Shown: in pieces, positions 1 to 64,000 of the stretch
Layout of the letters: every line of letters starts with the position of its first letter
Position numbering within the stretch: the first letter of the stretch is position 1
Assembly: GCF_019578655.1 (NCBI RefSeq)
Contig: NC_063264.1
Span: forward strand, 25,133,688-25,197,687
DNA length: 64,000 nt
From: Ricinus communis
Lineage: Eukaryota > Streptophyta > Magnoliopsida > Malpighiales > Euphorbiaceae
Direction of reading: 5' to 3'
The notes under the pieces: model-generated
Told to the model about the DNA's origin: nothing
Database searches by the model: none
The model's input: the letters and a program-made list of their open reading frames with translations, nothing else
Translations under genes and position numbers: made by a program

Positions 1-63
1 ACGATTTTTCCTTTTCTGACTCAGTAAACTCGGTTGCCAACTCATCTGCAATTCAAATCCCAT
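1..63 (-). CDS. Ubiquitin-specific protease (UBP25-like), first codons, partial
   Basis: Reading the minus strand from an ATG at 63-61 gives 21 open codons to the window edge. They include MGFELQM followed by SWQPSLLSQKRKN. From memory, Arabidopsis UBP25 (At3g14400), a deubiquitinating cysteine protease, starts with a very similar M-x-x-x-L-Q-M-x-WQPSLL-x-QKRK segment just before its catalytic GLRNLGN box. The first ATG is preferred over the second at 45-43 because both are in frame and the homologue carries the same short leader. The catalytic domain lies outside the window. The next gene inward resembles At3g14410, the numerical neighbour of At3g14400, which supports the call independently. 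The match is short, so this rests on recall plus gene order. Confidence 0.62.
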   Translation of the reverse strand, partial: MGFELQMSWQPSLLSQKRKNR

Positions 64-603
64 TCATTAATAAAATTAACACCACTACCACCATCAATAA
101 TCTCAATCACTCGATGATGATTATGATGCTGATGCTGATGTTGATTCTCGACTCTCTTCATTTGAATCCACAACCGACCACCAGCCCAGTCGCATGGTTT
201 ATACAGTAATTGAAATTCCGGGCATTTCTTTTCCTTCTTTGAATTTGTAAGGAAGGGCAGAGGCTACAGAAGCAGCAGCCCTATCAAATTAACAACCAAC
301 GCCCCAAATTTCAGTTAGGAGTTGCGAGGGCTTTTTCCTTTTTTTTCCCCTTTTCCCTCCTTCCCCTCTTTGATTTTCTGGCGATGTCGGGATCTATTTT
401 GTTTCTATTTTTTAATAAGGTTCAATTTGGCCCCTAAACTTATCGTTTTATGTCAAATCACCTCTTTTAATCTGTTTTGACCAATTTACCGCGTAATTTG
501 CTTGTTTTCTGGATCAATTTAACCCACTAGCTAGTGCGCGTGTATCAGACTGTTGCTGCTAAGGAGAGTGAATGCCCTTTTTATAATAATTAAACTCAAA
601 AAG
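64..603 (-). other. Probable 5' leader/promoter of the UBP25-like gene, then non-coding DNA
   Basis: Upstream of the UBP25-like start (higher coordinates) lies a CA/GAT-rich stretch, then a pyrimidine-rich run near 326-372. This would suit a plant 5' untranslated leader or core promoter. I see no clear TATA box. From about 412 the sequence changes to a 'ttcaatttggcccctaaac' type end that recurs in plant transposon termini. No gene is seen here. Confidence 0.35.
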
Positions 604-1647
604 TTTAGGAATGAGGTTAAATTTGGTTCCTGAATTTGTGGTTAAAGTTCAAATCATCCATTTTGGACTTTTTTCGGCTATTTTAGCCCAAAACAAGCAA
701 ATACGGCTCATTTTAACCATTTTATGGAAAAAATAAGAAAGTAAATATATTTCTCGTCCAAAAGTATATAAATATAATAAAATATAAGAAATATTAATTG
801 TGAATTCTTAAATAAAATTTAATAAATCTATAATAATAAATATTATATATAAAATTTTTAATACACCACCTCCATATTTAACTCCACCACTCCATTGACA
901 CTCCTACAACCGTCAAAACAACTAAGCAATAATAATAACTGTACTACTACCTCAATAATAACAACTCCATCAACAGTGAGACCATCAACCCCATTAACAG
1001 CAACATCATATAATAATAAAAATTAAGGAAAAAAATAACTAAAAGATTTTCATTGCTATAACCAACACCATCGAAGGCAGAACTGTATCTAATGCCATCT
1101 ATATTTATTTTTAAAAATAAATTGAAAAGTAAAATGACCAAAAAAAAAATCAAAGAAATAGCTTGTCGTTGTCATCACAATCGTTGTCACTCAATACGAC
1201 CTCAGTCTTCGCTGTCACCTTGCAGCCACAACCATCATCATCATCACCGCCCATTTTTATCATTGCCATTAACGCCCCCTGTTGCCTTACTCGTCATCGC
1301 CCATTACTACTGTCAATTTGATTTTTCTTATTTGGTGTAGAAATTTAATTTTTTGTTTGTGGGGTGAGATTTGGTTTGAGTAAGGTTTGATCTTTTTGTT
1401 TGGGTAAGATTTTAGTAGATAGAATATATTTGTTTATTAGGAAACTTTTAGCAAGAAAATATAAGAGGTAATTATTATTATTTTTAAGTATTTTTGTTGA
1501 TAAATAAAGCACGTGTCACTCGCTCTCGAGAAAAAATTAGAATGATATATATTTGCTAACTTTTGGGCTAAGGTGGACGAAAATATCAAAAAATATGATT
1601 TGAACTTTAGTGACAAGTTCAGGGCTAACTTGAACCTTATTCCAAAA
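604..1647. mobile_element. Non-autonomous DNA element with ~100-bp terminal inverted repeats
   Basis: The stretch at about 604-705 is an imperfect inverted copy of 1545-1647. Both ends contain aaagttcaaatcat and tttagccc in the same order and spacing when one is reverse-complemented. The interior of about 0.85 kb is AT-rich with no credible gene. Long terminal inverted repeats with no transposase suit a small MULE-like derivative. I do not see a clean target-site duplication. Short open frames inside have no recognisable motif. Confidence 0.55.
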
Positions 1648-3844
1648 TTCTTCTCTCTTATATCATAAAGGTCAAAAAGTGTCTTCTTATTTATTTTTCT
1701 TCTTTTAGACTCACCTTCATTAACCATATTAGAAAATTAATCGTGCATATATATGAATTTAAGAAATATGTATACAAAAAAAATGAAAGAAAAAGAACAT
1801 GCAATTATATTTTTGTTTTATATTTTCAACTCAGTTCGTCAATCTTGAAAAAACAGTTTTATTTTGTAAAATATAATTAGAGTAAAAGAAGTTAGTTGAA
1901 CTATCTACTTTATATGTACAATTTTAATCACTAGTTGCATAGTATGGAAAGTTATGCAATTAGTCAATAAAATCTAGATAATTTTCAGTCTTATCCATAC
2001 ATGGACACTAAAAAATAAAAGGTCAAGAATCATAATAAATTATACAAAATGAATACTATTATACTCTCAAAATAAACACATCACTAGAACAAAATCTAAT
2101 TTCTTACAACAAGCCGTGAAACTTTTTGTTTAAAAGAACTTCTCTCACCATATTCACTACAACCTGAATCTCTATATTTATCTTTCATTTAAATCCACTA
2201 CTATTTTCTCTCTTTTTCCTCCTATCTATTCCCACCACCTTGTGGCTATCACCATTGCCTTAGATCAATAAGCTATGGTTATGAAACCGAATCTTTGATA
2301 CCTTATTCAATATTACCCATCAGCAAAACACAATACTATAAACAAGATCAAAGTTCTTATTTGTTTGATTAGAAAAATAAGAGAAATATTATTGGTAAGG
2401 GAAAGGATGTCAATTTTAGAGAATTTAAAAATTAAAATTTTAGTTTAGAATTTAAAAATTGGAGAGTTCTTCTTAATTAACTAAAAAAACTAATATATAT
2501 ATATAACAAAATTAAATAATACTATTAAAATATATTGTTTATAAATAATTTCTTAATTTGTTAAAATTATGTACATGTCATGCTCTCTTTTATTTGAAGA
2601 GATGGAGCTAATTGAGCCAGAAGTCACAAGTTTTATGTAAATTGGCCAAAAAAAAAGTAAAAAAGGCTAATTTGGCATGATGTGAGTTAGCAGGAAAATT
2701 GAACCTTAATTCTTTCTTTTTTTATTTATACTGTAATTCATAAATAATTTTAGAAAAAATACAAATATTTCTTAATAGTTAGACCAATAGTCATATTAAA
2801 GCTTAATATTTTTCATTTTGTCCCAATTTTGATCCTACACTCATAAAAACAACACTCTTAGAGACTAAAATAAAACTAAATAGTTGTCTTATTTGAAAGA
2901 AATTATATTTAAAATCAGGTTTTCTATATCATTATTTGACATGAAGAATAATCCAATAGAAAACTAACATGTAATCCAACCTTAAGTTTTTCTAGTACTC
3001 TAACTTTTCTTGTTTAGGTTAACTTGTGCCCTTTTAGTGCTGAGCTGGATAAAAACTTATTATGTTCTTATTTCTCTTTTTTTTTTTATATAACCAAAAA
3101 TTAAACAAGGAAGTAAACTAGAAAATAGAGAAGGAATTAAATAGATAATTTGGGGAATATCGATTGAAATTTAGCTCCAAAGCACTTTCCCTTTCCCACT
3201 ACAATATTCAGAAAGTTCGCCAAGCGGAGTACAAGAGCAACATAGAGGCCTGTAGATTTTGGGTCTGATGTTGATGAAGTGAAGAAACCGTCTCCCTTCT
3301 TTATTTTCATCTTTATCCAAAATTAATTTATCACCCTTAAGTTTCAAATGTAAAACATAACAATTGGCATCACATTCATTTTTATCATCATCGTTTACAA
3401 CTAACTACAAATGAAGTTATTGTAAATCTAATTACAAAAGACTAAACAAGTATTCTTACTATAAAATTAGAGAATGTAGACTAGAGCTTCAAGAAAGACT
3501 ATATAGACAAAACATAATCCTAGTTGAAGCTTATTCGATCATTTTATAAGATAAGTGAAAATTCAATTTTTTAGTCTTTTTATTAGATTGCAAAAGAATT
3601 ATTTAATAAAGAAATGGTGTAAAAATTTTAAAATAACATGATGAGCTTATAAATAAGAGGCATAAGAAAATCTTCAACAAGCTCAAAAAAGAAAACAAAA
3701 GACTGATAATTGAAACATAAAATTTAGGAAGACTGAGAAAGGCAATTTTGATATTGATGTTGCTAGTTTGTAAATAGAATTGTTGAAATTCGGGTCAGGT
3801 TGCCATGAGAGATTGAGCTAAACTCATTTGTATTTATAATTATA
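1648..3844. other. AT-rich intergenic DNA, no gene recognised
   Basis: About 2.2 kb between two inverted-repeat elements. I see no splice-consistent coding region, RNA gene or LTR. A less AT-rich patch at about 3180-3300 could be an old gene or retroelement remnant but has no motif I recognise. Confidence 0.4.
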
Positions 3845-4392
3845 TAAATAAAAGGAATAAGTACAAAAAAAATCTTGTAATTTCACTATTTTATAACTTT
3901 TAGTATGTGATTTTTCTCAACAAAAAAGAGAGGTATGTGGTTACAGGTCATGACAAATAAATATATCTCATCATTAAAGAATATCGATTTATAAAGATTC
4001 AATCACATTTACTCTTATCAGCTATCATTATCATGTTGTCCATATTTGATAACATGAGTTTGGAGCTTAATAACTCTTAATTTCTATATTTAACAATTAA
4101 ATCATAGTTTAAGAAGTCATTAATTCGATAAGATCGATTTAATAGTCAAACAATAACGTTTTGAGTTGTTAAGTTCTAAAATCCATATTATCATATATGA
4201 GAAATATAATAATGAAAGCTGATCAAAGTAAAGATAACTAAATTCCTTCTAGTTGATATTTTCAATGGCGAAATACTTTTTTTATCGTGATTTTTAACTA
4301 CATGTCTCTTTTTAACTATAAACAAAATAAATACTAAAAATTGTCAAAAGGTGAAACTACAAGATATCTTTTTGTACTTATCTTATAATAAA
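3845..4392. mobile_element. MITE-like element with ~110-bp terminal inverted repeats
   Basis: The left end at 3845-3960 matches the reverse complement of 4265-4392 over more than 100 bases. Shared blocks include aataagtac, atcttgta, tttcac, ttttagtat, and a pyrimidine/AG tract. The interior contains shorter imperfect palindromes and no coding capacity. The total of about 550 bp fits a miniature inverted-repeat element. The superfamily is not assigned because no clear target duplication is visible. Confidence 0.6.
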
Positions 4393-6236
4393 TAAAAAAG
4401 AGAAAATTATCCAATATATTCATAACCACCATGTAGTTATTACCATGTAGTTACCAATACTTGGATATATTCCATGTAAAGTTGGATGAGACAAGAGAGA
4501 TGATAGTTCTTCAATTTTTACTTCTACTCTCTCACCTCTAAGAAAAATTCTCTTTACAATTATGATCAATATACAAAGGATTTGGGTTGTGAATCAATAA
4601 TCCATATCCTAATAATTTGCATTCCGACTCAATATTAGATTTAACACAATTTGTGGATTGATAAAAGAGATTAATGATCTTACTTAATTCATTTATATTT
4701 TTTTGCAATTTAATAATAAAAAATTAAATCATTTGAAGAAAGTGGAATTGGAACAAAAGAAAGAAGTGCTCAAGGCAAGCCTAAATATGAAAATTATTGT
4801 AATAATTGTTGTAATTTACTTAGTTGTTACTGTAATTAATGAGATTAGATTAATTGTTGATTGTATTTTGAAAATCTTATAATACTAGTATGATTATTTT
4901 GAATAAAATAATTAAATTAATATATATACTATCGGTGCTTGTATAGCAATTAAAAAATGAAACTAAAAAAACCTATAAAATGTTATGATTTGAGTATAAT
5001 AATTGGTAGAATATTCATTACATTAAAGAAAGCTAAAAGAAAGCTAATAACATGGTAAAATAAGAAATTTCATCAACTTTGTATAAAGAAACAACTACTA
5101 TAAAAAATTGAAGTATGTTCATATATTAATTACAAAAGACTAGTGGAACTAAAAGTATATTGATATAGTTGTTATATTTTCTTCAAAATTGATAAAAGAA
5201 TCGATTTTATAGATAAAAATTACATAAAACAACTACATCATTATTCTATAAAAGAGAATCAACAATTGCATTATATGACTATATCCAAAAAAATAAAAGG
5301 ATTATGACTATATAAAATAAAATTAGTATCATCATGGCTAAGGTGAATAAAAAAATTGAAAAAATCAAACCGACTGGAATCGAATATCAATGGATTCGAT
5401 CAATAGAAAATAAATTATAAAAATATTTAATAAATAAAATATATAAAATTTAAATTTCAATGTGAAACTTAAAGAGTTTTATTTTAACAATATTTATATC
5501 CTTAAAGAAGTCCCCTTAAAGCTCCCACGCAAGGATTAAGAAATATATAGTATCGAGTTGTCTCAATTATTATAAAATATAATTTTATATGAGTAAAATA
5601 TTAGTTTATCAAAATATATAAATTCTCTTTAGAATTCTTTTTCATTTCAGTAAATTTCTTTTTGTTTTTCCTACTCTATTAATACTTTCTTTCTTAATGA
5701 ATAAAGATAAAATTAGAAAAGAAGTAATTAATACTTTATTAGTTGCTTAAAATAATATTTAAATTAAAATAAGAAAATAATTTCTTTTAAATGACATCTA
5801 TTTTAGAATAAAGAAAGTACTATAATTTATAGAGGAGATGAATAATTAAGTAGTTTAATTAAATTCATGAAACTTTAGTTTAATAATAAATAGAAAAAAT
5901 ATGAAAATAAAAGAGATTTGTTATATGAATTTTTTTAATAGAATTTATCATGTTTGTCATTTATAAAAATAAATGGGTACATCTTGACATATAATTATAT
6001 CATAATAAAAATAATTAATGAATATAAAAATAAAATAAAATAAAATATTTCCACCAAAAATTTCTTATGGTTCCCGTATGTTTCTTTTTGATAAATTTAA
6101 TACAATAATATAAAATAAAATATTGAACTAATAATATATCAAGAAGCTACAAAAAGAACTTTACTAAAGAGAAAGTGAAGTTTATTTATAATAATAATAA
6201 TGATGAAATTAAAATAATTCATCAAATTTGAGTGTC

Positions 6237-6277
<41 letters not shown>

Positions 6278-7015
6278 ATTTAAAATAATTTTTCTTATTG
6301 AAAATAATTAAATTAACACTAACGGGATAAATACTAGTAAGGATTTTTATGAGTTACATAAATTTGGATACCCATATAAACTTTAGATGAATTACATATG
6401 AATAATTAGGTTATTTAAGATTTACTCTCTTTATAGTCAACCCACATCTATCTATTTGCCACTTCTAATCATAAGTTATATTACTGAAATTAGGAGGGTT
6501 GATTATAAAGTAAAATTAATTTAAAAATACTTGCTCGCTTCCTCTTTCCACACGCGTCACTCGTTCATGATTCGGATGAACTTCTTATTTGATTTTACAC
6601 TTCAAAAAAAAAGTTCTTGCATTTTATTACTAGCTCCCTATGATGCTTTAATAAGTATGAGAAATTGAAACAGTATAAAAATTCTAAAAATTAAAAAATT
6701 ATTCTACTAGGCATAGTGATCCCTTAGGAACTCTTTAATTTCATTACAATAAGAGTAAATTTTCATGAATGGCATCCAAGCAATTAGTTAGGACTGAATA
6801 GAAACTTTTTTAGACTCGATAAAAAGATTAAGAGTTTACGGACTGAAGTAAAAATTGAAATTTTTACGAGGGCTAAAATAGAATTAAGAATTAAGTCGTG
6901 TGGTCCCTTGTCCATCCAGAACAGCAATGTGCTATTCACATGGCAGCAGCACCGGACTACTCCCATATCAAACTATAGAGGTCGTAAACAAAAGGGGATG
7001 TTCATAGAGAAGGCA
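4393..7015. other. AT-rich intergenic DNA upstream of the translocator gene
   Basis: No coding region is recognised. The sequence is very AT-rich with one (AAT)n microsatellite at 6237-6275. The last few hundred bases should include the promoter and leader of the translocator gene, but no strong TATA box stands out. An in-frame upstream ATG at 6998 precedes the preferred start. Confidence 0.4.
6237..6275. repeat. (AAT)n microsatellite
   Basis: Uninterrupted trinucleotide repeat of about 13 units within AT-rich intergenic DNA. A nearby short (AAT) tract lies at about 6189-6202. Confidence 0.9.
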
Positions 7016-9953
7016 ATGGCAGATCGGGCGAGACTCCTAACTTACGCTTATATTCTTCTTTATATCGCTCTCTCCAGTGGCCAGATCTTCTTTAACAAGG
7101 TCAAACTTTTCTTTTCCTTACTTTCTTATTTTTCTCTGTAAAATTTCAGTTTCTTAACTTATTTGGTAACTGCATTGGAAAAAAAAAATGTAGAAATACC
7201 CACTTTTCTTTTTGATTTGATGCAACAATATTTGGTCTGAAACTGTTATGGTGTTTGATACAGTTTCTGGGTTTAATTTTGGAGATGCTTTAAACTATTA
7301 ATTATTCAAGTACAGAGCATATGAAGATGATGCGATGAGTTGTTACAAACTCAATAGAAAATGATCCCAGAAGTACCACAATGAAAGACCCGCAATTTAT
7401 TTTCTTTTTGTTTATTCAAATTTCAAGAATAAATTGTCTTAGTTTGATAACTTATGTCAGGTTTCTTTAAAATACATAACTTTCAGCATTTATATATGAA
7501 TGTTCTTATATATGATATCTTATAGGGTCTTCACATGGATATGATTAAGTATGGCTATTTATTTATTCGTAATCTATGTATATAGGCTTGTTTGGGATAA
7601 ATCATGTGCAAAAACTCAATTCAGTTAAATCCTTTCAACATCATGCTGCGGTCACTTTTTATATGATCTCATGAATTCTAGCAACTATTAGCTCTCCAGA
7701 CATGAGAATTGACTAAATGGAATTGAATCAGATTGAATATTTCGTTTTTAATAATTTTCCAAAGACACTGATAATCTTTCTCAGATTTGGCTAATGAGAT
7801 CTGGTTGACATTTTTTTTGCAGTGGGTTTTGTCATCTAAGGAAATTAACTTTCCTTACCCTCTTGGATTGACTCTACTTCACATGGTCTTCTCTTCTGTT
7901 TTATGTTTTATACTAACCAAAGTTTTTAAGGTACTAGCTTAGTCTTATGTTAGGGTCTCTTATCTAGTGAGTAGTTTTTCTTATTCAATTCATAGTCTTA
8001 ATTGATGACTTTTCATAGGTCATGAAAGTTGAGGATGGAATGACACTAGAAATGTAAGTAATAGTACTTATATAATTTCCTTTTACATGCGTTCATACAC
8101 ATCCTTTCCAATTTTCATTTTATAGAGCTTAATGTCAGTCCTCTATCTGATGGATCTTCATATATTAGATATGCAACGTCAGTTGTTCCAATAGGTGCAA
8201 TGTTTGCAATGACTCTTTGGCTGGGAAACACTGCCTACCTGTATATTTCTGTGGCTTTTGCACAAATGTTGAAGGCTATTAGTAAGTGTTCATTGTTTTG
8301 TTTTTTATTACATCTTAATAAATTGCAATGAACAGATATATTTGAATCCATGTGCTCTCTTCTTGAAAAGTTTACCTTCATCTTCAAACCAAGGCACTGA
8401 TTCATAGTAAGTTATGACTCTGTAGAGAAGTAATTATCCGGAGCAATTCCAGTTATATCTATGATGCTGAGTTTGTTTTATTGCCTTTCTGCTTGGGATA
8501 AAGTAGCATGTTTGTTTGATCAATCAGATAGTTTCGTTTGGAAATATCCAGTATGGCTACTTATGACAGGACTTAATTTCTTCAATGAGATTTGCAGTGC
8601 CAGTTGCTGTTTTCATTCTTGGAGTAGCTGCTGGACTTGAGGTGATGAGCTGCAGAATGCTGTTAATAATGTCAGTGATCAGTTTTGGTGTTCTTGTGGC
8701 TTCTTATGGAGAGATCAATATTAACTGGATTGGAGTTGTGTATCAGATGGGTGGAGTTGTTGGGGAAGCCTTAAGACTTATATTCATGGAAATTCTAGTG
8801 AAAAGGAAGGGTCTGAAATTAAATCCTATTTCTATGATGTACTATGTTAGTCCCTGCAGGCATGTATTATATTTAACTTGTAAACCATCATGATTTTGGA
8901 ATCATTTCTTTCTAGTTCTATGTAAGGGAAAAGTTAGCCTGTGCGGATCTGACTGTCATTTTGCTTTGCAGTGCGCTTTGTCTATTTATTCCTTGGATCT
9001 TTCTAGAGAAGCCAAAGATGGAAGCACATGCATGGAACTTTCCACCTCTTGTGCTAACACTCAACTCTCTTTGTACTTTTGCACTCAACCTATCAGTTTT
9101 CCTCGTGATCTCTCATACTAGTGCTCTGACCATTCGCGTGGCTGGAGTTGTTAAGGACTGGGTTGTCGTCTTGCTGTCTGCTCTTCTATTTGCAGACACG
9201 AAGCTCACAGTTATAAATCTGTTTGGTTATGGCATTGGTCAGTATCTAAACAACAATAAATAAATCACTGCTGTCTGCATCTCTTTTTCGATTAGGCAAC
9301 TTGAAGGCAGGCCAGAAATTCTCATCCTGCTGATTTCCAGAGAAATTGGTCAAGGGTGGGAGTGGTGGGGGCAGAATTAGCAATTATGAAAATTTGCTTG
9401 AGATGCAATTAGTGAAACGAGAAACTTTAAATTGTTTGGGGAGCGCTAACACTTTTTAGGCAAAACGTGCTTCCTGTCATTTGCCACTAGGAATTTTAAG
9501 CTGTTGAATTTTTCAGAACTGCTCTTCTACCCTTAGATTGGCTACGCATTAGATTGACGCTATTAAGAATGGATGTTGGAAAATGTGCAGTTTAGAGTGT
9601 CAAGTGTGGTTTGCAAAATGCATTCAAGGATCATACTTTTTAAATTTTTTTTTTTTTTCTGACACTTCTCATCAGCATATAACTAGATTAAGAAAGGTTA
9701 TTAACTTAAATGGAGATAAAAATTTCTTTAGCAGCTGAGTAGGTGTGGTCGGGACTGAAAGTCGAACCTTTTTCTTTCGTTAATCATACTAAATCCAGTT
9801 TTATTTATTATTCTTTTTTCATATGCAGCAATTGCTGGTGTAGCTGCGTATAATAACCACAAGTTAGTGAAGGAAGCTTCCCGACGCAGTTCTGATGAAG
9901 CACAGTCTGTTGAATCCGTACCATTGACTGCAACAACAAATTCCAATGGTTAA
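7016..9953 (+). CDS. Probable sugar phosphate/phosphate translocator (At3g14410-like), seven exons
   Basis: Exons: 7016-7099, 7823-7930, 8019-8053, 8169-8281, 8598-8859, 8972-9237, 9829-9953. They total 993 nt, or 330 residues plus stop, and every junction phase is consistent. The product is a many-membrane-span carrier of the triose-phosphate-translocator/drug-metabolite superfamily and closely follows Arabidopsis At3g14410 as I recall it. Recognisable stretches are TYAYILLYIALSSGQIFFNK at the start, LWLGNTAYLYISVAFAQMLK in the middle and HTSALTIRVAGVVKDWVVVL near the C-terminus. The Lys-Asp after GVV places it in the 'KD' clade, whose substrates are mostly undefined; members exchange phosphorylated or nucleotide-linked sugars across endomembranes or plastid membranes. 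The start follows the homologue; an in-frame ATG 18 nt upstream would add six residues. Intron 5 needs a GC donor at 8860-8861 in place of GT. The reading frame is intact. Confidence 0.95.
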
Positions 9954-10290
9954 GATGTACTTTAAAAGTTGTCTTCCAAGAAATTTTGAAGGTATGTAAT
10001 CATGCACAATTTAATCCTCTGATTGCTGTTCTGCAATTGATTGTAAAATGTTAGGCATATCTTCTGTTATTTCATTCTGATAATATTCATGGTTGGTTGC
10101 AACAAACTCTCAATGTTTGTTCTTCATCAGTGCTCAAGTTTATCATTCTGTGAATTGTCTCAGCTGCCCCATATTGGGTTATTTTTTGTGCTGGTATGGA
10201 GCTGAAGCAAGTGGATATACCAATGTGTAAAGATGTAAAATCCAGAATCATAATCATCTAAAGAACATCTGCTGAAGGCTTTGAAATGTT
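9954..10290 (+). other. 3' untranslated region of the translocator, probably containing an intron
   Basis: After the stop codon the sequence continues to a good donor (gtatgt at 9992-9997) and a matching acceptor ending at 10130 (ttcttcatcag). This would be a 3'-UTR intron of about 139 bp. The end of the transcript is not clear; no canonical AATAAA was found close by. A 113-residue open frame further on (10286-10627) has no recognised motif. Confidence 0.45.
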
Positions 10291-11247
10291 TGCATATTGC
10301 TGTTGTACAAACTGGATTTTCTCTTTAAGTTTTGTGGAGGGGAGGAGCAAAGGAAGTAAAGCAATTGTTGGGATACCTGTAGTTATGTGCATTCATTCTT
10401 TTTCCACAACATTTTCAAACACCAAGTCCAATTATGCATATGTTACAATGATTTGTTGGAAAGTGCTGTGCACCGTGGGCACATTCTTCATTGAATATAT
10501 GCATCCATATGTGAAACCAAATGTATACGGTGTATATTCTCCTTTTCTTATGAATACAAGCTTTTACATGGTTCTATTCATAGAGTTACATATGCTGCTA
10601 GCAGAGTTAAAAAGAAATTCATTTTGAAAATAATTGAGATTACAAGACACTAAGTTGTTTTCGATCTCAATATCAAAGATTATTATCATAATGGTTTTTC
10701 CTGCTGACTCCCAATTGAATTCAAGATTGCTCGAGAGTGAGGCTATATATAGAAACGAAAATTCTTGCTTACTCTAGGTGTATACATTACCATATTTTGT
10801 AAAACAGTCGGACATTCAATATGCAGGTCCGGACAAGCTTTTCTGGCACTATTCTAGCGAGAATATTATTTGGTTGAATCTGCTTATTAGACATGCAGCT
10901 GAAGAGGATAAATAAACCTAGTAAGCAGTATGGAGTTTGGAATCTGCCACTATAATTGGGGCACTTCATGTGGAGATTTCTGAAGGAAATTCTACCAACT
11001 ACGGGCAACATCTTTGATAGAACAGGTTTTGGAGATGATTTTTGTAAGAGGTTTGTAGTTCATGCTTTGAAGGACTATCATTGGGTTAGGAAGGACTACA
11101 GTTAACTAGGAAATAGGGCATGGCTATCTTAAGAAGTAATGTTGATTTAATAGAAAATTGGAGGCAAATCCTCTCGAGTGGCAAGTAATCAACCATAGTG
11201 AAATGCCTAATGCTCTAAATTAAGTTTTGATGTTTGAATTTGAATGC
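10291..11247. other. Intergenic DNA downstream of the translocator, no gene recognised
   Basis: Moderately AT-rich sequence without splice-supported coding capacity or transposon hallmarks that I can identify. It could be part of an extended 3' UTR or old transposon DNA. Confidence 0.35.
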
Positions 11248-11420
11248 CTTAAATAATGAGTAAAACAACACTAGCAATATGTCTTAATGTTTTAGAGTGA
11301 ATTTTGAACGCTTAAAGTGGTAAATAGAACAATACTAGCAATATGCCATATGATTTTTGCTTAAAGTGGCAAATGGAATAATACTAGCAATGTGCCATAT
11401 GATTTTTGCTTAAAGTGATA
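11248..11420. repeat. Short tandem repeat array, 49-bp unit
   Basis: A unit beginning cttaaagtgg and containing actagcaat starts at 11311, recurs 49 bp later at 11360, and begins a third time at 11409. A more diverged longer copy precedes them from about 11248. The array is non-coding minisatellite-type sequence. Confidence 0.75.
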
Positions 11421-11721
11421 AGTATCACACTAACAAATCCTATAGATTAAGTTTGTCCGCCTGAAGTAATTAAAGTGGAAAAATAGGATAAAAATTTCTG
11501 ATCTTTCCTCGTTGTATCACCAAAGACTTCGAACTTCAATTTGTAACACAAAATCCTTCCAATTACAAATTATGTAACGGTAAAACCTTTGATGTCACAT
11601 CTTGTTTGAATGGACATGGCAGCTGATGTATTGAACACAAAAACTTTTGATAGATTAATAATCCACTTAAGCTACCATCATGTCCTACTACCTCAGCTCA
11701 TTAATTGTGCTATGTCAAAAC

Positions 11722-11726
<5 letters not shown>

Positions 11727-11767
<41 letters not shown>
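11727..11767. repeat. (TC)n microsatellite
   Basis: About 20 uninterrupted TC units followed by a T-rich tail; non-coding. Confidence 0.95.
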
Positions 11768-11771
<4 letters not shown>

Positions 11772-12309
11772 CGAAGCTAATACAAGCTATCAACTCTAAT
11801 CTCAACTAACTACAAAAATTTCCTAAGTTATCAACCTAAAACCTTCAGGTTTCTTAGTCATTTGTAAGAAAAGGAATTTATGAGACAAACGATATACAAA
11901 ACCCTCTGAAAAATGTTTAAGCGCTAGAAAAAAAGCCATTGTTAGTTGATGGTGGGGCTGTTGTGGCATTTAATAGAAGAAAGAGACAAGTTGCTGGGAC
12001 CACAAGTTCAGGATGGTGACAACAGGAGCTTCAGGTAGATGCTTGTATAGCTTTACTATTGCTATTTCTTTTATGTTATTTGATAACAATGCATTGGGAT
12101 TGTTAATTAAAATGAAATTACTATTAATTATACAAAGATTGCACTTGTTGAGTTTGAGAAATTTAGGATAAACTATTGAATTGAGGCTTTAGAACATATT
12201 GCTATTAAATGACATGTTTGCTTGTATTGTCCATGAATGAAACTAGAAAACTGTTAAAATGCAACATGTCTTGTGCTATTTAATACTATCGTAGTTGCTT
12301 TGCATCATG

Positions 12310-13135
12310 ATGGAAATTTTGGAGAATGAGGGTATCACGATGGAGATGTAGACTAATAAAGATTTTGACATTGATATGCTATCTTTAGTGAGGATTGATA
12401 TATGATGTATTATGATAAGAAGCCTAGTAGCGACTTTAATTTAGGTTTAATGCTATTAGAAAATAATGCAGTTGTGTATGAAATGACAATATTAGCTGTT
12501 GATGAAGGTGAGGGAGAGATAGATGTTTATATTAAGGACTTGAGTGATGAAGAATTGGTCAACATAGTTTGTCCTAAGAAGAAGAGCAGTGTAGTGGTTG
12601 AGAAAATTATAGATGGGACTCTTGTGGGCCAGAATGTGCCATCTGGGTATGTGCTTGAGGGGGATTTGACAACAATGCTGGTTTAGGTACATATTATTTT
12701 AGTTTAGATAAAGTTGGTGCTTCTGGGCAGTTGCTTCAAGGGGTTGGGAGTTTTAGGGCAAGTGCTTTTGCATCTACAAATAATGGTGCATGTGATGTGA
12801 ATGAAAGTGAAAGTGAGCATGCTGTTAGTAATCACAATGGTGATAAGCATGAGATAGAAGAAGGGGAAGACAATTCTGATGAGAGTGTGGAAGGAGATGG
12901 TTATGAAGCTGTGAGTGGTAATGATATATAAGAAGAAAAAGTTGTTGTTGGTTAGACTCAACCAGAAACAACTAATACTAAGTCTTAGTAATACTGCTGA
13001 TGATGACTTAATGGATTCATAATATGATATATTAGATGGAGATAAGGACTTGCAAGATGTTTTGAGGGAGATAAGCATTAGAATGATAGGAGGAGTACAG
13101 TCTGATGGTGAAAAAAGCAATTACAAAATAAGTAA
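12310..13135 (+). pseudogene. MULE transposase N-terminal fragment (PB1-like region), decayed
   Basis: A 94-codon open frame at 12402-12686 starts MMYYDKKPSSDFNLGLMLLE and continues through EMTILAVDEGEGEIDVYI. This Y-x-KKP-x-SDF-x-GL-x-LLE pattern, followed by an acidic strand and I-D/E-VYI, is the PB1-like region found at the N-terminus of many plant Mutator-like transposases. Beyond it are stop codons and an acidic, Ser/Asp-rich segment in other frames, as in the linker of these proteins. No catalytic domain follows, because a Copia LTR begins at about 13139. It is a broken fragment and not a functional gene. Confidence 0.6.
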
Positions 13136-13138
13136 AGT

Positions 13139-13230
13139 TGGTGGCTATTATAGCATGTATATAGGATAGGTTATATAACCTAAATAGGAGTCCTCGTATA
13201 ATATTCTTATCATGTTTAGGAGTCTTCCTA

Positions 13231-13290
<60 letters not shown>

Positions 13291-13341
13291 TATTAGTGTA
13301 AAGAAAGGATTGATTTTGTTTTGCTCAGAGTTGTAGTTACA
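13139..13341 (+). repeat. Probable 5' LTR of a decayed Copia element
   Basis: The stretch begins TG and ends in ttaca (CA at 13340-13341), immediately followed by TGGTATAAGACTCGTGG. That is a slightly mutated primer-binding site for initiator tRNA-Met (consensus TGGTATCAGAGC). It contains a long (TA)n expansion at 13233-13288. No matching 3' LTR was found, so the left boundary is uncertain by a few bases. Confidence 0.5.
13233..13288. repeat. (TA)n microsatellite inside the LTR remnant
   Basis: About 28 TA units. It accounts for a spurious Tyr-Ile-repeat open frame on the opposite strand. Confidence 0.95.
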
Positions 13342-13847
13342 TGGTATAAGACTCGTGGATGTAGAGAAAGGGTTTTGGAATTTTTTATATTTTCTCTTGA
13401 TGCCTAATGAAGCAGCCATCTGTTTTTTCTTCTTTTCCTTTCTTTCTTCTTTGTTTTTCGGTCACCAAGTTTGGGTGATTTCTAGTCATCACAGCCTGCC
13501 CAAGGAAGAGCGCAAACTTCTGATTGTCAAGTTCCTGAAGTCCGACTGCCGGAGTCTAAGCGCATGAACTGCATGCACTCAAACCCGTTTAAGCTCGTCA
13601 TCCACACACCTACATGTGAGAGCGCGTGCTTAGCTAGAAGCTTTTTCTGTTCACTTCTCCTGCCTTGCCTAGATCCGTAGAAGAGGTTTCTAGGGTCTGT
13701 TGGGAGATTGTGCATTTTAGTGTGTTGCGCATTTTAGAAAAGGATAGGTTTGAGGTTTCCTTTTCTTTTTTTCTTTTTCTGGTTTTTGGAATTTTCAGTT
13801 GCTTCTGATTTTTATGCAAATTTTTTCTTTTGCATTTTGTTGGTGCT

Positions 13848-16345
13848 ATGGCTGATAAAAAAACAGTAATTATGCTTGAGATTGTTCCGATAGGCTCCAA
13901 AATCATAGAACATAAACTTAATGATTCCAACTATTTTGATTGGAGCAAATCTATGCGTCTCTATTTGCAAAGTATTGATATGGATCATCATATTACTGAA
14001 TATCCACCAAAAGATGAGTCTAAACAGACTTAGCTACATGAAGATGCTCGTTTATTTCTATAAATTAAGAATTCTATTGATGGTGAAATTGTGGGTCTGA
14101 TTAATTATTGTGAGTTTGTGAAGGATTTACTAGAATACTTAGAGTTTCTGTACTCTAGAAAGGGGAATATTAATAGCATGTATGATGTGTGTAAAGCTTT
14201 TTAACAAGTTGAAAAACAAGACAAGTCTTTCACGAGCTATTTTATGGATTTCAAGAAGACTTATAAGTAGCTTAACATGTTATTACCATCTAGCCCAGAT
14301 GTGGAAGTTCAACAAGCCCAAAGGGAGAAGATGGCTATTATGAGTTTTCTGGCTAGTCGTCCTTTTGAATTTCAGACTGCCAAATCTCAAATTCTTTATA
14401 GTCCAGAGATTACTTCTTTTCAAGAGGCCTTATGTAGAGTACTTCGCACGAGAAATACTCCACCTATTCAACATAATAGTGCTATTGTTGGACGAAGTAA
14501 CATGGATAGTAAAAGTAGTAGAGGAAGGGGATCAAGTAATGCATCAAGCAATGCTGATAGTAATGCTGATACTCGGAGACAAGATTCAAATGGGACTGAT
14601 AGTAAGATTCAAATGCTGATACTCGGAGACAAGTCTTCATGTACTCCTGTCACTGCAATCGCCGAGTTAAGTAAACCAAACACATGTCTTCTTTCCTCAT
14701 CCTCTAGCTGGGTCATAGATTCTGGTGCCACAAATCATTTAATAGTAATTCTAGTATATTTTCTACCTCTAAGCCCTATAAATTGTCTTCTAAAGTTACT
14801 TTAGAAGATGGGTCAAAGTCTTTTGTACTTTGTTCTAGCATAATGAGCCCTACTCCATTAAGTCCTTTGACATCTATTTTAAGTCTTATCTCAATTTTTT
14901 AAATCTGATGTAAGTAAACTTACTCGTGATCTTAATTGTTGTATTGTTTCATTTCATCCTGATTATTGCTTATTTCAGGTTCTTATAACGAAGAAGATTA
15001 TTGGTAAGGGAAATGATTATGAAGGCCTTTACATTCTTGATAATCAAGTGCCAAAGTCTATAGCATGCTTTGGAATAGTAACCCCATTTGAAGCACATTT
15101 TTGATTAGGTCATCATTCTCTTTCTTTGTTAAAGAAAATTTATCCTCAGTTTCACAGCTTATCTTCTTTATAATATAAGTCCTGTCAATATGTGAAGCAT
15201 CATCATTTTAGTTTTAGTCATAGAGTCAATAAACATGCTATTGTTCCTTTCGAGTTAGTTCATTCAATTGTTTGGGGTCCTTTTCCAGTTGTGTCCAAAG
15301 CTGGATTTAAAAACTTTGTTGCCTTTATTGATGACTATTCTCGTTTGACCTAGTTATATTTAATGAAAAGTGGTTCTGAGTTATTTTCTCATTTTTGTGC
15401 TTTTTGTGTAGAATTCAAAACTTAATTTAATGTTTCTGCCACATACTAAGAAGTGATAATGCTAAAGAGTATTTATCAGAATCTTTTTAGTCTTACATAA
15501 TTAAACAAGGAATTATCCATAAGATATCCTGTGTGGATATACCATCATAAAATGGGTACTAGAAAGAAAAAATAGACACCTTCTTGAAACTGCAAGAGCC
15601 TTATTATTTCAAATGAATGTTCCAAAACAACTTTGGGCCGATGCAGTTTCAATAACTTATTTTTTGATTAATCGCATGCCTTCAACTATTCTTAGTGGTG
15701 AGCTGCCTTATCATACTCTTCTTCCGAATAAACCATTGTTTCCAATTAAACCCAGGATATTTGATTGTAATTTTTTTGTTCATGATGTTGGTCCTCAAAT
15801 CACAAAACTTGATCCTAAGTCTTTGAAGTGCATCTTTCTTGGCTATTCTCATGTTAAAAAAGGATATAGATGTAATTTTCCTAGTCTTAATAGGTATCTG
15901 GTGTCAGCTGATGTCACTTTCCTAGAGGATACACCATTCTTCCCGTCTTCCACTCTCTCAAGTTAGGGGAAGAATGATGATTATGTGTTGGTATATATCA
16001 TCACACATTTTGTTTCAAATTCAGATATTTCTGCTCTTACTCGTCCATTAATCACTCAAGTCTACTCACGACCGCAAAATCCTTCTGATGCATGTCCTGA
16101 ACCCGATCCTTTGCCATCAGATCCGATGTCAAGTGATGATCTTCCCATTGCCCTTCATAAAGGTAAACGTCAGTGCATTTATCCTGTTTCTTCATTTGTG
16201 TCTTACAATCTTTTGTCACATGTTACTTGTTCCTTTATTGCATCTCTCGATTCTATTTCTATTCCTAAAACTGTCTAAGAAGCCCTAGCCCATCTTGGAT
16301 GGCGTAATGCTATAACAAGGGAGATGAATTACATGGTTGTTGTAA
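13848..16345 (+). pseudogene. Copia gag-pol, truncated within reverse transcriptase
   Basis: In order: gag from ATG 13848 with SNYFDWSKSMRLYL; a Ser/Arg/Gly-rich segment near 14510-14620; a protease with WVIDSGATNH near 14710-14740; integrase core with FVAFIDDYSR near 15320; the integrase tail with LWADAVSITYFLINRMP from 15613 and KCIFLGYSHVKKGYRC at about 15829; and the first residues of reverse transcriptase (ALAHLGWRNAITREM, about 16290). Stop codons and frame changes interrupt it many times, for example at about 14031 and 14062. Reverse transcriptase proper, RNase H and the 3' LTR are missing, because the element ends abruptly against an oppositely oriented MULE pseudogene. It is a dead Copia relic. 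Confidence 0.85.
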
Positions 16346-16369
16346 ATCCTCTGGTAAGTGTCTTTCCTA

Positions 16370-17482
16370 TAGTATTCATCAACATATGTTTCAAGTTGTT
16401 TTGTGTTTCTGTACAGCTTCCACAAGTCCTTATACAAGCAAATTTGAAAGACAAGTCAATGAAAATTCAATAATTTCTAAAGATAAAGAAATCGAATAAG
16501 AGCTCACCTTTTGTCTTTCACTCATGAACACCCAATGGTATGAGTTGTACATTTGCAAATCTTGTTTCAATGACTGAATGAACCAACCTCAATTTAAGTT
16601 AGTTTTCACCTTCACCAAGGCAAATACAAATGGAAACATGAAGTCATTTGGGTCAATCCCAGTTGTTGTAAGTACTTGGCTACCATATATCCCTCTAAGG
16701 AAACAACCATTCAAGCACACTAAAGGCCTACAACCACATAAGAAACTCTTTTCCAACTATCCAAGATAGATGTAAATCCCTTCAAAATTTCTCTTTGGTT
16801 CTTTAAACTCAACATTAGTGTTAGGGTTTGTTTTCAATAACTCTAACTTGTAATCATATAACTTAGCAAACTATAAGTCTTCATCCTTATTGATTTGCTT
16901 CAAAGAATAATCTTTGGCCCTCCAAACCTTCATTCTTTCAATTATCAGCTTCATCTCCTTTTTAACTCCTCTAATAAACCCTTGCAAAATCCATGTTGGG
17001 TCAATCCTAAATTCATCCAATATTTTTGTGCAAGATACTTATAAGTGACATGGAAGTCTGCGTAAACCTTGCCACAACTGTGTTTTAAGTTCAAAGACTT
17101 CAACTGTTATCTATTGTCATCATTACCATGAGGTATGTACTTGCTTGCATAAATCCAAAAGTCACATTTTTATAGCAACCCTAACCCTCATCTTGCCATT
17201 TTTTATACCCTATTGTTTGCAAGCTTCTTTAGACTCTTTGTTATGCAAAAGTAGCCCAACTTTAAATCTAGGATTTTTTATGTTCCTTTCTACATTGAAC
17301 CTATTCAATTTCAGCTTTTTCTTAGAAGATGTCTCCTCTTCTACATCAGTCTCACTAGCATTAAACTCCTCATCACAATTCGGTTCATAGTCAGATGAAC
17401 CATCATTCAACTGAAATCTCAATGTAGCATCAACCCTACTTGTTTTCACTTCTTTTAACCTGCTGCTAAGTTGATTTCTGTT
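16370..17482 (-). pseudogene. MULE transposase pseudogene
   Basis: Reading leftward: an acidic linker followed by NPRFKVGLLLHNKESKEA (MuDR-type DNA-binding region, about 17250-17320); LYDYKLELLKTNP; CRPLVCLNGCFLRGIYGSQ with TTGIDPNDFMFPFVFALV; and YHWVFMSERQK followed, across an apparent intron, by GLVEAVQ. These are the ordered landmarks of plant Mutator-like transposases. In intact relatives the CLDGC Asp and the S/T-D-(K/R)-Q Asp are metal-binding; here they read Asn and Glu, so catalysis would be lost even without the several stops and frameshifts. No terminal inverted repeats were found and the 3' part is missing at the junction with the Copia relic. Its frame is opposite to the MULE fragment at 12.4 kb, so the two are not one split element. 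Confidence 0.85.
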
Positions 17483-17679
17483 AGGTTATTACTTATAAAT
17501 ACTTTTATAAGTAATAAATTTTAAAATAATATATAAATTTAATGATATCAAAGCAAAAAGTAAATCACGTTATCAAATCTAAAAGAAAAATTACTAAAGA
17601 ATATAAAAATCCATAATATCAAATTAAATAAAATATTTTAGGATTATTTCCTATTAGTAATTCTAATATTTAAAATTTT

Positions 17680-17722
17680 TTTACACACACAGCACACACA
17701 CACATACACACACACACACACC

Positions 17723-17796
<74 letters not shown>
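17680..17796. repeat. Compound (CA)n-(TA)n microsatellite
   Basis: An interrupted CA tract, about 17680-17741, passes directly into a (TA)n tract to about 17795. Non-coding. Confidence 0.95.
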
Positions 17797-17797
<1 letters not shown>

Positions 17798-19025
17798 CAT
17801 TTATTAATTGATAATAAAAATATAGTTAATATGCTCCTTTAGCTAATTAATTCAATAATGAGTTCGCCTCAAAATTATTTTCTTCGTAATGAATTAATTG
17901 GTCTGAAGAATAACTTATTAGTTAATCAATTAATTATACTTCTATAAAATACTATTAAATATATAATAAATATAAAATTTACACATCATCACTATGTCTA
18001 TATACCAAAATAATCAAAACAATTTTTAAGACTTAACTTTTACATTTATATTAGTCATCTGTTTGGGCATTATGTAGACTGTAGCTATTATTTTAGTTAT
18101 ACTTATTTTTAATTTAAACAATTACAACAACACTTTATTATTTAGGATTAGTTTCGTGTTAGTTTCGTGTTGGGGTTGGAAAAATATCTTTTTAGGTCTA
18201 AAGTAAAATTTAGTTATTTTCTAAGTTTTGAAATTTATTTTTTTAAAAAAGCAGATAAATTAATACTTTTTTTTAAAAATAAGTTTGAGAAATATATATA
18301 TATATAAAATGACAACAATAGAATGCCAATTTACGGGTTTTATTTATAAAATCTCTATTCCTTAGTAATCAAAATCCAAAGATCTATGAACTAGTCCGTG
18401 TTTGATTAGCCAAGTAGACAAACAACCATGTATCTCTTTTATTCCTCCCGCATTTTATTTGTATAATCGTTTTAATAATTTTTTTTGTACAATATAAGTA
18501 TTTCATATTCTTGAAAAATTTATGAAGATCGAATTAGATCTCAATCCGAAAATCGGTATTTTACTATAAATCACAAGTTTAATATTGAACGCACTACTCA
18601 TATTGGAAATTATGATCAAGGATTACTATATCAACCACTGTCTGCTTTAAAGATCCCTTTTGAAATATTTTTCAAATATAAAAAAATGTCAGTATCGTAC
18701 CACGAATTAGTAAATTAAAGGAATAGCTCATTCTAAACTTTTTTATGTATATTAACTTTATTAAAAAACTAATTAATTTTAAAGATATTAGATAATTATA
18801 GTAGTAATATAATTTAATCTCAATCATAAAAGAAGTTGTAATATTCTTATAAAATTCTTTATTTATATTAAATATATTAAAATTAAAAATCTTCTTAGGA
18901 GTGTCTATATATATCAACCAATACAAAAGGATTGTTGATTTTAACTTTTATTTTTGTTGTTGTTGTTTTTAATAATAACAATTTTGGTTAAAAATACTAA
19001 AAAACTAATTATAATAAAAGATAAT

Positions 19026-19026
19026 A

Positions 19027-19087
<61 letters not shown>
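19026..19087. repeat. (TA)n microsatellite
   Basis: About 30 TA units without interruption. Confidence 0.95.
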
Positions 19088-19090
<3 letters not shown>

Positions 19091-19200
19091 TGAAATATGT
19101 GCAGAAAAGAGAAATATTTTATAATTAATTATTATCAATCAATATCTTAATCGAAATACTCATTTAATTAAAAAATACATCACAAAAACTTAGAAGACTA

Positions 19201-19243
<43 letters not shown>
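19201..19243. repeat. (ATT)n microsatellite
   Basis: About 14 uninterrupted trinucleotide units. Confidence 0.95.
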
Positions 19244-19245
<2 letters not shown>

Positions 19246-19594
19246 CAAACTTATAAATAATTTTAAACTGATTTAATCACAAAGTTACAAATTTAATATT
19301 TAATTATAGCAAAACATGAGTATTATAACTAGTTAATTATTATAACAACTTTTGATTTTTATTTTTGAGCTTTTTCACCTATATTTTAATATTTTTATTT
19401 ATTTATATAGATATATTAAATAAAAAATAATATAATATATAAAGAGAAGAAAGAGATAAAACAAAATAGATATTAAGAGATAAAAAGTAAAGAGTGTCAT
19501 AAATAAAAATAGTAGCTAAAACATTTGACATTAAACTGATAAAATTAAAGTCTAAAATATGTAATAAACATAGAGTTCATGTTTAGAACATGCT

Positions 19595-19910
19595 TGTTGA
19601 ATTTTAAGATGATGAATTGTATATTGTATTGAGTATGTGAATTCTGATTTTACAGTTTGGTTGTTCTTGCTTATATATACAATGGTTGCAACGGTAGCCT
19701 AATCTATACAAGGCTGCCTTGAGACCTATTTCTAATGTCCCATTTTGATTTAGAAAAGGTTGAAGTTGCCTTTCCATTTGGCAGGGATGGTTGCTCTTTT
19801 TCTTGGAAGACTGTGAGGAATAACCCTACACAAGCTTTTCTGGCTGTGCAGTGTTTGAGATTTCCCTGTGTTCTCCTTCTTCTATGCTTTTCTTTCTACT
19901 GCTTTCAACA
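19595..19910 (-). repeat. 3' LTR of the minus-strand Copia element
   Basis: Begins TGTTGAA and ends TTCAACA, perfect 7-bp terminal inverted repeats. On the minus strand a TATA-like TGTATATATAAG lies at about 19671-19683. Confidence 0.93.
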
Positions 19911-19923
19911 CTCCCCCTCAAGG
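19911..19923 (-). other. Polypurine tract
   Basis: The minus strand reads CCTTGAGGGGGAG directly before the 3' LTR. This is the usual plus-strand primer of LTR retrotransposons. Confidence 0.8.
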
Positions 19924-19924
19924 T

Positions 19925-22900
19925 GAGTTCGTAGATGTTTTTGTTGAGAGCTTTTGTAAATATGTCGACTAGCTGATCATAACTTTTGACAAATGGTGTT
20001 TTAATTTCTCATGATTGTACTTTTTGTCTGATGAAGTGGCAATCAACTTCGATGTGTTTGATACGTTCATGAAATACTGGGTTGGATGCAATGTGTTGGG
20101 CTACTTGATTGTCACAATACATCTGCATAGGTCGTCTACATTCTATTTTCATGTCGAGGAGTACTTGCTTGATCCAAGTGAGTTCACTTGCTGTAGATGC
20201 CATGACTCGATATTCTGCCTCTGCACTTGATCTTGCCATTACGCTTTGTTTTTTACTTTTCCATGTTACTAAGTTTCCTCCTACGAAGGTGCAGAATCCT
20301 GTCGTTGACTTTCTGTCACTGCCTCCTGCCTAATCTGCATCAAAATAGCTAATTATCGTGTTAGAGTTATTTTTATTCATCCAGATTCCTTGTCTTGGGG
20401 TTCCCTTAAGATACCTAAGTATCCTATCAATGGCCTCTAGATGACTAGTGCGAGGAGCATGCATAAACCGGCTTACCATACTTACTGCGTAAGAAATATC
20501 AGGTCTAGTGGTAGTTAGATAGATCAAATTTCCTACTAGACGTTGATAATGTACTATGTTATCTAACAGATCACCATCCTCCAAATTAAGTTTAACATTA
20601 GTTTCCATTAGGGTGTTCGTAGGTCTAGCTCCTAGTTTTTCAGTTTCTTTTAAAAGGTCGAGTACATACTTTCTTTGGGATAGAAACAAGCCTTTATATG
20701 TTTTGGCTATTTCTATTCCAAGAAAGTATGATAGTTGACCTAGATCCTTGATATCAAATTTTCTTTTTAATTCTTGTTTAACTTTTCAATTTCTTCATTA
20801 TCATTACCGGTTATGATGATATCATCTACGTATACAAGAATAATGATAATGCATGTGTGAGTGTGTTTTACAAAAATAGAGAAATCCGAAGTGCATTTAT
20901 TGAATTGATATTTAAGAGGAAAAGGCTTAGCTTGGCATACCATGCTCTTGGAGATTGCTTTAGTCCATAGATTGCCTTTTCTAGTTTACATACCAAAGAA
21001 GGGTTTGATGTGAACCTGTGACTTGGAGGGAAGGTCATATAGACTTCTTCTTCTAGAGTCCCTTAGAGAAATGTATTTTTAATGTCCATTTGAAATAGAA
21101 TCCATCCTAAGTTAGTAGCAACAGATAATAAAATGCAAACAGTATTCATTTTTGCTATTGGTGCAAAAGTTTCCTGGTAGTCAACGCTATAGGTTTGTGT
21201 AAACCCTTTGGCTACTAATCTAGCTTTGTATCTCTCAATTGATCCATCACAATTAAATTTTATTTTGTATACCCATTTACACCCTATAGTTTTTTTGTAT
21301 GGTGGTAGAGGGACAATATCCTAAGTGTTATTCTTTTCTAGGGCATAAGGTTCTTCTTTCATGGCCTTGCACCACTTGGGGTCAGTATTTGTATCATAAA
21401 AGGATGTGGGTTCTATATGTGCCGTCATATTTCCTAGATAGGCTTGATATTGATGTGACATTGAATCATAAGTGATGAATTGCTGAATTGGATATTATAC
21501 CTTATGTGATACATAATCTCTTAACCTGACATGAGGTCTGGTTGGTCAAGTGGATCTTCTTAAAGCAATTTCTTCCTGAGGAGGTTCGATTTCTTTGCTG
21601 CTTGTCACATTCTCTCCCCCTGAAGGAATTGTCCTTAAGTTGAGATGTTGCTCCTCCTCTGGGTGATTGTCCTGATTAGGACTACTGTTATCAAAGAAAA
21701 CAAGGTTCTACGAAAATAGTAATGTGTGTAGCCCATAAGTGTGGTTGGGAGTAGTACTACAATGGTCATACTCCTTGTAATAGGGTTCATGTTCTAGAAA
21801 TGACACGTCCTTAGAGACATAAGTTTTATGAGTGAGGGGATCATAGCATTTATACCCCTTTTCTTCTACGGAGTATCCTAAGAATAAGGTTTTGGCGGAG
21901 CTTTTATCAAATTTGTTAAGTCTTTTAAGATGGACAAAAGCAGTGCAGCCAAAGACTCAAATGTGTCCTAACTCGATTTTTCTTCCTTTGAGGATTTCTA
22001 AGGGATTGAGATTTTTTAATTTGGCATTGTGTAACCTGTTGATAAGGTATGTGGCAGTGAGGATTGCATCAGACCAGTAGGTAGAAGGGACATTATTTTG
22101 AAAAAGTAGGGTACGGGTAACTTTAAGAAGGTGTCTGTTTTTTCTTTCTGAGGCTCCATTTTGTTCTGGGGTATTGATGCAAGTAGTTTAATGAAGGATG
22201 CCTTCTTTTTTAAAAAATTCTAAAAAGTTTTGGTTTATGTATTCGGTGCCATTGTCAGAACGAGAAATTTTGATTTTTTCGGTGTATTGATTTTTAATAA
22301 AGTTAAAAAATTCTTGAAAGCATGTAAACACCTTATTTTTTTCCTTTTAACAAATAGACCCAAGTAGTACGAGTATAATCGTCAATAAATGTGACGAAGT
22401 ATCTAAAATGATTATACGATGTAACAGGTGCAGGTCCTCAAACATAAGAATGAATTAATTCAAATCTTTTTTCAGAAACACGAGAAGATAATGAAAAAGG
22501 AAAGTGAGCGTGTTTAGAAAATTTGCAAGTATCACAATGACTGAAATTTAAATTATAATAAAAAAGTTTGTTCAAGACGTGGTCGAAGGGATGCCTAAAA
22601 CGCAAGTGCATTAGCATGCCTTGATCGACTGGTCTTGTCGACACAAGATATTAATTGGTGGAGTCCTTGAGATAGTATAGTCCATGGTCATAATGTCCCT
22701 CACCAATCATCTTCCCTGTAGTTCGGTCCTGAAACATTACTAAAGATGGTGAAAAAATAACATTGCAAGTTAAATCATAAATTATTTTACCAACTGACAA
22801 TAAATTGGACTAGAAGTTAGGTAAGAACAGAACATTTTTTAGAGATTTATTAAGTAGTGTAGTAGTGCCACTACCTTGAATTTAGGTTTTGTTTCCATTA

Positions 22901-23095
22901 GCAACTGTCACATGTTGGAAATTCTTGGCAGGATGGAAATTTTGTAATTTCAATGAGTCCCATATCATGTGATCAGAGGCACCAGAATCAATAACCCAAC
23001 CATTTTGGGTATGTTTTTAAAAATGGTGGTACAAAATTAAATGTATTAGATACCAAACCTGACCACTAGGTTGTTGATGCTGAACTAGGGCTTGG
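19925..23095 (-). pseudogene. Copia pol: protease, integrase, reverse transcriptase, RNase H (decayed)
   Basis: On the minus strand, in order: protease WVIDSGASDHM (about 22970-23010); a GAG-pre-integrase zone with LRFRHPFDHVL (about 22590) and HCDTCKFSKHAHFP; integrase with [14 protein letters not shown] and later NGTEYINQNF; PEQNGASERKNRHL; reverse transcriptase with IGCKWVYKIKFN, FQMDIKNTFL and the catalytic box LYTDDIIITGND (Thr where Val is usual); YLTTTRPDISYAVSMVSRFM; and RNase H with DRKSTTGFCTFVGGNLVTWK plus ARSSAEAEYRVM near 20220. Several in-frame stops and frameshifts interrupt it, so no functional polyprotein can be made. The reading frame nearly reaches the polypurine tract, as in intact Copia elements. 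Confidence 0.92.
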
Positions 23096-23133
23096 ATTTA
23101 AGATAGTAATTGGTTTAGTTGGACTGTAACTGT

Positions 23134-23275
23134 TGGGTTGGGTCCGGGTCGAAGTCGGGTCGGGTCAGGTTTAGATCCAGATTGAAATCGGGTCGGGTCA
23201 GCTGGGTCGGAGTCGGGTTGGGTTGCTGCAAATCCGGGTCGGGTCATGGAGTCGGGTCGGGTTTGCTCATAACCC
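23134..23275 (-). repeat. GC-rich GGGTC-type low-complexity tract in gag/protease spacer
   Basis: Repeated gggtcgggtc-type units on the plus strand encode Asp-Pro-Thr-Arg-like repeats on the minus strand, in the open frame at 23098-23412. Composition is unlike the AT-rich surroundings. It sits between the zinc knuckle and protease motif of the Copia element. Confidence 0.8.
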
Positions 23276-23449
23276 TTAGACCCGTTATAAGCACCCGACC
23301 CGCTGCTTCCCAAATTTAACCCCTCATTAGGATTTTCTCTTTTGCTTTGTCCGCCGAACCTTTTCTCCTTCTCACCTCTTCCCCCTTTCTTTACGCCTCC
23401 AGAGCTCCCCACCCCCGAGACAGCCTTAGCTGTGGGTGGAGATGCTAGC

Positions 23450-24126
23450 AGCCATCGCGATGATGGCCCTACTTCTTACAGTGGTCACATCGCTTGATGG
23501 TGTAAGGTCCTCCCCTCTAGCGGGCTTGTTCTTGCCGAATGGTACATGCTCGGTTGTCTGTGACATCGAGGGCTGAGTTCATCGTTCTTCTTCTTGTCTC
23601 TTCACGCTGGATATTTGCTATCACAACGTCTATTCTGGGAAGCTCTGTTGACAGGAGGTCTTGCTCTGCTCTTTTTTATATTTCTCCTGCGTTGTTTGAT
23701 GGCGGAAGGTAATTCTGCAACTCTTCCCATCTGGTCAAAATTTCTGTTGCGTATTCCGGAGAAATTTTTATTTCCTGTGTAATTTATGACAGTTCCTGTT
23801 TGAGTTTGAATATATATGCAAAGTTCTGTTGATGGCCGTATAACCCCTTCGTTTTTTCCCAAATTACCTTTGATGATTCCATTAGAATGCAGAGTCAGGA
23901 AATCTGAGTTTCCATGGTGTTGGTGATCATCGAAATTGACCATATGGTCTGTCGTTTGCCACTCCTCTATTTTTTCTAACCCTTCTTCTGTTGGAGCTTC
24001 TGGCTTTTCTGGCTTTGATTTTTGTTTGGTTCTAGTGATGAACCCCAGCTTTTTTCTGCCGCTGAGTCCGATATAATTTGAGTTGCCTTTTAATGTTATG
24101 TTGGTTAGTTTGTCATTTTGAGACAT
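23450..24126 (-). pseudogene. Copia gag with a broken zinc knuckle
   Basis: A 174-codon open frame starts MSQNDKLTNITLKGNSNYIG at 24126, at the normal distance inside the primer-binding site. The N-terminus has the L-K/L-NG-x-NY pattern of plant Copia gag. Further on, in another frame near 23455-23495, is CDHCKK-stop-GHHRDGC, a CX2CX4HX4C zinc knuckle with a stop in place of one residue. Gag forms the particle that packages element RNA. The frame changes between the N-terminal part and the knuckle show it is inactive. Confidence 0.8.
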
Positions 24127-24190
24127 GGCTGAGAAAGAATTTTTTTTTTTGAAGGGAAGGATTGATAGATAATGAGCACAGGTTTAAACC

Positions 24191-24203
24191 TGCTCTGATA
24201 CCA
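24191..24203 (-). other. Primer-binding site (initiator tRNA-Met)
   Basis: Minus strand TGGTATCAGAGCA, directly adjacent to the 5' LTR. It matches the standard initiator tRNA-Met primer site of plant LTR elements. Confidence 0.93.
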
Positions 24204-24506
24204 TGTTGAATTTTAAGATGATGAATTATATATTGTATTGAGTATGTGAATTCTGATTTTACAGTTTGGTTGTTCTTGCTTATATATACAATGGTTGCAA
24301 CGGTAGCTTAATCTATACAACGGTCGCCTTGAGACCTATTTCTAACGCCCCATTCTGATTCAGGAAACGTTGAAGTGGCTTTTCTCTTTGGCAGGAATAG
24401 TTGCTTCCTTTCTTAGAAGCCTGTGAGAAATAACCTGCACAAGCTTTTCTGCTTGTGCAGCTGTGTTCTTTCTTCTTCTATGCTTTTCTTTTTGCTGCTT
24501 CCAAGA
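24204..24506 (-). repeat. 5' LTR of the minus-strand Copia element
   Basis: Homologous to 19595-19910 over its length. It begins TGTTGAA and ends in a mutated terminus (tccaaga in place of ttcaaca). Confidence 0.93.
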
Positions 24507-24511
24507 ATGCT

Positions 24512-26232
24512 AATAAGTATCATCTTCCATCGGGAATAAGAAAAACATTTGGATGGGCTCTGTCCTTTCACATCTTTTAATCACTGCTGCGGCACTTTGT
24601 CTTTTTATGTCTTAGCCTCCTTTTCTTTCAAAAAAAAAACAATAAAAGTGTCAATTTGCCTATTAAATACATCTAATTTAATAGTAAATTATATTTTTAA
24701 TAATTAAATACATTTAATTTAAATTATTTAAAAAGTAAAATAATATTAAATTTTAATATTTTAATAAATTATAAAAATTTAAAATAATATTATTCATTAA
24801 TTCTACTGATATAATATTTAGTAACGCTATAAAAGGATGTATCTCATGAAACTTATAATTTAGATTTAATGAATTTAAAAATATTAAATATTAAATAAGT
24901 CAAATTTTAACTTTATTAATAAATAAATCTATAACTTATCATTTTTATTGAATAAAATTTAAATTTTAAATTTTATCATATATATTTTTATATAGCATAT
25001 TTATCAGTAAATTAATAAAATAAATATTTTTTGTAAATTGAATATATTTAACTTTTAAATACAAATCTAAAGAGTTATTTACTGAAAAAAATTTAAATTA
25101 AAAATATTTAATCCTTCAATATAAATTTTATTTACTGAAAAAATCCAAATTGAATAGATTTTACTTTTGAGGGACAAATTGACCATTTGTCCAAACAACT
25201 TACGTTTTTTAGATTCCTTTTGTTACAGAAAGAAATTTTCTATTGTTTGGTTGCATAGGGAAAGTATTTTAAGAATTTACTTTTTAGTGTTTGACATATT
25301 TTAAAAGATATATTGTTTTATAAAAAATTTAAGATATTTTCAACTTATTGAAATTTATATTCTTAGTTTCTAACTAAATATAAAATAATTATACTAAAAT
25401 AATTAATTTAAATTTCTTTTTATCTGAAATTTATATTAAATTTCAAATTCAAACTAGAAATATAATGCATATATTTTAAACAGTTGGAAATTACTTACCT
25501 CATCAAAATTGAATAAACATTAATTATAAAAAAATAATTTAATTAGAAATAAAAGGTAATTGTGTCAAATAATAATAAAAGAATTATTATATTATTCCTA
25601 TTGATCCATATTTATTATGAATTAATTTGATCCCTTGAATATTTCTCTTTAATAAAAAGAAAACAACAGTGAACATAAACTGCCAAAATATAAGAAAAAG
25701 ACTCATTCATCCATTAATTATTAAAACTTGCAGACAATCAAAATAACAGGAAAGGTTGTTAACTGCCAAAAAAAAAAAGCAATTTATATCCCTTTCAAAA
25801 GATCATATTACAAGAAACATAATACAAATTATTGATAATACAAAAGAAGTAAAGAAATAACAGCAAGATTGTAGCTACCCTCCTCAATGTTCTAATTTAT
25901 TCTGCCTGTTGAAATCATGACACTAAATCACTTGCAAAATATTGCAGCATGTATGCCGACTGATGACCTAAAATTATCAGAAGTCAAACTCATTGCAATT
26001 AGTTGCATGTGTATACCAATTGAACTTGAAAAAAAAAAAAAATTTAATTACTTGGCAAAGCACCATGGCTCTGTGTTTACCATCAAGATTAAACAAAAAA
26101 AGAAAAGCTGGATAAGAAATCAGCAGAATAGCAACAGAATTTCGGTAAAAACATTCTGTCTCTCGGAATAGCAAGGGAATAGTAATATAATGGGTAATTT
26201 TCTGGGAAAACTTGACAGCCATGCATATATAA
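24512..26232. other. AT-rich intergenic DNA, no gene recognised
   Basis: Low-complexity AT-rich sequence. The distal part, about 25900-26232, should include the 3' UTR of the small minus-strand gene that follows. No transposon ends identified. Confidence 0.4.
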
Positions 26233-26463
26233 TTAACTTAAAGGCTGCATCTGGGTAGAGAGATGTAAAGAAGAGAAGTGAGGAATAGGGGATGATGAAG
26301 ATGGAGATGCCACCTGGGTTATTTCAGTGACAGCAGATTCCTTTTCTTCCTCAGCAATTGTATCTAACATTGCTGTTGACAATGGGCGACGCTTTGTAAG
26401 ATAGATATATAGTGATGGAGCAACCTCTGTAATGTACCTAAGTGGGGTTCTCAACTTGGCCAT
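26233..26463 (-). CDS. Small intronless plant protein of unknown function, 76 residues
   Basis: An intact frame of 76 codons plus stop. The protein starts MAKLRTPLRYITEVAPSLYI, continues through TKRRPLSTAMLDTIAEEE, and ends in a Ser/Pro-rich tail. It has a basic N-terminal half and an acidic LDTIAEEE patch, with no signal peptide or membrane helix evident. A TATA box lies about 100 bp upstream, and the leader between them is rich in TTC repeats, a common plant pattern. Proper promoter spacing, an uninterrupted frame and lack of transposon features argue for a real gene. I have a weak impression of similar short plant proteins carrying an MLDTI-x-EEE core but cannot name a family or function. 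Confidence 0.65.
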   Translation of the reverse strand: MAKLRTPLRYITEVAPSLYIYLTKRRPLSTAMLDTIAEEEKESAVTEITQVASPSSSSPIPHFSSLHLSTQMQPLS

Positions 26464-26560
26464 GTCAAAGGATGTCTTGTGAGGAGAAATGGATTTTGTA
26501 TAATTAGAGGAAGAAGAAGAAGAAGAAGAAAATGACGATGAAAATGGGTAAAGTTTCTTA

Positions 26561-26573
26561 CCAATTTATAAAG
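26561..26573 (-). promoter_or_regulatory. TATA box of the small gene
   Basis: Minus strand CTTTATAAATTGG, about 100 bp upstream of the ATG. It is followed by a TTC-rich leader (the GAA run at about 26509-26530 on the plus strand). Confidence 0.6.
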
Positions 26574-26879
26574 AAGAGGTTGCATAGTTGCAACTTGGAT
26601 GTAGCTCTCATATTGATATGGTCGGTTTGGGGTGGGGTGGGGGGCACAAAAGTAAATATGTGAATACCCTCTTTTATCTCTTCTTTGCCTAAGGGCTTAA
26701 ATGATATATGAATTTTGAGAAGTTGTTGGTGAATTTCCGTCTATTAAACTTAACCCTTCAATGAGTGATAAATATTCTTTTTATTCTTTAAGTAGTAGTA
26801 GTGAGAAAAAAAAATATATTTTAAATTTTAAATTTTAAATTTTAAATATATTTTTTATTTTAATTAGTAAGAGAATAAT

Positions 26880-27012
26880 AATATTTTAAATTTTAAGACT
26901 ATTTTATATTTGTGACTTATTTTTTTATTCATTGAAGAGTCATCATGTCATGGACTCAAACTCAAAATCTCTCAATAATAAATGCTCTTACCACTTGAGC
27001 TAAGTATCAAGT
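26880..27012 (-). mobile_element. tRNA-derived SINE remnant
   Basis: Minus strand 27002-26984 reads TAGCTCAAGTGGTAAGAGC, an RNA polymerase III A box with normal tRNA D-arm spacing. Minus strand 26963-26952 reads GAGTTTGAGTCC, a degenerate B box (consensus GGTTCGAATCC). The spacing between them is tRNA-like but there is no acceptor stem or cloverleaf closure, so it is a tRNA-related short interspersed element and not a tRNA gene. The 3' end is unclear, running into AT-rich sequence. Confidence 0.6.
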
Positions 27013-27534
27013 GTGATATTAATGATTTATTTATTAGAGTATTATACACTAACACTCTATATGCCCAAAAACAATTTATGAATATTTGCCATGATAAGAT
27101 TTAATGATGTTTATATATGGTTGTGGTTCGTATACAAAATGTTTTTCCATTTTATTTATTTTTCCTAAATGAAGTTTAAACTTCAAATTATAACTCTTCA
27201 CCGAATCAAAGGTAGTATAGGGTTTTGCTAGAGTATTATTATGGCATTCTATCATTATAAGTCTATTTTTAAATATAAATAATTGATGTATTTATTTTAT
27301 ACGTCCTTTTACTAATATAGATTGTCAATAAATTTATAAACAATTCTTAATTATTAATACAAATTAAAATTGTATAGATAAATTTCAAAGTTATTAAGTA
27401 TTAATAATTAAATTTTAAAATTAATAAAAAAGAATTTAATAAATAAAAGTAATGTATTTGATTGATCAATAATTAAATATATATATATAATTAATTAATC
27501 TAATATTTAATTATATTAATAAATTATTAAAATT

Positions 27535-27538
<4 letters not shown>

Positions 27539-27565
<27 letters not shown>
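27539..27565. repeat. (TA)n microsatellite
   Basis: About 13 TA units bordering the following inverted-repeat element. Confidence 0.9.
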
Positions 27566-27581
27566 TTGGAGCTTAAATCTT

Positions 27582-28206
27582 GAAAGGAAAAATTATTATC
27601 AATGGTGTATATATTTTTCAAGTTTAGTCATTTTGGTGATTGAATGTTTTTTTATTCAAAATAGTTACTAGACTTTAAATAAATATCTAAATCAGTTTTT
27701 TTTTTATGTCTGATTTGTTTTCATCGGGCTGCTGAATTGACTTGAGTAGACTTTAAAACCTACGTGTTTCACCCTCCTAGTTTTCTTACTTAACGATTGA
27801 GTGTTTAGAATTTCTTCTTTTTCTTGACTTACCTCCATTCTTTAGATCATATTTCTTCCTTTTCTTGATTTCTTTTTCTTTGTTTTGTCTTTTTTTTTTT
27901 TTTTTTGTTGTATGCTTCTTTTAAAAGTCTCTAAATTTATAAACACCTAATTATTAAGTAAGAAAGCTAAGGAGTAATTTTATCAATCTCATTTATTGAA
28001 ATATATAAAAAAAATTAACGTGATAAGACATATAGACAAAATTGGATCATCTCAAGCCAATTCAATAGTCCGATGAAAGATAAATCAAATATAAAAAATA
28101 ATTTAAATATTTTTTTAAATCTAATAGTTGTTTTAAATAAAAACATATTCAGCTCAAAATAATTAAAATTAAAAAATACAGACACCATTAGTGTAACTTT
28201 TCCATC
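27582..28206. mobile_element. Non-autonomous element with ~190-bp terminal inverted repeats
   Basis: The left 190 bp and the reverse complement of the right 190 bp share many ordered blocks, including caatggtgt/taatggtgt, tttgattt...tttcatcgg, gaattg-cttgag and the intervening AT-rich spacing. The interior has no gene. Such long terminal inverted repeats in a 625-bp element suit a MULE-type or foldback-type derivative. Confidence 0.65.
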
Positions 28207-30250
28207 TTAAAAATAGTATAGTCAATATCTCCTCATTAGTTAACTGCGATTGTGGCTAGGCAAGCTAAATTCACTAATAATATGTATAATTAACACATAA
28301 TTTTAAGAATTTTGTCTTTTGTTTACATACCCCTTTTATGATATATATAATTATATTAGTAACTAATTCTACATGTAATAATATAGTTCTAATATAGGCA
28401 ATGACTGCCAATTTTTCAAAAGAAATATCTTCTTATTTGTCACAAACAGTCTTTAATATTATATCAAGGAGGCAATATAATTCAAAAAAAGAGATTGTGA
28501 TAAATAAAATAATATCATTATCACATGATGCAATAAACTTATATAAAATTCACCTAAAAAAGTTAATACAAAATGTGTTTAAAAAGTTAATACAATAAAT
28601 TTAATAAATTTTAAATCTTAATTTTTGCTTTTAATTATCATTTTGATTTATTTATCTATTGTATTTTATTTTTATATAGTATTTTTTGTTATATTATAAA
28701 ATCTTGCTTTAAACTTAATTATTCATTTGATATATTTTTTATGTTTTCTTTATTTACTAATTTGAATTTATAATGAATTTTATATTCTCTTTTTCTTAAT
28801 TATCTTTTGTTTTATTTTCTCATTTTAATTTAGAATTTTCATTCATCTATAGTTTTTAATTTTTTATTAATTATAAAAATATAAATATTATATAATTTTA
28901 TAATATCTTTTGATTTCTATCTATAAACATTCTTAAAAAAGAAAAGAGGAAACTTTATTTTTATAAGAAAATATTGAAGCCCTTTAAGTCTTCTTTTAAA
29001 CTACATAAATTTCTGTTTCTATGCTTCTATATTTTAATTTTAATTTTGACTTTATTTTATATTATTGAAATTTAATTAATAACGAATAATTAATTTATTT
29101 CTTAATGCATATTTTATATTATCAATAAAATTAGAGTTAACTATATCTTTTATTTATTTTTATTTTCATAGATTCTTATATTATTTATATTAATTTTCAA
29201 TATTAAACCCAATAATTTATAAGGTAGATAAATAAAACTAAACTGATCAAAATAGAGTGGAACCGACCAAAAAGTAGGAGACCTAAGCTCCGTTTCCTCT
29301 CAACTTGAACCGGAACTATCATTTCCAGTTTAACTCATAAAAAATAATTAATCTTAATTAACTTTTTTATTTTTAAAAATCAATTGGAACCGGAACCGGC
29401 CGGCTCCATTACCACATCATCTACTTTTATATAAATTAGAATAGTTATTATATCTATACTTGATATGCAAACTAATATCAATAGAAAATATTTAACATAA
29501 ATGCTCCATTATTTAGTTTACATTAGAAAATTATAATAATTTAAATAAAAATTAACTAATATAATTATTATATAAGACATAATAAATTTAACTATAAGAT
29601 ATAAATATAAAATTAATTTATAAATAAAAATATATAAAATATTTAATTAAATTTCACATAAATCACGATTCAATTAATTTCAAGCAAATAAACATGTCAT
29701 GCAAAAAGAAAAGAAAAAGAAGAAAAAAGATCTTAGTGTTTAAAAATCAACTTTTTAAAAAAGTGCATATCTTGTATGCAAACATTGATGTCTATCTAAG
29801 CAATTATTTTTGGTATTTTAGGATGACGTCGACATCTCATAAAGAGAAAAGGTAAACAAGATTCGCACCCTTTTTGGAATTTAATTCAATTTATTTATAT
29901 AATTCTATATATTTGAAATTTGTTTTTCTTCACACAAGAAAGATAACTATTTCATTTATAAAAAAGTTTAATTGTGCATTTTTTTCACAAAAAGGTAATA
30001 AAGTTTTACAACCTTTTTAGAATTTTCAAAATTCAATTCAATTTTATTATGTAGATTTTATATATATAAAATTATATTTTTCATTTATAAAGAATTTAAT
30101 TGAAACTCTATGAGCTCACAAGCATAATTAGAAGATGTAAAAAAAAAAGAAAATAAAAACTAGCTCAAATGAAAAAAAAAAAAAAACTGCATCTAATATT
30201 TTTCAATTATATTGACAATTTTAAAAATTTGTAAAAAGTACTTTTCAATT
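28207..30250. other. AT-rich intergenic DNA, including one member of a duplicated block
   Basis: No gene recognised in about 2 kb. Positions 29775-29870 are similar to 48238-48340. Confidence 0.45.
29775..29870 (+). repeat. Duplicated block A, copy 1 (partner at 48238-48340)
   Basis: Aligns with 48238-48340 through tatgcaa-cattga, an acceptor-like pyrimidine/AG stretch, then gatga-gt-gac-tctc-taaaga-gaaaagg. It looks like an intron end followed by a short exon, but I recognise no protein. Confidence 0.5.
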
Positions 30251-30255
30251 GTTTA

Positions 30256-30679
30256 TGTTGATATTTAGGGATTTGTGTCTCTCCCACATTGTTAAGTTAT
30301 TAATTTTTTAGGAGTATTTCTCCCACATTGCTAAGTTAACAATCTTGAGGTACCTTCCAAGCCTATATAATAGAGGCCTCACCTTGTTATTCAATCATCC
30401 AAAAAATAAGAGAAAAATATTAGAGAGTTAAGCAATTATTTTTCTTCTATTATAAAGAGAGAATTTTAATATTTTCTCCTTTATAAATAGAGAGTTTGTA
30501 ACTCCTATCATTTTCTTATAGTAAAATTCGTTTATCCTTGCCCTTGGTTTTTACCCTAATTTGTTTAGGGGTTTTCCATGTAAATCTGTGTGTTCTATTG
30601 TGTATTTTGTCTTACTTTATCTTTATTTTCTCAAATAATTAGCTGTGATTTTGCTCTATCAGGTTCATATTTTTCTACA
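30256..30679 (+). repeat. 5' LTR with internal duplicated promoter motif
   Basis: Starts TGTTGATATT and ends TTCTACA. A tcccacattg(t/c)taagtta motif occurs twice, at 30282-30299 and 30321-30338, 39 bp apart. A TATA-like ctatataatag follows at 30362-30372. This looks like a U3 promoter with a repeated upstream element. Confidence 0.95.
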
Positions 30680-30681
30680 AT

Positions 30682-30695
30682 TGGTATCAGAGCCT
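30682..30695 (+). other. Primer-binding site (initiator tRNA-Met)
   Basis: TGGTATCAGAGCCT, two bases after the 5' LTR. Confidence 0.95.
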
Positions 30696-30963
30696 GGTTG
30701 ATAAGAAATTCCTTAAAATTCTGGGATTGCAGCTCAGTCTTATCTTTCACATCAGAAAAGGATTTTGAGGTTTCTTTAGTGCAAAAGAGCTTGTGTGGAG
30801 TAGTAAGAATACTTACAATTTAGGGAAGGTTCTGTCTAAGGAGATTGGTATTTAAGAGGTCCGCTTGTGACCCTCCAGTCTTTCCTGAGAACTTACCTAG
30901 TGAGTTGTATTCATTACTGCGATTCATTTTACAAGCTAAAAGGCACCGTTTGTGATAGAAGCA

Positions 30964-33900
30964 ATGGCGGCAAAATTTAAGATTGAAAAGTTCAACAAGA
31001 GTAATTTCTCACTGTGGAAATTAAAGATAAAGGCTGTATTGAGAAAAGACAATTGTCTTGGCTATCGGTGAGCGACAACACTCACAGGATGATAATAAGT
31101 GGAATGAGATGGATGGGAATGCTATTGCAAACCTTCATCCCGGCACTGCAGATGAGATCTTGTCCAGTATAGAAGAAAAGAAAACGGCAAAGGAGATTTG
31201 GGACCACCTCAATTTGTCTGAAGCCAAGTCATTATACAACAAAATTTTCCTTAAGAGGAAACTTTACACATTAAGAATGTCAGAATCTACTTCAGTGACA
31301 GAGCACCTTAATGTCTTGAATACTCTATTTTCTCAATTCACATCTTTGGGCTATAAAATAGAGTCACAAGAACATACAGAACTTCTACTCCAAAGTCTAC
31401 CTGATTCGTATGATCAACTCATCATCAGTTTGACAAATAATGTTGTTACCGAAATTCTAGTCTTTGATGATATAGCAGCCGCTATTCTTGAAGAAGAAAA
31501 TCGGCGAAGGAACAAGAAAGACAAGCAGGCAGGTTCACAACAGGTGGAAGCCTTGATGGTGATGAGAGGGAGATCAACAGAACGTGGTCCAAATGGGAGT
31601 CACAATCATGGTAGATCAAAATCAAAGAGTAAGAAGAATTATAAATGCTTCCATTGTGGTAAGAAAGGTCACCTGAAGAAGGATTGTTGGAGTTTGAAGA
31701 ATTCCAATCCTCAAGGGAATGTGGCATACACTTCGGATGATAGAAATGTATTGTGCTGTGAAGCAACAATATCAACTGAGTGCAAGAAGAGATTTGCTGA
31801 TGTATGGCTTCTTGACTCAGGAGCAACTTATCACATGACCTCTCAAAGAGAGTGGTTCCATCATTATGAACCTATTTTAGGAGGATCTGTGTATAGTTGT
31901 GAAGATAATGCCTTAAAGATCATAGGCATTGGAACCATCAGGTTGAAGATGCATGACGGTACAGTCCGCACTATTCAAGGAGTGCGACATGTGGAAGGTC
32001 TGAAGAAGAATTTGTTATCTCTGGGACAGCTGGATGATCTTAATTGCATTATCAAAGTTTAGAAAGGAATCATGAAGATTAGCCAAGGAGCGCTTGTAAT
32101 TATGAAAGGAGAAAAAATTGCTGCTAATTTATATATGTTTCTGGGAGAGATTGTGCATGAAGCAGAAGCATCTGTTGCTTTAAGTAGTTCAAGCGAGAGA
32201 TTTGCAATGGTGTGGCATCAGAAGCTTGGGCATATGTCTGAACAAGGCATGAAGGTTCTTGCTGAGAAAAATCTACTTCTTGGTCTCACAAATGTGTCAT
32301 TACCCTTTTGTGAGCATTGCATAACAAGCAAGCAGCATCGACTACAGTTCAATACATCCAATTCTAGAAGCAAGGATGTTTTAGAATTAGTTCACTCTGA
32401 TGTATGGCAAGCACCAGTTTCATCACTAGGAGGAGCTAAGTACTTTGTGTCCTTCATCGATGATTACTCCAGGAGATGTTGGGTGTATCCTATCAAGAGC
32501 AAGGGAGATGTATTTGCAGTTTTCAAAACTTACAAAGCGCGGGTTGAACTTGATTGAGGCAATAAGATCAAGTGTTTGAGGACAGATAATGGAGGAGAAT
32601 ACACAGGTAATGAATTTAATAGCTTTTGCAAGCAAGAAGGCATCAAGAGGCAGTTCACTACGGCATACACTCCTCAACAAAATGGAGTGGCAGAGCGGAT
32701 GAACAGAACTCTGTTAGAAAGAACTAGAGCATTGTTGGGAGCTGCAGGCCTAAATAAGGCATTGAGGCGATTAACACACTTTGTTATGTGATTAACCGGT
32801 CTCCATCTACAGCAATTGATCAAAAGACACCGATGGAGATGTGGACTGGGAAGCCAGTTGATTATTCAAACCTCCATATATTTGGAAGTCCTGTGTATGT
32901 GATGTATAATACCTAAGAAACTACAAACCTGGATCCAAAATCCAGGAAGTGTTTATTCTTGGGATATGCTGATGGTGTAAAGGGGTATCGCCTGTAGGAT
33001 CCCACTGCCCACAAGGTTATAATCAGCAGGGATGTAATCTTCTTAGAAGATAAATTGAAGGGAGAAGATGATAGCACTTCAAAAAAAAATTTAGAGACTA
33101 CAACTATACCGGTGGAAAGAAAGTCTACAAAAGAAGATTCTTCTAAAGCAGCACCAGAGCACGAAGAGGAAGAACCAGTCGAGCTTGAAGAGCCAGCCGA
33201 GTTTGAAGAGTCAGAACTTGGAAAGGGAAAACGTATAAAATTTACACCAACCTGGCAGAAAGATTATGATATAGGCAACAATGTCGCATACTGTCTTTTA
33301 ACTGAGGAAGGGGAGCCATCAACTCTCCAATAAGGAATGAGCAGTTCAGATGCATCTCAGTGGATGGCAGCAATGCAAGAAGAGATGGAAGCTCTACATA
33401 AGAACAAGACTTGGGAGCTTGTGCCACTACCACAAGAAAGAAAGGCCATTGGCAACAAATGGGTCTTTAAGATCAAAAGAAATAGTGATGATCAAGTGGA
33501 GTGGTTTCATGCAAGAATGGTGGTGAAAGGATATGCTCAGAAGGAGGGGATTGACTTCAACAAAATATTTTCCCCGTGGTTCGATTAACAACTGTTCGAG
33601 TAGTCTTGGCGATGTGTGCTACATTTGACTTACATCTAGAGCAGCTAGATATGAAAACAGCTTTTCTTCATGGAGATCTTAAGGAAGAAATTTATATGCT
33701 CCAGCCAGAAAGTTTTGAAGAAAAAGGAAAGCGGAACTTGGTTTGTAGGTTGAACAAATATTTATACGGTTTAAAGTAGGCGCCGAGGTGTTGGTATAAG
33801 AGATTTGATTCCTTTATCATGAGCCTTGGATACAACAGACTTAATGCAGACCCTTGTGCATATTTCAAGAGGTTTGGTAAAAGTGATTTTATTATCTTAC

Positions 33901-34874
33901 TGTTGTATGTAGATGACGACATGTTGGTAGCAGGCCCCAACAAAGATCATATTGAAGAACTAAAGGCACAGTTGGCTAGGGAATTTGAAATGAAGGACTT
34001 GGAACCAGCAAACAAGATTCTAGGGATGCAAATTCACCGAGACAGAAACAATAGGAAGATTTGGCTTTCTCAGAAAAATTATTTGAAGAAGGTCTTGCGA
34101 CACTTTAATATGGAAGATTGTAAGTCAATTTCTACCCCACTTCCTGTTAGTTTAAAATTATCCTTCAGTATGAGTCCTAGCAGTGAAGAAGAAAGGATGA
34201 AAATGTCTCGAGTACCGTATGCATCAGTAGTGGGGAGTTTAATGTTTGCGATGATTTATACACGACCAGACATTGCACATGCAGTGGGAGTAGTAAGTTG
34301 GTACATGGCGAATCCTGGCAGAGAGCATTGGAATGCTGTAAAGAGGATTCTAAGATATGTTAAGGGAACCTCAGATGTTGCATTGTGTTATGGAGGATTA
34401 GACTTTATTATCAAAGGATATGTTGACTCAGATTATGCAGGTGATCTTGATAAAAGCAAATCTACTACAGGGTATGTGTTCACACTTACTGGCGGAGCTG
34501 TGAGCTGGATATCAAAACTGCAGTCAGTTGTGGCGACATCAACAACAGAAGCAGAATATGTAGCAGCTACACAAGCTACTAAGGAAGCAGTATCGTTGAA
34601 AATGATGATGGAGAAACTCGGGCACGAACAAGAGCATATTCCGTTGTTCTGTGACAGTCAGAATGCCTTGCATCTCGCAAGGAATCCAGCTTTTCATTCA
34701 AAGTCAAAGCACATACGAGTCCAGTATCACTTCGTTCGTGAAAAGGTGGAAGAGGGCACTGTGGATATGCAAAAAATTCATACTAAAGACAACCTAGCAG
34801 ATTTTTTGACGAAGGCAGTTAACACTGATAAATTTATTTGGTGTCAATTGTCTAGTGGCCTGATAAAAGTATAA
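30964..34874 (+). pseudogene. Copia gag-pol polyprotein, interrupted
   Basis: Start ATG 30964 (MAAKFKIEKFNKSNFSLWKL). Gag runs to a CX2CX4HX4C zinc knuckle at 31646-31687. Protease has LLDSGATYHM near 31810. The integrase zone has WHQKLGHMSEQGM, FIDDYSRRCWVYP, DNGGEYTG and YTPQQNGVAERMNR. Reverse transcriptase has NKWVFKIKRN, QLDMKTAFLHGDLKEEIYM and LLYVDDDMLVAG. RNase H has DKSKSTTGYVFTLTGGAVSW and STTEAEYVAA, then a normal C-terminus at 34874. Breaks seen: frame changes near 31060, 32757 and 33575; stops at 32060-32062, 32555-32557, near 32913 and 32996, at 33331-33333, and at 33777-33779 where CAG became TAG. The last third (33819-34874) is fully open. The order places integrase before reverse transcriptase, which is diagnostic of Copia. 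Confidence 0.95.
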
Positions 34875-34938
34875 GCAGCATAGAAAGGCAAGGAAGAAAG
34901 GACGGTGTGAAGATCTGACTGATCCTCAATCAAATCTT

Positions 34939-34950
34939 CAAGTGGGAGAT
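34939..34950 (+). other. Polypurine tract
   Basis: The caagtgggagat tract lies directly before the 3' LTR. Confidence 0.75.
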
Positions 34951-35374
34951 TATTGATATTTAGGGATTTGTGTCTCTCCCATATTGTTAAGTTATTAATT
35001 TTTGAGGAGTATTTCTCTCACATTGCTAAGTTAATAATCTTGAGGTACCTTACAAGCCTATATAATAGAGACCTCAATTTGTTATTCAATCATCCAAAAA
35101 ATAAGAGAAAAATATTAGAGAGTTAAGCAATTATTTTTCTCCTATTATAAAGAAAGAATTTTAATATTTTTTCCTTTATAAATAGAGAGTTTGTAACTCC
35201 TATCATTTTCTTATAGTAAAATTCTTCTATCCTTGCCCGTGGTTTTTACCCTAATTTGTTTAGGGGTTTTCCACGTAAATCTGTGTGTTCTATTGTGTAT
35301 TTTGTCTTACTTTATCTTTATTTTCTTAAATTATTAGCTGTAATTTTGCTCTATTAGGTTCATATTTTTCTACA
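34951..35374 (+). repeat. 3' LTR of the plus-strand Copia element
   Basis: Same 424-bp length as the 5' LTR. The first dinucleotide is TA where the 5' copy has TG. Confidence 0.95.
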
Positions 35375-35640
35375 GTTTATTCTTTAATTTTTAAATAAGT
35401 TTAATAGATTATATATTTTTAATAATTTTTCTCTTAAAACCTTTAGAAAATAGGATTGAAAATATCCCACCCACCTAAAGAAAAATCTTAGATTCTTATG
35501 AAAATTAACACATAACTTGTGTGCAGAAATTTTGTTTTTATTGCACTAAAGCAACCAACAAATTTATAATAACAATTTATCTCGTATTTAGAAAGAAACT
35601 TGTGTGCAGAAACTCTAGCTGCCTTTCTATTCTATTATTG

Positions 35641-36302
35641 AGGGCTGTTTGGTTCAGTTGATTAATGCAGTTGGTTACTCATGTCTGATAGCTGGTGGTT
35701 AATGATTGATAAATTAAACTGTTTGATAGAATTTTATTAGTAATTGCTCTTAATATTTTAAATGACCATTGAATGTATAATTTATCATTAAATATAATTT
35801 ATTTTATTATATTATATTAAATGATATAAATTAATAAAAATAATTTATAATAATTAAAGATCTTATAGTTAATTTTTTTTAACTCAATTATATTTATTAT
35901 TAAAAATATTTATAAACTCTATTTTAAAATTTAAAATTTGAAATTTAAATTATAGTTTCAAATACCATAATTTTAAATATTATAATTATTTAACTATTAA
36001 GAATAATTTCAAAATAATAATTATTCATTTTAAAATATAAAATTTAATTATATGGAATCAATTTAAAGTATGTTATTGTCAATAAGTTTAAATAAGGATA
36101 ATAGTTTTCAAATAAATAAAAAATCAAATCAACTATCAGCTAATAAGAAAAATGTCTAAAATAGAGTTCATATAATAATCAGTTGATGGAAACTGAATCA
36201 GCTATCAACTATTGTTTCTTAAATTTTTATCAAACACTTTAATATAGTTGTTCAGTAAGAAACAACTATCAGCTGCATCAAACCTCTAAATCAAACACTC
36301 TG
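35641..36302. mobile_element. Possible hAT-type MITE
   Basis: The left end agggctgtttggttcag resembles the reverse complement of the right end (cacagagtgtttgattta), and subterminal blocks such as gatgcag/aatgcag also pair. The AT-rich interior has no gene. Ends of the gggctgtttgg type are common in plant hAT-like elements. No convincing 8-bp target duplication was found, so confidence is modest. Confidence 0.4.
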
Positions 36303-37595
36303 TGACTTTTACCAAAATTTATTTTTTTCGCCACCGTCGATCATCCTTTGGATTCGCATTAGTCTCTTTTTTTTTTTTATATTATTGTATTAACATTTTT
36401 GTGCTAGAGCAAAATATCTTTAAAATCCAAGCAAATGATATAATGACATTTGGCTCTCTTTTTTATTATTGCAAAAATTATAATAAAAATACTAAATTAT
36501 ATTAATTAAAACTAATTAAAAGATATTACAATCAAATATACATAGTAAAAAAAATTAAACCCATATTTAAATAAAAATAAAATAGAAACTCAAACCCAGA
36601 TTTTAATAAAAATAAACTAAACTAACTAACAATATCTATAGACATTACCTAAAACTTTAGCCAAAAACATCAAAACCAGAATTCAAAAAGAAAAAGAAAA
36701 CATCAAACCCAAATTTCACAAGAAAAAAAAATTAAACCCAAACTAATAATATTTGCAGGCGTTTATGGCTGGCGTGTTTGGAGACATCTGTGGCGTTCAG
36801 TAGAGAGAAGACAGAGAGCGATCTAAGACGTTTGTGGCTTTTGGCATTTAGGGCACTTCAGTTTTGAGATGGCTATGTATCAGTAGAACCATTTGAATCT
36901 TGAGATGGCTATTAACCGATTTGAGATGGGCAACACCGAGTTGAGATGGTTGCTCGTTGTTGCTTGCCTCGTTACTGCTCGTCTCGCTGTTGTTCAATTT
37001 ACGTTCGTGTGCTTGCCATTCTTGCCATCATAATGAGGTTGCTCATCGTTCACCAGTTCTCCTCGTTCATTATCGATCATTTTTCATGAGCTCATTTGAT
37101 TGAATAATGGTAAAGAAAAAATGAATTCAAGATTAGATGATTATCTAAAAAAAGAAAAGAAAAAAATAAATAGAAAAATGATTTTTTTTATTCATTAGTT
37201 TACTTTTTTATTTTTTTTAATAAAGAGAAAAACAAAGTATTTACATGTCATCTTATTATTGGTTAATATTTTTAAGTAGATCTACTATTAATTGAGATTC
37301 TTATTATTGGTTAATATTTTTAAGTAGATCTACTATTAATTGAGATTCTAACGGTGTTAGAATTGGATCTAATTAGATTTTTCTAAAAAGCTAAAGGATC
37401 TATTTGAGACGTTTTAAAGTATGAGGTTTTAATTGTACTTTTCCAATTTGTCTAGGGGCTAACTTGTACCTTTTGTCTTTCTTTTACATTTAAAGAAAAA
37501 AACGAGAAACATATAATTATTTAACGGTAGTTATATTAGGATGATTTTATTTAATTCTAAGTGGAATAAGCCATTTAAAAGGAAAGAAAAAAAAA
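36303..37595. other. Intergenic DNA, no gene recognised
   Basis: AT-rich, with a less AT-rich patch at about 36755-37090 that has no recognised motif. It contains a perfect 48-bp tandem duplication at 37253-37348. Confidence 0.4.
37253..37348. repeat. Perfect 48-bp tandem duplication
   Basis: Positions 37253-37300 and 37301-37348 are identical as far as I can read, starting ttattattgg and ending tgagattc. The absence of mismatches implies recent origin or an assembly artefact. Confidence 0.95.
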
Positions 37596-37795
37596 GGGTA
37601 CCCAAAAGGTGATCATGGCTGGAATTAGTATTCCCTCAACAAGAGGAAAAGCAGAAGGTGAAGTCCCATTTGAGACAGCAAAATTGTGTGGTAACCTGAA
37701 ACCGAATGCAGATGACAATGAAAAGTGTACTTTTATTTTGTATATGGAAGAAGCCAAGGTGAAGGAGGGAGGGACCATCAAAACAATATAAAACA
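37596..37795 (+). repeat. Duplicated block B, copy 1 (partner at 50664-50855)
   Basis: Shares ordered segments with 50664-50855: ctggaatta...cctcaa-aagaggaaaag, aa-ttgtg-ggta/tgac-tgaaaccgaatg, and gaagaagccaa...aggagggaccat. Both copies have incompatible reading frames, so an ancestral exon is possible but not demonstrated. I do not recognise a protein. Confidence 0.5.
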
Positions 37796-39543
37796 CACAT
37801 TTATAAATGTACTGAAAAATGTACCATTTTTCACACATCAAATATCTGGTCCTTTTAACTTTATAAATGTACTGTAAATCTAAAACTATAAGGATAAATG
37901 GTACATCTTCCTTACATAGTATAGTTTTTATGTTTAATACTTGCATTTTACACTCATTTCTAAAGTGGGATAATAGAAATTATATATATTTTTTCATATT
38001 TTGATGTTTTCATCAAGAATATTGATAGTGAAATGAAAATGTGACAGTTAAGGAAAAAGAAAAAGTGTTAAAGCACCTTCTGGTGGCTAAGAAATTATGG
38101 AGAGATAGATAGTGGTCCATAGAAGCCAAACAAAATGTCCATTACATGTTTGAAGAGCTATAAAAGTAGGGAACTTATTTGGAAGCAAACTGCAACCAAT
38201 TAATTAATCAAATAAATTCAAGAATTAATTCTTTATAGATAATTTTCTTTTATTCTAAAGTTTTATATGTCATTCTGATGATGGGAAATGTCCATTATTG
38301 CTACTAACAAATTTACTTAATGTTGTAATTGGTAGTAGGTATTAATGCAATGAAGTAAAGAGTGTGAAAGTGAAATTATAAATATGAAAAGAAATATTGA
38401 GTAAATAAAGGCCATGAAGTCAACTTAATTCAAGATGGAAGTAAGGATGCATAGCATCGCTGATTAAAGGAATAAAAAGATAAATATTAAGTCTTAGAGT
38501 GTGCAAGATGAAAGATAAAAATATTAACATGAAGATAAATTCGAGAAGTAATAAAGATGAAAAGGACTATAGAGTATATGAGGAGAATGACAGGAGCATG
38601 TAAACCAAAAAACTCGTCTGAGCAAGAGTGATATTCAAAAAAATAAAAACCATTGGCTAAAGTTTGAAAATTAAATTGTTATTTGAGAGAATTAATAAGG
38701 GCAAACCACATATGAATGGATAGCTCCATTAGTCTAGTTTTAGGAATAAAAATTAGTAAAAGTTTTGGAACTTGAAAAATGAATTCGAATATTTGGATAA
38801 GGAAATATTGAAGCCAATGCAGATAAAGTAAATTAGAATTAGTGGCATTAACTCCATAAGAGAAATTTGAATATTTTCTTGTCTAGATTTGTATTTTTGA
38901 AGGTATAGTTTCATTTTCAAGAAGATTACATCAATCCAAGGTGTATGAAAGGCTCAATAGCCGAAACATTGAAACAAGTTCAAACTGTCAGGACTAGATA
39001 AACAATAAAATATTTTAATGTTTTAAAGAATGAAGATGGATGATTTTGAAGTTGCTAAAACTATAAAGTTGTAATATATTGATCAAATTTTCTAAAGCAA
39101 AAAAATATTTCATCATTTGGAATTATATAACTCAAGATTTTGAAGTTTGAATTCATAATGCCCATGGAACAAAATGTCATGCCCACAAAAAAAGAAAAAG
39201 CAGAAAATTGGCAGAAGCATTCACAACTTACGCTCGCAGTTAAAAAAATATGCTTCATGCCCATAGACACTCGAGAAGCTTACTTTTTAGAGCTATTAGA
39301 ATGAAAAACATTATAGCTTTTGCATCTTTTATACTCGTGAAAATTTCTTCATGCGCATGACACCCCTTAATAATTTTATCTTTTAAGGGGAATACTGGCT
39401 AGTTCTTGTTTCGGACTATAAATACTAACTTGAAATATGAAATTCAAAAGTTCTTAAGTTGTCCAAAGTGCGTACACAAATAATAAATATTTTCAAGCAT
39501 TAATATGATAATAAATCATTATCAAACCTTCTTGTTCTTCATT
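37796..39543. other. Intergenic DNA, possibly including the upstream part of an old LTR
   Basis: No gene recognised. Near 39410-39430 there is a TATA-like actataaatact. This may be the U3 promoter of the LTR whose downstream part is duplicated at 39544-40163. Confidence 0.4.
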
Positions 39544-40163
39544 TATACGATTGAAACACTTTTGTCAGAGGGTTATAAGTTCACTCTACCTTTTAGCACT
39601 GAGCTGTATTTTCAAGAGTAAGCTTAGTTTATTTCTGCTTAATCATTCTTTATTGCAAAAGTTGCGTGTGAGTCATACAACACTTTCAAAGGTTAAAGTA
39701 TAGACCTTAAATAAATTTAGGCTTGAAGATTTAAGTGTTAGCTATAGGAGAATACTTGGGTTTAAATGTTAGCCATTATAATTATCTGTAAAAGTTTTAA
39801 GTTTTAGCTTGAAAACACTTGTTTGATTGTGCACCAATAAAATGATCATTGATAGTAGAAATCTCAAGTGAGACTTGAGGAGTGGATATAGGCTAGAAGT
39901 TAGCAAAATCACTATAAATCTTATATTTGGACCTCTCTTTCTTACTTTCTTATACTTGTTTATGTTTATTTATTATTTCCTGTTTATATGTTGTAATATA
40001 TTCTTTCATTACGTATTAAGAATTTTTTAGTTGCTATGATTTATTACTTTCGCTAATATAATTTTTAATACTCAAATTTTTCAAAATAAAAGCTTTTGAA
40101 TTAAAATTGATTTTTGTAAATAACCAATTCAACCTCACTCTTGATTGCCATAAAATATTTCAA
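39544..40163 (+). repeat. 5' LTR (downstream portion)
   Basis: Matches 41244-41834 through agttcact, gagtaagcttagttt, aatcattct-tattgcaa, aatctcaagtga, and a shared end ttgattgccataa-atatttcaa. Its 5' boundary is not defined. Confidence 0.65.
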
Positions 40164-40230
40164 TTTGTATCAGAATCGGTACTTTTGATAAAAGACTTAA
40201 TAGCCTAAGAGTCAACCTATAGCAACCTCA

Positions 40231-41117
40231 ATGGATTTATTTCAAAAGAGATATTTTCAATAAACAAGCCTCTATTCTTTTATGATAGTAACTTTATATT
40301 TTGGAAACAAAGTATGAAGAATTTTCTCACTAGTAATTATATTGATTTATGGAATATTGTAAAACATGGTATTTGGATTATCAAACCTAGAAATTAATGA
40401 CATGCTCATGATGAACAAGAATTTCTATTATACATTAAAGCCATTAAAATTTTAAAAAAATCTTTAAATAAAAATACTTTTGAAAAAAATTGCATCATGG
40501 GTTAGTACTAAAAATATTTGGAAGTCAAATCATATTTAAAACACTAGCACTACTTACGAGGAGAATGAGCTTCTAAACAAAAATGATCAACAAGAAGACA
40601 ATAAGCAACAAACTGAAGAATCTCATAAGAACTCTCAACTCCTCGGATAATCATATGTGCTCCTTTACTCTTGTAAAGGATGCTATCCAATCAAGAAGAA
40701 AAAAAGTTTAGAAATGTTCAACCATAAAAAGTAAAGAAATTTTCAATTGTGAGTGTCAAAGGAAGAACCTCAAGAAAGAAAATACAAACTTTTACTCTAT
40801 GGGTATTAAGGATGACTACAATAAAATAACATCAAATTTTTCTAATGCTAGTGATAATAATATTAATGATGTTTATGATGATAATGATGATTATGATGAT
40901 AATGTACTTTTATATAATAAAGTTTTAAATGAATTATTATATATGTAAAATGATCTTAAGAAAGCTAAAAGGAAAAATAAGAATTTTAAAACTTACATTA
41001 ACGATTTAAAAATTAAGGATGAGCTTTTGAAAAATGAGTTTTTGGTGAAGATACAAAGTTTTTATAAGATTTTTTTGAAAGAGAATAAAGCTTTTAAGAA
41101 TAAGATTGTATTTTAAA
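40231..41117 (+). pseudogene. Gag relic of Copia type
   Basis: From ATG 40231, in shifting frames, an FYGSNFIFWKQSMKNFL-like segment followed by IDLWNIVKHGIW resembles the N-terminal gag motif of plant Copia elements (F-x-G-x-N-Y-x-x-W-x-x-R/M). Further on is an acidic, Asn/Asp-rich stretch (about 40800-40930) and a Lys/Asn-rich potential coiled coil (about 40950-41115), as in the C-terminal gag of some families. Stops and shifts are numerous. No protease, integrase or reverse transcriptase follows. Confidence 0.5.
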
Positions 41118-41243
41118 GTCTTCACTTTCAAAGTTTATAAAAAGAAAAGAAAAATCTTGATGTTTTACTTAGCTTTCAAAGATTTTTCTTCTTGTATAAT
41201 ACAAGGACTAGTCTAAAATTATGCACTACTTAGCACATACAAA

Positions 41244-41834
41244 ATCATGATCAAACACTTATGTATGGGGTTTATGAGTTCACTTTACCTTATGGTATTG
41301 AACTATATTTGTAAGAGTGAGCTTAGTTTCTTTCTACTGTAATCATTCTCTATTGCAATGGCTATATGTGAGCCATAAAACACTTTAAAAGGTTAGTGTG
41401 CACCTTGAATATATTTAGATTTGAATATTAGCTATATGAAAACACTTAAGTTTGAGTTTTAGCTATTAAAACACTTTGTAAAAAGTTTGAGTATGAGTCT
41501 AAAAATATTTAGATCTCATCTTGCACGCATAAAAGGATTATTGATATTGAAAATCTCAAGTGAAGCTTGAAGAGTGGATGTCGAGAAAAAGTTAGTTGAA
41601 ACACTATAAATTTTGTGTTTAAATATCTCTTTCCTATACTCTTAATACTTATTATTGTTTGTTTATATATTTTGATGTGTTCTTGCATTTCATATTAAAA
41701 GTTATTTAATTATTTTGATTAATTACTTCCACTAATATTATTTTAATACTTAAGTCTTTTAAATAAATTTTTTTTAATTGAATTTGACTTTTGTAAATCA
41801 ATTCATTTCTCTTGATTGCCATAAGATATTTCAA
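41244..41834 (+). repeat. 3' LTR (partial)
   Basis: Second copy of the ~600-bp direct repeat; diverged, with small indels relative to 39544-40163. Confidence 0.65.
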
Positions 41835-42797
41835 ATTTCAGTATGTATAGTTTTTTAGCACGTTGGATTCTAATTTTAGCTTCTCAATAACATATTCATT
41901 TCTAAGTTCCATAGCAACAAACACTAATTTTTAATTTTGTTTAGTTTATTAAAAGAAAGTCTTCATTATTTCATTCATGATTCATTATCAATTCACTTTG
42001 TAAAATCATCATTAGCATTTGACGAGGATGAATTAATAGAGTCAAGAACTAAAAAGTTATTTGGATTTTTTTTATAATTTTCTGATTAAAAGTCAAGGGA
42101 TGACATTAAGAAGTGCTAGAGATGCAAAATTGGCACTATACATATCCTATTCATATACTAAATCAAATTCTAAATAAATGAAATATATATATATATATAC
42201 TAATTATTTTTCTTTTTCTTTTTGTAAGAAATCTAAATAGTATATGTACTATTAATATGAAAGACTTGAGTGGATTTTGGTTTGTCTTTTTCAATAATAA
42301 ATTGATTTTTTTTTTAAATTTTTATAACTTGTTTTTTTCAAATCTGTTTTTGAATAAAGAATTAATATATTCCTTTCTAAATGCAATTTTAAGATTTAAA
42401 AGAAATAATTTTTATTTTAAAGAAAAGTACTTTTACTTGATTATAATAAATAGCGGATGAAGCTAGCTATACATGTAATATAAATAAATGAATAAGGTGG
42501 CATTCAAAATTTAGGATTAAGCTTAATGAGAGATTCATATTAAGTATATATAGTTAAGGTATTTTAGTAATTTATAGGTATATTGTACATACATAATATG
42601 TATAAATATGTGCTTTCTACTTTACTTTAGTCTTTTTGTTTAATTTCAGGTGATAATAGCCAAAAAAGGAGAATATAAATTAAAAATACATAAATAGGCT
42701 TTAACTGGACTGCGACTGTAAAAAGTTTGAATAAAAAGGTGAAATTGCAGGCCTGACCGAATTTATCAAGACCTATGAAAGGAAAATTAATTAGTTA
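41835..42797. other. AT-rich intergenic DNA, no gene recognised
   Basis: Contains a short (TA)n at about 42182-42199. One 67-codon Phe/Asn-rich open frame (42257-42460) is compositional. Confidence 0.4.
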
Positions 42798-43218
42798 TGA
42801 TGTAGTTAAGGATAATCATCTTTTTAAGTTGTTTATTTTATTTAGGACGTTAAGAGGATAGCTATAGTGGCATTATGCTAAGAGAAAAATTATGAAAAAT
42901 GAAACTCTACAAGAGATCAATTAAACAAGAAAGATGATCGTTCTATTATTCTTCTCTCTGCAAAAAAATTCTTTGCAATTCATCTTCTACAACATTTAGC
43001 TAGTCTTTGCATTATTTTATAAAGAATCAAAGATGCTTTTTAAGACGTGGAGAGTAAGGATCAGTCTTCTTCATTCCTTGAAGAACTTCTAAATTTTGAG
43101 AGAATTTTAATTTTCTATTTTAATATTATTTATCTCTTTCTATTTAATACAATTATCATTGAATTAAATATGTCAGGCTAAGTTCCATAAGTGTTTAATT
43201 TTGCTTTTACTTATATAT

Positions 43219-43616
43219 TGTGATAGCTTGCCTTGGAGAAGCGGTTTGACGAGGGCGGAAAGTGAACGCCGGGGCAAAGATAAGATGCCTGGACAAGGAG
43301 CAGCTTCTGGTAAGCTTCTAGGATGACAACACTCTAAGGTACGGGGGTATATAAATAAATAGAATTACACATCGAAATGGGGTAGGAATGGTTGATAATA
43401 TATATGTAAAGAATTGGAACAAATCATATGAGGTGCATTTTGGTTGTTTGGCTATGGAGTTGTAGGAATTCCAAAGTTAAACGTGCTTGGTTCACTGAAA
43501 TTTCAGGATGAGGGATCTCCTGGGAAGTTCTCGGACCCATCAAATGAACAAAACCGTGAGGCTAGTGGGGGCCAAAGCGAACAATATCTCATGTGATCTG
43601 GTTCCGGGTCGTTACA
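43219..43616 (+). repeat. Cassandra LTR 1
   Basis: 398 bp. The 5S-like segment is at about 43462-43535: gaattccaaagttaaacg, then tgcttgg, then aggatgagggatctcctggg, matching the RNA polymerase III internal control region of 5S genes. Confidence 0.88.
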
Positions 43617-43687
43617 AATAGTATTAGAGTAGAACCCCTCTAATAGATGTGTGGTTCGAGGATGAACAAGGCGAAAGCTGGTGGGCA

Positions 43688-44090
43688 TGTGACAGCCTGG
43701 CCTGGAGAAGCAGTCCGACGAGGGCAGAAAGTGAACGCCGGGGCAAAGATAAGATGCCTGGACAAGGAGCAGCTTTTGGCAAGCTTCTGACAGGCTTCTA
43801 GGATGGCAACACTCTAAGGTACGGGGGTACATGAATGAATCGAATTACATATCGAAATGGTGTGGGAATGGTTAATAACATATATATAAAGAGTTGGAAC
43901 TAATCACATGATGGGCCTTTAGGTTATTTGGCTATGGAGTTGTAGGAACTCCAAAGTTAAACGTTCAGAGAAATTTCAGGATAAGGGACCTCTTGGGAAG
44001 TTCTCGGCCCCGTCAAAGGGACAAAACCGTGAGGCCAGTGGGAGCCAAAGCAGACAGTATCTCATATGATCTGCTTCCGGGTTTATTACA
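43688..44090 (+). repeat. Cassandra LTR 2
   Basis: 403 bp. The 5S-like segment at about 43942-44008 lacks roughly 7 bases (gcttggt) present in LTRs 1, 3 and 4 inside the pol III control region. Confidence 0.88.
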
Positions 44091-44161
44091 AATGGTATTA
44101 GAGCATAACCCCTCTAGTAGATGTGTGGTTCGAGGATGAACCAGGCGGAAGCTGGTGTGCA

Positions 44162-44549
44162 TGTGATAGACTGGCCTGAAGAAGTGGTCCGACGAGGGTA
44201 GAAAGTGAATGCCGGAGCAAAGATAAGATGCCTGGACAAGGAGCGGCTTCTGGCAGGCTTCTAGGATGGCAGCACTCTAAGGTACGGGAGTACATGAATG
44301 AATCGAATTACATATCGAAATAGTTGATAACATATATGTAAAGAGTTGGAACGAATCACATGAGGAGTTTTTTGCTTGTTTGGCTATAGAGTTGTAAGAA
44401 CTCCAAAGTAAAACGTGCTTGGTCCAGAGAAATTTCAGGATGGGGGATCTCCTAGGAAGTTCTCGGACCCGCCAAAGGGACAAAACCGTGAGGCCAGTGG
44501 GGCACCAAAACAGTCAATATCTCATGTGATCTGGTTCCGGATTGTTATA
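44162..44549 (+). repeat. Cassandra LTR 3
   Basis: 388 bp. The 5S-like segment at about 44393-44466 is the closest of the four to a plant 5S gene (aggatgggggatctcctaggaag). Confidence 0.88.
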
Positions 44550-44620
44550 AATGATATTGGAGCAGGACCTCTCTAGAAGATTTGTGGTTCGAGGATGAAC
44601 CAGACAGAAGCTGGTGGGCA

Positions 44621-45006
44621 TGTGACAACCTGGCCTGGAGAAGCGGTCCAACAAGGACGGGAAGTGAACGTCAGGGCAAAGATAAGATACCTGGATAATG
44701 AGCGACTTCTGGCAGGCTTCTAGGATGACATCACTTTAAGGTACAAGAGTACATGAATGAATCGAATTACACATCGAAATGGGGTGGAAATAGCTAATAA
44801 CTGTTGGAACTAATCACATAAGGTGCCTTTTACTTGTTTGGCTATGGAGTTGTAGGAACTCCAAAGTTAAACGTGCTTGGTTCAGAGAAATTCCAATATG
44901 GGAGACCTTCTGGGAAGCTCTCGAACCCGCTAAAAGGACAAAACTGTAAGGCCAGTAGGGGCCAAAGCGGACAATACCTCATGTGATCTGGTTTCGAGTC
45001 GTTACA
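44621..45006 (+). repeat. Cassandra LTR 4
   Basis: 386 bp. The 5S-like segment is at about 44852-44925. The right terminus GTTACA abuts the outer LTR sequence. Confidence 0.88.
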
Positions 45007-45809
45007 TGTATGAACCTTATATATTATGAGTTTAATGAATAATTTTTTTACATTCATACATGTATCAATTTCACCTATTATTATTGGCTGACCATCATAT
45101 CAATTTTAATAGTAATATTTGTTATGAAAATCTTTAGGTTAAAAGTATTAGAACATTATTTTTACTTTAATCTATGTCGGTATAAGAAAACTATGTTGCA
45201 TCATTAGCTTGAGTGACTTAGAGAAAAGACACATCATCATCTCATTCATTAGATTTGGACTTAAGGGAAATAAATAGATTACTAAGTATAAGCTAGACTA
45301 AATGCTATTTTATCATATAGTTTATATTAAATATTTCAATTGCATATCTATTTTCTAGTTTATTTAATTCCTTTCATAAACCTTAAAATAATTCTCAAAA
45401 CATTAGCTTAGAGTGTTTAGATTTATTTTTAGTATTTTTTATGTGATAGTTGGTCTTTATAATATATGCTTTACAATTCCTTGTAAGATCGACCTCGTGG
45501 TGAACTTGCCCATACTATCATTCGGTTCGTACACTTGCGAGTACTAAGTTTGAGACATCACTTAATTTGGCCTTCTCTTTTACTTTTACAGTTAGTTTAA
45601 CTTTTAAAATTTTTAAATAGGTCTAATTTAATTCTTTTTGAGAAAATGAGTTACTGTGCTATAGAGTCCAATTTAGCTACTCAACTTTTTAGCCCGAGCT
45701 CAATATGATAGTTTTATAAAATAATTTAATTAAGCAAATAAAGAATTTGATGGCAGTGTAGTTTTGATGATGATATTGGTAATGAAAACATAAATAAAAT
45801 ATATAAAAC

Positions 45810-45999
45810 TGTTGGATAATCAAGAGCAACAATAAAGAGACAATAGAGCAAATGATTTCTGTTGTTTTTTCATGGATTGTAACATCTAGTTATACGTGTA
45901 AAAGGTTATAAAGATAAAATTCTATTTACATAAGAAAATTTATCTATAAAAATAATAATAGACATAATATTATTCAAATATTTCAGTATTATCATAACA
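45810..45999 (-). repeat. Probable 3' LTR of a decayed Copia element (minus)
   Basis: A TGTTGG start and CATAACA end give TGTT/AACA terminal inverted repeats over 190 bp. The next bases, 46000-46012, are a purine tract on the minus strand (TACAAAGGAGG), placing it directly downstream of the RNase H relic at 46.35-47.7 kb. No 5' LTR was found. Confidence 0.5.
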
Positions 46000-46339
46000 C
46001 CTCCTTTGTATATATATTACAAAGAATATGCCTCATTAAGAACTTTATTAAGAAAAGTCTTGTGAGAAAAAATATTAGTGAAGTAAAAGAGTATATTATT
46101 TATGTAGAAACATGCATCATAACACTATCTCATTAAAATCTTTGTTAGAAAAAATCAGTGGAATAAAACCTAAGCTAAGAAAAAAAGAGTACAGTACATA
46201 AAAATCTCCTCCTTATAAAAACATGATTTCTAACAAAGGTCTCTTAGTTGACATATACAAATTTCGTTAACTAATTATTCAAATATTGTTATTGGGAGTA
46301 CTTTCGTAAACAAATATGTCAAATTACTGATATATCGAA

Positions 46340-47740
46340 TTTGATGAACTACTAAAACTCCTTGTTCCTAAAGCTCATGTGTGAAGTTTCTTTTAGCAAA
46401 ATGTGCTTAGTTCTATCTCCTTTAATATATCCTCCTTTAAGTTGTGCAAAACAAGCAATACTATCTTCATATAACACTGTTGGACTTCCTTTATTAAATG
46501 GGAGATCACATTTTCTTTTATATGTTGGATCATAGATCTCAACCATATGCATTCTCTACTATAAATTGTCAATATCTCAGCATGATTAGATGATGTGACA
46601 GTTAGAGTGTTCTTAGTAGAATGCTAAGATATAGCAGTGTATATAAACAAGTAATATGTTTGTGGTCAAGCTTTATATGGATAAGACTAATATCCAAAAT
46701 CTATATATCCAATTCATACTAACTTTAAGTCTTATGAATAAAATAAAATCATATCTGTTGTACCACATAAATAACAAAATATTTATTTCACACCGTTCTA
46801 ATATCTTCAAATTGATAGAAACTATATCTTGCTAATAAACTGATAGAAAATGCGATATCAGGTCTTGTATAATTAGCAAAATACATTAATACTATAATAA
46901 CACTAAAATATAACACTTCTGGATCAAGTATTTCTTTACCACTTTCTCGAGGATGAAAATTATCCTTTTTCATATTCAAGTGTCTAATAACTATGGGAAA
47001 ACTCATTAGTTGAAATTTATCCACATTAAAATATTTTAATATCTTTTCAATATAAGTTAATTGATGAATAAAAGTCCCTACAAATAAATATTTAATGTGG
47101 AGGCCGACATTAAATTTTATTTGTTCCAAATCTTTCATTTCAAATCTATTTTTTCAAAATTAAGTTATTGTATCTATCAACTCTTTAGGACTCCGAATGA
47201 TATTTAAATCATCAACATAAATCGCAATTATAACAAAACTAAAATTTCTTTTTTTAATAAAAACACATGAACAAATTGAATTGTTAGTATATCATTTCTT
47301 TAAAGATATTCACTACGGCGGTTATACAACATTTATCTAGATTGTTTTAAGAATTTTTTTTTGCATTATAAAGTGACAATCATTAAAATATTGCAGTATA
47401 TGCATTTTCCATTAATGGCTCAAGATATTTGATTATAGATGGAGATTCATATCCATTATATATTCTCAATCTCCTCTAAGGAAGGTCAATGGGGGCATAA
47501 ACAACACATCTAAAAATTTTCAAATAGAAATTTTTTGACTCATGGCCAGAAATCAACTATAATGATAAAAAAATTATAATAACTAGTTAGCTTGATGTGT
47601 ACAAGAGTTGGTGCATGTAAAATTGTATGTCCTTTTGGGAGGTTTACCACTACATTTATTTCAATAGTATACATATATGTGTAATATAAGTCAAAGGAGA
47701 AAACAAGCAGCTTCTCCAATATACATTTTTTGCCCATTAC
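46340..47740 (-). pseudogene. Copia integrase-reverse transcriptase-RNase H fragment
   Basis: Reading leftward on the minus strand: integrase tail with FRCVVYAPIDLP and GYESPSIIKYLEPL (about 47420-47500); reverse transcriptase catalytic box AIYVDDLNII (about 47205-47235); EMKDLEQIKFNVGLHIKYL from about 47140; a Y-F-ANYTRPDIAFSISLLARYS block near 46840-46870; and RNase H with KGSPTVLYEDSIACFAQLKG and DRTKHI near 46390-46480. Stops and frameshifts are frequent. Integrase C-terminus passes directly into the middle of reverse transcriptase, so DNA is missing between. The N-terminal gag and protease are absent. Confidence 0.82.
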
Positions 47741-48470
47741 GAAGGTATATTATAAAGATATTCATACTTTCCACATCTATAGTCTTAATATGATATATAT
47801 TTTGTCATTTTATTCTTTTTAATCTATTAAGTTGATTATGTTCTAAGATTTCAGGTCCACAATTGCTACGGACTGATATATACACTTAATTATAAATATT
47901 TGCTAGGCTCATGTACCAAGTTGTATCTTTTAAAAGTCTAAACGCGTAATTATCAAATTTTAATAAATTTATATTTTTTTAATTATCTCAGTCTTTTTAT
48001 ATAAGTGATCGGTTCCACAGACTTATATACTAATAATTTTTTAATTTCATATATTAAATTATAACTTTTAAAAATTATAAATATTTAATTATTAAATCTC
48101 AACAAATTGATAAATATTTTTGAAATTATATATTTACATATATATGACACCCGAAGGCTCCACTAGTGATTAACATGCCGGTCTAGACGCACCAACAGAC
48201 CAAAAGCCATTAAGTGCTGAGGATTTATGTGTGTGTCTTCATATGCAAGCATTGAAGTTTAGCAACCACAATTTTATTTTGCTGCAGGAATGAAGTTGAC
48301 CTCTCGTAAAGATGAAAAGGCAAGCAAGGTTCACATCTCATCATTTGAAACAACTTCCTTTTATCTATATTTTTAATTCAATTTCTTTGACATATAATAT
48401 TATACATTTTTTTTTTGTTGAAATATAATATTATACATTTAAATGAGAAATAGATAATGTAATTTATTTT
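47741..48470. other. Intergenic DNA with duplicated block A, copy 2
   Basis: No gene. Positions 48238-48340 are the second copy of the block at 29775-29870. Confidence 0.45.
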
Positions 48471-49097
48471 GAAATAAATTTTAATTTGGCCACTGACTTT
48501 ATCACTCTGGTTCGATTTAACCCTTTTCCAAAATTATAAACTTATTAATTAAAATTTTTACATATTTGGCTTAAATTAATTCTGTTTTAAAAAAAATGAG
48601 GCTAAAAAGTCACTTTCTCTTAATAAATAAAAATAATTAAAAGAATTTAAAATAGTTATTAAAAATTATTTCATAATTATATAATATAATAAATATGAAT
48701 AAATGGTTCTTACTATCATTATTTTCGTTGCAACCACTCTAATTTATAGCATCCTAATCGCCCTGAGCGCCAACACCACTTCAATTGCCTTTTTTACCGT
48801 CATTATAGAAAAATAAAAATATTGACAAATATTAATATTTTTAGATTTTTTATTTAAAATATAAATATAATTTTGATTTAAATAATTTGATTTAAAATAA
48901 AAATTGATATTTTTTATTTTTTTATTTATGTTATATCTCTTTTTATAGAGTGTGTAATTCATTTTTCTAGTTTTGTTAAAAACAGGAGTAATTTTGAAGT
49001 AAATAAGCAAATTTGTTGAGCTAAAATTTTTATAAATTTAGAAAATGGCTAAATTGAATCCAAACATAAAATTAATGACAAATTAAATTTTATTTTC
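48471..49097. mobile_element. Non-autonomous element with ~100-bp terminal inverted repeats
   Basis: The left 100 bp and the reverse complement of the right 100 bp share aaattttaatttg, ttcgatttaacc/ttcaatttagcc, ttttccaaaattataaa and the final ctcctg/ttctg region. No gene is inside. The ends loosely resemble those of the 604-1647 element (aatttgg...gatttaac and tttggcttaa types). Confidence 0.55.
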
Positions 49098-49290
49098 ATT
49101 AAGTTTTAATAGGTTTATAAGCGGACTAAAAAAATAAAGCAAGGAGGTAAAATGTAAAGAAAATATATTTAAAGAATAAAATAATAATAACCTAAAAAGT
49201 GGAGAGCGGAGATAATATATTAAACTTTAAACAAGTAATAATATAAAATATCTATATTAACAGGATAAAAAGATGGGAAAATTATTTTTA

Positions 49291-49780
49291 AAAAAAGTAC
49301 TTTATAGTTACACATTTTTCACTTAAAGACTTGTAGTCTTGTTTTTTTCAGTTTAATACCCTCTTGGTTAATTTCATTAAAATTTTATAATCTTATAGCA
49401 ATATAATACGAAATCTTAATAATAAAATCATTTATTAAATAATTTATCATATAATTGAGCATAATGAATTTCTGATTAATAAGACTAATTTTATTGTCTG
49501 ATTTTATAAGGAATTATCTGAATAATTTTTAAATTAAATTTATAACATTCTTATGAGTATTTCGTTAATCAGTTTGATAATAAATTACTTTAAAAATAAC
49601 TCTACTAAAAATAAATTCTTATTAGTATCACAATATAAAAATTTATAATAATATTAATTGGGAAAATATTGAAATGAAAAATAAAAATAAAAATATAGAC
49701 TCCAAATTTATTAAAGAAAAAAAAAAGACCAAATACCTTTGAGTGAAAAAATAGGTAATCACATATTACTTTTTTTTTTT
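49291..49780. mobile_element. Possible small inverted-repeat element
   Basis: Left 49291-49350 and the reverse complement of 49715-49780 share aaaaaaagta, a gttac/gattac block, a tttttcact block and tcttgtttttt/tcttttttttt. The interior is AT-rich without a gene. The low complexity of the ends makes this less secure than the others. Confidence 0.42.
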
Positions 49781-52700
49781 TGTACTGTTCCTCGACATAT
49801 TTATTCTATTATATATTGACATGTGATAATGTTATTGCTATATTTTTTTTTTATTTTAATGATATGTGATAATTTTGTTGATGGATCACAAAAGTTAGAC
49901 TTTATTTATATATAGCATAATCTTATTTCACTATAATAGAAATTACAGAATTTTAAAATATTAAAATTCTATTAGTTTAATTTTATTTTATTTCCTAAAG
50001 CATAGTAAGAGTTTAAAAATATTAAAAAAATTATCAGGGTCCTATTTATTATTATTTTTAAAATATGCCAAGGATCCTAAATTATCAAAAAATTCTAATT
50101 AAATCACTATTATACATATGCAATCTAGCCTATGTAGAAACATATATTCTTTTTTTTTTTTTTTAAAAAAAAAAAAAAGCAATTCTAATTAATCAGATTG
50201 AAAAAATATTTATAAACAAAAAAATAACAATAACTGCTAAGATTACAGTGTTATTTACACAACCACACCCAGCGTTTTTAATTTTAGAGAACATTTCAAA
50301 AATATCCTAAAATCAATAAAAATATTATTTTTACTGTATAATTTTTTAAAAAAATATTGTATTTTTAATTTCTTTTTGTAAAAATATGTGAGGTTGTTTT
50401 TTTATTTTTTTTAATTGTTTTACCAAAAAACAACTAAAGAGAAACTAAAAAACAATTAACACCCTATTTTAATAAAAATTTAAAAACCATAAGTTTGATA
50501 TTTTAACACAATAAAAAAAATTACACAGTATTTTTGATAAAAAATGGGTATTTTTATTATTTTTTCTTAATTCCATTAAATTATTTTGAATATAAAAATT
50601 AAGAAGGAAAATTATAATTTATATTTTTTTACTGAATTTTGTAATTCTAGAAAAATGAAATATGAATTTGGAGCAGAGGTGGAATTACCTCAAGAACAAG
50701 AAAAGTGGAAGCAAATAAATGATTTTTTTATTAAAAAAAAAACCTGAAATTTGTGGTGACATGAAACCGAATGGAAATGAAGATGGTGAAGAAGTACGAA
50801 GTAAATTTGGCCTTAAATGGTGAAGAAGAAGCCAAAAAGGAGGGACCATAACTGTGTGGCTGCAACTCCCAACTGCATCAACACGTCGTTAGGTTAGCCA
50901 TTGGGGGACCAGACCTATTTGATAAGATAATGGGATAAGTTCTTTTTTCTTTCCTTTTTATTGAAGCCATGTCGTAAATTATATAATAAAAGATAATTAA
51001 ATATTTTTTATTATAAAATAATAAAATAAAATACTAAGAGCCTTTTTACTTATAAAAAATGACTGATTTTTTAGAAGATTTTTTAAATAAAAATAAAAAA
51101 CAGTTTTTTATATTTTTAAAATTATAACTAAAACTTGAAAAAACTTTTAAAAATAAATTTAATATATTTTTTTATTTTTTCTTTATATAAAAACTTATTT
51201 TCAAATGAAATATAAAATTTTAGCGTAATTTATAGACTTTTGTCTTTGAATAATATTTGGTTTATATTATTATAAAACAACCAGTAATTCTAGTCTGTAT
51301 GCTAGCATTAAAAATTGATGAAAAATGTAACAATCCAAAGGATTAAACTGTTTTGCAATATAAAGATTTATGGGCAGAAATTAAAACTAATATTTAAAAG
51401 TTTAGTTTTAAAAGTATGGTCTCAATATTCAAAATGTGAATGACAATGGTATAGTAAAAATGTATTAAATTAATGATTGAGGACCAAAGTGCAGAATTAT
51501 TGATAAACATTAAAGATTAGAATGTTAATTTAGAAACAGTAAAGGGTAGGATCAAAAAGTTATGTAAATCTTATAGATTTTGTTTTCTCATTGTAATTAT
51601 CCCTTTATTATAAGCTTACTAAAGAATAAAGGAAAATTCTCAAAATGGATTATCAAAACACAAATTCCACATAAGATTCTAGTCAAAATAATAATAATAA
51701 TATTGAGTAACAAATGAATTTCATGACAATTATAATGTGTAATTTATGTGCTATTCAAAATGTCCAAAATGGGTATTCTCAATTGAATATGTGTGATTCA
51801 GTATTTTTCAATGAAAAATTTAAGACTAATAATTTATTTTACAAATTGAGATAGAAATTTCATTAAAATTACCAAATCAGGTTTGATTTTGTTAAAATTA
51901 ATTTTTTTTTATCAAGACTGCATAAAGTAAAAAAAAAAAAAAGAAGGCTAAAACTTTTATTATATATTTGAGATTTTTTTAGAAAATAATTCAAGAATTT
52001 TAATAATTATAATTTTCATCTAAGACACACTTAATTTTATTTTCTAATTATATTTGAACCATAATTAAATAATACATCTTATTTTTCCTTTAGAACCCAA
52101 ATAAGCCATGATCCACAATTTTTTAATAGAATTTATTTAGGAATGAAATTTTGGTGTTTGATGTGTTATACAATAAATGTAAGATTCAAATTAGTTATAC
52201 AATATAATTTGTAAGTGAAATTCAAACAATTTAAATTAGAGTATTCCATCTTCTTTATTTAATTCTAATTCAGTCAATATGAATAATTACAAAAATAGGT
52301 GTACACTTGTTAAGATTTAATAATTAAATATTTAAATTTTTAAAAGTTATAATTTATTGTGTGAAATCAAAAATTATTAACATTTAAGTGTCTGAAATAA
52401 ATTACATATATAAAAAAAGCTAGACAATTATAAAAATAGTATGTCTACTTATTTAAATTTACAATTAAATATTTAAACTTTTAAAAATTACCATTTGGTA
52501 TGTGAATCTAGTAAAAATTTACAATTGAGTGTATATAGCAGACCAATAACAATTGCAGACCTGTAACCTTAAAACACATATTATCAGCTTAATAGATTAA
52601 AAAAGATAAAATGATAAAAAAATCTTTAAAAAATATCTACTTCTAATAGAATAATATATTACCCTCACTACCAACATTACTTTATTTATATATTTTTATT

Positions 52701-53465
52701 GTTTAAATAAAAAATTTATTCTCATAAATATAAATATAATTTTTCATTGTAAAAATAAAACAGAAATTTGATTTGTCTGTATTAGATTTTTTTCATATAA
52801 TGACTGGTTCCACATACTCAAATACTAATAATTTTCAATTTACATGCTAAATTATACCTTTTAAAAATTTAGACACTTTATTATTAAATTTTAACTTTGC
52901 ACACCATTTTATAATTATTTTTTAAAAAATCTAATGTAGATAACTTGTAACTTATTGTTGTCGTAAACATTTACTAAATTTCATCCACTAAATTATAACT
53001 CTTAAAAGTCTAAATACTTAATTATTAAATCTTAACAATTTCACACACTATTTTTATAATTATTTCTAAATGTTATTATTTTTAACTATAATTAAGTATT
53101 ATTATTGGTGTCAACGATAAATAAATTTGATTCTCATTCTATACTAAACTAAATAACATCTAAAATATAATCATTCTCTTCCTCATTTCTATTTCCATTT
53201 TTATTCCCAACCTTAAACCAAACCGATCATAAATGGCTTATCCAGAATAAAGATGCAAAAGAAATTTCAAAAATATGAGGGGAAGCCAAAGGCAGCTTTT
53301 TTTTTCGTTCTTTCTTTCTTTGTTTTTCTTCCATTGTTGCCCCTAAAAATTGTTAAGGCATTTTCCTGACACATAATGTAATAATATTCTTGGCTGCCTA
53401 GAAACACATTTTCATTACTACTTACAAGATAACACTCTGAAATGCATTGCATCAAAAGGATGTTC
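49781..53465. other. AT-rich intergenic DNA, no gene recognised
   Basis: Contains a T15-A14 homopolymer palindrome (50150-50178) and duplicated block B copy 2 (50664-50855). The stretch close to 53465 should include the ribokinase 3' UTR. No other feature is supported. Confidence 0.45.
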
Positions 53466-56400
53466 TCAAACAGCCTGAAGAAGATCCAGAACCGATGTCC
53501 GGTCAGGCATGCTAGGAATTGCTCCCTTCACTTGAACGCAAAGAGAAGCTGCTGCAGCTGTAAAATGTCAACAAGAACCATAAGAATGTCGGTTTCTTAT
53601 TTTGATTTCCTTTTTAATTCTCTTGAGAAATATATGCAAATGCTGCTGCAACTAAAAAAGACAGTCCAAGTATATAACCAGTCTTACCAGCAAATCTCAT
53701 GCATTCCTCTTTTGTGTTGCCCTCCACCAGAGCGACAGCAAAAGCAGCAGTAAAAGTATCTCCAGCACCCGTAGTGTCAAGCACCCTTTCAGCAGATATA
53801 ATAGGCTGTATAATTGGTTTTTTCCCCTCTTCAAATAAGGCCGACCCTTGGGCCCCAAGTTTCACTAGGACTTGCCTAACTCCCTGAATTTAGGATTCAT
53901 ATCCTATAGTGTTAGAACTTAAGAAAGTACATCAATTGGCAACTTGGCATTTTCAAACAGCTTTCCGTCAGACCGATATTTGCCTATAAATACGCATCTA
54001 TAGGCATCTCACTCTGACACATGTAGAACTAAATACAGAAAGTGGTTAAGCTATCAACAACAAAAGCTCTAATAGGGAAAGAGAAAGACAAGGCGTAAAA
54101 GAATTTCTCAATATGGACCAGGGCTAAACACATGTATAGGAATATACAATCCGTATGGAGAACTGCAAAAGTTTCCTGTCTCTTCCCCTAATAAAAGACT
54201 GTATCAGGAGGAGAGAAAAAAGATAAATAAAGGAGCAGAATTGAAATTTCTAATGCCCAGATTGTCTGATTTAAATTGATGCAGACCTACATAAATGCGG
54301 ACCCAAAAAAAAGACTCTAGATGCAACAATTTAAAAGAGAGTTTTACCGCCTATGATCCTGAAAAATACTTCTTCTAGGAGCAAAAACTTGATTCCAACA
54401 AGCAATTTGGTAAGCAATTTTTAAATACCAATGGACCTAACATGTCAATACCAACACTGAATGAATTCAAATTCCAAATTTCCTTTCTTTTCTTATATTG
54501 AGTGGTCAATAACTGCATCAAACAAAAGAACTGTCTAAATTAAATCTTTAAAATAACCAAGCTTTTTAATTAATACACATTAGGCATATGTGGAATAGTT
54601 GATAATCTTACTACTTTAGTTTTTCTTTTTTAATCTTCTTCCAATGTCCCATATATTGCCTATTTGTGCGACTAAGTAAACAATAATGAAAATCCACAAG
54701 GGGAGCTCTGAAGAAGTAGGGATAAATGCCCTGCTGGTACCAAACCACAGCCACTTATATCCATTTGGTACCAAATCTTCAATTTGTTTCTTTTTGGTAC
54801 CTCTCCTATTATTTTTGTTACTTCCACCAGTACCAATGAAAAATCCGGCAATTATTTGCTGATGTGGCTGCCGAATTTATAAAGGACCACAGACCACATA
54901 TGTTGTTGAGTCATTTACTTTATCCAAGTCAGCAAAAAAATTACCTTTACCTTGAGCTAAACAATTGAGACAAATTGTTTTCCTCCTTTAAGCTAACCCA
55001 AGAGTAACCGCTTTACCTCAGAAATCAACGAAAAATATTCTACTTCCACCTCCATTGTCAACACTCTCTGAGCCTCTGAGCTTCTGCTTCATAGTTTCTT
55101 TATAGAACTGTACCTGCACATTGCGAGATTGGGAAGCAATGACACTTGACTGGCGAGTAAGGGAGAAACGCGAAGACTCACCAGTATACTGTAAGTACAA
55201 GCACATGTAATTATTGAAAGAACTGAAGTTCTATCCATGTTAAATTTGTATTTTTGAATGCGTATTACATACTGCATTACTTTGGAAGTTAATAATGCAG
55301 GGAGCTAGGGTTTTCTCATTACTTGGTACTATGAAGAAATCCTTTTTATCAGTTGAATGTTGATGATGTTTATTAATACTGTTTTTCTTAAAATAATTAA
55401 TGTTTGTTTAATTAATTTAGGATAATTGTATTTTGCAGTGCCTAATTCCGAGTACTTTAGTTTGTATTGGCATGATTATAGAGTTGATAGTAGAGGTCAC
55501 CCTAAGCTATAGGATGTAGGAGCTGTTGATTTTTGCAGTTTAGATAAGATGTCTAGGTTAGAAATAGATTCAATGGCTAGAGAGCTAGGAATAAAACCTG
55601 AAATAAAAATTATTATGTGGAAGCATCCTACGAAGAGTATGAATGATGGATTGCGAAGCCTTGAAACTGATAGTGATGGTTTTGAAATGGCAATGTCTGT
55701 GGAATATTGTAAATTGATGCATATATTTAGTAGGGATAAGTTTGAAGGAATAGAAGAAGCTGGGGAAGAAGTTGAGGAACTACATGCTAGTGAAGAAGCT
55801 GTGAAAAACATATCTGAGATGGAAGGAGAGGAACCATAAAATGAACAAAATATGGATGATGACAGCTGTGAGAGTAGTGAGAGTGGTGATGCAGATTCAC
55901 AAGACAGTGAGTTTGTGGACTCTCATTATGACCTGAGAGATGAAGATGTTGATGCTATGTTTGATAAGGAGCTTGAAAGGGACAGACCATCTAGATCTAG
56001 AACTTCTAAGCAACCTGCTGAGGAGTTGTCTGAAGAATCAGATGCCACAGTATATACTCCATCAGAGGAGCTGTTATCATGATCCTTAACTGAAGACAGT
56101 GATGCAAATTCAAGGAAGCACAAGTGGCCTGTGTTTAATGAGGAGACTGACATGGCGAATCCCAGCTTCAAGATTGAAATGCTATTCAGTTTCTTCAAAC
56201 AATTCAAGGATGCAGTTAAGAGCTCATCAATCAAAACTAGAAACCAGGTAATATTTGGTCCAAATACAAGGCAGAAATGCAAGGCTAAGTGCAAGAAAAG
56301 ATGCCAGTTCTTCATTTGGGCTTACCTGATGAACATAGACAAAGAAACAGTGCAGATCAAGTCAGCTTCTCTCACTCACAACTGTTCAAGAGAGGCATAC

Positions 56401-59400
56401 AATAGGCATGTTAATGCCAAATGGATAGTTCAGCATTATGTTGAAAGGTTCAGAGCTGATCCCAGTTGAGTAATTCAATGGATCATACAAGCTGTGAAAG
56501 CATACTGTGGTGTTGATGTGTCCAGACTTAAAGCACGGAGAGCAAGAAATGCTGCCTTGAATTTTATCAATGATGATGAGACAGAACAGCTTTCTAGACT
56601 TCATGATTACAAGCTAGAACTGTTCAGAAGTAATTTATGGAGCACTATAATTTTTTATTTGAATGAAGGAGTTTTTAACAGTATATATGTGTGCTTTGCT
56701 GCATTGAGGGAAGGATTTAAGTATTGTAGGCCTTTGATATCTTTGGATGGGTGTTGGCTTAAAGGAATATTTGAAGGACAGCTTCTCACAACTATTGCTT
56801 TAGATGCAAATGACTGCATCTATCTAGTGGCATGGTGTGTTATGCAGAAAGAAAACAAGCAATATTGGAAATGGTTTTTGGAGTTGCTTGTTGAAGATTT
56901 GGAGATAACAAACAGTTATAATTGGGTGTTCATGACTGACAGGCAGGCAGAAGGTAAATACTCTTCACAATTTCCTTTTCTATTCCTTCATATATTTTCA
57001 TGACTGATTGGCAGAATGGTATTAATTGTGTATTGTGATTTTAGAATAAGACTGTATTGTGATTTTAGAATAAGGCCTTATTCTTGCCATTGAAGGGGAA
57101 CAAAGAGTGAATCGAGCCAAATACTAAAAACTAGGGTTCAAAATTGGAAATTTTCCTAATTTAGAGTTATTTATTTGGGGTGAGATTTTGTTAATTGCTG
57201 ACTAGAATAAAATAAATGAGTTAGCAGCACATGCGGCAATTGTGATGTGGTCCTTTGTAAATCCGGCAGCCAAATCAGCAAATAACTGCTAGATTCCTCA
57301 TTGATACTGGCGGAAGTAATAGAAATAATAGGAAGGGTACCAAAAAGAAACAAATTGAAGGTTTGGTACCAAATGGATATAAGTGACGAGGTTTGGCACT
57401 AGCGGGGCATTTACTACCATTCCAAAATCACAACACAATTAATATCATTATGTCAATCAGTCATGAAAATATATGAAGGAATAGAAAAGGAAATTGTACG
57501 AGTAAGGTATATAATAGTAACAGGAATATGCCCAAAATTTAATGCTAGTCTCTAAGTCTCAAGCATCAGAAGAATGTCTAGAGGGAGCGTCCTCCCCAGT
57601 ATGTCTTTTGTTTTAGCGGGATACACCTTAATCCCATTCTTTCGTACTATGAATCCTAGGAATTTCCCCTCCCTACTGAAATGGAAAGGGGGGAATCGCC
57701 GTCCATCTGCTTTTGCTTTGGAATAGAAAGGCGATTTGTGTCGGTCTTGACATAAACTCTGAAAAATAATAGAAAGTGTTGTCTAGTGGTCCCACCTGCT
57801 ATGTTGAAATGGCTTGATCTAATAAATACTTCCTCTTATTGAGTTACCTTTCCCTTTGAGCTAACTGAGCTAAGCGGGAGTTGGGAACCCAAAAGGGTGG
57901 AGATAAAGAGTATTTACCTTCTGTCTGTCAGTCATGAACACCCAATAATAACTGTTTGTTATTTCCAAATCTTCAGCCAGCAATTCCAAAAACCATTTCA
58001 AGTATTGCTTGATTTCTTTCTGCACAACACACTAATGCCACTGGATAGATGCAATCATTTGCATTTAAAGCAACAGCTATGAGAAGCTGTCCTCCAAATA
58101 CTCATTTAAGCCAACACCCATCCAAAGATATCAAAGGCCTACAACACTTAAATCCATTCCTCATTGTAGCAAAGCACACATACATACTGTTAAAAACTAC
58201 TTCATTGAAATAAAAAATTATAGTGCTTCCTGGATTACTTCTCAACAGTTCTAACTTGTAATCATGAAGTCTAAAAAGTTGTTCTATCTCATCACTATTT
58301 ATAAATTTCAAGGCAGCATTTCTTGCTTTCCATGCTTTAAGTTTGGACATATCAACACCACAGTCTTCTTTCACAGCTTGTATGATCCCTTGAACTGCCC
58401 AACTGGGATCAGCTCTGAACCTTTCAGCATAATGTTGAGCTATCCATTTGGCATTAACATGCCTATTGTATGCCTCTCTTGAATAGTTGTGAGTGAAAGA
58501 AGCTGACTTGATCTGCACTGTTTCTTTGTCTGTGTTCATCAAGTAAGCCTAAATGAAGAACTGACATTTTTTTTTGCACTTAGCCTTGCATTTCTGCCTT
58601 GTATTTGGACCAAATATTACCTGGTTTGTAGTTTTGATTAATGAGCTCTTAACTGCATCACTGAATTGTTTGAAGGAAGTGAATAGCATTCCAATTTTGA
58701 AGCTGGGATTCGCCATGTCAATTTCCTCATTAAACACAAGCCACTTGTGCTTCCTTGAATCTGCATCATTGTCTTCAGTTGAGAATCATGACAACAGCTC
58801 ATCTGATGGAGCGTATACTGTGGCATATGATTCTTCAAACAACTCCTCAGCAGGTTGCCTAGCAGTTCTAGATCCAGATGGTATGTCCCTCTCAAGCTCC
58901 TTATCAACAAACTTATCAAACATAGCATCATCATCATCTTCATCCCTCAGGTCATAATCACAGTTCACAAACTCATTGTCCTGTGAATCTGCATCACTAT
59001 TCTCACTACCCTCACAGCTATCATCATCCATATCTTGTTCATTTTATGGTTCTTCTCCTTCCATCTCAGACATATTTTTCACAGCCTATTCATTAGCATG
59101 TGGTTCCTCAACTTCTTCCCCAACTTCTTCTATTCCTTCAAACTTATCCCTACTAAATATATGCATCAATTTACAATCCTCCACAGACATTGCCATTTCT
59201 AAAGCATCACTATCAGTTTCAAGGCTTCTCATTCCATCATTCATACTCTTCGTAAGATGCTTCCACATAATAATTTTTGTTTCAGGTTTCATTCTTAGCT
59301 CTTTAGTCATTGAATCTCTTTCTAACCTAGACATCTTATCTAAACTACAAAAATCAACAGCTCCCATCCTATAGCTTAAGATGACCTCTACCATCAACTC

Positions 59401-61166
59401 CATAATCATGTTAATACAAACTAAAATACTTGGAATTAGGCACTGCATAATACATTTACACTAAATTAATTAAACAGACATTAATTACTTTAAGAAAAGC
59501 AGTATCAATAAACATCATCAACATTCAACCGATAAAAAGGATTTCTTCACAGTACCAATTAATGAGAAAAACCCTAGCCCCTTGCATTATTAACTTCCAA
59601 AGTAATGCAGCATACAATACACATTCAAAGATGCAAATTGAACATGGATAGAACTTCAGTCTTTCAATAACCACAGAATAACTACAGGTGCTTGTACTTA
59701 CAGTATACTGGTGGGTCTTCGCGTTTCTCCCTTACTCGCCAGTCAAGTGTCATTGCTCCCCAATCTCACAATGTGCAGGTACAGTTCTATAAAGAAACTA
59801 TGAAGCATAAGCTCAAAGACCAGAGGCTCAGAGAGTGTTGACAATGGAAGTGGAAGTAGAACGTTTTTTGTTGATTTCTGAGGTAAAGCGGTTACTCTTG
59901 GGTTGGCTTAAAGGAGGAAAACAATTTGTCTCAATTGTTTAGCTTAAGGTAAAGGTGATTTTTTTGCTGACTTGGATAAAGTAAATGACTCAGCAACAGA
60001 TGTGGCAAGTGGTCTGTGGTCCTTTATAAATCCGGTAGCCACATTAGCAAATAACTGCCAGATTCCTCATTGATACTGGCAGAAGTAACAAAAATAATAG
60101 GAGGGGTACCAAAAAGAAATAAATTGAAGGTTTGGTACCAAATGGATATAAGTGGCTAAGATTTGGTACCAGCGGGGCACTTATCCCGGTCTTGAATCGT
60201 AGCTAATTTATACTTGGAAAAGAGTTCTCTCAACTTCTAGTCAAATGATTATCCCAGTCCAAGTAGTCATCCCAACAACCAAAAAAGGTTATTCTCTTCT
60301 AAAACTAGTTATGCTTGTAACCAAACAATGAAAAAATTTAATCTGAAACTGCTTATACACATCCCAGTAGCAAGTAAAAACTAGTCATTGGTAACTCAAC
60401 AGTCCATGACAGAGAGTAATCAACTTCATTAATGAAGCAAAACTTACAATAGGAGTTTTCTATAAAGATTAAACTTTCTTAGAAACACATGAACAAGCAC
60501 ACCTCACTCAACTGCCTTGCGCACTATGAAACTGAATGGCCTTAAATGTGCTTCACAAAGAAGATCAAACTGAAAACCTATTACTGGGACCTTTCCTCCA
60601 AACAAGATAGCTAAAATGATTATAATTTAATTTTGAAGATAGAGAAAACATGCAGTTGGAAAAGGAAACTCCTAAGGCAGGTTAAAAATATTCTCTGTCA
60701 TGTCATATTATGACTTCACTAGTTGGTCTAATAACTCATGTACAACATATGTTTATGATGGAATGAATTACATACTTAAGCTTAGTAGGATTCTTAAAAT
60801 TTTATGAATGTGAACAAGCACAGCTCTCACAACACTATGAAATTGACTAGACAACAATTAAATTTTCACTAGAAGTAAAACATGCCATTTTAAATTTTCA
60901 AAAATAAAAAGGCAAAAAATCATGATAGGTGCAACACAAAATGACTAATGATAAAGATTGCTTGGATAATGCATACTAACCATTTCATGACACTTTTTGA
61001 CAGCTTGACCAATCTGTTCAACATTTTCTGTGGGCATGCCAGTGATACGAGCAAGTTCAGTTTCATTTGGGCTAAAGATGTCGACAAATTTCAACAGTTC
61101 TGAAGGTATTGGTGCATCCATTCCCCCAGCATCAAAAATAACAGGCACACCTGCTTGCTTTGCAGC
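53466..61166 (-). CDS. RBSK: Ribokinase (pfkB family), last three exons, partial
   Basis: Minus-strand exons in transcript order: 61166-60981 (62 codons, AAKQAGVPVIFDAGGMD...), 53883-53688 and 53557-53466, with matching phases and a stop at 53468-53466. The protein closely follows Arabidopsis ribokinase At1g17160 as I recall it: SPNETELARITGMPTE (the Asn-x-x-Glu metal/phosphate motif), VKLGAQGSALF, and DTTGAGDTFTAAFAVALVEG, whose GAGD Asp (53758-53760) is the catalytic base. The C-terminus is CVQVKGAIPSMPDRTSVLDL plus five residues. The enzyme phosphorylates D-ribose to ribose-5-phosphate with ATP; the plant enzyme is plastidic by a transit peptide that would be outside this window. The exons for the N-terminal two thirds were not found and are probably beyond 64000. 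The intron 53884-60980 is 7.1 kb because it holds the inverted MULE structure. Confidence 0.93.
54719..54990 (+). repeat. Terminal inverted repeat, copy A left
   Basis: Contains repeated ggtacc sites (54738, 54768, 54798). Pairs with both 57180-57417 and 59925-60187 in inverted orientation. Confidence 0.88.
55439..56955 (+). pseudogene. MULE transposase, copy A, interrupted and 3'-truncated
   Basis: Ordered landmarks: PB1-like region (NSEYFSLYWHDYRVD near 55445, then KIIMWKHPTKSMNDGLRSLE); an acidic Asp/Ser/Glu-rich linker (55850-56090); MuDR-type DNA-binding region NPSFKIEMLFSFFKQFKDAV with a Cys/Lys-rich CKAKCKKRCQF (56155-56320); and the MULE catalytic domain with CRPLISLDGCWLKG and TIALDANDCIYLVAW (56730-56840), ending at WVFMTDRQAEG. 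The first two catalytic Asp positions are kept, but the region with the third acidic residue and the zinc-knuckle tail is missing: after a donor-like gtaaatac the sequence runs into non-coding DNA and the terminal repeat. Stops at 55510-55512, after EEP (55837-55839), after ELLS (56080-56082) and at 56467-56469. Confidence 0.9.
57180..57417 (-). repeat. Terminal inverted repeat, copy A right
   Basis: Reverse complement begins gtaaatgccccgct and follows the left repeat through its ggtacc sites and aaaggaccaca block. It forms part of the loop between the two arms. Confidence 0.88.
57498..57904 (-). pseudogene. Ty3/Gypsy-type reverse transcriptase fragment inserted in copy B
   Basis: About 407 bp interrupt copy B at a point where copy A is continuous (ggaaattgt...agagtatttacc, read on B's plus strand). 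On the minus strand, 57680-57559 encodes FSREGKFLGFIVRKNG followed by IKVYPAKTKDIL. This is the conserved G-K-F-L-G-F/Y-x-V-x-x-x-G-I-x-V-x-P-x-K block near the end of Ty3/Gypsy reverse transcriptases. The rest is not recognised. It is a fragment, with no LTR or full domain. Confidence 0.7.
57910..59447 (-). pseudogene. MULE transposase, copy B, interrupted
   Basis: Same order of landmarks as copy A read on the minus strand: KIIMWKHLTKSMNDGMRSLE, the acidic linker with DLRDEDDDDAMFDKF, NPSFKIGMLFTSFKQFSDAV, CKAKCKKKCQFF, YNRHVNAKWIAQHYAERFRA, CCRPLISLDGCWLK, and a GVHD-stop near the end where A has FMTDRQ. It shares with A the stops after EEP and after ELLS. It has private breaks (for example stops after ANE, QFFI and CWLK) and is open at two positions where A has stops (56467-56469 and 55510-55512). 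It therefore cannot make transposase. Confidence 0.9.
59925..60187 (-). repeat. Terminal inverted repeat, copy B outer end
   Basis: Reverse complement begins gggataagtgccccgctggtacc and follows 54719-54990 closely, continuing into the transposase leader. Confidence 0.88.
60188..60980 (-). other. Ribokinase intron, remainder
   Basis: AT-rich intron sequence between the MULE structure and the exon at 60981. No feature recognised. Confidence 0.6.
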
Positions 61167-64000
61167 CTAAAGACATGGCAGCAACAGTGTGAAAGAAATG
61201 AATAAAAGAAAGTAGAAGGTAAAGGGTGAGGAAGCTTAAATAATACCATGGTCATTATGTTACAAATGATTAAAGGAATAAATATCAAAGATTGAGAAGT
61301 TCAAATGTGATTAGCAATGGAAACAATTAAATGCCATATCATCAAGGAAAATTATAGTCTAGGACATGTATATGCTAATCCAAAGTCAGCAACTATGTCA
61401 ACAGTAAAAACTGAGTGCCTCTACCACATCAGTAATTGCACACGCATCAGCCATCTGATAAAATTCCATATACAATGGGAACTTATAAATCAAATTGAAA
61501 AATCCAAAAGCATGGAATGGAAGTAAGAAATCCATGCAAAGTTTAAAATTCTGTATGCAATTAAGCCTAGCAAGTAGCAACACATCCCAAATTGAAATCA
61601 AACAATCATATAATAGGTAAAGAATTTGGAACATTATTGCTTGCATAATGCTTGAGGGGACTCCACACAAGAGAAATGATGGCTTGATGGCTAACCTTAT
61701 AACTGAAGTTGTGAAAGCTTTGCATGCCATCTTAAGAAACACATCAAGTTCCCACATCAGAGAACCATTTACAGTAGTTAAGCGATCACCCATTCTAGGT
61801 TTATGCACATGAGAAAATTACAGCCAATTATTTAATGATTCAGTTGGAGGTATGATTCCCAGTCTGTCATGGACTAGGCAAAAGGATATAAGAATTCTTC
61901 AAATAGCATTCATATACCACAAACATAATTATGATACTTTACAAGAAAATCTAATCGCAAATGTCAGAAAACATTTTGTTCATGTCAACAAACAATTCAA
62001 AACGCCTAAACTTTTACAGGATATGACCGAGTCAAATAGCTCTAGTTTAATAGAACAAAGACATTCCCATACTACTATACCACTTGTTGTCAAACAAAAA
62101 GATAGTGACGCAAATGACAAGAAACTCAAAAAAACATAACTAAAAGAATCAAGAACCTTAAAATTATGGCCTAGATGTCTTATAGGCTTTATTTTGGATA
62201 TCATAGAATACTTGCCAGGATTGTTAGTCTTATTTTATATGTCTATTTGAATAAATTAGCGGGCTGGCCAGAATTTTACAATTTCCAGATTCTGAGGCAC
62301 CTTGTGTTCTTTAGTCAGGTGTCTTAAGGAGTCTTATTGGAGAACTTGTTAGTTAAGAAAATCTTAATTCTTTTCTCTAGGTCCAAATCCAAAGAGCATC
62401 GGGACCAATAATGGAATGAAAAGTACAATGTATGCAATGAAATGAAGATTACATTACCACATTTGATTGTACGAGAAAAAAAGCTTAGTGTAATGTAATG
62501 ACTTTTTGTGGATATATATTCATTTATATATGGATGTATTGAAATTATGATCAATATGCTTATAACATTTGTTTTGTCTAAATAGTAATACGTACGTCAT
62601 TATTATTAATTGACTTTATTGATTAAAACTATTATTGATGTACCATGTAAATATTATTTCTAATAATTATATAATGGCAATCAATTGTGACATAAGAATT
62701 AAATATGCCTAACTTTATAATTAAATTAAATTAATAAGAAAAAATATAAAATACAAAAACATCAGGGGTTTATATAACTTAATTCACAATCATAAACAAG
62801 AAGGAAAAAGAATCATGTTAAAGACATTTGTCACACTTCATGAAATTCAATATTATCAAAAGCATTAAAAAAAATTCAGCTCCTTTTATTTTCAGTGGTC
62901 CCACTATATTTCTAGTAGACAACAGCAAAACAGTAAGTCACGTAATCACAGTTAAAAGGTTTTGGTTTTGCAAGTAATTACCATTGCTCCTCCTGAAGGA
63001 AGAGGAACAACTTTATAATCCACATTACATTGCACCAAAATATTTTGGACAGCCAACTACGAAATATAACATGGAATGTAATCCTCATTCCCTTACGATA
63101 GTGATACCGCTGTACCAATCATGGCCTAGGGGTCTAAGTCTAATTTGTCCGTTTAAAGTCTATAAATACCCATGCCCATAGTACTATAATAATTTTTCAA
63201 TCAATAATCAAGACCATCAAAGTAACACTTATTGGGATTAAGTCATGCACTTCAGCCTACAAACTTCTAAGTGTAATGCTAAGAACCTTTAATGTATACC
63301 TTTTATTTTTGTTATCTTCTGTCCACAAATACATATTTCAACCCCATCTAAAGTTTGCTGAGTTGTCAACTTGAGTTTCAAAATCTCTCTAGCATCTAAT
63401 TTGATTCAATGCATACATAGAAAACAAATCCTACAAGTGTCCTGCGTCAAACATTCAGCTTGTTTATTCTGGAGCCTGGGCCACAAAAGATTATTCAGTA
63501 TCCCTCTTCATTTCTTTGAGCATTTCTACCATCTAAAATGCTAGAGTGGCCTTAGTATGTCAATCCAAGTGTATCTCCCCATGGCAACTCCTCAGCAAGT
63601 AGAAATCAAGACAAAAACTGCTTTAGAGTTCTACTGAAGTAAGATTTATCCTTCTACCAGTCCTTTTTGGAGTCTCTAGCCTTGTTCCACCTTCTGTAAG
63701 CTTCTTTTGATTGTATAAGAGGTAGTGATATATTTTTTGGTGTGTAATGAAACATCAAACCAGAAAGAGGAATATTTTCTCAGTTATACTAACAAATTCT
63801 TCCACATTCTAGTGATACTTGCTAAGAAATGAAGGCCAAGATCTAAACTATATTTGTAGATCATAGTTACTAGAAGTGGAGCACACCATGAACCATATTC
63901 TGGATACTAAGAAAAGCATAACTGGAGATAAATAAACGTAAGCTGAGCATCCATGTCAAGGCTTTCTTGAGATTGAACATGGTGGAGAGCAAGAATAAGA
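61167..64000 (-). other. Presumed ribokinase intron or upstream region, no exon recognised
   Basis: The acceptor at 61167-61168 shows an intron begins here on the minus strand. No convincing match to the expected preceding exon (LLQREIPD-type segment) was found in the next 2.8 kb. A TATA-like tctataaatacc at about 63160 in plus orientation may belong to an old retroelement LTR; unproven. Confidence 0.45.

Follow-up and report, generated by a model that had tools for sequence, protein, structure and literature searches.

The locus considered here, two facing copies of a Mutator-like element (MULE) in an intron of castor (Ricinus communis), raises the question of whether such a palindrome is a silencing trigger for its own family or the remnant of two transposons that came together. 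To our knowledge, Mu killer of maize is the best-known case in which an inverted copy of a transposon silences that transposon. The first-pass annotation of the 64-kb window, the whole stretch of DNA that was analysed (64,000 nucleotides), likened the castor locus to it. The reading preferred here, to which a probability of about 0.7 is given, is that two castor MULE copies have been joined tail-to-tail in the intron of a ribokinase-type gene and that the locus is now most likely a neutral, decaying relic. For now, it is regarded as an ordinary transposon relic.

Self-comparison of the window identified a single inverted pair of at least 500 bp (low-complexity filter on, E 1e-10), and the inverted layout and coordinates given in the first-pass annotation are confirmed. 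The arms, described there as longer than 2 kb and pairing inward from the outer termini, do so from terminal inverted repeat (TIR) ends at 54719 and 60187, with 54719-56965 aligned to the inverted 60187-57906 at 89.9% identity over 2,289 columns. A second pairing stretch, 56959-57047 against 57504-57419, is 91% identical over 89 columns. Between the arms is a loop (57048-57418) of about 371 bp, a length near the roughly 360 bp claimed. Two features had been overlooked: the loop is mainly the 3' end of the left copy (L), including its TIR, and the right arm is broken by a 401 bp insert at 57505-57905. The structure is that of two MULE copies placed tail-to-tail. Palindromes are troublesome for assemblers, however a false palindrome is hardly credible here: with a difference of about 8.5% of sites, the arms are not one sequence written twice, and the exons flanking the locus are neighbours in the protein.

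The left copy, on the forward strand at 54719-57417, is a 2.7-kb internal-deletion derivative that retains both TIRs. Its 5' part extends to about 57096 and is followed by the 3' part of the family sequence, the break having been read by eye with a few bases common to both sides of the join. The 5' TIR (54719-54935, forward strand) forms the outer left end of the palindrome and begins GGGATAAATGCC. A broken transposase 5' exon with in-frame stops lies at 55513-57003 on the same strand, and the MULE domain PF10551 is matched within its frame 56470-57003 (E 3.8e-8). The 3' end of L, at 57102-57417 on the forward strand, carries the 3' TIR, which is the third TIR of the locus, and makes up most of the loop. 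Among the 20 fetched family copies, 18 have a 3' end that is matched wholly or largely by its bases 57102-57413, the copy L009 for example with 88.8% identity over 312 bp. The flanks of L agree as a target duplication at 5 of 10 bases at best, which is the commonest score among 5,000 random pairs.

The right copy (R), on the reverse strand at 57419-60187, is 3'-truncated inside the transposase intron, and its truncated side adjoins the 3' terminus of L. Its 5' TIR (59964-60187, reverse strand) ends at 60187 and forms the outer right end of the palindrome. The frames of its transposase 5' exon (58102-59460, reverse strand) are broken by stops. The description of the arms as transposase-bearing therefore holds for fragments, with PF10551 present in one left-arm frame, but there are stops in both arms; no transposase match was found in the single right-arm frame scanned. 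R departs from the family sequence at the point equivalent to about 57047 of L, which by eye is within about 20 family bases of the L deletion break. This nearness would be a coincidence had two copies collided. The insert in R is a patchwork. The middle of the query used (57498-57905) is a run of short pieces matching different places in the genome, with pieces 31-96, 96-170, 170-205 and 207-290 matching C2, C4, C7 (two places) and C4/C2/C5, respectively, while query positions 1-30 and 291-408 have no other match. When the 3' half missing from R was sought across the 64-kb window, 6 of the 20 copies supplied their 3' internal halves as queries; these gave TIR-like matches, all of them from L015, and a match of 33 bp at 18.1 kb, but no other counterpart. 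The left flank has one weak 34-bp match to L014.

The castor family was represented by the first 20 places outside the window in the search from L; with the two arms, the tree and the counts have 22 rows. The searches from L and R listed 48 and 45 matches, respectively, which are pieces and include those of the window itself, and the candidates scored were the best 40 of 357 and the best 40 of 369. Five places found only by the R search (C9:26.21, C5:8.64, C4:17.10, C1:9.27 and C8:2.17 Mb) are outside the tree, and incomplete copies were retained in it, including L022, which has no 5' part. The 12 full-ended copies are 5.3-5.9 kb. With the target duplication length fixed at 10, all 10 bases agree in 6 of these 12 and 8-10 agree in 9; L025 scores 5, though by eye 8 of 9 bases agree as a 9-bp duplication. 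The family thus has a target duplication of about 9-10 bp. TIR pairs were found in 17 of the 20 fetched stretches, being 80-93% identical over 143-252 bp. Long TIRs and the PF10551 match in L identify the family as a Mutator-like element, and all DBD_Tnp_Mut matches were below the cut-off. No stop-free frame longer than 392 aa was present on the element strand in the 20 fetched stretches, and the closest pair among the 22 rows is not below 6.6% difference. An annotated castor relative, P0001, is a 625 aa protein with PF10551 that is 63% identical to an L009 frame. Annotated relatives have long proteins and a live related subfamily is therefore possible.

By distance, each arm has the other as its nearest neighbour among the 22 rows, at 8.5% of sites, with their nearest other copies at 8.9-9.4%; the arms are thus almost as far apart as independent copies. 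Discordant transversion sites, counted where at least 4 other copies vary, number 1 of 112 between L and R, the lowest of the 12 pairs examined and followed by 1 of 98. This nearness and low discordance argue for a close common source. Among the matches listed by BLAST, R is the best from L (3,082 bits, against 3,060 for the next), and from R the copy at C2:22.01 Mb scores 3,099, above L at 3,082. L and R group weakly as sisters, with support of 83/79, on a branch of 0.0014. Their own end branches are 0.044 and 0.043, and the tree median is 0.044. The AU test, for which the groups were chosen after inspection of the tree, does not reject the alternative of placing either arm with L025 (p 0.24). 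L and R have in common 2 exclusive derived sites, the median over pairs being 1, and no exclusive indel among the 22 rows.

These relationships bear on the first-pass description of the locus as an inverted-duplicated MULE. A single element duplicated in place and in inverted orientation soon after its insertion, and then aged, would account for the sister grouping, for the lowest discordance of the 12 pairs and for the points at which the two arms leave the family sequence, which are about 20 family bases apart at most. Against this origin, which is unlikely, the 3' TIR of L stands between the arms, the arms share just 2 sites and no indel exclusively, and the outer flanks have no target duplication, agreeing at 5 of 10 bases at best. 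The end of L is the family 3' end seen in 18 of 20 copies, and the locus is therefore unlike a simple inverted duplication, which would leave none between its arms. With so few exclusive changes, such a duplication would also have to date almost to the insertion. For these two reasons simple inverted duplication was lowered from the default explanation to a rival one, although the arms do have a close source in common. A single three-TIR element moving as a unit was also considered and is unsupported, the outer target duplication being absent.

On the preferred reading, L and R would be two copies of one family that had a common, or at least a very close, source. In one possible route, L would have inserted into the R intron, after which the 3' half of R was lost. 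In the other, separate insertions would have been followed by a deletion starting from the 3' end of L, through a break at the transposon end and end joining. We infer the order of events in both. No empty counterpart of the site was seen in an outgroup intron. By chance, about 0.02 opposite-strand pairs within 6 kb are expected with 48 copies, against 1.3 with the 369 first-look candidates; chance juxtaposition is therefore likely only if the family numbers in the hundreds.

The intron that contains the locus belongs to a PfkB/ribokinase-type gene on the reverse strand and spans 53884-60980 (7,097 bp), with a GT donor at 60980 and an AG acceptor at 53885-53884. The earlier intron placement is confirmed on the two flanking exons, which are open, have plausible splice sites and match TIGR02152 at positions 150-211 and 210-277; each match is of a single exon and is hence below the whole-protein cut-off of the model. 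Conservation of the exons suggests that the gene is transcribed. Intronic heterochromatin has effects in plants, and the locus sits between two coding exons in a 7.1-kb intron, so that if methylated or hairpin-forming it might alter how the ribokinase-type transcript is spliced or polyadenylated, or how much of it is made. The open exons and plausible splice sites argue against this effect in cis, which is improbable.

If transcribed, the locus would fold, as part of the host pre-mRNA, into a long hairpin with imperfect pairing. In the predicted fold the arms form 2,129 pairs with each other, at an energy of -3,793 kcal/mol, compared with about -1,500 kcal/mol for ordinary family members, of which two were folded. 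A strong predicted hairpin is what a trans-silencer like Mu killer would have, its host- or TIR-driven transcript being processed by Dicer into small RNAs that silence the MULE family or did so in the past. Consistent with this, R contains 311 of the 2,677 distinct 21-mers of L without a mismatch, and 1,594 of 5,115 arm 21-mers have an exact match somewhere among the 20 fetched stretches. However, one ordinary copy has 343 of the L 21-mers, more than R; no ordinary copy has more than 272 in common with R. The end branches of the 20 copies are 0.035-0.076, with none much shorter than those of the arms (0.043-0.044), which would fit an amplification that ended about when the locus arose. That none of these copies has a frame longer than 392 aa counts against the trans-silencer.

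CHH-type change in L (31 of 476) is marginally the highest, next to L012 (31 of 495), but in R it is unremarkable (28 of 484). As a methylation footprint, the two arms show no clear excess by raw counts over the 16/495 to 31/495 of the other copies, the comparison being with 12 copies of equal or lower other divergence and the arms contributing to the majority used. In the moss Physcomitrella many 21-nt loci lie wholly on the arms of one inverted repeat, according to the available part of PMC2600652. The first-pass annotation proposed host read-through as the supply of hairpin, which is contradicted for Mu killer itself: in the accessible text of PMC3440606, read-through from the flanking gene accompanied a failure of silencing, though its authors allow that minor longer transcripts may add hairpin. 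Taken on both sides, trans-silencing is quite improbable. The sequence gives no sign of silencing; a silencing role is unlikely, and from the absence of signs the locus probably lacks a dedicated one. That a hairpin from the MULE collision supplied small RNAs which helped to shut down the castor family some millions of years ago, as a Mu killer born of collision instead of inverted duplication, is more improbable still. Two joined copies would most likely decay as a neutral intronic relic, with small RNAs at most incidental.

Among known systems, the double Ds and half-double Ds of maize have a transposon nested inverted in another copy, with part of one missing. These are of a different superfamily, and for the castor locus nesting is one of two routes. 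MULEs with multiple TIRs have been described in tomato, rice, maize and Arabidopsis by Ferguson and Jiang 2012, among them a type-6 element in which a solo extra TIR accompanies a broken transposase (PMC3310237, available part). The castor locus likewise has a third TIR inside, but whereas 61 of 61 tomato elements in the available part of that paper have a recognisable outer target duplication, it has none and therefore shows no sign of moving as one unit. In the portion of PMC2600652 available, Physcomitrella has 132,656 inverted repeats, with a median arm identity of 79% and covering 6.2% of the genome, which are enriched for 21-nt loci and not for 22-24 nt loci. The castor locus is an inverted repeat too. 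Mu killer is a partial inverted duplication of mudrA, about 1.3 kb of it inverted, with two TIRA ends, close to host genes and with a proposed hairpin of about 4 kb (PMC3440606, accessible text). The resemblance noted in the first-pass annotation holds for the same-end TIRs outside, the facing transposase 5' parts inside and the position in or beside a gene, but probably not for the centre, where in castor the 3' TIR of L stands between the arms. The castor halves do not meet directly, the 3' end of L with its TIR lying between them at 57102-57417; direct meeting without another element end is a presumed feature of Mu killer, the centre of which is unsequenced in the accessible text of PMC3440606 and may hold a similar end. 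The castor arms are also about 90% alike, one copy having its 3' TIR in the loop and the other an insert; Mu killer silences living MuDR. The castor locus does show that a Mu killer-like layout can come about where two family copies meet. If such palindromes do not trigger silencing, layout alone is no proof of function, and the castor locus is a concrete site at which to test whether they become silencing triggers.

The inverted layout reported by the first-pass annotation is confirmed, and two details had been overlooked. On contig C9 of the 315.5-Mb castor bean genome, 54719-56965 pairs in inverted orientation with 60187-57906 (89.9% identity over 2,289 columns), with a further inverted match between 56959-57047 and the reverse of 57504-57419. 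The hairpin loop measures about 371 bp, close to the earlier figure of about 360 bp. When 54719-60187 is folded, the minus strand reaches -3,792.8 kcal/mol with 2,129 arm-to-arm pairs and the plus strand -3,789.8 kcal/mol with 2,116, whereas L012 and L010, ordinary family members of comparable length, give -1,493.9 and -1,524.2.

The left MULE copy, L (54719-57417, plus strand), is a deletion derivative retaining both ends, because 57102-57413 matches the family 3' end, itself present in whole or in large part in 18 of 20 stretches. By eye, its 5' part extends to about 57096 and is joined to the 3' part at a few shared bases. Next to this deletion break the 5' part contains a local tandem repeat of about 24 bp (57049-57096) with a 16-bp perfect palindrome, gaataaggccttattc, likewise visible by eye. 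The right copy, R (minus strand), runs from 60187 down to 57419, departs from family sequence within the transposase intron and abuts the 3' terminus of L. The sequence at the junction is ggaat-GGTAGTAAATGCC; many ends in the family instead have GGGTTAAATGCC, and assignment of its bases to L or R is ambiguous. The 3' half of R was not found in the window using six family copies as queries. R carries a 401-bp insert (57505-57905), the middle of which is tiled by seven matches from different chromosomes (36-84 bp, 88-98% identical). This insert looks like patchwork filler left by the repair of a break, or a mixture of organelle or retroelement pieces, and its 76-aa frame has no Pfam match.

The family was sampled in 20 fetched stretches, 17 of which have a terminal inverted repeat (TIR) pair of 80-93% identity over 143-252 bp. 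Twelve copies retain both termini and measure 5.3-5.9 kb; in six of them the 10-bp target duplication is perfect, and nine match at 8 or more of the 10 bases, a level reached in 104 of 5,000 draws of random window pairs. Among the copies examined, none looks alive as a silencing target, since no stop-free frame of the element strand exceeds 392 aa and the closest pair diverges by 6.6%. A live related castor subfamily is possible, because the protein search (seven hits, six from castor) includes annotated castor proteins of 625, 498 and 517 aa in related elements. Short, weaker matches to the transposase exon (70-78%) at 16506-16733 are perhaps a more distant MULE remnant. The window also contains a 425-bp direct repeat (30258-30682 and 34953-35377; 95% identical, 4.7 kb apart) resembling LTR retrotransposon ends, tandem-like direct repeats about 470 bp apart at 43219-45006 (80-83% alike), and a 350-bp inverted repeat (47800-48137 and 52273-52619; 77% alike) near a weak, below cut-off RVT_2 match at 46788-47153.

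In a comparison spanning 2.3 kb of the 5' region, divergence between L and R is 8.5%, and the nearest other copies lie at 8.9-9.4%. L and R group together with support of 83/79; the inner branch has a length of 0.0014. Their end branches (0.044 and 0.043; tree median 0.044) would represent roughly 3-6 million years at plant rates of 0.7-1.3e-8 substitutions per site per year. No exclusive indel common to L and R was found; for scale, the clear sisters L026/L028 and L018/L021 share 32 and 6 exclusive derived bases. Grouping L or R with another copy, L025, is not rejected (p 0.242 and 0.244); grouping R with L009 (p 1.7e-5) and L with L022 (p 0.013) is rejected. An origin by inverted duplication, as first proposed, is doubtful, given the 3' TIR of L between the arms and the two exclusive derived bases common to L and R (median over pairs, 1). 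Against the reading favoured here, of two copies fused tail-to-tail, transversion discordance between L and R is 1/112, the lowest among 12 pairs at sites variable in at least four other copies, which indicates one close source. The counts fit both two insertions from that source and duplication almost at insertion; two insertions are favoured because the 3' TIR sits between the arms.

The host intron (53884-60980, minus strand; 7,097 bp) has splice boundaries GT at 60980 and AG at 53885-53884. Both flanking exons match PfkB; on the ribokinase model TIGR02152 they span positions 150-211 and 210-277 and are therefore adjacent in the protein. We infer that this ribokinase-type gene is transcribed, in which case R would be read in the sense orientation and L in the antisense one; were the intron transcribed, the arms would be able to pair. 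Of 2,677 distinct 21-mers of L, 311 are present in R; L shares up to 343 with an ordinary copy, and R at most 272 with any ordinary copy. Small RNAs could reach family copies, since 1,594 of the 5,115 arm 21-mers recur in one or more of the 20 stretches. CHH-type decay was not clearly raised. In Physcomitrella, 21-nt loci are enriched in inverted repeats, according to excerpts of PMC2600652. For the castor locus, the first-pass interpretation has partial support where layout is concerned, is unsupported for a silencing function and is doubtful for the origin.

Host read-through had been proposed as the supply of a hairpin like that of Mu killer, the maize MuDR-silencing locus. This route has little support even in Mu killer, since in the excerpts of PMC3440606 read-through from the flanking gene was seen in plants failing to silence. 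Plants silencing MuDR made short antisense transcripts from a promoter within Mu killer, and the authors allow for minor longer transcripts adding hairpin. The Mu killer-like layout itself holds: the castor locus has two outer TIRs and inverted transposase parts, similar in outline to Mu killer, described there as having two TIRA ends with parts of mudrA in inverted orientation.
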